Part shown: positions 1 through 33,482 of the stretch, piece by piece
Numbering within the stretch: the stretch's first letter is position 1
Layout: every line of letters begins with the position of its first letter
Virus record (IMG/VR): IMGVR_UViG_3300013102_000053
Coordinates: 1-33,482 of that record
Origin: a virus
Direction: 5' to 3' (one strand)
DNA: 33,482 nucleotides
Notes under the pieces: generated by a model
Database searches by the model: none
The model's input: only the letters and a program-made list of their open reading frames with translations
Told to the model about the DNA's origin: nothing
Program-made: the position numbers and the translations under genes

Positions 1-200
1 CGATTTCGAAAAACTGCGAAACGCATGCCCAGAGCGGCAAGCCTTTTGATTTCCGCCTCGAAGCCTTCAATAGTGCAGCTCATAGCCTTGAAGACTTCGC
101 GGGATGTGCCCGAATCGATTTTTTTGGCGTGAGCCCTGCCAAACTTCTGAGCAAGAGATCCCGACAGCTTGATGGTTGTCATGCAGGTAATGGCGGCCAC
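1..200 (-). CDS. Lambda gpI-like tail assembly protein (partial, 3' end outside window)
   Basis: The minus-strand reading frame enters at base 200 and runs off the left edge, giving about 66 residues. The early part MTTIKLSGSLAQKFGR, then a REVFKA segment, then LGMRFAVFRN match the lambda gpI tail assembly family, which acts at the tail tip beside K and J. The chosen start is GTG at 200 because GGAG lies six bases upstream; the in-frame ATG at 182 has no ribosome binding site. In lambda this gene directly follows K; here about 1.4 kb of moron DNA separates them. The C-terminus is not visible. Confidence 0.85.
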   Translation of the reverse strand, partial: MAAITCMTTIKLSGSLAQKFGRAHAKKIDSGTSREVFKAMSCTIEGFEAEIKRLAALGMRFAVFRN

Positions 201-216
201 AATTTTCTCCTTCCAT

Positions 217-237
217 AAAAAAACCGCCTTTCGGCGG
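217..237 (-). terminator. Rho-independent terminator after lipoprotein gene
   Basis: On the minus strand a perfect CCGCC-GAAA-GGCGG hairpin is followed by seven T residues. It lies nine bases past the lipoprotein stop codon and just ahead of the gpI-like start, so it closes the moron and would block late transcription into gpI unless antitermination occurs. Confidence 0.85.
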
Positions 238-245
238 CCTTGTAT

Positions 246-587
246 TCATTTGCACTTCTGAATTGAGTCTCGCAAGGATCCCCGTCCAATTTGAGACCAT
301 GCGACCCGCTGATAGAGTTTTGCCACGCTCCCAGCTTTCGCATGGCTGATGTCCAGCACATCGTCTGTCTGCTGGGCAAATCCGTTGACCAGGCGGTAAC
401 CGGTGGTCGTCTCACTCATGCTGGCATTTGAGTTGTGCTCTTGCCATGCAGGGAAAACACAGAGCGCGAAGGCTTTCGGTGTTTTTGCAGAAGACACAGT
501 AATTGCCGGCGCTTCAGACATGAGGTCAGAAGGCGATGAACACCCCGCCAACAGCGCTACCGCCAACGCTCCTACGATCAATTTCAT
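246..587 (-). CDS. Small secreted lipoprotein (moron)
   Basis: 113 residues starting at ATG 587, with GGGAG eight bases upstream. Residues 1-15 form a short hydrophobic signal peptide ending in a clear lipobox (LLAGC, Cys16). Serine at +2 predicts outer-membrane sorting by the usual rule. The mature part is soluble-looking with two further cysteines (one mid-protein, one two residues from the end) that could form a disulfide. It sits alone between two terminators inside the tail-tip gene block and is not part of the tail module. By position and type it resembles phage lipoproteins that block superinfection (Cor-like), but that role is inference; no sequence family was recognised. Confidence 0.75.
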   Translation of the reverse strand: MKLIVGALAVALLAGCSSPSDLMSEAPAITVSSAKTPKAFALCVFPAWQEHNSNASMSETTTGYRLVNGFAQQTDDVLDISHAKAGSVAKLYQRVAWSQIGRGSLRDSIQKCK

Positions 588-640
588 CCAGGTCACTCCC
601 GTGGGAAAGCTGCAAGATATCACTGGCGCCGGGCGAAATG

Positions 641-665
641 AAAAAGCCCAGCGAGGTGCTGGGCT
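641..665 (-). terminator. Rho-independent terminator after HTH gene
   Basis: On the minus strand AGCCCAGC and GCTGGGCT form a perfect 8-bp stem with a 5-nt loop, followed by a run of T. It lies 28 bases past the HTH gene stop and separates that module from the lipoprotein gene. Confidence 0.85.
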
Positions 666-693
666 TCAGAAAATTTAGTTCAACGACTTAAAA

Positions 694-1125
694 TCAAGCT
701 GCGTGCGCTTCGATCCATTGATCTTTGCAATGCTGGAAGGTGCCGCCTTCATCGGGTTTCGCTCCAGCATCCACTTTCACAGGGCCGTAATTAGCATGGA
801 TATATGCCGAATACCACGCTCTCATCGCGATATCCGAAGCGCCAGGCACCGGTTCGCTGCCCTTTTTTTCCCAGTTCGCGATCGTTTGCACATCAACACG
901 AAAAAGCGCTGCCGCTTCTTCCTGCACCAAATCCTGTTCTTTCCGTAGAAACCGGAATTGGTGCCCCGTCATGGGTTTTTTCTGCTTAACAATGTCCACT
1001 GCAATCGCGCGATGCAGACCTTCCACGTCCTGGATCTTCACACCCTTGCCATACGACGATTCAACGATCGTATAGCCATTTTTCAGGTAGATGCCCTCCA
1101 GGCCGCTCCCTGTATATTCGTACAT
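694..1125 (-). CDS. HTH DNA-binding protein, putative antitoxin of a TA-like pair
   Basis: 143 residues from ATG 1125, which overlaps the stop of the DUF4258 gene by one base (TAATG) and has GGAGG seven bases upstream. The middle of the protein (about residues 46-85, MTGHQFRFLRKEQ... to ...ANWEKKG) is an XRE/MqsA-type helix-turn-helix. The N-terminal 45 residues do not resemble the zinc domain of MqsA. Gene order (toxin-like first, HTH second) resembles MqsRA and HigBA. It probably binds the palindrome at 1449-1469 and represses its own operon; that is inference. It could instead be a simple moron regulator. Confidence 0.72.
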   Translation of the reverse strand: MYEYTGSGLEGIYLKNGYTIVESSYGKGVKIQDVEGLHRAIAVDIVKQKKPMTGHQFRFLRKEQDLVQEEAAALFRVDVQTIANWEKKGSEPVPGASDIAMRAWYSAYIHANYGPVKVDAGAKPDEGGTFQHCKDQWIEAHAA

Positions 1126-1445
1126 TAATTCACCTCCCATACGGTGACGGCGAACACCTCGCCAGGATCAAGAACAGGCTTAACAGCCGCAACCACGCAG
1201 ACGATATCCCTCGGCGGAGGCTCGCACATCCTGAACTCAAAGCTTTTATGTTCTGCGCTATACGTTGGACCTCGGATTATGGCCCCGCGTTGCAAGCACC
1301 TCAGCGCCTCACCTACCGTCACGCCCCGCTCCGCTAAACGCTGGAGGAAATGATCAGTCAAAACCACCTTTGAAGAGTCCCGCGCAAGCACGTGAACGAG
1401 ATCCTCAAGCTGTCGTGGCGTCCACAACGGTGAAATAGTGCTCAT
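1125..1445 (-). CDS. DUF4258 protein, putative toxin partner
   Basis: 106 residues from ATG 1445. The segment LTDHFLQRLAERGV followed by a CLQRGAIIRGPTY stretch and a C-terminal hydrophobic strand fits DUF4258, a small fold often found beside HTH antitoxin-like genes. Toxicity is not proven for this family in general. It is the first gene of a two-gene unit and is translationally coupled to the HTH gene. Its weak ribosome binding site (AGG) lies inside the palindromic operator, so protein binding there would affect transcription, and RNA folding of the palindrome could affect translation. Confidence 0.72.
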   Translation of the reverse strand: MSTISPLWTPRQLEDLVHVLARDSSKVVLTDHFLQRLAERGVTVGEALRCLQRGAIIRGPTYSAEHKSFEFRMCEPPPRDIVCVVAAVKPVLDPGEVFAVTVWEVN

Positions 1446-1448
1446 ATA

Positions 1449-1469
1449 AACCTATAATATTTATAGGTT
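1449..1469. promoter_or_regulatory. Palindromic operator of the moron TA-like unit
   Basis: A perfect inverted repeat, AACCTATAA-N3-TTATAGGTT on the minus strand, lies between the promoter and the DUF4258 start codon. AACCT/AGGTT outer arms are similar to those reported for MqsA-type antitoxins. The likely ligand is the HTH protein encoded downstream. Confidence 0.65.
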
Positions 1470-1488
1470 GCGCAATACTAGTGCGCAA
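1468..1488. promoter_or_regulatory. Second inverted repeat overlapping the moron -10 box
   Basis: TTGCGCA-N7-TGCGCAA is a perfect 7-bp inverted repeat whose spacer contains most of the -10 hexamer. It abuts the palindrome at 1449-1469. It could be a second operator or a hairpin. Confidence 0.5.
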
Positions 1489-1502
1489 CAACACATTGTC
1501 AA
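1475..1502 (-). promoter_or_regulatory. Promoter for the DUF4258-HTH unit
   Basis: On the minus strand TTGACA (1497-1502) and TAGTAT (1475-1480) are separated by 16 bases, upstream of the DUF4258 start. The 194-base gap between the K-like gene and DUF4258 holds no convincing gene and is otherwise lower in GC than its surroundings. Confidence 0.6.
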
Positions 1503-1639
1503 TATTTGTGTAAGTCGACTCTCGAAGCGCAGTACAACAATGCCCACTTTTCGCGGTGTTCATCGATTTCTGCCTTTGTGCGATACGACGGACGGTTGTC
1601 TCCTCGAGGAGAATAGCCAAGATTTGCCACTTGTCCTCC

Positions 1640-2401
1640 TCACTCGGTGCGCGCTTTGCCGTGTCGCAAGATCAATCGCGTCCTTTCCAGCCATGGCCCA
1701 CCGTAAACGATGACCTCCGATGGCCTGCCGTACAGGTGATGCAGCAGAAAGGGGCCGGGGCCAAATGTCGCGGCGTTCTCGCCGGGCAGCGCAGGATCGG
1801 CGCCGAGGAATATCCCGGCGTGGTTCGGGTAGACCGTGCGCCCCACTTCCATCACGATCATGTCACCGCGCTGCGGCTGATCGACCCGGAAGAACCCGGC
1901 GGCCTCGTAGTTCGCCTCGTATAGGCTGGCGTTGTCCTTGCTCTCCCACCAGCCGTCGGCGCGCTTGAAGGCTTCGAACTCCAACCCCCATTCGCGCTTG
2001 TACCAGTCTGCGCAGACCTGCCAGCAGTCCCAGGCGCCATGGACGAAAGGCCGCTTCAGCAGCGGCACCTCGCCGACCGGTGTGATGGTTCGCAGATCGC
2101 CCTCGGGCCAGCTCAGGATGTGCCATGGCAATGCAGTCGCTTCGCACATAGCGAGATCGCGCGGCGAAGGCCGGCTGGTGGCGTCCGGATGCGAATGAAC
2201 TACGCCGATTACTTCGCCGATGTCTTCGGCTTGGGCGTACTCCTCCGGGTCGATGCGAAACTCCTCGTTCGGCTCGGTCGAAACGTTGCGGCACGGGTAA
2301 TACTGCTGTTTGCGACCGATGCCCAGCAGCAGCCCGCAGCACTCTTTCGGGTACTCGGAAGCTGCATGCGCCTGGATCGCATTCAAAATGTGTTTACGCA
2401 T
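1640..2401 (-). CDS. Lambda gpK-like tail tip assembly protein (JAMM + NlpC/P60)
   Basis: 253 residues from ATG 2401 with GGAG six bases upstream. It has two enzymatic domains. The N-terminal JAMM/MPN metallopeptidase has Glu20, the H69-x-H71 pair in VVHSHPDATSRPSPRD, a serine and Asp82. The C-terminal NlpC/P60 domain (from about residue 118) has the catalytic cysteine in AWDCWQ (Cys126) and a histidine in NHAGIFLG (His194). This two-domain order is that of lambda gpK, needed for tail tip assembly and possibly peptidoglycan cleavage at entry. It follows the L-like gene directly. Confidence 0.92.
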   Translation of the reverse strand: MRKHILNAIQAHAASEYPKECCGLLLGIGRKQQYYPCRNVSTEPNEEFRIDPEEYAQAEDIGEVIGVVHSHPDATSRPSPRDLAMCEATALPWHILSWPEGDLRTITPVGEVPLLKRPFVHGAWDCWQVCADWYKREWGLEFEAFKRADGWWESKDNASLYEANYEAAGFFRVDQPQRGDMIVMEVGRTVYPNHAGIFLGADPALPGENAATFGPGPFLLHHLYGRPSEVIVYGGPWLERTRLILRHGKARTE

Positions 2402-2402
2402 A

Positions 2403-3152
2403 TCAGCTCCGTGCGATCAGCGAGACGGCCGGGAAGCCGCCGAAAGGCAGCGGGTTGCCTTCGCCAAACCGCGGGATGCAACCCTTGCCCAGCGTAGCGT
2501 CGCATTCGTCCAGTTCTGGGTTGTCGGTGACTACGCCGTCCTTGGTCACGTACGGCCCGGTGTAGCCGCAGCTCGGCCCACGGTAACCACCGGTGAGGCA
2601 CCAGTGACACAGCGTCGTGGCCTGCCGGCCAATGGACTCATTGCCGACGTCGCCCGGGCTGGCTAGCTCCCAACTGACGTTTTCCCCGTCCTCGTTCGTC
2701 TTCTGGTCGATGTACCAGACCTCGATCGTCTCTTGGGTTGGGTCTGCCGTTGGATTGCCGGCCGGGAAGTTCGCCGCATCGAGGTAGCTGCCGAGCGTGT
2801 GCCGCATCGTCAGTTTGAACTCGAGCAGATCCTCGAACGCGAGGCACAGCGCTGTGATCCGCCCATTGACGTTGCCCACCGATAAAGTTGGCCGCACGGC
2901 AGTGCCGTCGCCGTTCGCCTCGATGCCGTCGATCTGCATCGGCCAGGCGCCGTACTCGTTCCCCTGCCAGTAGATAGCCTTCGCGGGCAACTGATCAGCA
3001 TTGGCGCCAGCGGCGATCAGCTCGGCCGCGGTGTACGGGATTGAATGCCCGTGAAAGCGCAAAACATCAGCACCATAGTCCGTACCGTCCAATTCAAAGA
3101 GCAGCACTTCGCTGCCAGGCTCAAGCACCTGGATATCACTGATCAGCGGCAT
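2403..3152 (-). CDS. Lambda gpL-like minor tail tip protein
   Basis: 249 residues. The N-terminus (SDIQVLEPGSEVLLFELDG) and the cysteine-rich C-terminal quarter (LCHWCLTGGYRG...C, then two more Cys near the end) match lambda gpL. In lambda the C-terminal cysteines hold an iron-sulfur cluster, and the tail tip forms from J, I, L and K. At least four of the cysteines here are placed to bind such a cluster. It lies between the M- and K-like genes in canonical order. Confidence 0.9.
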   Translation of the reverse strand: MPLISDIQVLEPGSEVLLFELDGTDYGADVLRFHGHSIPYTAAELIAAGANADQLPAKAIYWQGNEYGAWPMQIDGIEANGDGTAVRPTLSVGNVNGRITALCLAFEDLLEFKLTMRHTLGSYLDAANFPAGNPTADPTQETIEVWYIDQKTNEDGENVSWELASPGDVGNESIGRQATTLCHWCLTGGYRGPSCGYTGPYVTKDGVVTDNPELDECDATLGKGCIPRFGEGNPLPFGGFPAVSLIARS

Positions 3153-3161
3153 GATTGCCCC

Positions 3162-3500
3162 TTATGGAAGAAAGGATTGGGTAAAGGTGGTGGTCAGGGT
3201 GTACCAGCCAGCGCCTTTCGGCGTGATCGACGGCGCAGTACCGCGATAGAAGGAAAGCTCCCCCAGCGGCGGCGTCCAGAAAAACGACTTGTGCCCCGCG
3301 TGACGATCAAGAAACGCCTTGATGTCCAGCGCGACAGCCTCCCGAACGACAAACGTCAGCGGCCAGGAGTCGACTCGATTATTCGGGCCATCCCCCACCA
3401 CCTGTTCGTATCCATTGCCGAATTTGGATGATCGATTGCGGTATTCCGGCGTGCTGGTGGACTCGATCATCGGGCACCAGTCAAACGTTTCAACGGCCAT
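3162..3500 (-). CDS. Lambda gpM-like minor tail protein
   Basis: 112 residues from ATG 3500, overlapping the tape measure stop by 11 bases. The pattern NRSSKFGNGYEQVVGDGPNN, the WPLTF strand and the FFWTPPLGE motif are typical of the lambda gpM family that joins the tail tube to the tip. Position between tape measure and L-like gene agrees. Confidence 0.9.
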   Translation of the reverse strand: MAVETFDWCPMIESTSTPEYRNRSSKFGNGYEQVVGDGPNNRVDSWPLTFVVREAVALDIKAFLDRHAGHKSFFWTPPLGELSFYRGTAPSITPKGAGWYTLTTTFTQSFLP

Positions 3501-6375
3501 TCACAAGCCTCCAGATTTGTCCGCCGGGTTGGGTTTCCTTGGCGATTTCCTGCTGGGCACCACGCCGCGCGACGTCCGCATAGGCTTGGCCAAGGGCCTG
3601 AGAATCCTGCTGCGACGCTCCACCGCCAGCACTCTCGACCTGAAACGACTGATTGATAACGACTTGACCGGTGGCTGCCGGCGCGGCCGATGCCCCGCCA
3701 GACAACCCAACATAACCACCGTCCGCATAACCCCGCTTGTTCAGCCGAACGAGGTAGTCCTTCATTCCAGGCTGATCGACCACCTCTTTGCGGATCACGA
3801 CCTCGCCGCCATGCACGATGCCGGCAGGCTCGTACTTGCCGCCGGGGCCGGTGTAGCCGCCATCATCAAAACCATATTGCGCGGTGTAACCGGCGGCGGT
3901 ACTGCCCATCGACGCCGGCGCGGCACCACCGCCAAAAGCACCACTAATGGCAGCTCCAGCAGCGCTACCGGCAATACTGGTGAAGACGTTGGAAGCAGCT
4001 GACTGGAAGGCCATCTTGGCCACCATCTTGGCGAAACTGGTTGCGACATCGCCGAAGGTTTTATCAGCACCAAACGCCCAATCTACGGCGGCATCTGTCA
4101 ATCCGTCGTACAGCGACGTGAATGCCGACCTCGCCTGACCAGCAACGTCCCGGGCCTGGTTGAGGTAATTGTCAAACGCGGCTGAGGCGCCCAGCTGCCA
4201 GTCGCTGCGTGCAGCGTCTTCGTCCTCGTAGTACTTCGTCTGCATCGCCAGACGCTGGTCGAGCGCCGATTTGAGCGACTGCGTTTCCTTGTCGTACAGC
4301 TCAGTGCTGAACTGGTCCTTGTTGCTCTTGTTGTAGTCCGAGGTCAGCTTGTCCATCTGCGACTGGTAGGACTGCTGAATATTGCGCTGCTCCTGCAGGC
4401 GCTTGCGCTGCTCATCGCCCAAGCCGATGCCGGCCAGGTTGTTGTCCAGGCCCTGCTGCGCGCTGGAAAGCTGGCTTTTCAGGTTCTCATCGAACGCCGC
4501 GAGCTTGCGGCGGGTTTCCAGCCCCTTTTCGCGCAGTGTGTTCTCGGTTTCGAGCGCAGCATTGCGCTTGAGCTGGGCGGTGATCAGTTCCTGGTTGGCC
4601 AGCAACGACTGCTGTTCGGCGGTGAGGGTTTTCTTGCCCTTGATGTCGGCGAGCTGCTGCTCCCACTCGACCAGCTTTTTCGCATTGGCGCCGAGCGTCT
4701 GACTTGCGGCCGACTGGTCGCCGATCAGAGCGCTTTGCTGCTGAAGAACCGCATATTGCTGCTTCGCCTGGTCGAGCGCCTTTATGCCGGCGTCTTCCTG
4801 ATATTTCGGCGTCTTGGCGGCCTTCGGGTCCTTGTATTTGTCGTTGATGGCAGCGATGTCTTTCGCTTGCTGCTCAGCGGAAATCAGCAGGGAATTGTCA
4901 CCTTTGGCCTTGGCCTGAGTGACCCGACGTTCTACCAGCAGACGGTAATCCGCAAGCTCGCGCTCACGCTTTACAGAGTTGCTCTCGGTCTCCTTGCGCA
5001 GCTTGTCCAGCCGCACCTGATCCTCCAGCGCCTGCTGCTGTTGCTGCTGCTGGTACCCCTTCGATGCGGCGCGCCGATCCTGCTCAGCTTTGAGCACCAG
5101 TTTTTCGGTTTTCTCACGCTCGAGCGCTTCCGTGCGGAAGCTGTCATCTGGCGTCAGATTGCTGAATGGGTCGGCCGGCTTTCCTCTCGGGCTGCGTTTG
5201 CTGCGCAGGGCGGCACTGTCGGCGATCGCGTTGAGCTGCTCATCAAGCTTGGCGATCTGCTGATCGAGCGTTTCTTCGCGCCCGACGTTCAGCGCCGCAT
5301 CCCAGGCGCCCTTGGCGGCGCTTTTCACCGCGCCCCAACTGGCCTCGAGGATGCCGAGGTTTTGCTTGATGGACGTTGAGGTACGGTTCAAACCGTCCTC
5401 ATACGCCGCGGTGGCCGCCGTCGCCGCTTCCTGAGTTTTACCCTGCTCCTGCAACGACCGGATGTGTTCGTAGGTGGTGGCCGTCAGAAAATTCATCGAC
5501 TCGTTGAGTTTCAGAATTTCGCCGGCGGGATCTTTGGCGATTTTTTCGAAGTTCTCGACCGTTTTGCTGGCCGCAACTCCGGTCGCCGATTCGAACTTGA
5601 TAGCGGCTTCAGAAATCGACTCAAACGCCGCCACCGGAATTTTGGTGGACGCTGCCAGTTGCGCCAGCACTTCGGATGCTTTGCCGACGGTACCGCCAGT
5701 GCTCGACACCTGGCGAGCCATGGTTGCCAAGCTGCTGGCCGTGGTACCGGCAGTGTTCCCAGTCATCGCCAGCGAGGTGGTGAATGCGGTGGCTTCGTCG
5801 GAACCCTGCTTGTACGCCAGCGCCAGTACCGCAGCAGCTGCCGCCGCGACGGTGAACGGATTCACCAGCCCCAGCACGTACCCGCCCAGTGCCTTGGCAG
5901 CCGGGCCAACACCGCCGAACATATCCTTGAGCTGACCGCCCTGCTGCAGGAACACCGTCATCGGGTTCTGCCCGGCCTGCAACGACACGGCGATATCGGT
6001 GAACTGCGCAGGAACGCCGCGCAGGTTGGCAGCATACTGCTTGGCAGTCTGACCGTTCTTGGCCATGACTCGGTCGACCTTTTCAACCGAGTCGCGCTGT
6101 TCCTTCAGCTTGTTGAGGTACATCGTGAAGTCGGCATTATCCAGCCGACCAGCGGCGCGGTGCTTGCGCAGCTGCTCTTCCATTTTGTCGAGGCGACCGT
6201 AGGCCCCGATCACTGGGTCAATCTGGCCGACCAGCTTGTCGAGCTGGCCTGCCTGATAGGCCGCTTCCTTGGTGGCCGACTTCAATGCCCGCTGAGCACG
6301 GTCCATCCCCTTTTCAAAGCCGCCGGTGTTGGCAACCAGATCGACCGTTAGTTGGCCAAGCGAATCAACCGCCAT
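3490..6375 (-). CDS. Tail length tape measure protein
   Basis: 961 residues. It spans the tail lumen, sets tail length and is ejected with the DNA. An N-terminal tape-measure domain carries ALRGVPAQFTDIAVSLQAGQNP. A hydrophobic Ala-rich segment at about residues 165-188 is a probable membrane-inserting helix. The middle (about 365-700) is a long charged coiled-coil region rich in Q, K and E, including a run of Q. A Gly/Ala-rich segment sits near 770-810. By the usual scaling of about 1.5 angstrom per residue the tail would be roughly 140 nm. It starts directly after the GT frameshift product ends. Confidence 0.95.
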   Translation of the reverse strand: MAVDSLGQLTVDLVANTGGFEKGMDRAQRALKSATKEAAYQAGQLDKLVGQIDPVIGAYGRLDKMEEQLRKHRAAGRLDNADFTMYLNKLKEQRDSVEKVDRVMAKNGQTAKQYAANLRGVPAQFTDIAVSLQAGQNPMTVFLQQGGQLKDMFGGVGPAAKALGGYVLGLVNPFTVAAAAAAVLALAYKQGSDEATAFTTSLAMTGNTAGTTASSLATMARQVSSTGGTVGKASEVLAQLAASTKIPVAAFESISEAAIKFESATGVAASKTVENFEKIAKDPAGEILKLNESMNFLTATTYEHIRSLQEQGKTQEAATAATAAYEDGLNRTSTSIKQNLGILEASWGAVKSAAKGAWDAALNVGREETLDQQIAKLDEQLNAIADSAALRSKRSPRGKPADPFSNLTPDDSFRTEALEREKTEKLVLKAEQDRRAASKGYQQQQQQQALEDQVRLDKLRKETESNSVKRERELADYRLLVERRVTQAKAKGDNSLLISAEQQAKDIAAINDKYKDPKAAKTPKYQEDAGIKALDQAKQQYAVLQQQSALIGDQSAASQTLGANAKKLVEWEQQLADIKGKKTLTAEQQSLLANQELITAQLKRNAALETENTLREKGLETRRKLAAFDENLKSQLSSAQQGLDNNLAGIGLGDEQRKRLQEQRNIQQSYQSQMDKLTSDYNKSNKDQFSTELYDKETQSLKSALDQRLAMQTKYYEDEDAARSDWQLGASAAFDNYLNQARDVAGQARSAFTSLYDGLTDAAVDWAFGADKTFGDVATSFAKMVAKMAFQSAASNVFTSIAGSAAGAAISGAFGGGAAPASMGSTAAGYTAQYGFDDGGYTGPGGKYEPAGIVHGGEVVIRKEVVDQPGMKDYLVRLNKRGYADGGYVGLSGGASAAPAATGQVVINQSFQVESAGGGASQQDSQALGQAYADVARRGAQQEIAKETQPGGQIWRLVNGR

Positions 6376-6378
6376 AAA

Positions 6379-7046
6379 TCACCTCTTGACCGACTGCAGC
6401 AGTGCCAACAGATCCTGCGGCGTAGCCTCTTTTGGCTCCGGCTTTTGGCCCCGATCGGGAAGGAAGTCATCAAACGTCGCCTTCCCGCCGTGCACGTTGT
6501 TGAGCAGCGTCGCCAGCATTGCGAAACCATGTTCGAGGCGGATGCCCAGATTCAGCGAGCCGGCCTTACGAGCGTATCGCATCCAGTTCATTGCCTCGAC
6601 ATAGGTCAGGTTTTGTTTGGCTTCCGCGATCGTGCGGCCGCCGATCCCCGCGAGGACGAGCTCGTGCCAGAACTCCTCCTCGGGGTCGATTTTTTTTCTA
6701 AGGCGCCCTCTTTCACCTGGTTGACCTCGCCAATCGCCGAGAGCAGCACGATCGCCAGCTCAGCACACAGCGGGCCATGCCCGGTCTCAGGCCCGCCGAT
6801 AACGTCAGCAACGGTGAAGACTGGCTTGCCATCTTTGTCGACGATGCAAGACGCAATGCGCTGCGCGGTGATGTCCACGCCGCGGTCCTGCGCCTCCCAG
6901 CGCTCGGTGACAGAGATGTACGATTCATGAGCCACGTAGACGGTGGCCTTCTGAAGGACACCGCCCGAGTGCCATTGGATTTCCTTCTTCACCGACGGCG
7001 CGGCGAATGCGCCAGCGGCTGCCAGCGCTGCGATACTCAGATCCAT
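6379..7046 (-). CDS. Tail assembly chaperone GT (product of -1 frameshift)
   Basis: The GT form shares residues 1-119 with the G form, then slips back one base at the A-run 6697-6690 and continues for about 100 residues to a stop at 6379, giving 222 residues. The extension begins IDPEEEFWHELVLAGIGGRT and ends LLALLQSVKR. It has the character of the T domain of lambda-type tails, which binds the tail tube subunit while G coats the tape measure. The extension has no good start of its own in its first half, which supports frameshifting over a separate gene. Confidence 0.85.
6606..7046 (-). CDS. Tail assembly chaperone G (zero-frame product)
   Basis: 146 residues from ATG 7046 with AAGGA six bases upstream. 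The first 118 residues are an ordinary globular sequence. After EKK the zero frame becomes a low-complexity Ser/Arg-rich tail with no resemblance to a folded domain, as expected when the conserved coding continues in another frame. It lies between the tail tube and tape measure genes, the fixed position of lambda G. Confidence 0.88.
   Translation of the reverse strand: MDLSIAALAAAGAFAAPSVKKEIQWHSGGVLQKATVYVAHESYISVTERWEAQDRGVDITAQRIASCIVDKDGKPVFTVADVIGGPETGHGPLCAELAIVLLSAIGEVNQVKEGALEKKSTPRRSSGTSSSSRGSAAARSRKPNKT
6690..6697 (-). promoter_or_regulatory. -1 ribosomal frameshift site in G/GT
   Basis: The minus strand reads G followed by eight A then TCG. In the zero frame this is GAA AAA AAA TCG, which contains the perfect slippery heptamer A-AAA-AAA. 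A step back of one base opens the GT frame at ATC GAC CCC. No stimulatory hairpin was examined in detail. Confidence 0.85.
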
Positions 7047-7055
7047 GGGAATTCC

Positions 7056-7784
7056 TTAAACAGAGGTTTTGGCGATCAGCTCGATCTCGCCCGATACCTG
7101 AATACCGACGTTAGATTTCACGACATCACCGAGCCCGAACGTGAACGGGAACGCGTTCATGTAGCCCTCAAAGGTGAGCCAGGTCCGGGTATTCGGGAGA
7201 TCGAAATCGACGCTGTCGTTGACCAGGGCGCGGGCCGATGCACCGGTGCCCGAGCCGCCGGTGAGAGCAACAGTGGGCACGGTGGTGTAGCCGGCGCCCG
7301 GGTTGGTGATGGTGAAACCGGTCACTTTGCCGTCGGCAATCTGCGCCGTCGCAGTCGCACCGGTACCGCCACCGCCGGTGATGGCAACCGTTGGAGCAGT
7401 GGTGTAGCCCGTACCTGCTGAGTTCAGCACGATGCCGGCCAGCGAGCCTTCAGCACCTACCAAAGGCTGAATACCGGTTTCGGTGTCGAAGTTGTAACCG
7501 TCCGACCAACCCACGACCCACTTGAGTTTGGTGCCCGCTTTTTTCAGCTGGTGAAGCCGCAAATGCGCAGGATTTTTGGGGTCGATGTTCAGGCCGAAAG
7601 ACGCGGAACCCGGCTCCGCCAAACCAGCTTCGTATTCACGCGCCTTGGATTTGGTGCAGGTCACGTCCATCTGTGCGATTGCGGTGTCGATCCCGTCAAG
7701 CGAGGTGAAGCAACCGACGTCGATGACGGTGTTGTTGGCCGGGTCCAGCGCGAAAAGCTCCGTGCCTTGGGTGTTAATGGTCAA
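7056..7784 (-). CDS. Major tail tube protein with inserted Gly-rich repeats
   Basis: 242 residues. The start is TTG at 7784 with a strong GGGGAG seven bases upstream; there is no nearby ATG. Residues 1-110 and 190-242 look like a siphovirus tail tube subunit ([16 protein letters not shown], then a C-terminal [19 protein letters not shown] strand pair). Residues about 112-188 hold two copies of a Gly/Thr-rich repeat with core GYTTxPTVAxTGG, a beta-rich decoration seen in other phage structural proteins. The gene lies between the tail completion and chaperone genes. A UUG start on such an abundant protein is unusual. Confidence 0.85.
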
Positions 7785-7829
7785 TTTGGTACTCCCCGAT
7801 TTCCTGTGAAATCACTGTTTGACAGGCAT

Positions 7830-7851
7830 AAAAAAACCCGCCGGAGCGGGT
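7830..7851 (-). terminator. Intra-operon terminator before the tail tube gene
   Basis: The minus strand carries ACCCGC-TCCG-GCGGGT followed by seven T. It lies inside the late operon between the DUF3168 gene and the tail tube gene, so late transcription must read through it. Confidence 0.8.
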
Positions 7852-7869
7852 CGGTCTTTCTGGTGCGAT

Positions 7870-8235
7870 CTACTGGCTCACAAGCCAGGCGACGTCGAAA
7901 CCTTTTCTGTAATTGTGCGTTTCCTTGTCACGGGCATCCACGCCGAAGCCGGTGATGTATGCACGCTTGGCGATCGCGCCGCGCAGCGCTTTCACTACTG
8001 CCTCAGCGGATGATGCCGTCTCAGCGTATACGTCCACCTGCAGGCCATACCGATCCGTATCCGGAACGCCGTTGATGTAGTTGATCGGCGATCCGCTGAC
8101 GACCTGCCAAACCGCATAGGGTCGGGGCGTGCCTTCCGGTGCTTCGCCGTGCGGATAAAGCCGGGTCGGGTTGATGCCGAGCAGCGCAGTGACCGCCGGC
8201 GCCCCGGCGCACACAGTGAAAATGGGCGCGGTCAT
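7870..8235 (-). CDS. Tail completion / tail terminator protein (DUF3168)
   Basis: 121 residues from ATG 8235, overlapping the previous stop by one base (TGATG). The features PYAVWQVVSGSP, a DRYGLQVDVYAETAS strand-helix and a C-terminal hydrophobic strand fit DUF3168, the family of tail terminator proteins that cap the tail tube. It sits after the gp10-like gene and before the tail tube gene, as in HK97-type phages. Confidence 0.85.
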   Translation of the reverse strand: MTAPIFTVCAGAPAVTALLGINPTRLYPHGEAPEGTPRPYAVWQVVSGSPINYINGVPDTDRYGLQVDVYAETASSAEAVVKALRGAIAKRAYITGFGVDARDKETHNYRKGFDVAWLVSQ

Positions 8236-8678
8236 CAGTTCACCCCAAGCTTGATCAGTTGGTACTTGGCCGAGCTCAGGAACTCCCTGAACAGCGCCTC
8301 GCGGTTGTTGGCCAGGGCCGGACGGAGAAACGGTTTCGCCCGGTTCTTCTCTGTACCCAGTTCCACCCACCACCAATAAAACGTGTTGCCGCCCTTTTGC
8401 CCGCGTTTGCGCATACGCACGCCCACAGAAATGATCACGGCGCCGAGTTCTTCGCCCAGCGCCTTGCGTTCGACCATGGCCAGGTTGGCCGGGATGAAAT
8501 TGGCGGTTTCGGGATCATCGATCCGCGCCGCGCGGTCCTTCGCGTCGAGCAGAACGATATCCATAGCGTCCTTTGCTGCCGGCAACACCACCTTGCGCCG
8601 CATTTCTTCGGTCAGGCCTTTGAATCTGGCGGACAACTCGTCGGCGCCCTTGAGGTTATAAGTGACCCAATCAGCCAT
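8235..8678 (-). CDS. HK97 gp10-like neck/tail completion protein
   Basis: 147 residues from ATG 8678, overlapping the head closure stop by 8 bases. The pattern LKGADELSARFKGL, KVVLPAAKDAM and the C-terminal FYWWWVELGTEKNRAKPFLRPAL is characteristic of the HK97 gp10 family, which acts at the head-tail junction. The GT-KNRAKPFLRPA motif is well preserved. Confidence 0.9.
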   Translation of the reverse strand: MADWVTYNLKGADELSARFKGLTEEMRRKVVLPAAKDAMDIVLLDAKDRAARIDDPETANFIPANLAMVERKALGEELGAVIISVGVRMRKRGQKGGNTFYWWWVELGTEKNRAKPFLRPALANNREALFREFLSSAKYQLIKLGVN

Positions 8679-9012
8679 CGTTCACCCCCGAGGTAACCAG
8701 CAGCGTCAGATACTCCTTGCGAGAGTTCTGATCAGCGAGCGGAGGCCCGACGATTCCACAAACCTTGCCGTCATCAAGGACAACACGCATTGCAGCGGTG
8801 ATCCCTTCTCGGTAACGAATAACAACCCTGCTTTTCGCCTCTGATTGGCCGGCTTGAGCGGCAATGAAGTCGCGAGCGCTCAAATCCTCGACTGAAGCCC
8901 ACACCTTGGCGAACTCAACCCACTGTCCGGTCAATTGCTCACCAGTTTGCGGATCCTGGACAGTAATCTTGTGCTGGATTTGAACCCGATGCTTGAGTTT
9001 ACCGGCCCGCAT
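8671..9012 (-). CDS. Head closure protein (head-tail adaptor)
   Basis: 113 residues from ATG 9012. It starts MRAGKLKHRVQIQ and contains QWVEFAKVWASVEDLSARDF and RVVIRYREGIT, the typical pattern of the small all-beta head closure/head-tail joining family. The start codon touches the stop of the connector gene, implying translational coupling. Confidence 0.9.
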   Translation of the reverse strand: MRAGKLKHRVQIQHKITVQDPQTGEQLTGQWVEFAKVWASVEDLSARDFIAAQAGQSEAKSRVVIRYREGITAAMRVVLDDGKVCGIVGPPLADQNSRKEYLTLLVTSGVNDG

Positions 9013-9311
9013 TAGAAGCGCTTCCTGTACCAGAGCAGCCTTTCGACTGCGAGAGGGACCGCCGATGGTGCGCCGCCAACCACCACGGCTTCTCGGTTGG
9101 CGTACCAGTGCCCGACCAGCAGCAAAATGGCTTGCTCGACGTCGCGGGTAAGACCCATTTCATCCAGTTCAACCGGATCCGCCTCGACCAGTTTCCGATC
9201 GCAGTGCTGCTCAACGTGAGCTTTGGCCGCTTCGAGATAGCCACCGATCAGCGCGTCTTCCTCGTCACCATCGACTCGCAGATGCATCTTCACGGTGGTC
9301 ATGTCGAGCAT
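9012..9311 (-). CDS. Head-tail connector protein (HK97 gp6-like)
   Basis: 99 residues. The sequence MTTVKMHLRVDGDEEDALIGGYLEAAKAHVE and the helix with AILLLVGHWYANREAV match the gp6-like connector family that binds below the portal. The start at 9311 abuts the stop of the Ala/Glu/Lys-tailed gene. MLDMTT offers two starts; the upstream ATG is given. Confidence 0.9.
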   Translation of the reverse strand: MLDMTTVKMHLRVDGDEEDALIGGYLEAAKAHVEQHCDRKLVEADPVELDEMGLTRDVEQAILLLVGHWYANREAVVVGGAPSAVPLAVERLLWYRKRF

Positions 9312-9698
9312 TTACTTGGCCTCTTTGGCGGCTTTCTCAGCAGCCGCCTTCTCAGCAGCAGCCTTTTCTTCGGCGGCCTTTTCCGCCGCGGCCTTTTCCG
9401 CCGCTGCTTTTTCGGCGGCAGCCTTTTCAGCGGCTGCTTTTTCCTCAGCTGCTTTGTCTGCCGCCGCCTTCTCAGCAGCAGCCTTGTTCTCGTCAGGAGC
9501 GGCGGGCTTGGTGTTCTTCGGCTTCGCCACTTTAGGCTTGCCGTTGGCATCAAGCTCTACCGCCAAGCCTTTGCCGAGCAGCACATGGGCATACTCTTCA
9601 TCGACGTTTTGGAACTCCTGCCCACTTTTTACCTTCGGCGAGTCGGCGCCCAGTAGTTCGGCGTTACCTACAAAACCCCACAGAGCTTTGATATTCAT
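9312..9698 (-). CDS. Small head-region protein with Ala-Glu-Lys repeat tail
   Basis: 128 residues from ATG 9698 with GGAGG six bases upstream. Residues 1-55 form a small domain (KALWGFVGNAELL...GQEFQNVDEEYAHVLLGKGLAVEL) common directly after capsid genes in such phages; function unknown. Residues about 71-128 are almost only A, E and K in five-residue steps (AAAEK, AAEEK), a probable long single helix. The matching DNA is a tandem degenerate repeat. The tail may vary in length between relatives. Confidence 0.8.
   Translation of the reverse strand: MNIKALWGFVGNAELLGADSPKVKSGQEFQNVDEEYAHVLLGKGLAVELDANGKPKVAKPKNTKPAAPDENKAAAEKAAADKAAEEKAAAEKAAAEKAAAEKAAAEKAAEEKAAAEKAAAEKAAKEAK
9315..9488 (-). 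repeat. Degenerate 15-bp tandem repeat encoding AAAEK units
   Basis: About 11 units of the type GCC-GCN-GCN-GAR-AAG on the minus strand encode the A/E/K helix. Third positions vary between units, so the repeat is maintained at the protein level but could still slip during replication. Confidence 0.75.
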
Positions 9699-9713
9699 GC
9701 TGCCTCCAGAAAC

Positions 9714-9737
9714 AAAAAGGCCGACGAATGGCCGGCC
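9714..9737 (-). terminator. Intra-operon terminator/attenuator after the capsid gene
   Basis: On the minus strand GGCCG and CGGCC flank a 9-nt loop, followed by five T, 18 bases past the capsid stop. The stem is short, so it is more likely an attenuator or an mRNA 3'-end stabiliser than a full stop. Confidence 0.55.
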
Positions 9738-9754
9738 TGAACGGTGGTGGTGAG

Positions 9755-10957
9755 TTACGGCGCGACGGTGAACTGGCCCTTGACCAATGCTTCCTTGCGA
9801 CGGACCCCCAAGCCCAGGCGTTCCTCGACCAGCAACGCGATCTCGTTGCGAATGAACTGGTCATTGATCAGGCCCATCTTGAACTGGTAGGCCATGCGGT
9901 CGAACAGCGTGGTGGAGCGCGCGAAGTTCGCAACCAGGAATTCGCCGCCGGTATCTGCATCGCCCTCGTCCATGCTGTCGGAGGTGATGACCGGGCGCCC
10001 CCACAGGATCGGCGTAACCAAGCCCTGCAGGTTGGCGAACAGATAGCGATTTTCGCCATCCTTCTGCAGCTCGATGTTCATCCAGTCGAGCTCGGTCATG
10101 ACAATGCCGTCGGCCGACATTTTCGATTGCTTGCGAACCTGGTAAATGGCACGACGGATCAGGTCGATCGCCGTGTCACCGGCCTTGCTCAGGGTGGTGT
10201 TGTAGGTAGTGGCCTGAGTCATCAGGCCGTTCAGGTTTTCACCCGTGCCGTCACCCTTGAGGATCTGCGACTCCTCTTCGAGTTTCAGGTCGTAACGCAG
10301 GAGCTGCTGCAGATAGGCGAACATCTGAGGCACGTCGGACAGCACTTCGTCGGTCGCCGGCATCCATACTGCGATCTTCTTCACGCGATCGGTTTCGGTG
10401 GTGAACGTCACGTTGCTGGTGGGTTTCAAACCGCCTTCAGCCACCGGAGCCGCGCCACGGGTATGCACGTTCTCGCGGAAGTAGGTGTAGTTTTGACCGG
10501 ACACCGGAATGGTGGTCAGCAGGTCGCGGATACGCAGCTCTTGCCGGATGCCAGGCTGAATAACCGGATCATAGATCGGGGCCACGATACCCGCACTGGT
10601 GACTTTCATTTCCTTCATGCTGGCAAGGTCGGATTTCGTAACCTCGATTTCTGCGGTGTTGATGCTCTTCTGCTGCAAGCCTTTATAGTTGTCATGGCCC
10701 TTGACCATGTCGATGAAACTTTTGCCTTCACCTGGCTGGCCACGCAGCTTGACGCCTTTCTGTTCCAGGTCCTGCACTTGGTCAATGACCTTTTGCAGCT
10801 CACCCTTCTGGTCTTCGATCTGTTTCTTCAGGTCGCCGGTGACTTGGTTGCCTTTCTGTACCTCGGTCATGGCCGAGTCATACTTTTCTTGCAGGCCCTG
10901 GAAGCCGTTCTTGAGTTGCAGCTCCAGAGAGTCCTTCAGTTCTTTCACTTCGCTCAT
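9755..10957 (-). CDS. Major capsid protein (HK97 fold)
   Basis: 400 residues from ATG 10957 with GGAG seven bases upstream. Residues 1-75 are a coiled coil (LELQLKNGFQGLQEKYDSAMTE and following), the scaffolding-like delta domain removed by the protease in HK97. The body has the HK97 pattern: LLTTIPVSGQNYTYFRE, WMPATDEVLSDVPQMFAYL, DGTGENLNGLM and the C-terminal ALLVEERLGLGVRR. The start overlaps the protease stop by four bases. Mature length would be about 320 residues if processed as in HK97. Confidence 0.95.
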   Translation of the reverse strand: MSEVKELKDSLELQLKNGFQGLQEKYDSAMTEVQKGNQVTGDLKKQIEDQKGELQKVIDQVQDLEQKGVKLRGQPGEGKSFIDMVKGHDNYKGLQQKSINTAEIEVTKSDLASMKEMKVTSAGIVAPIYDPVIQPGIRQELRIRDLLTTIPVSGQNYTYFRENVHTRGAAPVAEGGLKPTSNVTFTTETDRVKKIAVWMPATDEVLSDVPQMFAYLQQLLRYDLKLEEESQILKGDGTGENLNGLMTQATTYNTTLSKAGDTAIDLIRRAIYQVRKQSKMSADGIVMTELDWMNIELQKDGENRYLFANLQGLVTPILWGRPVITSDSMDEGDADTGGEFLVANFARSTTLFDRMAYQFKMGLINDQFIRNEIALLVEERLGLGVRRKEALVKGQFTVAP

Positions 10958-11595
10958 GGCTTTGCTCCGAATGTAGTAGCGAATAGGGTGGAAATTTCTT
11001 TCAGCTCTTCCACGATCGCCGTGGCCTCGCTGCCGCCGTCACGGCGTAGCGCGGGATAGCCGAGCGAAGCGACTGCTGCCGCTTCCTTCTGCGAGAGGCC
11101 CATGCGATCACGCAGGGCATTCTCGAAAAGCCTGATGTCTGATTTGACGGTGAGAACCTGAGCGGCTGGATTCATGCCGAATGGCACGAATGAGGCTTCC
11201 CACAACTCCGCCTCTTTGATCACGCGGATCGTTCGACCGGCGCGCTCTTCGAAGTCGGCTTTGATGGTGTTGAAGCCGATCGACATACTGTCGAGGATCC
11301 CGGCCTTCATCAGCTCATAGGCGTCTTTTGCGTAACTCACTGCCTGGTTGACCTTCCCCTTCACCAGAAGGCCGTGGTCGTCCTGCGTAAAGTCAGCCAA
11401 GCCGACCAGCCGCGTCAGGTCGTGATAAAGCGCGAGCTTCAACTTGCCGCTACGGGTTGTTTTGACCTTGGTAAAAGCACCGGGAAGGATGACGTCGTCG
11501 CCAAGGTCGACGTTGTTGAACACCGCGGCGTAGCCCTCGAAATTGCCGGCGTCGTCCACGGCTTTCAGTTCGAACGGGACTTCAATTGTTGACAT
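10954..11595 (-). CDS. Prohead protease (HK97 gp4-like, peptidase S78)
   Basis: 213 residues from ATG 11595 (MSTIEVPFELK), which overlaps the portal stop by 14 bases. An upstream in-frame start lies inside the portal gene and is rejected. Catalytic candidates are His58 in ALYHDL and Ser105 in SMSIGF, with an acidic residue in the KEAELWEASFVPFGMNP segment. It cleaves the capsid delta domain during maturation and is translated just before its substrate. Confidence 0.93.
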   Translation of the reverse strand: MSTIEVPFELKAVDDAGNFEGYAAVFNNVDLGDDVILPGAFTKVKTTRSGKLKLALYHDLTRLVGLADFTQDDHGLLVKGKVNQAVSYAKDAYELMKAGILDSMSIGFNTIKADFEERAGRTIRVIKEAELWEASFVPFGMNPAAQVLTVKSDIRLFENALRDRMGLSQKEAAAVASLGYPALRRDGGSEATAIVEELKEISTLFATTFGAKP

Positions 11596-12796
11596 TGGTC
11601 TGCATCTCCCAGCGGGTGACCTTGTTGTATTCGTCGCCATCCAGTGGCGGCAGGTTCTCTTTCTCGCGAACCTCGTTGATGAACATCCAGCCAGACCCGC
11701 CAGAACCGCCCAGCGCTGCCTGGTAGTAAGCCGCGCGGCCAGCGCTGTCAGCCCGAAGAAGCCCTTCGACTGTGAACTCGGCGAAACGGGAGTACTTTCG
11801 GTAGACCTTGTCGTTGAACTCGTCCTCGACAGCGTCGATATACGGCTTCAAGCCGAAGGTGATGAAACCTGTGAGCTGCTGTTCAAGGTTCGACCCCATG
11901 ATCGATGTCTTGCCAGCACGGTTCGCAAGCCAGAGCGGCACGCCGTAGATGCCGGCTAACGCCTCTTCCTGAAACTGCTGGGATTCGATGAACTGGGCGT
12001 CCCGCTGACTCAGGCCCGCAGGAACAATTTTCGGGTTGCCCTGGAGGATGGCCATCTTCCCGATGTCGTCGGCATCTGCCTTCCGGACGTCCGGAAACTT
12101 CGCCATGATTTGAGCTTCCTGCTGCTTGGTCAGGAAGTTCTCGTAGATCACATATCCGCCGGTGAAGCCGCCTTTTCGCATGAAGCGCGAGGACCACTGC
12201 TGCCCAGCTTTGGCCAGCCCCATGGTTTCCGCCTGGTACTCGATAGGCGACAAACCAACGATGCCGTCCAGGCTGAACAACTTGAAATGCAGCATATTTT
12301 CCGGAGAAACCGGGTAGGGTTCCCCCTCACTTGGCGTCACCAGATAAAAGAGATCGTCCTCGGTATTGATCGTGACAGTATCGAATCGGAGGGGCACAAA
12401 CCCGATGGGATCGCCATTGCGATTGCGCTCAATCAAAGCAAATGCGTTTCCCCGCAGCGCCATGTTCACGACCACGAACTTCAGAAAGTTCAGGCGCGTC
12501 ATGTAGGGGTTGGGTTTTCGCAAAAGCTTCAGCGCTGGGTCACTCCCCGGAACCTGTTTACGACCCGATTCGGCGTCGTCAAACAGCTTGAGCGGCAGGC
12601 CGCTCAGTGATTCCGAGAGGATCTTTACGCAGGACCACACCATGCTGATTGACAGCGCTGTTTTAGTGTTCACCCGAACGCCGGATTTCGTGCGCTTTCC
12701 GCCGATCTCCATATCCACTTCGACGTAATCGCCCGTGGTCGGATCGGTGTAGCCGAAGAATCCCCAGGTGCGGGGGTTGTACCAACGAAATGCCAT
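11582..12796 (-). CDS. Portal protein (HK97 family)
   Basis: 404 residues from ATG 12796. The typical series NTKTALSISMVWSCVKILSES, the LLRKPNPYMTR segment, MALRGNAFALIERN, and AGIYGVPLWLANRAGKTSIMGSNLEQQ defines the HK97-type portal, the dodecameric DNA gate of the head. It lies between large terminase and protease, three bases after the terminase stop. Confidence 0.95.
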   Translation of the reverse strand: MAFRWYNPRTWGFFGYTDPTTGDYVEVDMEIGGKRTKSGVRVNTKTALSISMVWSCVKILSESLSGLPLKLFDDAESGRKQVPGSDPALKLLRKPNPYMTRLNFLKFVVVNMALRGNAFALIERNRNGDPIGFVPLRFDTVTINTEDDLFYLVTPSEGEPYPVSPENMLHFKLFSLDGIVGLSPIEYQAETMGLAKAGQQWSSRFMRKGGFTGGYVIYENFLTKQQEAQIMAKFPDVRKADADDIGKMAILQGNPKIVPAGLSQRDAQFIESQQFQEEALAGIYGVPLWLANRAGKTSIMGSNLEQQLTGFITFGLKPYIDAVEDEFNDKVYRKYSRFAEFTVEGLLRADSAGRAAYYQAALGGSGGSGWMFINEVREKENLPPLDGDEYNKVTRWEMQTNVNN

Positions 12797-12798
12797 GG

Positions 12799-14478
12799 TC
12801 AGCCTACTAGTCCGAAAAAGCCGTTATTGAGGTAGTCGTCCATGCCGCCGCGTGCCTCTGGGTTCAGAGACAGCAGTGATACGGCGTTGAACGTGGCCAT
12901 GAGTGGGTCGATTTTCGCGGTGCCCGAAGCCTGTTTGGTGATCAGGAATGCGTTGGCTGATGGAACGCCCTTCGCGTTGCCGCAAGCCCAGGCCATCAAG
13001 GGCTGGCCGCAGTGAAGAAGCGCGCCCTCTGCGAGCTTGCGCTCGGTGGTTTTGATGGCCCCTGTCAGCTTCCAGCCTTGGGAAATACCGATAATCTGGT
13101 CTTCATCGACGCCGGCATCTGCCAAAGCGTCGAGTACAGCGCCGATCCCGGCCGGGTCGAGCCCAACCTTGTCGAGCAGACCCGCCTGATTGATGCGGGC
13201 AACTGTCGCCGCCAGATGTTCAACGTCGTCGCCGATCTTCTGCACCAACGTAAGATCGCCAGCCGCTGCCAGATCCATCAGGCGCGGAGCCTCTGACTTC
13301 CGGCGCTGCAATACAGATGGGTGAGCGTAAGCGTGTGCCCAGTGCAGCCAGGTTCGCGACTCTCGAACACGCCCCATGACCGCCAGACCCAGCAAATCGT
13401 CCAAACCGCCGCCGTCGACGCCCACTACGATCACTTCGCAGCGCTCAATGAGCGAATCCAGCGTCAGGCCCTTCTCTGCTTGCGGCTCCCAGAAGTCGGC
13501 GCCGACCCAGCTGTCGGACATCAGAGCCAGGCCGATCTCGATGTTGAGGAACTTGGCCAGGAAGCCTCGAACCTCGGCTTCACCGTCGAGTTCGGCCTGC
13601 ATAAACAGTCGTTCAAGAGTCGGTCTGTCCACCGAGTACCCCATGTTGGGGTTCACCAAGTGGAAATTCTCAGGCCGTCGAGCCTCGCCGCTTTCGATCA
13701 TCTCCGGCGGAAATTCGTAGATCACCGGAAGGAAGCGAGGATCTTCGATTCGGCCCTCGCGCACACCGCGCGCATAGCTCAGTTTCGACTTGAATATCCC
13801 TGCCGGTGGCTCGTTTGACTGAGTCGTCAGCCAGATAATGAAGCCTTCCGGGCGGGACAGCAGGCCGCCCGTGGCCTCCCGAATCATGTCCGGTGCCTTG
13901 ACGTTCTTGCCGAACAGCCAGGCCTCGTCGATCAAAACGCCGACCGCCTTTTTGCCGCCAACGACGTCGCTGTCCGCCGCCACGACCTTCAACGTCGCGC
14001 CCGTCTCGCGGTGCGTGATCAGTTTCAGGTGCGGCTGGACATGAAGAAGATCGCTCAGCTCTTCGTCGTGCTTGACCATGGCCGCGCACGGCTTGAAAGC
14101 GTTGTCGGCAATCTCTTTCGTCGGTGCCAGGATGATGAACTCGGCTTCAAGCCGCCAATTGCGAATCAGCGCGGTCAGCATGATTGCCGCCGCAATCGTT
14201 GACTTGGAGTTCTTCTTCGGAATGCAGAGGAAGTACTCGCTGATCAGGCGGTGGCCGGTGTCGCTGTTGTAGCTGCCGAAAATAGCGCCGGCGAAGTCCA
14301 ATACCCACGGCGCACACGCTGTTTCGATGGTCGGGCAACCGGGAGCGTCCACGATCTTTAACGAACGGAATACTTCCAGCCCCTCTTCGGCCTCTGCCGG
14401 AAATAGCGGCGCCGGGATGATTGACTCGCCCACAGAGAGGCGCTGCCACCAGTCCGGGCAGGCAGTTGTCCAAAGCAT
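12799..14478 (-). CDS. terL: Terminase large subunit
   Basis: 559 residues. It packages DNA using an N-terminal ATPase and a C-terminal nuclease. Walker A is PKKNSKST at residues 87-94, Walker B is VLIDEAW with Asp184-Glu185, and a GDD-like nuclease start is VVGVDGGGLDD at about residue 350. The sequence resembles the HK97-type terminases associated with cohesive-end phages. It begins three bases after the small subunit stop. Confidence 0.96.
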   Translation of the reverse strand: MLWTTACPDWWQRLSVGESIIPAPLFPAEAEEGLEVFRSLKIVDAPGCPTIETACAPWVLDFAGAIFGSYNSDTGHRLISEYFLCIPKKNSKSTIAAAIMLTALIRNWRLEAEFIILAPTKEIADNAFKPCAAMVKHDEELSDLLHVQPHLKLITHRETGATLKVVAADSDVVGGKKAVGVLIDEAWLFGKNVKAPDMIREATGGLLSRPEGFIIWLTTQSNEPPAGIFKSKLSYARGVREGRIEDPRFLPVIYEFPPEMIESGEARRPENFHLVNPNMGYSVDRPTLERLFMQAELDGEAEVRGFLAKFLNIEIGLALMSDSWVGADFWEPQAEKGLTLDSLIERCEVIVVGVDGGGLDDLLGLAVMGRVRESRTWLHWAHAYAHPSVLQRRKSEAPRLMDLAAAGDLTLVQKIGDDVEHLAATVARINQAGLLDKVGLDPAGIGAVLDALADAGVDEDQIIGISQGWKLTGAIKTTERKLAEGALLHCGQPLMAWACGNAKGVPSANAFLITKQASGTAKIDPLMATFNAVSLLSLNPEARGGMDDYLNNGFFGLVG

Positions 14479-14481
14479 TGG

Positions 14482-14970
14482 CTACTTCCTTACGACAGTG
14501 AGCGGCGGCTTGCCGGCGGAGTATTTGCCCTTCCCCGCCTCCTTGGCGGCCTGCTCTTTCAGTTCCTTCTTGCCGGCGTCACCCTTCTTGCCATGCACAT
14601 AGGGCACAGCGGTCTGGGCAGCATTGCGTCGATCAAAAACCTTGGCCCTAGGCTCGTTCATCAGAGCCAGAAGCCAGACCAGTGGATCTTCGGTGGTAGG
14701 AAGACAATCGAGAAATTCGCCGCCGGCTTCTTCTGCATCGGGCGCCTGGTCGGATGGCGACTCTCGTCGTTTGCGCGACTTCTCAGGGTTAACACTGAGC
14801 TCGGCTCGTCGAGCAAGGATTGCACTTGCAATCTTGGGGTCATTGGCCCAGCGCGAACCCGCCGCGGAAGCCGTGGAAGCCTTACATCCTGCGGCTTCTG
14901 CCGCTTCTTTGTTTGACGCACCCCGGGCTTTTGCGTCAACAAACTGTCGTTGTTTGTCTGTTAACACCAT
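14482..14970 (-). CDS. terS: Terminase small subunit
   Basis: 162 residues from ATG 14970; a TTG two codons upstream (14976) is better spaced from an AAGG at 5 bases and could be the true start. The N-terminal 50 residues (LTDKQRQFVDAKARGASNKEAAEAAGC then KIASAILARRAEL) are the usual HTH-like DNA recognition domain. The C-terminus is Lys/Ala-rich. It selects phage DNA and hands it to the large subunit. Confidence 0.93.
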   Translation of the reverse strand: MVLTDKQRQFVDAKARGASNKEAAEAAGCKASTASAAGSRWANDPKIASAILARRAELSVNPEKSRKRRESPSDQAPDAEEAGGEFLDCLPTTEDPLVWLLALMNEPRAKVFDRRNAAQTAVPYVHGKKGDAGKKELKEQAAKEAGKGKYSAGKPPLTVVRK

Positions 14971-14976
14971 TAACAA

Positions 14977-15148
14977 AAAACCTTAGGGTCGGGAAAAAAA
15001 GTACGAATGGGATCGGGCGCGGTCTGGAGCGTATTAACCCCCTATATTTAGACCCCCCCTCCATAGCCGTTTCCTATTGCACTATTTCGGTGCATTTCAA
15101 ATGATAATTCGTCTCATTCTCTTTCTGACTGCCGGATCCCCCGCAGCC
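14977..15148. other. Non-coding gap before terS, candidate cos region
   Basis: These 172 bases hold no gene. On the minus strand a G-rich stretch (GGAGGGGGGG followed by TCTAAATATA and GGGGG) stands out in an otherwise AT-richer segment. HK97-like phages usually carry cos between an HNH gene and terS, so this is a candidate; no cut site can be read from sequence alone. Confidence 0.35.
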
Positions 15149-15481
15149 TCAGGTCTGCCCAGCCTCCTCAGCCTGTTTGACCGAGTCGTGACATGGCTTG
15201 CAGAGGGTCTGCCAGTTGGAACGATCCCAGAACAGTTCCATGTCGCCACGATGCGCGACCTTGTGGTCTACGACAGACCCAGCAGCGACTCGACCTGCCC
15301 GCTCGCAGTAGACGCACAGAGGATGGTCAAGCAGCCAGACCTCGCGCGCCTTCTGCCACTTGTAGCCATAGCCGCGCTGGGCTGACGTTTCCTTCGTGGC
15401 GCGCCATGAGTTCGTATTGATGGCAGTCAGTCGGTCAGCTTGGGTCTGAACCCTGCTTCCCAGTGTCTTCAGCCTTCCCAT
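15149..15481 (-). CDS. HNH endonuclease (packaging-associated)
   Basis: 110 residues from ATG 15481 with GGAG nine bases upstream; an upstream ATG pair at 15499 has a poorer site. The HNH signature is CVYCERAG, then VVDHKVAHRGD, then NWQTLCKPCHDSV, with two zinc-binding CxxC pairs. HNH proteins next to terminase in HK97-like phages cooperate with it in cos cutting. The start region overlaps the preceding small gene. Confidence 0.92.
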   Translation of the reverse strand: MGRLKTLGSRVQTQADRLTAINTNSWRATKETSAQRGYGYKWQKAREVWLLDHPLCVYCERAGRVAAGSVVDHKVAHRGDMELFWDRSNWQTLCKPCHDSVKQAEEAGQT

Positions 15482-15596
15482 CAGGTGGCGCTCCATCATT
15501 TGACTTCGGTGAGATCAACGAGGCAGCACGCTCACGGGCGATGCTCAACCACTTGGCCGCTCGCGCTCGACGGGCAGCGCATCCAGTGCAGGCCAT
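15435..15596 (-). CDS. Small conserved-looking lysis-region protein
   Basis: 53 residues from ATG 15596, overlapping the previous stop by one base (TGATG) with a perfect GGAGG six bases upstream. It begins MACTGCAARRARAAKW with a CxxC pair and a basic amphipathic helix; the rest is disordered. No function recognised. Good ribosome binding site and coupling are the support. Confidence 0.65.
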   Translation of the reverse strand: MACTGCAARRARAAKWLSIARERAASLISPKSNDGAPPDGKAEDTGKQGSDPS

Positions 15597-15745
15597 CACC
15601 AACCTCCTGCCATCTTGGCGCCTACCGCCACACCAGCGAGGAACACCAGTCCGACCCATAGCGAACCCAAGCTCGGCGTCACCGATGCGTAAGGGTTTCG
15701 AAGTGGTGGTGCTGGTGGTGGCGGGAAGTTTCCATGCCCAGCCAT
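15596..15745 (-). CDS. Small single-span membrane protein
   Basis: 49 residues from ATG 15745 with GGAG eight bases upstream. After a Pro-rich N-terminus (FPPPPAPP) there is one hydrophobic segment (SLWVGLVFLAGVAVGAKMAGG). It lies directly after the two holin-like genes, so it may belong to lysis (holin, pinholin or spanin accessory). No family recognised. Confidence 0.65.
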   Translation of the reverse strand: MAGHGNFPPPPAPPLRNPYASVTPSLGSLWVGLVFLAGVAVGAKMAGGW

Positions 15746-15764
15746 CAGTTGCTCTCCTCGTCGC

Positions 15765-15776
15765 GTGTCGCGACAC
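15765..15776. promoter_or_regulatory. GTGTCGCGACAC palindrome, copy 1
   Basis: A perfect 12-bp palindrome in the gap between holin-like gene and the 49-residue gene, followed by AATTTGAG and an ACACAA/TTGTGT inverted repeat. The same palindrome with similar flank (GTTTTGAG) occurs in the rha gene at 21885-21896. Possible protein binding site. Confidence 0.45.
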
Positions 15777-15806
15777 AATTTGAGTTGTGTGAAAACATGT
15801 CGCGGC

Positions 15807-16091
15807 TCAGTCCATCCGAAGGATGCGAGCGACGTTGCCTCGGGCGCGGTAGACCAGCACAAGCAGGACAACCAACACCATCAGCAGGAAAGGCGACACA
15901 GTGGGCGGCGTGTTGGCCGTCAGCGTGGCCAGGGTGATCTGCAGCGATTCGCAACCGGTGCCGACGGCCAGCAGATACGCCAGCCATGAAACGCCGGCGC
16001 GGTAGCGGGCGCCATCACGACGGTAAGCGGCAATGCGAAGGCAGATAGCGCCACACAGCGCACCCGCAATCAAAGTCCATGGATCAACCAT
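15807..16091 (-). CDS. Putative holin (3 membrane segments)
   Basis: 94 residues from ATG 16091 with GGAGG eight bases upstream. Three hydrophobic segments: WTLIAGALCGAICLRIAAY, AGVSWLAYLLAVGTG and FLLMVLVVLLVLVY, with a basic C-terminus (RARGNVARIL). Size and topology fit phage holins. It overlaps the preceding membrane gene by 8 bases. Which of the two is the holin and which an antiholin cannot be told. Confidence 0.75.
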   Translation of the reverse strand: MVDPWTLIAGALCGAICLRIAAYRRDGARYRAGVSWLAYLLAVGTGCESLQITLATLTANTPPTVSPFLLMVLVVLLVLVYRARGNVARILRMD

Positions 16092-16458
16092 TGGGACGTC
16101 CTCCGATGCGATCGGCGAACCATTGCAGCCAACCGGGCATTTTGCCGCCGCTCACCCACTCCAGCAGGCTGATGCAGATGGCCACGCAGAATAGGGCGCC
16201 GAAGAAGGCGACAAGCCCTGATGTCTTGGCCCACTCTCGGCCGATGATCTCGCTGGCTACGTAGTAGCCGGCAACCCATGAGGCAATGAAGTAGCCAAGC
16301 CTCGACAGCGGGGTCAGGTCTCTGGCGAACACCACAAAGAACATGGCACCGGCAAAGCCGCCCACCACCGCATTCACATCCACTCCGGGGATCAGGCTTG
16401 CGGTGGTCACTCCCACAACAGCCGTTGCCGCCAGTACGCCGGCACTCGGTTCGGCCAT
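16084..16458 (-). CDS. Putative holin / lysis-region membrane protein
   Basis: 124 residues from ATG 16458 (MAEPSAGVLAATAVVG) with AGGAG six bases upstream. Four hydrophobic stretches are visible, near residues 9-25, 33-47, 55-68 and 80-103. It is the first gene after the late promoter and its terminators, the position of S in lambda. No endolysin follows in this window, so lysis genes are split or the endolysin lies beyond the left edge. Confidence 0.75.
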   Translation of the reverse strand: MAEPSAGVLAATAVVGVTTASLIPGVDVNAVVGGFAGAMFFVVFARDLTPLSRLGYFIASWVAGYYVASEIIGREWAKTSGLVAFFGALFCVAICISLLEWVSGGKMPGWLQWFADRIGGRPNG

Positions 16459-16497
16459 TGATTTGCTCCTGGCTTGAGTTGTCCCGTCCTGGGAAAC

Positions 16498-16524
16498 AAA
16501 AAAGCCCCGGCAAATGCCGAGGCT
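16498..16524 (-). terminator. Second late-leader terminator (tR'-like)
   Basis: The minus strand forms a 9-position stem (one mismatch) AGCCTCGGC/GCCGGGGCT with a 4-nt loop, followed by six T, 40 bases before the first holin gene. Confidence 0.8.
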
Positions 16525-16541
16525 CATGAGTAGTAGAAAGC

Positions 16542-16568
16542 AAAAAGCCCATCTTGGCGACGGGCTTT
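16542..16568 (-). terminator. First late-leader terminator (tR'-like)
   Basis: AAAGCCC and GGGCTTT pair across an 11-nt loop on the minus strand, followed by T residues. A transcript from the promoter at 16597-16625 would be only about 45-50 nt long if stopped here, like lambda 6S RNA. Confidence 0.7.
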
Positions 16569-16596
16569 GCACGCGGAAAAACAGCAAAGTAACTGA

Positions 16597-16625
16597 AATC
16601 TATAGCCAGTCCCCGGGCCTGTCAA
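16597..16625 (-). promoter_or_regulatory. Late promoter pR'-like
   Basis: On the minus strand TTGACA (16620-16625), which overlaps the Q stop codon, is 17 bases from TAGATT (16597-16602). It is followed by two terminators and then the lysis genes, the lambda pR'-tR' arrangement where Q acts. Confidence 0.7.
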
Positions 16626-16975
16626 GCGGCTTCACGACGGACATCGAGCGCGCCATCAATCCAGGCAATGCCGGCCTTCCAGAGCTGCCGCGTCTTCTCC
16701 TCACCGAAGCCCATCTTCTTGCCCACATCAATCAGCGCCTTGTCGCGGGCGGTGTAGTACTTCATGAGCACCTTGCCGCATTCCGGGTAGCGCTTCAGCA
16801 GCCGGCCCATCAGACCGTCAATCATCAGTGCATCGTCATCGGTGATCATTGGCGTGTGCAGGGTGTTCTCGCGGGATGCACAGCACGATACGCCAGAACC
16901 CAGCACAACCCAGCGCCCCCAATGCTCCAGCAGATCCTCGGCAGTGCGTTCAGTGAAGCTCTTCGTTCTCGCCAT
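16622..16975 (-). CDS. Q-like late antitermination protein
   Basis: 117 residues from ATG 16975. It has the phage antiterminator Q pattern: TERTAEDLLEHWGRWVV at the start, LMIDGLMGRLLKRYPECGKVLMKYY in the middle and a C-terminal HTH-like KKMGFGEEKTRQLWKAGIAWIDGAL. Location as the last gene of the early operon, directly before a promoter-terminator leader, fits a role in reading through the terminators ahead of the late operon. Confidence 0.85.
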   Translation of the reverse strand: MARTKSFTERTAEDLLEHWGRWVVLGSGVSCCASRENTLHTPMITDDDALMIDGLMGRLLKRYPECGKVLMKYYTARDKALIDVGKKMGFGEEKTRQLWKAGIAWIDGALDVRREAA

Positions 16976-16977
16976 GA

Positions 16978-17184
16978 TCAATCTCCCTTGGCAGCAGAGG
17001 CCGCCGAATGAAAAGCACGGCGACCAGCCCGCCCAAGGACTTTGTCCTGGCATGCATGAATAGCGGTGCAAAATTCTTGGCGCTCCATCGGATGCTCGAC
17101 GGGCAGCTTCACGTACTCATTCCAAGCATCGCCGAGCATCTGCGCAACCTTGGCTTCCTGATCAGTTAATTCAGCAGTCCGCAT
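16978..17184 (-). CDS. Small hypothetical protein
   Basis: 68 residues from ATG 17184 (MRTAELTDQEAKVAQML), with GGGG seven bases upstream; a TTG two codons earlier is a weaker alternative. Mostly helical with no motif recognised. It lies between the zinc-ribbon gene and Q with two-base gaps, so it is part of the early operon. Confidence 0.65.
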   Translation of the reverse strand: MRTAELTDQEAKVAQMLGDAWNEYVKLPVEHPMERQEFCTAIHACQDKVLGRAGRRAFHSAASAAKGD

Positions 17185-17186
17185 GA

Positions 17187-17501
17187 TCAATCCCCTTTGA
17201 AGGACGAGCCACCCGGCCCGCGACGGTTGATGTCTTGGTACTGGGCCACGGCCCCGTCAACCGCAGGAGGCAACGTTGCGATGTGGCGTTCATGACGGAT
17301 CAGCATGCCGAGCTGAACGACCAGGTCTTCCACTGGCAGCGGCTCCAGCGTCTCTGCGTGTACCAGTCCCGATGCATGGCAGCCGATGCAATCGAGCTGA
17401 TGAAACACGCCTTTCACCAACCCTTTCCCGGCACAGGATGGGCAATCGGTGAGCGGGATCTGGCGGCGCACAAAGGCGGGGCCGTGTGTTCTTTTATCCA
17501 T
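17187..17501 (-). CDS. Small zinc-ribbon protein (DnaJ-type CxxC motifs)
   Basis: 104 residues from ATG 17501 with GAGG seven bases upstream. Two motifs, CPSCAGKG and CIGCHASG, are spaced like one DnaJ-type zinc centre (four cysteines, about 15 residues apart). The C-terminal half is helical and unlike anything recognised. Such proteins are common in the nin-like region; function unknown, nucleic-acid binding is a guess. Confidence 0.72.
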   Translation of the reverse strand: MDKRTHGPAFVRRQIPLTDCPSCAGKGLVKGVFHQLDCIGCHASGLVHAETLEPLPVEDLVVQLGMLIRHERHIATLPPAVDGAVAQYQDINRRGPGGSSFKGD

Positions 17502-17517
17502 TTTTAAACCTCGCCTT

Positions 17518-18798
17518 TTATGGTTTCGTGATTTGGCTAGAAGCCGCGCCATTCAAGGCCTCGGCGGCATTCTGCGAATTTCCGTTTCTAGTCATGGTCG
17601 AGCGGTGAATAAGGCTGAAGCCTTTCGCGTCTAACCATTCATGCCACTTGCTCAGGGCTTCGCGCTTGAGCAGTTCGGCGGATGTGTGGATGTAGGTCTG
17701 CACGTTGCGGGTCATCGTGTGGTTCACCAGCATCTCGCCGATGAGGAAGTCCACGCCGAGGTCAGTCCATCCGGTACGGGCGACCTTGCGCAGGTCGTGG
17801 CTTGTCCACTCGCCCTTCCCTAGCCGGGTGAACACGGCACAGGCCTGGCTGTCGCTGAGGCATCCACCGCCACGCGCGGGGAAGACGAACGCGCCCTTGT
17901 AGCCCTTGGCGGCCTGCCAGTCCCGGTACCGCTCCAGCAGCGCACAGACCTGATGCGTCAGCGGTAGCCGATGCTCGCAGCGGGTCTTGGTGTTCTCGGC
18001 CGGGATGAACCACTCGCCCTGCTCGCCCAGGGTCAGGTGCGCCCACCGAGCCATCCGGGTTTCTCCGACCCGCGTACCGTGGCAGAGCATCATCAGCGCC
18101 AGCATGCAGTCCTGCGGCTCCCGGTCGAACCCGGCGGCCAAGTCCCCGATCACATCCTCGAGCTGGACGGCGCGCAACCGGGAAGGCTTGGGCTGGATCT
18201 TCGCCTTGGTGAAGTCGGTGAACTTGAAGCCGGCGATAGGGTTGGAGCTGATCATGCGCAGCTTCTCGGCCTGCCGGAACGCAACCACCAGCACGCCCCA
18301 CATCAGGCGCACGTAGGACAGCGAGAACTCGGCCTGCATAGGCCACATCAGTTGCTTATCCAGTGTGAAGCGGTCGACCTCCTCCACCAGCAGGTCTCCG
18401 AGCCGCGGCTTCAGGTGGCAGGCGATGATCGAGGTGTTGGTTGATCGGCGCTTGGCCGACAGGCTGCGGTCAACGGCTTGGCGCGCTGTGAACCAGTCGA
18501 GCAACTGGCCGACCGTCTGCAGGGTGCCGGCGGCGGCCGAAGCCTTCGGATCAGCGGCCAAGCGTTCGCGGATCTTCGGCAGCGCATTGATCAACCCTTT
18601 CACCGGCAGCTCCGGGAAGCCGGCGATCTTCTCCCACTTCTTGCCGACCACCAGGTGCCACGTACCGCGCTCGCGATTCTTGTGGAAGCGAAAGTAAACG
18701 CCCGGGTAACGCGCGTCCCGCATGTCCCGGATATCGGTGTTGGCCGATTGCCGGCGGATCTCGGCATCAGAAAACGTGGTCAGCAGGCTCTGGCTCAT
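17518..18798 (-). CDS. Second tyrosine recombinase, inside the early operon
   Basis: 426 residues from ATG 18798, overlapping the RusA stop (ATGA). The C-terminal catalytic domain has the full set: Arg243 in HGTRVGETR, Lys271 in the beta-hairpin, His334 and Arg337 in SHDLRKVAR, His360 in LVNHTMTR and Tyr369 in QTYIH. The N-terminal 90 residues form an arm/core-binding region, and the C-terminal 35 residues are an extra tail. It is unrelated in detail to the integrase at 31573 and is expressed with replication genes, not from an attachment end. Possible roles are dimer resolution, recombination during replication, or remnant of another integrase. Confidence 0.9.
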   Translation of the reverse strand: MSQSLLTTFSDAEIRRQSANTDIRDMRDARYPGVYFRFHKNRERGTWHLVVGKKWEKIAGFPELPVKGLINALPKIRERLAADPKASAAAGTLQTVGQLLDWFTARQAVDRSLSAKRRSTNTSIIACHLKPRLGDLLVEEVDRFTLDKQLMWPMQAEFSLSYVRLMWGVLVVAFRQAEKLRMISSNPIAGFKFTDFTKAKIQPKPSRLRAVQLEDVIGDLAAGFDREPQDCMLALMMLCHGTRVGETRMARWAHLTLGEQGEWFIPAENTKTRCEHRLPLTHQVCALLERYRDWQAAKGYKGAFVFPARGGGCLSDSQACAVFTRLGKGEWTSHDLRKVARTGWTDLGVDFLIGEMLVNHTMTRNVQTYIHTSAELLKREALSKWHEWLDAKGFSLIHRSTMTRNGNSQNAAEALNGAASSQITKP

Positions 18799-19166
18799 GG
18801 CGTGTTCGGCTCCGGGTCGATCGGGTAATCCCGGATGTGCACGCGCACAGCGCCGCCCGGCACCGGCTTGCCGATATTGATGGTGGTGACGAAGTTCTTG
18901 TCGTCGATTCCCAGGCCATCGGCAATGCCGTCCCGGCCGGCCTTGAAGCGCGCCAACAGGTTGTCATCGTCGTAGGAGCGGCGATTCGGCGGGCAGAACG
19001 TGACCCAGAAGTACTTCTTGCCACTGAGACGCGGTGCATCCAGCGCCAGCGCGATCAGACCGCAGGTGCGGCGGTAAGCCTTCGCGTGTTTGTGTTTTTG
19101 CCGCCAGTGCACGCGCGCGTTAGGACTCAACTCCTTTGGCGGCCACGGCAGCGTCATGTCGATCAT
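18795..19166 (-). CDS. rusA: RusA-like Holliday junction resolvase
   Basis: 123 residues from ATG 19166, overlapping the preceding stop by four bases. LPWPPKELSPNARVHW at the start and RRSYDDDNLLARFKAGRDGI with Asp66-68 and Lys75, followed by LGIDDKNF (Asp88-89), are the RusA signature; these acidic residues bind the metal ions. It resolves four-way junctions from recombination or replication. Order YbcO-RusA-...-Q parallels the E. coli DLP12 prophage. Confidence 0.93.
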   Translation of the reverse strand: MIDMTLPWPPKELSPNARVHWRQKHKHAKAYRRTCGLIALALDAPRLSGKKYFWVTFCPPNRRSYDDDNLLARFKAGRDGIADGLGIDDKNFVTTINIGKPVPGGAVRVHIRDYPIDPEPNTP

Positions 19167-19465
19167 TCGGCCCCCTTTACGGTGAGAATTCCAGCCCGGA
19201 TCAGGCCTTCGTGGGTTTCGGCGATGGCGCGCGGCATGTCCTGCCAGTCGATGTCGCCGACGGCGCGGCCGTCGATGACGTCGTGGCAGGCACTGCAGGC
19301 GTAGACTGCGACGGTATCGAAACCCTTCATGCCCATGCCCTTCTGCCCGCACGGCAGATGCGCAAGGACGGTGGTTTCTGGGTTGTAATTGCAGATACCC
19401 GGCATGCGGACGGTGCACTCTTGACCGTTGGCCGAGGCGCGGAGCTTTCTCGAACTCACTCTCAT
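19163..19465 (-). CDS. YbcO-like putative nuclease (DUF1364)
   Basis: 100 residues from ATG 19465 (ATGA overlap with the previous stop). Conserved features are RKLRASANGQECTVRMPGICN, ETTVLAHLP and YACSACHDVIDGR: paired cysteines and histidines of an HNH-like zinc fold. The family is best known as YbcO of DLP12, also beside rusA. Biochemical role is not firmly known. Confidence 0.87.
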   Translation of the reverse strand: MRVSSRKLRASANGQECTVRMPGICNYNPETTVLAHLPCGQKGMGMKGFDTVAVYACSACHDVIDGRAVGDIDWQDMPRAIAETHEGLIRAGILTVKGAE

Positions 19466-19665
19466 GCCGGCTTCCCCGTGACGACGTCGACGACTTCGTA
19501 GGTGCCCGGCCACATCCACGATCCATAACGCTTAGCCATCGCCTCATCGGCGAACAGAGCCAACGCGTGATCAGGGGGCGAGCTCAAATCAACCTTGAAA
19601 GAGCAGCAGAACACGGCCCAGCGGTAGGTCTCGATCTCAGGAACAGCCAGGCGGCGATCAGCCAT
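19462..19665 (-). CDS. Small hypothetical protein
   Basis: 67 residues from ATG 19665 with a strong GGAGG eight bases upstream, overlapping the P-like stop by 8 bases and the YbcO-like start by 4. Contains RWAVFCCSF with adjacent cysteines and a C-terminal WMWPGTYEVVDV segment. Not recognised; overlaps on both sides and the good ribosome binding site support it. Confidence 0.75.
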   Translation of the reverse strand: MADRRLAVPEIETYRWAVFCCSFKVDLSSPPDHALALFADEAMAKRYGSWMWPGTYEVVDVVTGKPA

Positions 19666-20434
19666 GCTGGGCACCTCCAACAACGCGCGGAGATGGCGTG
19701 AGGCCAAACCGGCGCAGCAGCTGCTCACGCGCGGTCTTGCCATCGGTCGAAACTCCTTGACGACTGATCGTTGCGTGAACGAAGCGCTCTCCCTCTTCCA
19801 CCGCGTACTCCATCTCAGATTTCTGGCTGTCGTGGCCGATACCGATCGCGATGTCGTCGAGGTCTTGACCCTGCACCAGCATGCGAATGGTGATGTCGTA
19901 CGCTCGGTCGAAGATTTCGCTCGCCTTCTCAGAGACCTGGTCCGCGAGGTTGTGAAGCTCGCACTGCAGCGCGGCGTGCCGAACCGCCGGGTGTGACCAA
20001 GTACGCGAATCCGCCCGACTCGGATGTGAGTTCTCCAGCGCCTCACGAAACGCCCTATCGTGGGTGGGAATACCCAACATTTCTGGAGTTGGCTGACACC
20101 ACTTGATGAATTTGCCAACGCTCGGCGCAAAATCTCCGCCGAGCTTTCGGCAGTTTTGGATGCCATACCGGATCTGCTCGAGCCGATTGATTCCCTCGGC
20201 CATGAAAGCCTTGATCCAGCTGCGCTTCGCGGCGTCCAGGGTCTCATCGTCTGGCCAAGCCTGGCGCCATGCTGGAAAGATGGCCTTCAACTCCTTGAAC
20301 AGAGCATTGACGACTTCGGTGGTGCCGGGAGGCAACTGGGTTGGGACGGATGGGATAACCGGCGGCATGTTGCCCATGGTCTTCAGCAACGTGTTGGCGC
20401 TTTTGAGGGTCGGCTTTTTCGCAGGAACGCCCAT
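19658..20434 (-). CDS. Replication protein P-like (helicase loader)
   Basis: 258 residues from ATG 20434, sharing a base with the O-like stop (TAATG). The central part TTEVVNALFKELKAIFPAWRQAWP, then RLEQIRYGIQNCRKLGGDFAPSVGKFIKWC, is the pattern of the lambda P family, which recruits the host DnaB helicase. The C-terminal half is helical. Paired with the O-like gene and its iteron origin. Confidence 0.87.
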   Translation of the reverse strand: MGVPAKKPTLKSANTLLKTMGNMPPVIPSVPTQLPPGTTEVVNALFKELKAIFPAWRQAWPDDETLDAAKRSWIKAFMAEGINRLEQIRYGIQNCRKLGGDFAPSVGKFIKWCQPTPEMLGIPTHDRAFREALENSHPSRADSRTWSHPAVRHAALQCELHNLADQVSEKASEIFDRAYDITIRMLVQGQDLDDIAIGIGHDSQKSEMEYAVEEGERFVHATISRQGVSTDGKTAREQLLRRFGLTPSPRVVGGAQHG

Positions 20435-21225
20435 TACAAGTCTCCTAGGTTTTCAGCCCAACTGGTGCTATCGAAGTCAGGCGCCTTGCCTTGCCCCGAA
20501 GCCTTGACGCGTTCGCGCTTGACCCATTGAACCAGCCGGTAGCACCAGCCGGCCGAGGTATCAACGGTCGCTGGCTTGGCGACGAAGAACCCCATGAACG
20601 CCCGAATCGCCGCTTCAGGAACCGCGTCAGCAGGAAGCCCGGCGATGGCGATTTGATCCGAAAGCCCCTTCTCGTTCGGGACCCAGGTGGCGAACATGGC
20701 GAAGCGTTGGCGATCATCCTGCGGCTCGATGGCGGCGCTGTTCTGTTCGGCGAGAGCGGCATCAATGTCGCGCTGCTGCAGCTGCTCTTCGGTTAATTGA
20801 TGGTTAAGTGACGGATTGGGTGCAGCCGCTGCACCCCGTTCTGTCGTAGGTTGCACCCCGTTCTGTTGTGGATTGCACCCCGTACCGTCATCTGCACCCC
20901 GTTCTGTACGGGGTGCAGCATTTGCACCCCGCAATAGTTGAAGGTCGTAAACGACTGGGCGACGGTCATGGCGATCAATGTGAACAGCGGCGATCGCCTG
21001 GTTGCCCTTTTGAATCAGTCCGGACTTCTCCAAGTCATCCAGCTTGTAACGCACGGTGCGCTCGGAGAGGCCGGTGTCCTGAGCCAGGGTGGTAGCCGAT
21101 GGGAACGCGCCAGCACCATTCGATCCGGCATAGTTGGCCAGGCACAGCAGTACGTGCCGGGCACTGGCATCCTTGAGAACTTGCGTGGGCAAAGACAGCG
21201 CCCATGACATTGCTTGAACGCTCAC
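20434..21225 (-). CDS. O-like replication initiator (HTH + DnaT-like C-terminus)
   Basis: 263 residues from ATG 21225, overlapping the Rha stop. Residues about 10-75 are a winged HTH (VLLCLANYAGSNGAGAFPSATTLAQ, then TGLSERTVRYKLDDLEKSGLI). Residues about 98-136 are a low-complexity linker whose DNA carries iterons. The C-terminal part (about 165-240) with FVAKPATVDTSAGWCYRLVQWVKRER resembles the DnaT-like DNA-binding domain of phage initiators. It should bind the iterons and hand over to the P-like protein. Confidence 0.87.
   Translation of the reverse strand: MSVQAMSWALSLPTQVLKDASARHVLLCLANYAGSNGAGAFPSATTLAQDTGLSERTVRYKLDDLEKSGLIQKGNQAIAAVHIDRHDRRPVVYDLQLLRGANAAPRTERGADDGTGCNPQQNGVQPTTERGAAAAPNPSLNHQLTEEQLQQRDIDAALAEQNSAAIEPQDDRQRFAMFATWVPNEKGLSDQIAIAGLPADAVPEAAIRAFMGFFVAKPATVDTSAGWCYRLVQWVKRERVKASGQGKAPDFDSTSWAENLGDL
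20818..20931. repeat. Iteron cluster inside the O-like gene, candidate replication origin
   Basis: Direct copies of TGCACCCCGTTCTGT (or close variants) start at 20830, 20852, 20874 and 20893, with a shorter one at 20923. Inverted core copies lie at 20818 and 20908. Spacings of 22, 22 and 19 bases are not multiples of three, so successive copies are read in different frames and the repeat is kept at DNA level. The adjacent stretch 20788-20815 is AT-richer. Lambda ori lies in O in the same way. Confidence 0.8.
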
Positions 21226-21962
21226 AGCGAGGCTCCGATATTCAATTCGGCCAAACGGGCAAGGCCCTTTGGGGTAACGAGAGGATCGAAAGCGGCACGA
21301 TCGGCACCGGTTTCTGAGTCAGGCTTGAGAGCAGTGACTTTGTGGACCATGAGCCCGGAGGTGATGCGTGGTTGGTAGGCAGTCCAGCGGCCGGAACCTT
21401 GGCGGCGAAAGATCCACCGGTTCTGCTGCATCCAGGCGAAGAGCTTTGAAGGTTTCAGCTGCAGGTGCTTCGCGGCGTCGGTGATGCAGATAGCGCCGCC
21501 CGCGGCTGCCAGACGGTTGATGGCCGCCACCTTCGGCGCCTGATCGAGGATTACCAGGCGCAGGGTTTGGTTGTCCTTCGCCTGATCCGCGGCAGCCTGT
21601 AGCGCCTCGGCGTAGGTGGCCGGGATCTGGAACTGGCCCGCTTGGGCTTCCAGCTCCTGCCAGCGGTCAATGATCCGGGCGCGCAACTCGACGCTGTAAC
21701 CGGACACAACGACCAGTGTGTCGCGCTGCGAGAGCAGGAACTCGCGGTACACCTGACCGTTCTGCGGGTGCACGTAGGGGGTGTCGTTTGAAGAAACGAC
21801 ACCCTTCGCGACCAGTGCACGGATGGTTTTCAGCACATTGTCATGAGAGCTGCCGATCAGTTCGGCGATCTCGCGCGACGACATGTGTCGCGACACGTTT
21901 TGAGATCGAGCAAAACCTGTCGCAGGATTCGGGGTATTGCCGGGGGTGACGTTCGTGTTCAT
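21222..21962 (-). CDS. rha: Rha-family regulatory protein with antirepressor-type C-terminus
   Basis: 246 residues from ATG 21962 with AGGGG five bases upstream. The N-terminal domain (MSSREIAELIGSSHDNVLKTIR, then VYREFLLSQRDTLVVVSGYS) is the phage Rha regulatory domain. The C-terminal part from about residue 115 (APKVAAINRLAAAGGAICITDAAKHLQLKPSKLFAWMQQNRWIFRR) is a KilA-C/ANT-like domain. It is the second gene of the early operon after the Cro-like gene. Rha of phage P22-type elements interferes with growth when IHF is absent; the exact role here is unknown. Confidence 0.9.
   Translation of the reverse strand: MNTNVTPGNTPNPATGFARSQNVSRHMSSREIAELIGSSHDNVLKTIRALVAKGVVSSNDTPYVHPQNGQVYREFLLSQRDTLVVVSGYSVELRARIIDRWQELEAQAGQFQIPATYAEALQAAADQAKDNQTLRLVILDQAPKVAAINRLAAAGGAICITDAAKHLQLKPSKLFAWMQQNRWIFRRQGSGRWTAYQPRITSGLMVHKVTALKPDSETGADRAAFDPLVTPKGLARLAELNIGASL
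21779..21804. promoter_or_regulatory. Perfect 11-bp hairpin inside rha
   Basis: GGGTGTCGTTT-GAAG-AAACGACACCC is a perfect inverted repeat within the coding region. Its outer half-sites GTGTCG/CGACAC are those of the palindrome at 21885, with different spacing. Confidence 0.5.
21885..21896. promoter_or_regulatory. GTGTCGCGACAC palindrome, copy 2
   Basis: Perfect 12-bp palindrome in the 5' coding region of rha, followed by GTTTTGAG. Matches copy 1 at 15765-15776 (followed by AATTTGAG). Confidence 0.45.
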
Positions 21963-21990
21963 ACTGGCCCCTGAAATTTGTTGTTTGAAG

Positions 21991-22017
21991 AAGCCGGTCT
22001 AGCCACCGGCTTTTTTT
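21991..22017 (+). terminator. Plus-strand terminator between rha and the Cro-like gene
   Basis: AAGCCGGT and ACCGGCTT form an 8-bp stem with a 6-nt loop, followed by seven T on the plus strand. It is antisense to the early operon and would end a plus-strand RNA coming from rha. No promoter for such an RNA was identified. Confidence 0.65.
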
Positions 22018-22091
22018 CGTCTGCGATTTTTTACTGTATGGATTTCCAGCATTTCCGAAGCACTGCCAGCGCAAGCCAAGCTGCTGGATAA

Positions 22092-22313
22092 TCAGCTCAA
22101 CAGTCGGGAAGCGTTCTCTGGAAGTCCTGGTCGCAGATCACGCGCAAGAAATTTTCCTTCCGTCACGATCTCTGCCTTCAAGGCGGCCTCGGCGGAACAG
22201 CCGTGAAGCCCCCTGACCCAGCCGCTTACAGTCCCCTGTTTCACATCAAGGGCGGCTGCGGTTGCTGCTTGGGAGCCGAAGTGCTCTACAAGTTTTTTGA
22301 AAGTGTTGTTCAT
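22092..22313 (-). CDS. Cro-like small HTH protein
   Basis: 73 residues from ATG 22313 (MNNTFKKLVEHFGSQ) with GGAG five bases upstream. AATAAALDVKQGTVSGWVRGLHG is a Cro/YdaS-type helix-turn-helix. It is divergent from the repressor gene, first in its operon, and begins 16 bases from the nearest operator. A longer upstream frame overlaps the repressor and is rejected. It should compete with the repressor for the ATAAAGG operators. Confidence 0.85.
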   Translation of the reverse strand: MNNTFKKLVEHFGSQAATAAALDVKQGTVSGWVRGLHGCSAEAALKAEIVTEGKFLARDLRPGLPENASRLLS

Positions 22314-22328
22314 CGAATCTCCGCCCAT

Positions 22329-22346
22329 ATAAAGGGATGCCTTTAT
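22329..22346. promoter_or_regulatory. Operator OR-a
   Basis: Perfect inverted repeat ATAAAGG-GATG-CCTTTAT between the Cro-like and repressor genes, touching the Cro promoter -10 box. Best match of four related sites. Confidence 0.75.
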
Positions 22347-22373
22347 GTTATGGAAAGGGATACCTTTTTGCAA
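22345..22373 (-). promoter_or_regulatory. Promoter pR-like for the Cro-like operon
   Basis: On the minus strand TTGCAA (22368-22373) and TAACAT (22345-22350) are separated by 17 bases. Operators overlap both the -10 and the spacer. Confidence 0.6.
22352..22369. promoter_or_regulatory. Operator OR-b
   Basis: AAAGG-GATA-CCTTT, centred 23 bp from the first operator, within the pR spacer and upstream of the repressor promoter. Confidence 0.7.
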
Positions 22374-22388
22374 CTGCAAAGGTTGGCC

Positions 22389-22394
22389 TATAAA
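22389..22394 (+). promoter_or_regulatory. Repressor promoter -10 (pRM-like)
   Basis: TATAAA lies nine bases before the repressor ATG, so transcription should start at or within a few bases of the start codon. No Shine-Dalgarno precedes it. The -35 region is poor (TTTGCA with 16-base spacing), as in lambda pRM, which needs activation. Confidence 0.55.
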
Positions 22395-22403
22395 TTGGCG
22401 GGC

Positions 22404-23120
22404 ATGGAACTCAAAGACAGATTGAAACAAGCACGAAAAGGCGCTGGGCTCACCCAGGTTGAACTTGCTGATCGCGCAGGCATAAAACAGGCGTCCATCT
22501 CGGAGATAGAGCGAGGGCTTACTCGCACCTCTGGACACCTGATTAGGCTGGCTCAGATATGCGGCGTAGACCCCGTGTGGCTTTCAGAAGGGACTGGTTC
22601 GCCGGAAGGCAATCAGCGCCCTTCTACAGTCGAATCAAACGCCGTGTTAATCGGGTCTTTCGACGTATGGGACGATGAGACCCCGCTGGATGATGACGAG
22701 GTCTATGTGCCGTTTCTCAAGGAAGTCGAGTTGTCAGCAGGTGCTGGAATTACGGCAGTTCACGAATCGCCAAGGCAGAAGCTTCGGTTCGGGAAAATGA
22801 CTCTACGCCGCCAGGGTGTACAGCCATCTGAGGCCGTTTGCGTTACGGTTTCTGGTAACAGCATGGAACCCGTGCTTCCTGATGGAAGCACCGTCGGCGT
22901 GGATCGAGGTACTACCACCATCACAGACGGCAAGATGTATGCCCTGGATCACGGCGGCCAGCTCCGCGTGAAGACTCTGTATCGATTGCCTGGCGGCGGT
23001 ATCCGGATGCGAAGCTTCAACCGCGACGAACACCCAGACGAAGAGTACACACCGCAAGATATGCTCGAGAAGGAAATCGCTGTTCTCGGCCGGGTGTTCT
23101 GGTCTTCCGCCCTCTGGTAA
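22404..23120 (+). CDS. CI-type repressor (XRE HTH + S24 autoprotease)
   Basis: 238 residues from ATG 22404. N-terminal XRE HTH (LKQARKGAGLTQVELADRAG, then SISEIERGLTR). C-terminal LexA-type peptidase with the Ala-Gly cleavage region ELSAGAG (residues 109-115), Ser153 in SGNSMEP and Lys190 in LRVKTL. It maintains lysogeny and should self-cleave upon RecA activation, so the prophage is likely DNA-damage inducible. An in-frame extension upstream crosses the operators and is rejected. Flanked by operator pairs on both sides. Confidence 0.94.
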   Translation: MELKDRLKQARKGAGLTQVELADRAGIKQASISEIERGLTRTSGHLIRLAQICGVDPVWLSEGTGSPEGNQRPSTVESNAVLIGSFDVWDDETPLDDDEVYVPFLKEVELSAGAGITAVHESPRQKLRFGKMTLRRQGVQPSEAVCVTVSGNSMEPVLPDGSTVGVDRGTTTITDGKMYALDHGGQLRVKTLYRLPGGGIRMRSFNRDEHPDEEYTPQDMLEKEIAVLGRVFWSSALW

Positions 23121-23141
23121 ATCGGCCTCTACCTGTAATGA

Positions 23142-23167
23142 ATCCCGCAAATCGCGGGATTTTTTTT
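23142..23167 (+). terminator. Repressor gene terminator
   Basis: ATCCCGC-AAATC-GCGGGAT followed by eight T, 21 bases past the repressor stop. Confidence 0.9.
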
Positions 23168-23181
23168 GCCCAAAAGAAAAA

Positions 23182-23199
23182 ATAAAGGCATACCTGTTG
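23182..23199. promoter_or_regulatory. Operator OL-a
   Basis: ATAAAGG-CATA-CCTGTTG overlaps the -35 box of the plus-strand early promoter. One half matches the operator consensus fully, the other in its first three bases. Confidence 0.65.
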
Positions 23200-23225
23200 A
23201 CTCAAAATAAAGGCTGCCCTATATT
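23197..23225 (+). promoter_or_regulatory. Early promoter pL-like
   Basis: TTGACT (23197-23202) and TATATT (23220-23225) with 17-base spacing form a strong promoter right after the repressor terminator. Both boxes are covered by operators, so the repressor should silence it in the lysogen. Confidence 0.8.
23207..23224. promoter_or_regulatory. Operator OL-b
   Basis: ATAAAGG-CTGC-CCTATAT, one mismatch from the consensus, overlaps the -10 box; centred 25 bp from OL-a. Confidence 0.7.
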
Positions 23226-23234
23226 TTGCCCATC

Positions 23235-23251
23235 GCCGGATAACAACCGGC
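23235..23251 (+). promoter_or_regulatory. 5' leader hairpin of the early transcript
   Basis: GCCGG-ATAACAA-CCGGC is a 5-bp stem with 7-nt purine-rich loop at the predicted 5' end of the pL-like transcript. It could act as a boxB-like or put-like antitermination signal or protect the mRNA end. No boxA was found. Confidence 0.35.
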
Positions 23252-23267
23252 CAGATGGAAGGCAGCG

Positions 23268-23393
23268 ATGAACCGGCCTGAACGGTTCAGAGGGTTGGCA
23301 ACTGACCCGGGCGTGCAGCGTAAAGCGCCGAAAGCAGTTATCCAGCGGGAGAACAAGCCGAAAGGCCCGCGGCTGGAGGAACAACTTGAATGA
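23268..23393 (+). CDS. 41-residue basic peptide, first gene after pL
   Basis: The peptide starts MNRPERFRGLATDPG and ends RLEEQLE, with many Arg and Lys and no hydrophobic segment. GGAAGG precedes the ATG by six bases, and the leader shares CAACCGG...CAGC with following genes. It occupies the place of lambda N (first gene after pL) and is basic, so an antiterminator or other RNA-binding role is possible but unproven. Confidence 0.55.
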   Translation: MNRPERFRGLATDPGVQRKAPKAVIQRENKPKGPRLEEQLE

Positions 23394-23492
23394 GCCCGTA
23401 CCGCGCCAGCAGCGCCGAAGGGACACGGAAAGTTTCACTGATGCGCCTGGTTGGCCGGGCGCATTGGGAAATCAACCGAGAGGCACACCAGC

Positions 23493-23798
23493 ATGGAATC
23501 AATCATCAAGAGCGGCACATGGATCGGCCATCTCGGCCGTGGGCTTGCTCGCAGAGAACTTCAGTTTTTGCTTTTAGTTGCCCAGGGCCTCACAGCCAAA
23601 CAGATCGCCCGCTCCCACGACGTTGAGCCCGGGACGGTCGCTAAGCGGATCTCCAACGCCATGTTCAAGCTGGGCGTTCATCGCCAGTCGGCGGCGGTAG
23701 CCGAGGCCATGCGGCGAGAAATCATCGTAGGACAGGCAGACGGTCCGAATCCTCAAGGTCCAGTTGGGGAATCGAACGATGGTGTTTTTATCGCTTAA
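23493..23798 (+). CDS. LuxR-type HTH regulator
   Basis: 101 residues from ATG 23493 (MESIIKSGTWIG), preceded by GAGAGG. The core LARRELQFLLLVAQGLTAKQIARSHDVEPGTVAKRISNAMFKLGVHRQSAAVAEA is a complete GerE/LuxR-type HTH (about residues 16-72) with no sensor domain. A solitary HTH of this type in the early operon probably regulates phage or host genes. The start is favoured by its leader, which resembles that of the next gene. Confidence 0.87.
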   Translation: MESIIKSGTWIGHLGRGLARRELQFLLLVAQGLTAKQIARSHDVEPGTVAKRISNAMFKLGVHRQSAAVAEAMRREIIVGQADGPNPQGPVGESNDGVFIA

Positions 23799-23866
23799 AC
23801 GAAGGGAAGACTTCACTGGCTGGCCTTGGCGACAGGGCCAGACGGGAAATCAACCGGAGGAACAGC

Positions 23867-24064
23867 ATGACCACGATCATCAAGGACACCTTCACCAGCG
23901 GTGCACAGGTGAGCATGGAAATGGATAAGGACGAAGGCGAGCTGTTCGTCTTTCATTGCCCAGCCGGCCAAGGCTGCAAGGTCAGCAAATGGCCTCTGGA
24001 CAGCTACCACATGCCGATCGCAATGGCGCATTACACAGAGTGCTGCGCGGCTGAGACTGCTTGA
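23867..24064 (+). CDS. Small hypothetical protein
   Basis: 65 residues from ATG 23867 with GGAGG six bases upstream. Beta-rich, with several cysteines (HCPAGQGCKVS and ECCAAE). Not recognised. The leader TTCACTGGC...GGGAAATCAACCGGAGGAACAGC parallels the one before the LuxR-type gene, which supports the call. Confidence 0.7.
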   Translation: MTTIIKDTFTSGAQVSMEMDKDEGELFVFHCPAGQGCKVSKWPLDSYHMPIAMAHYTECCAAETA

Positions 24065-24097
24065 AAAACCAGCGCCACGACAGCCTGTCGTTAACTG

Positions 24098-24302
24098 CCC
24101 GATCCTCTCTATGAGAGCGCATCGGGGTGTGATTGGAGCGTGCCCAAGTGGGCTGCAGCGCTAGGATCGCAAAGACCCGTGAATCTCCTGAGCCGGTATG
24201 AGCAAGACGGCCAACACTAGAAACGCGGCGGGAACCAAGCAGGGGTGGCGCCCTGGTGTTCCGATCACACCCCGATGCGGACGCCAACCCAGCAGACGCT
24301 GG
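24098..24302 (+). ncRNA. Strongly structured leader region, candidate regulatory RNA
   Basis: CGCATCGGGGTGTGAT (24118-24133) pairs perfectly over 16 bp with 24264-24279. Inside lie hairpins AGCG/CGCT plus GCCC/GGGC (24137-24162) and CAGGG/CCCTG (24240-24255). A competing hairpin GCCCGAT/ATCGGGG with inner CTCTC-TAT-GAGAG (24097-24127) uses the same bases as the 5' arm. A further hairpin CCAGC-AGAC-GCTGG follows (24289-24302). Two exclusive folds suggest an attenuator or switch. No RNA family was recognised and no gene of substance covers it. Confidence 0.45.
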
Positions 24303-24328
24303 ACACCTGCACTCAACCGGAGATCCAC

Positions 24329-24472
24329 ATGCTCCTGATCATCCTGATCGGCGCAGCGCTTGCGCATGTGCGGCCAGAACCGCCCTGCTCTATCGCCCTG
24401 CCAACCGATCCGCAACGTGCACACCGTGAGCGATGGCGATGTACCGCCGGGGTCGTCGCGTTCTGGCGCTGA
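24329..24472 (+). CDS. 47-residue peptide with hydrophobic N-terminus
   Basis: Starts MLLIILIGAALAHVRP; GGAG lies six bases before the ATG and the leader CAACCGGAG matches that of the preceding genes. Residues 2-12 are hydrophobic, followed by a Pro/Arg-rich part with two cysteines and a TCGA-type C-terminus rich in W and R. It could be a short membrane peptide. It is followed by a terminator. Supported by position and ribosome binding site only. Confidence 0.5.
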   Translation: MLLIILIGAALAHVRPEPPCSIALPTDPQRAHRERWRCTAGVVAFWR

Positions 24473-24523
24473 ACGATCCCGCCAAAAACTTCGCCACCCG
24501 AGATCACTGCATCTGAGAAACAC

Positions 24524-24553
24524 AAAAGGCCCTCCCGTCCAGTTGGGCCTTTT
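24524..24553 (+). terminator. Terminator after the 47-residue peptide gene
   Basis: AAAAGGCCC and GGGCCTTTT form a 9-bp stem with a 12-nt loop; the T-run on the 3' arm gives plus-strand termination, and the A-run gives it on the other strand too. Early transcription must pass it, hinting at antitermination in this operon. Confidence 0.75.
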
Positions 24554-24562
24554 CTTCGCCTC

Positions 24563-24636
24563 GCGTTTATCCGTCAGCACTCCCCCTGCGCCCAACGGCA
24601 ACCCGCAGGCGGCCCCGAGTGCTGACGAATAAACGC
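24563..24636 (+). repeat. Long inverted repeat in the leader of the 94-residue gene
   Basis: The 20-nt arms 24563-24582 and 24617-24636 (GCGTTTAT... and ...ATAAACGC) match with a single mismatch. The 34-nt interior carries a further CCTGCG/CGCAGG pair. It lies 24 bases before the next start codon. Either a strong RNA hairpin or a protein-binding inverted repeat. Confidence 0.65.
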
Positions 24637-24660
24637 AATACCACCACCGAGGGATCAGCA

Positions 24661-24945
24661 ATGCACCCATCCATGCAAGAGCGCGTCGACGGACTTCAGG
24701 CCCTGCGCCTGCGCAATGTAATCGCCACCGCCGAGTTCTATTCACTGATCGGCAAGGAACCTCCCGTGCAGAAGATTCGCTACCAGGTCGTGCCCAAAGG
24801 TGAAAAGGCGTACCACATCGTGGAGCTGGCAACCGACAAGGTGCGGGGCTTTCGCTTCAGCTACAAGGAGGCGGTGAACTACGCGCAGGAACTGGAATCG
24901 CGCGCCAGCGGTGTGAAGCGTATGCCGACGGGTGATCAACAATGA
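24661..24945 (+). CDS. Hypothetical early protein
   Basis: 94 residues from ATG 24661 (MHPSMQERVDGLQALRLRN) with GAGGG seven bases upstream. Mixed alpha/beta with KIRYQVVPKGEKAYHIVELATDKVRGF and a C-terminal helix. Not recognised. The next start codon overlaps its stop (ATGA). Confidence 0.8.
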   Translation: MHPSMQERVDGLQALRLRNVIATAEFYSLIGKEPPVQKIRYQVVPKGEKAYHIVELATDKVRGFRFSYKEAVNYAQELESRASGVKRMPTGDQQ

Positions 24946-25256
24946 TCGGCGTCCCACTTCCAAACCCGCGCGACCAGCTGATCGACAACCTGAACCAGCA
25001 GCTGGATGCATTCTTCGGCGCCGGCAATCAGGTCAAGCAGGTCGACCCCGGCGCAACCGGTGTGCGGGACGCGATGTTTGGCACCTCTCACGCTGCCAGG
25101 CTGCGCGCCGAACGCGACAAACTGGCGCCGCAGCTGAAGGCGCTGGCCGACAAAGGCCTGACCGTCATCGAGTCAGCGAAAGAGATGGGCATGGAAACAA
25201 AGCGCGCCCGCCTCATCGCCCGCGAGAACAGCATCAACTTCCCGGGGCCTCAGTGA
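24942..25256 (+). CDS. Hypothetical early protein, helical
   Basis: 104 residues, coupled to the previous gene by ATGA. N-terminal helices (PRDQLIDNLNQQLDAFFGAG), a central coiled segment with many charged residues and a possible HTH near the end (LTVIESAKEMGMETKRARLIARE). A DNA-binding role is a guess. Confidence 0.8.
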   Translation: MIGVPLPNPRDQLIDNLNQQLDAFFGAGNQVKQVDPGATGVRDAMFGTSHAARLRAERDKLAPQLKALADKGLTVIESAKEMGMETKRARLIARENSINFPGPQ

Positions 25257-25337
25257 AGCGAACCATCAACCGGGCGGCCACGCGCCGCCGACAGACCTGG
25301 CTGGACTTGCCGGCCAGCGGAATTGAAGAGGTAGGCC

Positions 25338-25709
25338 ATGGCCGAAATACAAGAGCCGACGAAGGAAGCGATCAAGCAGAAGAAAAAGCGCGAGAAGGCC
25401 GCAGCGAAGGATGCTGCGTTGGGCGTCGAGAAGTTTAAGGTTGAAGTGGCCGGCGTGTTCAAGCCTGACCTCAAACGAGTCATGGCCGCCCACGGCTTCA
25501 ACAACCAGCAAGAGGTGTATCAAAACCTGTTGCGCAACCTGATCGCGGCCGACTTTGAAACCCAGGCCCAGATGCTGAAGTGTGTCACGACACCTTTTGT
25601 TGTTACTGAAAAGGTGTCGCGCATTATTCAGGCCGCCGGCTTGAAGTCGCTCGCCGACGATCCGCCAGAGCCTGACGACGAAATCCAAGATGGCTCAGAA
25701 GATTACTGA
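25338..25709 (+). CDS. Hypothetical early protein
   Basis: 123 residues from ATG 25338 with GAGG upstream. A Lys/Ala/Glu-rich helical N-terminus (KEAIKQKKKREKAAAKD), a middle part FKVEVAGVFKPDLKRVMAAHGFNNQQEVYQNLLRNLI that looks like a ribbon-helix-helix-type or dimerising domain, and an acidic C-terminal tail. Function unknown. Its 3' part carries a GTGTCACGACAC motif at 25582. The 3' end overlaps the antisense gene by 7 bases. Confidence 0.8.
   Translation: MAEIQEPTKEAIKQKKKREKAAAKDAALGVEKFKVEVAGVFKPDLKRVMAAHGFNNQQEVYQNLLRNLIAADFETQAQMLKCVTTPFVVTEKVSRIIQAAGLKSLADDPPEPDDEIQDGSEDY
25582..25618. repeat. GTGTC-type inverted repeat in the 123-residue gene
   Basis: GTGTCACGACAC (25582-25593), one base off the 12-bp palindrome, overlaps a perfect 10-bp inverted repeat GACACCTTTT (25589-25598) / AAAAGGTGTC (25609-25618) with a 10-nt loop. 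Third occurrence of this half-site family in the prophage. Confidence 0.5.
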
Positions 25710-25891
25710 TCCCACACCGCTTCATATGGAAGCGCGCTGATTACCGTCTGGCACTCTTCAGCCGCACAGATCACCAGAGCGATTCCCTTATCTGCGTTTT
25801 GCATGTGCTTATCCAGGATGGTGGCAAAGTTCATACCTCGGCAGAGCGGGCACTTCGGCTTCCATTCATCGTTCATTTTTTTATCGCTCAC
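25703..25891 (-). CDS. Small zinc-finger-like protein on the opposite strand
   Basis: 62 residues. GTG start at 25891 with a full AGGAGG six bases upstream. Cysteines are arranged CPLC near residue 15 and CAAEEC near residue 43, a plausible zinc site. It runs against the early operon, so it has its own promoter or is expressed in the lysogen. Its 3' end overlaps the 123-residue gene. Not recognised; candidate moron. Confidence 0.75.
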   Translation of the reverse strand: MSDKKMNDEWKPKCPLCRGMNFATILDKHMQNADKGIALVICAAEECQTVISALPYEAVWDQ

Positions 25892-25975
25892 GTGTTTCCT
25901 CCTAATCCGGCCTCATGCCGGGCCATCAATCAATAGTCCACAAACTCGAATCACGCCAGCCGGCGAGGATCCCCT

Positions 25976-28057
25976 ATGTCCGCACAACAGAAGAAACACC
26001 CCTTCGATTTCAAAACTCAATACGGACTCGGTTTCAGCACTCAGGACGATGAGATCGTTGTCGACTTCTTCTGCGGTGGCGGCGGCGCCGGTACCGGGTT
26101 GGAGATGGGCCTGGGCCGCGCGGTGAACGTGGCGAAGAACCACAGCGCGGCGGCGATCAGCATGCACACGGTGAATCACCCGGGCGCCGTGCACTACACA
26201 ACCGATGTGTTCGACGGCGATCCGGACACCGAGTGCGGCGGTAAGGCCGTGGGCTGGTTCCACATGTCGCCGGACTGCACGCACCACAGCCAAGCCGCCG
26301 GCGGGCAACCGCGCAAACGCGAGATCCGGAATCTGTCGTGGATCGGCCTGAAATGGGCTGGCAAGAAGAAGCCCCGAGTCATCAGCCTGGAGAACGTGAA
26401 ACAGATACTCCAGTGGGGGCCGCTGATAGCCAAGCGCGACAAGGCGACCGGGCGGGTCGTCACCCTGGACCTGATAGCGCACCCCACCAAGCCCAAGAGC
26501 AAAATCAATCGGGTCGCCGATCTGGGCGAACAGGTGCTGGTGTCGAATCAGTTCCTGGTGCCAGACCCAAAACGCCGTGGCACGACCTGGCGCCGGTTCG
26601 TTCAACTGCTGGAAGGTCTGGGCTACGCAGTCGAATGGCGGGTGCTCAAAGCCTGCGACTACGGCGCGCCGACCAGCCGGGAGCGCTTGTTCATGATCGC
26701 CCGCTGCGACGGCCAGCCGATTGTGTGGCCTGAGCCGACCCACGCGAAGAATCCAGCCAAGGGCCAGAAAAAGTGGCGCACCGCCGCCGAGTGCATCGAC
26801 TGGACGGTGCCGACTAAAAGCATTTTCGGGCGGCCGACTCCACTGGCAGACGCCACCCTGCGCCGAATCGCCAAGGGCATGAAGAAGTTCGTCATCGACG
26901 CGGCTGACCCATTCATTGTGCCGATCGCGAACTGGTCAGGCGAAAGCGTTCAGTCCGCAAACGAGCCACTGCGCACTGTAACGTCTTGGCCGCGAGGCGG
27001 ATCGTTCGCCATGGCCAGCCCGATCATTGCGCCAGCCACGCACCAGGGCAGCGACCGGATCAACGATCCTCACGCCCCGCTGCCGACGGTGACCTGCGCG
27101 AATCGCGGCGAGCTGACGCTGATCAGTCCAGTGATGGTTGGAGCCGGTGGTCCGGCGTACAGCGGCAAACCAGCGTCAGCCGATCAGCCAGTCGGCACCC
27201 TGATGACCCAGAACCACCGCGCACTCGCGGCGGCGCACTTGGTGAAGTTCCGGTTCTCGGACGAAGGAAAGGCGCTCGACGAGCCGCTGCCGACAATCAC
27301 CAGCGGCGGCAACTACCAGCGCCCTGCCGGTGCCGCGCACGCCATGGGCATCTCAACCGTGTTCATGGCCCAGATGAATGGCGGCTTCAACACCACGGAC
27401 GCCAAGAGCGTTGGAGACCCGATGACCACGGTGACGAACACCGGCAGCCAGCAGCAGCTGGTGACGGCGAACCTGGTGCACCTACGTGGCAACTGCGATG
27501 CGCGGGACGCCGGTGATCCGCTGCACACCATTAGCGCCGGCGGCACTCACCACGGGCTGGTCACTGCCTTCATGGAACGCCAGTTCGGCGCCAGCGTCGG
27601 CCAGGGCGTGGATGAGCCAGCACCAACCATCACTGCCGGGGGTGGCGGCAAGAGTTCGCTGGTAGAGCTGCAGCTCTCGCCGGAAGTTGAAGCCGGTGCG
27701 CTGCGGGTCGCGGCATTCCTGATCAGCTACTACGGCACTGAGAACATGAGCGCCGCCGACGCGCCAGCGCCAACCATCACCACCAAGGATCGGCTTGGCC
27801 TGGTCACCGTCACGATCAAAGGCACGCCGTACGTGATCGTCGACATCTGCCTGCGCATGCTGCAACCGGCTGAGTTGTACAAGGCTCAGGGCTTCCCTGC
27901 CGACTACATCATCAGCCATGGAGCCGACGGCAAGCCGTTCACCAAGACCCAGCAAGTGCACATGTGCGGCAACAGCGTCAGCCCGCCGCCGATGGCCGCT
28001 CTGGCACGGGCCAACGACCCGTGGCGCGTTGTCGAACAGCAGGCAGCCGCAGCGTAG
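25976..28057 (+). CDS. C5-cytosine DNA methyltransferase with eight internal repeats
   Basis: 693 residues from ATG 25976 with GAGGA upstream. Motif I VDFFCGGGGAGTG (29-41), motif IV with catalytic Cys101 in SPDCTHHSQ (PDC in place of the usual PPC), motif VI ENV (139-141), motif VIII DYGAPTSRERLF (228-239), and motifs IX-X in LQPAELYKAQGFPADYI and MCGNSVSPPP. Between VIII and IX, where target recognition lies, a roughly 290-residue region contains eight P-x-x-T-[ILV]-[TSM] repeats, spaced 32-49 residues. It probably protects phage DNA from host restriction. No cognate endonuclease is adjacent. Confidence 0.93.
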   Translation: MSAQQKKHPFDFKTQYGLGFSTQDDEIVVDFFCGGGGAGTGLEMGLGRAVNVAKNHSAAAISMHTVNHPGAVHYTTDVFDGDPDTECGGKAVGWFHMSPDCTHHSQAAGGQPRKREIRNLSWIGLKWAGKKKPRVISLENVKQILQWGPLIAKRDKATGRVVTLDLIAHPTKPKSKINRVADLGEQVLVSNQFLVPDPKRRGTTWRRFVQLLEGLGYAVEWRVLKACDYGAPTSRERLFMIARCDGQPIVWPEPTHAKNPAKGQKKWRTAAECIDWTVPTKSIFGRPTPLADATLRRIAKGMKKFVIDAADPFIVPIANWSGESVQSANEPLRTVTSWPRGGSFAMASPIIAPATHQGSDRINDPHAPLPTVTCANRGELTLISPVMVGAGGPAYSGKPASADQPVGTLMTQNHRALAAAHLVKFRFSDEGKALDEPLPTITSGGNYQRPAGAAHAMGISTVFMAQMNGGFNTTDAKSVGDPMTTVTNTGSQQQLVTANLVHLRGNCDARDAGDPLHTISAGGTHHGLVTAFMERQFGASVGQGVDEPAPTITAGGGGKSSLVELQLSPEVEAGALRVAAFLISYYGTENMSAADAPAPTITTKDRLGLVTVTIKGTPYVIVDICLRMLQPAELYKAQGFPADYIISHGADGKPFTKTQQVHMCGNSVSPPPMAALARANDPWRVVEQQAAAA
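26954..27823 (+). repeat. Eight-fold repeat region of the methyltransferase
   Basis: Units contain PLRTVT, PLPTVT, PVGTLM, PLPTIT, PMTTVT, PLHTIS, PAPTIT and PAPTIT (Thr at 334, 371, 408, 440, 485, 518, 551, 600), usually preceded by Asp-Glu/Ala/Gly and followed by a Gly-rich turn and LV/LA-type strand. The regular strand-turn-strand rhythm suggests a beta-repeat structure. Confidence 0.7.
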
Positions 28058-28198
28058 TCACAGCAACGGCCACGCCGCCAGCCAGTCCGCCAAGCGCATC
28101 AGGATCTGGCTCAGCAGCTCGATAAGTACCTGGTACATCACTTCAGCAATGAGTCGCTTCATTCGGTGGGGCTCCGGCTTGTTTGATAGCCAGATCAT
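28058..28198 (-). CDS. 46-residue helical peptide antisense to the operon
   Basis: ATG 28198 with AGGAG ten bases upstream; the stop abuts the methyltransferase stop. Sequence starts MIWLSNKPEPHR and then forms one amphipathic to hydrophobic helix (EVMYQVLIELLSQILMRLADWLAAWPLL). Size and hydrophobicity resemble membrane-active peptides or type I toxins, but this is only a resemblance. Nothing else occupies the 225-base gap before the next plus-strand gene. Confidence 0.4.
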   Translation of the reverse strand: MIWLSNKPEPHRMKRLIAEVMYQVLIELLSQILMRLADWLAAWPLL

Positions 28199-28282
28199 TC
28201 CGTCACGACTCCTGCACAGGCAATAAAACGCTTGAATTCCTACTTATCCACCGCCCGGGCATGCCCCGGCATAGGACGCCCC

Positions 28283-28870
28283 ATGCCCACAGAAAACAAA
28301 ACGGCCGAGCCGCTGCCGACATTGGCGACCGGCGCCGCGCTTGATGCATCGACCTGGAACGACTTTGTCGAACGCCTCCGTTATCACTGCAACGGCGCCG
28401 GCGTTAAATGGCACCACACTGCGGCCGCCATTTTCACCGTGCAGACCAAGCGATTCGATTACGGCTACGAGATCGACTACGCGGAAGGCCGAGTTGTCTG
28501 CCTGGAGGATCGGCGCTGGTTCAGTCCGAAAGAATACTGGGAAGACCTCGACGACGAGGAGCGCGCAGATATCGACCAAGCCCTGATGGCTGATCGGGAA
28601 TGCGGCTTCATGGATCTGGACGAGGACGATCAGTGGGAATATCTCGCCGAGTGCGATGACCACACCGTCACCGGCTGGAACAAGCGCTGGGAGATCGTGA
28701 ACAGTCACTTCACCCGGGATGCCGCAGAAGCGTTCATCCGACGCAAGCAGCACGACTACGGCGAAATGCGCGTCTACGTCGAATCGCAGTACTACGCCTG
28801 GGAGTTCGAAGCCATCAAGGAGGCGATCCTCGACGGCACGCTGACCTACACGCCGAAGGAGGCAGCATGA
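28283..28870 (+). CDS. Hypothetical acidic early protein
   Basis: 195 residues from ATG 28283 with AGGA upstream. Strongly acidic with many aromatic residues (RRWFSPKEYWEDLDDEERADIDQAL, DLDEDDQWEYL). No family recognised. Acidic, aromatic-rich early proteins may mimic DNA or bind host factors; no direct evidence here. Overlaps the next start (ATGA). Confidence 0.8.
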   Translation: MPTENKTAEPLPTLATGAALDASTWNDFVERLRYHCNGAGVKWHHTAAAIFTVQTKRFDYGYEIDYAEGRVVCLEDRRWFSPKEYWEDLDDEERADIDQALMADRECGFMDLDEDDQWEYLAECDDHTVTGWNKRWEIVNSHFTRDAAEAFIRRKQHDYGEMRVYVESQYYAWEFEAIKEAILDGTLTYTPKEAA

Positions 28871-29367
28871 TCAACCTCTTCTGGCGCCTGGTCGCCAAGC
28901 TCCTGGCTCGCCCGGCCATCGCCGACTGGCTCATCGCCCGCGCCAAGCTCACCCCGTACCAGCACATCATGTCCGCCGACGGCACCGAGATGTACATGGG
29001 CCGCTGGTGGCTATTCAACGCGTACAGCCGGGAGACGCACAAGCCTGCGCTGTGGTGGTGCCCGTGGTCGTTCCGCATTCACCACATCCTGCGACCGGAC
29101 GAAGACCGGGATCTGCACGATCACCCGTGGAACGCCCGGACCATCATCCTGCGCGGCTGGTACATCGAGCAGCGCCAAATCATGTGGCGCCGTCGAGCGA
29201 CCGGAGAAACCGCCCGCCTCAACCACGGCGAATACCACCGCATCGATCAGGTATCACCTGGCGGCGTCATCACCCTCTTCATCACCAGCAAGTGGCGCGG
29301 TGACTGGGGATTCCTCGTAAACGGCGTGAAGGTGCCTTGGCGCACCTACACCGGCACCGACAACTGA
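28867..29367 (+). CDS. Cupin-like phage protein
   Basis: 166 residues, coupled to the previous gene. Features are SFRIHHILRPDEDRDLHDHPWNARTIILRGWYIEQR, a His/Asp/His-rich cupin motif 1, and later ITLFITSKWRGDWGFLV. This fits a small metal-binding cupin family found in phages of Proteobacteria. Substrate unknown. A hydrophobic N-terminal helix (INLFWRLVAKLLARP) is amphipathic. Confidence 0.82.
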   Translation: MINLFWRLVAKLLARPAIADWLIARAKLTPYQHIMSADGTEMYMGRWWLFNAYSRETHKPALWWCPWSFRIHHILRPDEDRDLHDHPWNARTIILRGWYIEQRQIMWRRRATGETARLNHGEYHRIDQVSPGGVITLFITSKWRGDWGFLVNGVKVPWRTYTGTDN

Positions 29368-29377
29368 AAAGGATTGC

Positions 29378-29791
29378 ATGATGAGCGGAATACAAACTCT
29401 GGCAACTCTAGTGCTCGGCGGCGCGTTCGACGCGACAGAGCTCGGCGAAAACGACATTCAGCCAGATTCGAAGCTGATCGAAGAGCTTCAGCAGCGGCTG
29501 GTCACCGGCACCGATGACGTTTACGTAGAGCTCATTGACCGCGCAGAGCTGGACCGGGTCACCGCCGAGCGTGACGCCCTGCAGGAACGACTGAACGCAG
29601 CGGATCAGCGGATTGATGAGATGGCCGCCGCTGCTGAGCCATTCGCAATGGTCGCCGACCTTTATGCCGGCGAAGAGGATGACTCATTTGAACCTGCGCG
29701 GGACGCAGGCATGCACGAGGCCCTGCGTTTGACCCTCGGCCAATTCCGCGCGCTGAACGATCTCTGCACCAAGCCTCTGTTCAAGTCGTAA
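29378..29791 (+). CDS. Hypothetical protein with coiled coil
   Basis: 137 residues from ATG 29378 (a second ATG directly follows and is better spaced from AAGGA). Coiled coil at about residues 48-85 (ELDRVTAERDALQERLNAADQRIDEMAA), and a C-terminal part DAGMHEALRLTLGQFRALNDL. Typical of small phage early proteins; function unknown. Confidence 0.75.
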   Translation: MMSGIQTLATLVLGGAFDATELGENDIQPDSKLIEELQQRLVTGTDDVYVELIDRAELDRVTAERDALQERLNAADQRIDEMAAAAEPFAMVADLYAGEEDDSFEPARDAGMHEALRLTLGQFRALNDLCTKPLFKS

Positions 29792-29838
29792 CTCCCTCCC
29801 CCTTCAAAGTCAGCCGCTATAGCGGCAAGGACGAAGTC

Positions 29839-30168
29839 ATGCCTGAAGAAATCAAATTGATCCAGCCAGCTCCGGTCGTTCGCGATGAGGACGGCATGTT
29901 CCAGCATCCCGACCTGCCCGACTTCGATGAAGGCGACGGAGACAAGTGCAAAGCCTGGATCACCGAGCAGGGCCTGCAAGTGAAAATGGTCGAGCTCGAA
30001 TACCACAGCGATCAAACAGTCTCTGACCGTTACTTCGACGCGGGCGATTCGGATTGCAGCTACTGGGATCCGGATAAACCTGAAGGCGAAGGCTGGTTCT
30101 GCCTTTCCATCCACGACACTGACAACGGCCCGGTCTGCTGGTGGGCTCGCCGCGAGGTGACGCCATGA
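29839..30168 (+). CDS. Hypothetical acidic early protein
   Basis: 109 residues from ATG 29839 with AAGGA seven bases upstream. Acidic, aromatic-rich (DLPDFDEGDGDKCKAW, WDPDKPEGEGWFCLSIHDT) ending in a conserved-looking CWWARREVTP. Not recognised. Stop overlaps the next micro-gene (ATGA). Confidence 0.8.
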   Translation: MPEEIKLIQPAPVVRDEDGMFQHPDLPDFDEGDGDKCKAWITEQGLQVKMVELEYHSDQTVSDRYFDAGDSDCSYWDPDKPEGEGWFCLSIHDTDNGPVCWWARREVTP

Positions 30169-30221
30169 TCTTCGCCCCGCTCTACATGGCCTACCTGATC
30201 TACAGGGGGCCGTGGCGATGA
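30165..30221 (+). CDS. 18-residue micro-peptide between two ATGA overlaps
   Basis: ATG 30165 with GAGG seven bases upstream; peptide MIFAPLYMAYLIYRGPWR. Its start overlaps the previous stop, and its stop overlaps the next start, both as ATGA. Hydrophobic first 13 residues, basic end. It could be a tiny membrane peptide or a coupling leader for the next gene. Confidence 0.45.
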   Translation: MIFAPLYMAYLIYRGPWR

Positions 30222-30553
30222 ATGAACAAACCAAGAGGGAGTTTTACTCCGCCGACCAAGCTGCCCAGCATGCCGCCGAGTGGTGCAAGCGCAATCCAGC
30301 ATGGCGCCGGATCTGTGATATCCCGGATACATCCGTGTTCGAAAAAACCTACGATGAGATTCCAAAACGCGAGCGCGCCTACTGGGACAAGAACGGCGGC
30401 GAAGAATGCTGGCGGGAATTCGGAACCGGAGGAACCAAGGTGCCAACTGGTTTCATCTCCGGCAAGGGTGAGTTTTTCGACCATGTGCTCAAGGTGCCGC
30501 CCCATCACAACCTGATGACGGTTTATCGCGTTGGCAGGCGCTGGAAGCCATGA
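30218..30553 (+). CDS. Hypothetical early protein
   Basis: 111 residues from ATG 30218 (MNEQTKREFYSADQAAQ); GTG at 30212 is an alternative. Helical N-terminal half with AAEWCKRNPAWRRICDIPDTS and a charged C-terminus. Not recognised. Coupled to the micro-peptide upstream and to the NinX-like gene downstream. Confidence 0.75.
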   Translation: MNEQTKREFYSADQAAQHAAEWCKRNPAWRRICDIPDTSVFEKTYDEIPKRERAYWDKNGGEECWREFGTGGTKVPTGFISGKGEFFDHVLKVPPHHNLMTVYRVGRRWKP

Positions 30554-30867
30554 GCCACATGGTCAGCGTCCGCACCGAGGAGCTGACCGGCCCGGCGCTG
30601 GACTGGGCAATCAACGCGATCGAGGGTGATCAGCAGCCCGGTATCGGTCAGCTGCAACTTTTCGCCCTGCCCGACGCCGAGCAACTGATCCAGAAGTACG
30701 GCGTCTGGGTCGATGTTGGCCACCGGCAACCATGGCTGGCCGACGCGACAAACGACCCGTTCAACCGCCAGCCCGGCGAAACCCGGACCATCGCCGTGTT
30801 CCGCGCCGTGATCTTCGCCAAGCACGGCGACACGGTGAAGGTCCCCGCCGAACTGATCCAGCAGTAA
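30550..30867 (+). CDS. DUF2591 / NinX-like phage protein
   Basis: 105 residues. VSVRTEELTGPALDWAINAIEG near the start, the ADATNDPFNRQPGETR middle and AVFRAVIFAKHGDTVKVPAEL end are the pattern of DUF2591, the family of small proteins seen in lambdoid nin-like regions. Function unknown. Confidence 0.85.
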   Translation: MSHMVSVRTEELTGPALDWAINAIEGDQQPGIGQLQLFALPDAEQLIQKYGVWVDVGHRQPWLADATNDPFNRQPGETRTIAVFRAVIFAKHGDTVKVPAELIQQ

Positions 30868-30918
30868 CCCCTCCCCCTACTCAACAGCCTGCCGGTGTAC
30901 GGCGGGCGAGGAATTCGT

Positions 30919-31302
30919 ATGTCTGAAATCAAGTGCGAACACGGCCACACAGTGCGAATGGGCACCGTCGAATGGCTCGACACGATGACGCTGGACCAGC
31001 TTCGCTTCGCCCGCAACACGGCCGCAGACAAGATCAAAGCGGCGGAAGAGCAGCCCAAGCGAATCGTTTGGCGCGTGTGCCGCGGCGCTATCTGCGTGGG
31101 CAACTATCGCGAGGAGGATCACGAAAAGGCCGCCGATCATTTCCTGCGCATCTTCAAAGAAACGTTCATGGAAGAAGCGGCCGAATACGTGGCCAAGCCT
31201 TACGGGACTGAGACCTTCCGCCGGCAACTGCCGAGCATCGAGGTCGAGCGCTGCACCCAGTTCGAATACGAGAACGAGTGGTTCCCCACCAAAACCGAAT
31301 AA
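30919..31302 (+). CDS. Hypothetical early protein
   Basis: 127 residues from ATG 30919 with GAGGA upstream. Cys/His at the N-terminus (IKCEHGHTVRMG) followed by a helix (WLDTMTLDQLRFARNTAADKIKAAEEQ), then a beta segment (KRIVWRVCRGAICVGNY). A zinc site is possible but incomplete. Not recognised; a similar small protein is common before phage excisionase/integrase genes. Confidence 0.75.
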   Translation: MSEIKCEHGHTVRMGTVEWLDTMTLDQLRFARNTAADKIKAAEEQPKRIVWRVCRGAICVGNYREEDHEKAADHFLRIFKETFMEEAAEYVAKPYGTETFRRQLPSIEVERCTQFEYENEWFPTKTE

Positions 31303-31339
31303 CCACCTTCTGCCGCCACGCGCGGCATGGAGCATCATC

Positions 31340-31573
31340 ATGGCAAAGGTCATTGCCCAAATTACGGCCAGGCTGCCGCGCCTCATGGAGGCAGGCGAAT
31401 ACAGGAAGCTGCGCTACGCCGGCGGTAAGCCGAGTCTGCAGCAGTTGAAAAAATGGATTGAGGAAGGCGAAGTTGTGGGAGAGGTGAAAGGCGGGATGTA
31501 TTTCGTGGATCTGCAGGCGGTTGTGCTGGGGTCGAATGATCCCCTACTCGCCAAGATGATGGAGGTGGGCTGA
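31340..31573 (+). CDS. Excisionase-like small DNA-binding protein
   Basis: 77 residues from ATG 31340 with GGAG seven bases upstream, sharing a base with the integrase start (TGATG). Winged-helix pattern LRYAGGKPSLQQLKKWIEEGEVVGEVKGGMYFVDLQAV resembles Xis/MerR-type DNA-binding proteins that bend attP or attR. Location directly before int supports excisionase. Confidence 0.75.
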   Translation: MAKVIAQITARLPRLMEAGEYRKLRYAGGKPSLQQLKKWIEEGEVVGEVKGGMYFVDLQAVVLGSNDPLLAKMMEVG

Positions 31574-32712
31574 TGGCTCCGCCGCGCGCCAGGACAATCA
31601 AGAACCGGGATCTGCCGGCCAACCTTTACCCGAACGGGAAATATTGGCAGTACAAGAACCCGATCACCGGTAAGAAGACCAGTATCAACAAGCCGATGGC
31701 GGAGGCCATCAAGCTGGCCAACGCCGCCAACGCGAAGTTGCTGCCCCTGCTGGCCGACGACGGCGCGCTGCTGGCAATGCTCACCGGCGAGGCCGCGCCG
31801 AAGTTCAGCGGGTGCCTCGATCGTTTCGAGAAGGAATGGCTGGGCACCCGGAACTATGCCGAGCGGACGTTGAAGGAAATCAAATTCAAGTTGGCTCGAT
31901 ACCGGGATGACCTGGGCGATTTGATGATGGGGCAGCTCGACGTGCTGACCGTTGCCGAATACCTCGACGGATTCGAGAACAACGCCTACACCAAGCACCG
32001 CGGCCTGCTCGTTCAGATATTCGCTTTCGCCGTGGCCAAAGGCTTGTGCGAACGCAACTCGGCCGAGCTCACGCTGGTGAAGAAGGAAGCCGAGAAGAAG
32101 CGTCAGCGCCACACGGTTGAAGGGTTGAACACGATTTTGAATTACGTGGGGACGCCGATCTGGTTGAAGCGCGCGATCCGGCTGGGTTTGCTGAGTCTTC
32201 AGCGGCGGGAAGATATCGTGATGTGGCCAAAGTCGGCCGTTGACCTCGAGCAGAACACCATCAAGGTGTCGCCCGGGAAGACGCAGAACTACGGGAAGCC
32301 GGTGCACTTGGAGATTGCCATGGGCCCGGCGCTGCGCGAGGTAGTCGCGGAGTGCATGCGGTCACCCGTCGTGTGCCCTTACCTGATCCACTACTCACCG
32401 AAGGCCCGGAAACGGTCGCAGCTCGACGCCAAGCTTCACTGGAACGCCGTGACACCCGATTACCTGACTAAGTCATTCGCCCAGGCCCGGGATGACTCCG
32501 AGGCATACAAGGACATGCCGGCCGGCGAGCGCCCCACCTTTCACGAAATCCGGGCACTAGGTGCGTGGCTGTACGAGCAGCAGGGCTTCCCTCAGGAATA
32601 CATCCAAGGGCTGATGGGGCACGCGGACGTCAAAATGACTGAGCACTACCAATCTGGCCATGGTGATGAAGCAATTGTTTATTTGAAAGTAAAGGCCGAC
32701 CTTAATGCTTAG
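31573..32712 (+). CDS. int: Integrase (tyrosine recombinase)
   Basis: 379 residues from ATG 31573. N-terminal arm-binding domain (LPANLYPNGKYWQYKNPITG), SAM-like core-binding domain (about 75-165), catalytic domain with Arg211/212 in SLQRREDIVMW, His324 and Arg327 in TFHEIRALG, His350 in LMGHADVKMTEHY and Tyr359. It lies at the attachment end, pointing to tRNA-Val 714 bases downstream, with an excisionase-like gene before it. This is the phage integrase proper. Confidence 0.95.
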   Translation: MAPPRARTIKNRDLPANLYPNGKYWQYKNPITGKKTSINKPMAEAIKLANAANAKLLPLLADDGALLAMLTGEAAPKFSGCLDRFEKEWLGTRNYAERTLKEIKFKLARYRDDLGDLMMGQLDVLTVAEYLDGFENNAYTKHRGLLVQIFAFAVAKGLCERNSAELTLVKKEAEKKRQRHTVEGLNTILNYVGTPIWLKRAIRLGLLSLQRREDIVMWPKSAVDLEQNTIKVSPGKTQNYGKPVHLEIAMGPALREVVAECMRSPVVCPYLIHYSPKARKRSQLDAKLHWNAVTPDYLTKSFAQARDDSEAYKDMPAGERPTFHEIRALGAWLYEQQGFPQEYIQGLMGHADVKMTEHYQSGHGDEAIVYLKVKADLNA

Positions 32713-33291
32713 TCATTTTACGAAATACAGCTCAGCTTCAAGTAGAAAGCTCGAATAAAAGTTGTGAGCCAACCTAGCAACCCCGCAAACATCACTAGCG
32801 TCAATTGGCTTGCCTAGATGCATGAGCGGGGTGGGGTACATCCTCCCTCTGTTTAGAACAGGGAGTAGCTTCGTTTTTTCAGGGATGAAGTCTATTTTGA
32901 TTGCTTGAGGTGATCGAATTTGAATGTTGCCGAAGGCATCTGAAGTCAGGCTCTCTATATAAAGCGAGTTTCCGTGCGCAGGATTTATGCCAATTCCCCC
33001 GCCATCACGCCCAACGATCTCCTCAACTGAGTGCTCCTCCGCACCCCGCGCATTGATCAAATATGCCAATAGCTCATCGCTTGAGCGCAACCTCTTGTAC
33101 TTCCCCCACCAAGCATCCCACTTTGGGCTTTTCTTAAAGTGCGCTTGAGCCTTGTTGAAGGATCGTTCAATGCGAAACAAATAAGCCTTCCATGCCTCCT
33201 CGAAGTCATCAAGGCTTTTGGCATGCTCCATTTCCTCAATCGACTTGAGAGCCTTATTGAGTTCGACTCTTGGCGCTGGGGAGTTTTGCAT
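32713..33291 (-). CDS. Unknown protein at the attachment end, low GC
   Basis: 192 residues from ATG 33291; a TTG frame extension to 33360 crosses the 11-bp repeats and has no ribosome binding site, so the shorter form is preferred. The gene runs opposite to int and ends exactly at its stop, with no gap. The N-terminal part is helical (RVELNKALKSIEEMEHAKSLDDFEEAWKAYL), the C-terminal part beta-rich (IEIVGRDGGGIGINPAHGNSLYIE-like strands). GC is visibly lower than in neighbours. Not recognised. Position is that of lysogenic-conversion or defence genes. Confidence 0.8.
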   Translation of the reverse strand: MQNSPAPRVELNKALKSIEEMEHAKSLDDFEEAWKAYLFRIERSFNKAQAHFKKSPKWDAWWGKYKRLRSSDELLAYLINARGAEEHSVEEIVGRDGGGIGINPAHGNSLYIESLTSDAFGNIQIRSPQAIKIDFIPEKTKLLPVLNRGRMYPTPLMHLGKPIDASDVCGVARLAHNFYSSFLLEAELYFVK

Positions 33292-33322
33292 CGTGCGATT
33301 CCATCCTTTGATGACTCGAGCT

Positions 33323-33355
33323 GTTTGCCCAAAGTATTCCCAAAGTTTGCCCAAA
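33323..33355. repeat. Three 11-bp tandem repeats, candidate integrase arm sites
   Basis: GTTTGCCCAAA, GTATTCCCAAA and GTTTGCCCAAA follow each other without gap (33323, 33334, 33345), about 71 bases from the tRNA 3' end. Lambda integrase arm sites P'1-P'3 are likewise tandem with about one helical turn period. First and third are identical; the middle differs at three positions. Confidence 0.6.
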
Positions 33356-33366
33356 CTCAAGACAAC

Positions 33367-33396
33367 AAAAAAGGGCCCACCTTTCGGTGAGCCCTT
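33367..33396 (-). terminator. Terminator downstream of tRNA-Val
   Basis: On the minus strand AAGGGCTCACC and GGTGGGCCCTT form an 11-position stem with one mismatch and loop GAAA, followed by six T. It lies 30 bases past the tRNA 3' end. Because it is on the prophage side of the attachment site it may be phage-supplied. Confidence 0.85.
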
Positions 33397-33425
33397 CTAG
33401 ACCGCCCAGCAGAGCGGATTTTGTT

Positions 33426-33482
33426 TGGTAGGCGCGATTGGACTCGAACCAACGACCCCCACCATGTCAAGGTGGTGCTCTA
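33426..33482 (-). tRNA. tRNA-Val(GAC), 3' 57 nt (5' end outside window)
   Basis: On the minus strand the 3' end reads ...CGCGCCTACCA, with T-arm GTTGG-TTCGAGT-CCAAT and anticodon arm CCACC-TTGACAT-GGTGG, anticodon GAC. The CCA is encoded. Prophage integration near tRNA 3' ends is common, and int lies just beside it, so this is the likely attachment gene. The intact 3' part means the phage end restores the tRNA. Confidence 0.92.

Follow-up and report, generated by a model that had tools for sequence, protein, structure and literature searches.

The DNA analysed here (the window) was a viral stretch of 33,482 nucleotides (IMG/VR record IMGVR_UViG_3300013102_000053), in which a CI-like repressor gene (ending at position 23120), a small sigma-factor-like HTH gene, a DNA methyltransferase gene and an integrase gene were found on the same strand as the RNA element described below, and the replication-initiation gene on the opposite strand, in a lambda-type map arrangement. 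A 65-aa gene assigned to phrog_27409 (23867-24064, + strand) ended directly before the element, which spanned about 240 nt and was located about 1 kb past the repressor gene. This position, downstream of the CI-like repressor and on the strand of the integrase and the early genes, agreed with the early-operon location proposed in the initial annotation. The further statement that some 600 bases here contain no sizeable gene held for positions 24065-24660, with the exception of a 47-codon small ORF after the element (24329-24472, + strand), for which a similar start was found in one relative (L055). The CI repressor gene was upstream of the element and on its strand in 59 of 59 loci of relatives, and the annotated phages PseuP_224, Aurca01 and MD8 bore the element at the same place in the operon.

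Other features were observed in the window. A terminator-like hairpin (AAAAGGCCC..GGGCCTTTT) at 24524-24556, also present in some relatives, preceded another long inverted repeat (GCGTTTATCCGTCAGCACTC/GAGTGCTGACGAATAAACGC, 24563-24582/24617-24636); hairpin and repeat occurred with changes in L172 and L175 and together probably constitute a further conserved RNA element in this operon. A small hairpin with the shared string ATCAACCGGAGG, or close forms of it, preceded several early genes (23440-23510, 23810-23870 and 24280-24331), as if these intergenic cassettes shared one ribosome-binding unit. Finally, a partial tRNA adjoining the integrase gene at the end of the window (33429-33482) is probably the attachment site.

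The perfect 16-bp long-range stem noted initially was borne out: positions 24118-24133 (CGCATCGGGGTGTGAT) paired with 24264-24279 (ATCACACCCCGATGCG) on the + strand, and these arms were the sole perfect inverted repeat of at least 16 bp with a spacer of up to 250 nt in the whole 33 kb, none of 60 simulated windows of matched dinucleotide make-up containing a perfect inverted repeat of that length. The folding energy of the 261-nt stretch bearing the element was -104 kcal/mol on the + strand (z -2.70, with 1 of 200 shuffles equally good), and on the minus strand the z-score against shuffles was only -0.93. The left arm could also pair with the sequence preceding it, as had been proposed, because CCCGAT (24098-24103) and ATCGGG (24121-24126) formed a local hairpin of -15.5 kcal/mol around CTCTC-TAT-GAGAG. 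The two folds had been described as mutually exclusive, which was only partly right: both exist, but when the local hairpin was forced the inner part of the long stem was retained (-73.7 versus -85.3 kcal/mol, a penalty of about 12 kcal/mol), so that competition was limited to the outer 9 bp or so of the long stem.

Comparison with relatives divided the element into the following parts, all given on the + strand. The 5' part (24065-24097) started directly past the upstream stop codon, as it did in relatives, and consisted of AACCAGCGCCACG, the hairpin hp0 (CGACA-GCC-TGTCG, 24078-24090), for which compensated forms were found in relatives (CGACAGCCTGTCG versus CGTCAGCCTGACG), and GTTAACTGC. The upstream competitor strand x (CCCGAT, 24098-24103) came next, and then the hairpin hp1 (CTCTC-TAT-GAGAG, 24105-24117), which was kept in relatives with other stems (CCTGGT/ACCAGG, CCTGC/GCAGG and CCTGGC/GCCAGG). 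The outer 8 nt of the left arm (24118-24133), CGCATCGG, include x' (ATCGGG, 24121-24126), which can pair either with x or with the right arm (24264-24279), whose strand x'' is CCGATGCG (24272-24279). The RNA enclosed by the two arms, hereafter the cargo, was in the window a member of a family of about 130 nt named W (24134-24263), with a hairpin GCCC-AAGT-GGGC near its 5' end and AGGGG..CCCT near its 3' end, as delineated by alignments A1 and A2, model R1 and pair counts. The 3' part (24280-24310) comprised GACG, the hairpin hp2 (CCAGC-AGAC-GCTGG, 24289-24302) and ACACCTGC; in relatives the sequence of hp2 varied while the hairpin was retained, followed by CCTGCA. Judged from these comparisons, the constant frame is made up of hp0, x (CCCGAT), hp1, x' (GCATCGG), x'' (CCGATGC) and hp2, with a slot for an inner stem and a cargo.

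The 16-nt arm was found in at least 120 viral contigs, counts from these scans being lower bounds, with its complement usually about 65-190 nt away; 51 stretches of a species-genome set, mostly of Pseudomonas, contained the right arm. Three more viral scans were carried out with the upstream motif as query and the arm either free or barred from its common form. In total 234 elements were detected, of which three (L285, L325 and L385) were judged to be chance matches and removed, leaving about 231 distinct elements of Pseudomonas phages. Among the 234, each of stem pairs 10-18 used all four Watson-Crick types and was Watson-Crick in 88-98%, and pairs 1-8 were near invariant, with changes tolerated at pairs 1 and 6. 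The high pairing is partly inherent in the detector, but the variety of pair types is not, nor is the set chosen by the 5' motif alone, in which the long stem was present in 107 of 133 elements, compared with 0 of 133 after shuffling. CCCGA preceded the arm in 103 of these 107 stem-bearing elements and ATCGG was present in 103, neither having been required, and the order x-x'-x'', as in the window, was likewise found in 103. The ATCGG of x' occurred in 225 of the 234 elements, from unrelated phages, and in L426 all three partners had changed together (CCCAAT, ATTGG and CCAAT). At pair 9, 72 of 234 elements had A opposite C; a fully matched stem is therefore not required. A constant outer and a variable inner stem would be the pattern expected if the outer strand must match partners both upstream and downstream and the inner strand only one, and the constancy of the outer pairs would be explained as well by the binding of a protein to the outer stem. 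The covariation that the initial annotation had called for was found among relatives in both arms, and in the interior as well; no reading frame was conserved through the element, to judge from cargo family lengths of 156, 157 and 162 nt. One frame type alone was present in about 9% of the sampled Pseudomonas species genomes (26 of 298).

Clustering of the enclosed RNAs gave about 74 cargo sequence families of about 12-190 nt. One identical pair of flanks (25 nt on the left and 30 nt on the right) enclosed 13 different cargo families, which indicated that cargos had been exchanged like cassettes; 14 flank pairs had more than one cargo family, and 32 cargo families occurred with more than one stem sequence. 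The inner stem and the cargo RNA pass between phages as one unit. Tandem elements were seen in phage Aurca01 (L173, 6000-6600), their stems differing (CGCATCGGTCTGCAATCT versus TGCATCGGAATGTCGGCG) and another AATGCGCAGGCTGATGCGC unit lying in between. By single-sequence fold energy the cargos did not stand out from random phage segments (mean z -0.28 versus -0.25), so that not every cargo is proven to be structured, and covariation within families was used instead. Among the 24 families with at least three sequences most alifold z-scores were negative, and double-changed pairs over these families numbered about 52, compared with about 16 in column shuffles, an excess of about threefold. It is by alignment, and not by fold energy alone, that the cargo families are judged to be structured.

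The W family was aligned from 13 Pseudomonas-phage copies together with those of Citrobacter phage phiNP, E. coli strain F5 and a phage-plasmid-like replicon of strain ET210 (about 130 nt, about 60 positions invariant), and the alignment was extended with copies from an N15-like Salmonella linear plasmid, a Klebsiella michiganensis plasmid and a Leclercia plasmid. The extended alignment had 13 double-changed pairs, compared with 6 after shuffling. Of all cells, 95% were paired versus 87% in shuffles and 30-55% when the structure was slid, and 47 cells were double-changed versus 12 in shuffles, none of 500 shuffles being as good. Those G-U pairs that were kept throughout fitted the + strand only. 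Copies of W were present in phages of Citrobacter, Klebsiella and E. coli, in N15-like linear plasmids and in phage-plasmids. In the replicons of ET210 and Leclercia W followed tRNA-Arg and tRNA-Ile genes, and W was found outside the Pseudomonas frame as well. Because of this cross-genus alignment and its covariation, W is considered an RNA family in its own right. A search of 369 gammaproteobacterial genomes with model R1, under strict filters and with just 9 candidates scored per genome, gave no match, an outcome that carries no weight. On an N15-like plasmid (L487, 3960-4070), another stem (ACAACAGCAAAGAGCAC/GTGCTCTTTTCGTTGT) with its own insert was seen beyond the W RNA.

Many other cargos shared a recurring scaffold that starts with GCGC-AGGCTGAT-GCGC, ends with CCGG-AGATCAGC-CCGG and has a hypervariable middle, of which there were 31 families. 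The two loops were complementary over at least 5 nt in 38 of 43 cases, compared with 3.9 when loops were shuffled, and compensated variants were found (GTCGA/TCGAC, ACTGA/TCAGT and GCCGA/TCGGC). This two-hairpin, kissing-loop scaffold may resemble the D-loop/T-loop elbow of tRNA with the remainder made variable. A canonical T-arm was present in 5 of 77 Pseudomonas cargo families, compared with 0.06 by shuffling, a sixth family (L138) had a T-arm in the other orientation, one cargo (L122) matched the tRNA model RF00005, and remains of T-arms and D-arms were found in several cargos. Despite these T-arms, ARAGORN detected no tRNA in the slot of the Pseudomonas cargos, and the window element gave no match to the Rfam tRNA model, no cloverleaf with an anticodon arm being found in it. 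Most cargos, W included, are not tRNAs.

A counterpart of the frame was found in phages of E. coli, Citrobacter, Klebsiella and Salmonella, as an untranslated leader of the form ACAACG..(slot 1)..CGTTGTGG..(slot 2)..CCACAAC, which has the same x-x'-x'' order as the Pseudomonas frame in unrelated sequence. In e14/YfdP-type phages it sits right behind the repressor gene, and parts of it were present in 1036 of 5426 E. coli genomes. Slot 2 contained 42 families in 97 distinct sequences, among them W (phiNP and F5), tRNA-Arg(TCT), tRNA-like RNAs with an enlarged anticodon region and the scaffold common to the Pseudomonas cargos. An intact tRNA-Arg(TCT), with anticodon UCU, was detected by ARAGORN in slot 2 of 10 loci and is annotated as such in Salmonella phage SPC32H; x' and this tRNA overlapped by about one base, so both helices can coexist there. 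A conserved leader start (GGCATATGGCACATGTGCCGCAGCGG ... GCCGGAATGTGCAAG), which had no Rfam match, was observed in L479-L485 (about 2900-3440), and in L484 (3345-3445) the next E. coli leader stem (ACAAAACAGAGAA/TTCTCTGTTTTGT) enclosed GACGGGCTCATAACCC, similar to the anticodon arm of initiator tRNA.

The window element gave no match to Rfam 15, C4 antisense RNA (RF01695) included, at the gathering threshold or at E up to 10, and neither did the slot RNAs examined in the E. coli, Citrobacter and phage-plasmid loci match any Rfam 15 family. These results, together with the covariation in arms and interior, upheld the description of the element as a structured RNA of the early operon that belongs to no recognised family. 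A full-text search confined to the open-access literature returned no description of it, and judged on that literature the element appears undescribed. Among the mEp immI phages, one matches the enterobacterial leader by sequence; the passages on these phages in PMC11893012 give them an N-like protein and nut sites and do not mention the element RNA. The put RNAs of HK022, of about 70 nt and with two stem-loops, putL lying just downstream of PL (PMC9378689), are, like the element, structured RNAs of a lambdoid pL operon that act as RNA; the element differs from them in its length of about 240 nt, its 16-bp long-range stem, its place about 1 kb past the repressor gene and its hypervariable core. 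By definition put RNAs also bind RNA polymerase and thereby suppress termination. Phage tRNA genes and tRNA-like RNAs share T-arms and D-arms with some cargos, and some enterobacterial slots contain a tRNA-Arg that is intact, but the Pseudomonas slot fuses the acceptor end to a helix of 16-20 bp, and neither the cargo of the window nor the majority of the others are tRNAs. Integron attC cassettes have folded inverted arms and exchangeable content; unlike them, the element keeps a constant operon location and covaries at the RNA level, and no integron integrase was seen. Hotspots of protein-coding anti-defence and accessory genes also combine constant flanks with exchangeable content, which in the element is instead structured RNA of about 10-190 nt inside a dedicated RNA frame.

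The element of the window is almost certainly an allele of a modular RNA locus that lambdoid Pseudomonas phages carry in their early operon of the pL type. The architecture, a frame with exchangeable cargos, is strongly supported, and the RNA folds, their covariation, the exchange, the fixed orientation, the enterobacterial counterpart and the tRNA-like cargos, tRNA-Arg among them, were all demonstrated at the level of sequence; the account of processing and function that follows is what we infer. The frame would be transcribed together with the early genes, with x and x' pairing first and x being displaced once x'' emerges, closing the long stem. The resulting helix of 16-20 bp may lead to the cargo being cut out, in an RNase III type of processing as in rRNA precursors, or may keep it folded, and the released cargo would act in trans as an accessory RNA. 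As the best overall explanation we therefore favour an accessory-RNA slot in the pL operon with trans-acting cargos, to which we give about an even chance, and the claim that the cargos are trans-acting accessory RNAs may equally well prove right or wrong. The diversity of cargos in a constant frame and the occurrence of W both inside and outside it argue for accessory products rather than spacers. Mimicry or decoying of tRNA-recognising factors, tRNA-targeting phage defences included, would be the likeliest action, because many cargos have a tRNA-like elbow and a hypervariable distal domain; against this, only a minority of the Pseudomonas cargo families have a tRNA T-arm. That the cargos are decoys against host defence in particular is rather unlikely.

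The fixed intergenic position and the x-x'-x'' arrangement also fit a role in cis, in which the frame would be an antiterminator or attenuator switch, the change of x' between x and x'' altering termination or RNase access, and the cargo would be a spacer or sensor. This is possible though not probable. No part of the element is more constant than the strands x, x' and x'', L426 changed all three together, the enterobacterial leader repeats their order with unrelated sequence (ACAACG, CGTTGTGG and CCACAAC), and the terminator-like hairpin lies downstream in the window and in some relatives; but of 140 loci only 51 had a canonical terminator in the 700 nt that follow, the exchange of unrelated cargos, many of whose families have covariation of their own, is unexpected for a spacer, and W is also present outside the frame. 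The initial suggestion of an attenuator or riboswitch-like element has so far gained no support: an intrinsic terminator followed in only those 51 of 140 loci, and swapping of the interior between unrelated RNAs would be unexpected of an aptamer or attenuator core; with a terminator in a minority of loci and no conserved core, a riboswitch or attenuator is disfavoured as the sole reading.

It is improbable that the slot originated as a phage gene supplying a tRNA and that most cargos are decayed or diverging tRNAs. The intact tRNA-Arg(TCT) of the enterobacterial slot, the T-arm and D-arm remains and the position of W beside tRNA-Arg and tRNA-Ile genes in phage-plasmids would be accounted for, but most families keep a paired structure of their own that is not tRNA-like, W is conserved across genera without a recognisable anticodon arm, and covariation would not survive decay. 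Still less probable is an RNA immunity of the P4 type, with an antisense x' pairing with flanking x and x'' to stop the early transcription of superinfecting phages. In P4, one sequence is flanked by two complements, in the order seqA-CI-seqC (PMC4825925), and the element resembles this P4 leader and IsrK of Gifsy-1 in being an untranslated early leader whose central sequence pairs up- or downstream. Unlike in P4, x' is invariant across unrelated phages, which would leave no specificity, and encloses exchangeable cargos; these phages have a CI protein repressor; and the P4 leader lacked the motifs of the element and gave only weak, scattered blastn matches to its loci, with no homology. A DNA-level site, with the arms as recombination ends of a mobile element that has no RNA role, can hardly be right: the inverted-repeat form of the arms and the exchange of interiors within identical flanks would suit it, but the inner arms differ among elements and yet match each other, the orientation in the operon is fixed, the cargos show RNA-type covariation with G-U pairs workable on the + strand only, and the flanking hairpins hp0, hp1 and hp2 belong to the conserved frame.

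The exchangeable accessory content of phages is known as protein genes, and in the locus described here a conserved phage frame has structured RNA as its exchangeable content. Taking the accessory-RNA slot further, we tentatively suggest, as an idea that is possible but still doubtful, that temperate phages of the Gammaproteobacteria maintain a slot dedicated to interchangeable effector RNAs, in which a tRNA-like or kissing-loop elbow presents a swapped hypervariable domain; these RNAs would be the first to be expressed, from the early operon, and would target host factors acting on tRNA or translation. If so, this effector-RNA slot would be the RNA counterpart of accessory anti-defence genes. 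The locus yields dozens of new RNA families at once, among them W, whose conservation extends from phages of Pseudomonas to plasmids of enterobacteria, and with it the role of phage non-coding RNAs in early infection becomes directly testable.

What the first reader, a model, noticed from the sequence alone, without database searches (positions are those of the whole stretch)
26954..27823. Methyltransferase recognition region built from eight P-x-x-T repeats
The variable region of this C5 methyltransferase is about 290 residues of repeating D-[EAQ]-P-x-x-T-[IV]-T units with Gly-rich turns, far from a typical target recognition domain. Repeats of this kind could be a modular base-reading or oligomeric beta structure and may recombine to change specificity. 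Catalytic Cys101 sits in PDC, not PPC.
Basis: partly seen in the sequence, partly recalled or inferred. Interest (0 to 1): 0.6.

Follow-up and report, generated by a model that had tools for sequence, protein, structure and literature searches.

The report
Phage methyltransferase with eight swappable readers
A Pseudomonas-type temperate phage carries one DNA-methylating enzyme whose middle is a row of eight interchangeable target-reading modules, probably letting it mark many different short DNA sites and so hide phage DNA from many restriction enzymes; the principle is known from Bacillus phages, but the size and mix-and-match scale of this family appear undescribed.

Summary
The ORF at 25976-28057(+), 693 aa, is a C5-cytosine methyltransferase. 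Between motifs VIII and IX it has eight P-x-x-T-[VIL] units (0.45 expected). Each unit is a ~33-49 aa module found by one 39-aa profile (E 6e-11 to 4e-17).

The modules are best read as tandem target recognition domains (TRDs). P-x-x-T-[ILV] is the published 'TL' motif of C5-MTase TRDs. Modules behave as cassettes: in 80 relatives with one backbone, slot 3 holds five module types, two modules at once, or none, with in-frame boundaries. Across 287 unique relatives there are 148 architectures of 3-11 modules, and effectively none carries the same type twice (about 56 expected). Type-specific residues fall in two blocks either side of the invariant P/T, like the two recognition loops of M.HhaI. 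Published tests of family members reported 'relaxed' protection of many sites, which a set of independent readers would explain.

AlphaFold2 did not resolve the modules (pLDDT 22-48), and sequence homology to SPbeta or PDB TRDs is not significant. No target has been assigned to any module. The modular, recombining idea is supported; the 'atypical domain' and solenoid ideas are not. Verdict: a large variant of multispecific phage MTases.

The parts
25976..28057 (+). C5-cytosine DNA methyltransferase gene, 693 aa (P0001)
   Evidence: PF00145 E 7.6e-24; phrog_116 E 1.8e-101
26057..26740 (+). Catalytic core, motifs I-VIII (aa 28-255)
   Evidence: AF2 pLDDT mostly 80-97; motifs conserved in 287 relatives
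26267..26278 (+). Motif IV S-P-D-C with catalytic Cys101 (aa 98-101)
   Evidence: SPDC invariant in the family
26906..27013 (+). Module 1, type M7 (aa 311-346), first position almost only
   Evidence: i-E 7e-11; slot 1 in 113 of 114
27014..27127 (+). Module 2, type M12 (aa 347-384)
   Evidence: i-E 6e-11
27128..27229 (+). Module 3, type M13 (aa 385-418), hypervariable cassette slot: M13/M3/M23/M36/M15, M3+M13, or absent in relatives
   Evidence: i-E 1e-11
27230..27349 (+). Module 4, type M8 (aa 419-458)
   Evidence: i-E 3e-13
27350..27463 (+). Module 5, type M1 (aa 459-496)
   Evidence: i-E 4e-12
27464..27562 (+). Module 6, type M10 (aa 497-529), replaced by M21 in L042, L057, L050
   Evidence: i-E 4e-17
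27563..27667 (+). Module 7, type M2 (aa 530-564), replaced by M59 in L050
   Evidence: i-E 1e-14
27668..27706 (+). 13-aa spacer before the last module (aa 565-577), helix in the model
   Evidence: low confidence; similar spacer visible in Pseudomonas and Acinetobacter relatives
27707..27811 (+). Module 8, type M9 (aa 578-612), normally last, next to motif IX
   Evidence: i-E 2e-14; slots
27812..28003 (+). Motifs IX and X (aa 613-676)
   Evidence: QGFP at aa 638, GNSV at aa 665; pLDDT mostly 88-96

Best explanation
It is a multispecific C5-cytosine methyltransferase: one catalytic core serving eight tandem target recognition modules. Each module has a scaffold strand, a first type-specific loop, the TL motif (P-x-x-T-[IVL]) and a second type-specific loop, and reads its own short cytosine-containing site by presenting it to the shared active site. 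The phage thereby methylates many sites with one enzyme and evades many restriction enzymes. Modules are gained, lost and swapped as cassettes between phages, so the architecture is an inventory of protected sites. Shown here: core family, module boundaries, swapping, non-redundancy, purifying selection on every module, and the two-block pattern of type-specific residues. Inferred: that each module reads a separate target, and the anti-restriction role.
For: (1) Modules are real: eight profile hits, E 6e-11 to 4e-17. (2) P-x-x-T-[ILV] is the TRD TL motif, consensus (YFW)X(RK)X5P(STCA)PT(ILV)(TASV)X5-16H; domain swaps in multispecific Bacillus phage MTases used it (PMC2413257). The last T lies 37 aa before QGFP, inside the published 10-50 aa. 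(3) Cassette exchange: same backbone with slot 3 as M13, M3, M23, M36, M15, M3+M13 or empty, in frame. (4) Non-redundancy: 0 of 147 architectures repeat a type against 56 expected by a slot-aware null, minimum 44; the one apparent repeat, L107, is a single module split by an insertion. (5) Unit positions 8-19 and 30-35 are mostly conserved within types and differ between types (between-type 2.1-3.4 bits), either side of P24/T27, as M.HhaI recognition loops 233-240 and 252-258 flank Thr250 (PMC4090504; PMC2413257). (6) All eight modules are under purifying selection, omega 0.02-0.16, core 0.05-0.10. (7) P. [quoted passage not shown] Pyei1_p05, reported ~69% identical (PMC6536676), has eight modules. 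ARM81mr_p29 and ARM81ld_p31, also reported as relaxed (PMC5537653), have five each.
Against: No module is tied to a target. The module profile has no significant match to the SPbeta MTase TRDs or to any solved TRD. Only 79 of 1338 distinct modules fit the strict P(STCA)PT(ILV)(TASV) core, though 996 fit P..T(ILV)(TASV); module 3 reads PVGTLM. AlphaFold2 gave no usable model of the modules. Phi2LM21_p23, a relative, was inactive in E. coli (PMC5537653). JCM7686_0772 itself was not read here, only its relative Pyei1_p05.
Confidence: 0.8

Rival explanations
1. A single low-specificity methyltransferase: the repeats together form one composite DNA-binding surface that methylates many cytosine contexts weakly, so the 'relaxed specificity' reported for relatives is true promiscuity and modules only tune affinity.
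For: Published assays call relatives 'relaxed' and report only partial protection (PMC3925955; PMC5537653).
Against: Module types are strongly individual, with type-specific blocks conserved within types, never repeated within a protein and exchanged one at a time at exact boundaries. Protection of several defined sites is equally expected from several readers.
Confidence: 0.12
2. A structural repeat (solenoid or oligomerisation scaffold) that does not itself read bases.
For: Regular 32-49 aa repeat with Gly-rich turns; no significant match to known TRDs.
Against: It carries the TL motif of TRDs at the TRD position between motifs VIII and IX; diversity lies in two blocks around the TL motif; natural family members with two modules exist (pBS72) and module number varies 2-11, which a fixed scaffold would not easily allow.
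Confidence: 0.04
3. Only the last module, next to motif IX, works; the others are decaying remnants of past insertions.
For: Last-position types are related and constrained to that place; one module can be lost cleanly (L036).
Against: All eight modules have omega 0.02-0.16, comparable to the catalytic core; reading frames stay intact across 148 architectures.
Confidence: 0.04

Closest known systems
Multispecific C5-MTases of Bacillus phages (SPR, phi3T, rho11, H2, SPbeta)
   Same: One C5-MTase core with tandem TRDs between motifs VIII and IX, each carrying a TL motif, giving several specificities against host restriction (PMC8936443; PMC12707154; PMC2413257). SPbeta MtbP, read here, has two P-x-x-T-[LV]-like sites.
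   Different: Those have few TRDs (two to about five, from memory); here 2-11 modules with 37 recurrent types and 148 architectures. Core motif IV is SPDC rather than the FPC of SPbeta. Module sequences are not detectably related to the SPbeta TRDs.
'Relaxed-specificity' m5C MTases of Paracoccus, Aeromonas and Sinorhizobium prophages (JCM7686_0772/_2655, Pyei1_p05, ARM81mr_p29, ARM81ld_p31, Phi2LM21_p23)
   Same: Same family where checked: Pyei1_p05 has eight modules, the ARM81 proteins five; Pyei1_p05 is 32% identical to the window protein over 27-680.
   Different: The passages read describe relaxed specificity and do not mention module architecture.
CmoX, phage cytosine C5-carboxymethyltransferase (8YF3)
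   Same: Phage C5-MTase fold, found by profile and fold search.
   Different: CmoX candidates are defined by SPPC plus R350 (PMC12783734); this family has SPDC.

Membership tests
C5-cytosine DNA methyltransferases (PF00145) | Overall family profile above the curated threshold | tested here: met
   85.2 bits against a cutoff of 22
C5-cytosine DNA methyltransferases (PF00145) | Motif I F-x-G-x-G-G, motif VI ENV, motif VIII R-x-R, motif X GN-x-V | tested here: met
   across 287 unique relatives
C5-cytosine DNA methyltransferases (PF00145) | Motif IV Pro-Cys dipeptide (nucleophilic Cys) | tested here: inconclusive
   Cys present, but the residue before it is Asp (S-P-D-C), invariant in the family; PC as the usual form is from general knowledge
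C5-cytosine DNA methyltransferases (PF00145) | Transfers methyl to C5 of cytosine | not testable with these tools
   Published activity only for relatives (PMC3925955)
Multispecific C5-MTases with tandem TRDs | More than one TL-type TRD between motifs VIII and IX of one core | tested here: met
   Eight modules; TL consensus from PMC2413257
Multispecific C5-MTases with tandem TRDs | TRDs exchangeable as units | tested here: met
   Natural cassette swaps, one deletion, one double occupancy
Multispecific C5-MTases with tandem TRDs | Each TRD confers its own target | not testable with these tools
   Indirect only: non-redundancy, type-specific blocks, many sites protected by relatives
Multispecific C5-MTases with tandem TRDs | Sequence homology to the TRDs of the Bacillus phage enzymes | tested here: not met
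   hmmsearch best domain E 0.035 with no full alignment; hhalign probability 0.2%. Hence 'works like'; common descent of the TRDs not shown
CmoX carboxymethyltransferases | SPPC motif | tested here: not met
   SPDC; CmoX definition from PMC12783734
CmoX carboxymethyltransferases | Conserved R350 binding the carboxymethyl group | not tested
   position not mapped onto this family
Solenoid or oligomeric beta repeat | Regular repeat fold | tested here: inconclusive
   pLDDT 22-48 over the modules in two models

The most novel reading that the evidence does not exclude
The modules form a readable code: each of the ~37 recurrent module types recognises one fixed short cytosine target wherever it occurs, from Bacillus plasmids to Pseudomonas, Myxococcus and Roseburia phages, so a phage's methylation pattern and restriction immunity could be predicted from module order, and the 'relaxed specificity' reported for these enzymes is the sum of discrete specificities.
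Probability: 0.55. Interest if true: 0.78.

Novelty: new variant of a known kind. Interest (0 to 1): 0.62.

Why it matters
If right, a widespread family now annotated only as 'DNA methyltransferase', with relatives described as having 'relaxed specificity', is a combinatorial anti-restriction device. Its modules offer a natural library of short-site DNA readers on one scaffold, with natural swap, deletion and two-module forms ready for testing. Decoding even a few module types would let methylation targets, and the restriction systems a phage lineage has met, be read from sequence, and would give exchangeable parts for cytosine methylation tools.

Tried and rejected
AlphaFold2 of the window protein on a 70-row alignment and of a four-module relative on a module-registered 113-row alignment: cores good, modules unresolved, so no structural claim is made. 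Profile comparison of modules with SPbeta MtbP and the PDB: no significant match. Reading targets from the published N-TL/C-TL trimers (PMC2413257, e.g. SRN/GRQ for GGCC): by eye the modules do not fit the NNN-x10-TL-x3-CCC trimers, so no target is assigned. CmoX-type carboxymethylation: rejected on the SPPC criterion. One duplicated module type (L107): rejected as one module split by an insertion. Type 'M38' (CDGQPIVWPEPTH, five proteins) is a false profile hit next to motif VIII, so a few module counts are one too high. My fetches of the founding multispecific-MTase papers PMC450048 and PMC1171429 failed, so details of those enzymes beyond the quoted reviews are from memory. The dN/dS test used 12 of the 42 same-architecture sequences, those in register by a simple anchor.

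Full report
WHAT IS THERE. The window is a 33,482-base virus record. Its tail, head, terminase, integrase, replication, anti-repressor and repressor genes mark a temperate tailed phage. The ORF at 25976-28057(+) encodes 693 aa and is a C5-cytosine methyltransferase (PF00145 E 7.6e-24; phrog_116). Between motif VIII and motif IX there are eight P-x-x-T-[VILM] sites, against 0.45 expected from composition (maximum 4 in 20,000 shuffles). An iterated 39-residue profile built from relatives finds all eight as whole modules (i-E 6e-11 to 4e-17; profile consensus ALVAAFLVKYYGGSRDGGQDLDEPLPTITAGGHHALVTA).

THE MODULES ARE CASSETTES. In close relatives most of the protein is 80-100% identical between sequences, but identity falls to about 0.5 over residues 388-417, which is module 3. 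Among 80 proteins with this backbone, slot 3 holds M13, M3, M23, M36 or M15; three proteins hold M3 and M13 side by side (9 modules); one (L036) has slot 3 missing in frame. Slot 6 is M10 or M21 and slot 7 is M2 or M59. DNA alignment shows the change confined to the cassette.

SCALE. From 358 loci in viral contigs and annotated phages I took 287 unique proteins. Clustering their 1,994 modules at one threshold gives 111 types, 37 with at least five distinct sequences, in 148 architectures of 3-11 modules. A two-module form of 431 aa exists on Bacillus plasmid pBS72. Relatives occur in Pseudomonas, Burkholderia, Klebsiella, Vibrio, Agrobacterium, Paracoccus, Myxococcus, Roseburia, Gordonia and Mycobacterium phages and in plasmids. 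Types cross this range: M3, M4, M5 and M6-like modules are in Myxococcus phage Mx4, Roseburia phage Jekyll or Bacillus plasmids. Between proteins whose cores are 40-60% identical, module sets hardly overlap (Jaccard 0.03-0.05) while shared types stay about 60% identical.

NON-REDUNDANCY. No architecture contains the same module type twice (0 of 147, against 56 expected when modules are drawn from the same relative positions, minimum 44). The one apparent case, L107, is a single M3 module split by an insertion. The result holds at tighter clustering and weakens only when types are merged broadly (1 of 146 at 0.6, 7 of 145 at 0.65, against 70-76 expected). The null ignores shared ancestry of architectures, so its size should be read loosely. 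Repeats that act as structure should tolerate duplicates; readers of distinct targets gain nothing from them.

ANATOMY OF A MODULE. Within a type, positions 8-19 and 30-35 are mostly well conserved, and between types they differ strongly (between-type entropy 2.1-3.4 bits). P24 is fixed, T27 nearly so, and V37 varies little. Published work gives the TL motif of C5-MTase TRDs as (YFW)X(RK)X5P(STCA)PT(ILV)(TASV)X5-16H and reports that residues on either side of it contact the target (PMC2413257). M.HhaI has two recognition loops, 233-240 and 252-258, flanking Thr250 (PMC4090504; PMC2413257). The modules have the same order: variable block, P-x-x-T-[ILV], variable block. The strict P(STCA)PT core is met by only 79 of 1338 modules, the looser P..T(ILV)(TASV) by 996. 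All eight modules are under purifying selection (omega 0.02-0.16; core 0.05-0.10; 12 sequences).

FUNCTION. [quoted passage not shown] I did not obtain their sequences, but Pyei1_p05, reported about 69% identical to them (PMC6536676), has eight modules of this kind. Two Aeromonas phage enzymes reported as relaxed (PMC5537653) have five modules each. I therefore infer that 'relaxed specificity' is the sum of several discrete readers, and that the enzyme protects phage DNA against many restriction systems, as reviewed for Bacillus temperate phages (PMC12707154). Neither step is shown here.

WHAT COULD NOT BE SHOWN. AlphaFold2 resolved the core but not the modules in either of two models. Module profiles have no significant match to the SPbeta MTase or to solved TRDs. 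So the claim is that these work like tandem TRDs; common descent with the Bacillus TRDs is open. Motif IV is S-P-D-C throughout the proteobacterial family, which excludes CmoX by that family's SPPC criterion (PMC12783734); the meaning of the Asp is unknown.

NOVELTY. Multispecific phage C5-MTases with tandem TRDs are known. In ten full-text searches (open-access library only) I found no description of this family's module architecture, its swap-and-delete series or its non-redundant type set. I rate it a new variant of a known kind.

Noticed in passing
window 17518-18798 (-) and 31573-32709 (+): Two different tyrosine integrase genes in one 33 kb phage record (phrog_1 E 2e-47 and 2e-34).
   Followed up: no
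window 28867-29364 (+): Small ORF matching phrog_4786 'cysteine dioxygenase' (E 2e-45), one gene downstream of the methyltransferase.
   Followed up: no
window 26267-26278; relatives: Motif IV is S-P-D-C in essentially all proteobacterial relatives and S-P-E-C in two Gordonia phages and one Mycobacterium phage, in place of the usual Pro-Cys; functional meaning unknown.
   Followed up: partly
L107 protein, M3 module: An M3 module carries a ~35-aa insertion with two CxxC pairs, zinc-ribbon-like, inside the first variable block.
   Followed up: no
L082 57-1487: In phage phiC725A a gene annotated as PAPS reductase (DndC) lies directly upstream and an adenine methyltransferase directly downstream of the modular methyltransferase.
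   Followed up: no
L376 2977-4272 and 6401-7051: Bacillus plasmid pBS72 has a two-module form (431 aa) with a gene annotated as restriction endonuclease 2.1 kb downstream.
   Followed up: partly
L377 1813-2886: A second, very different gene annotated as DNA cytosine methyltransferase, with no modules, sits directly upstream of the two-module one on Acinetobacter plasmid pAS23-1.
   Followed up: no
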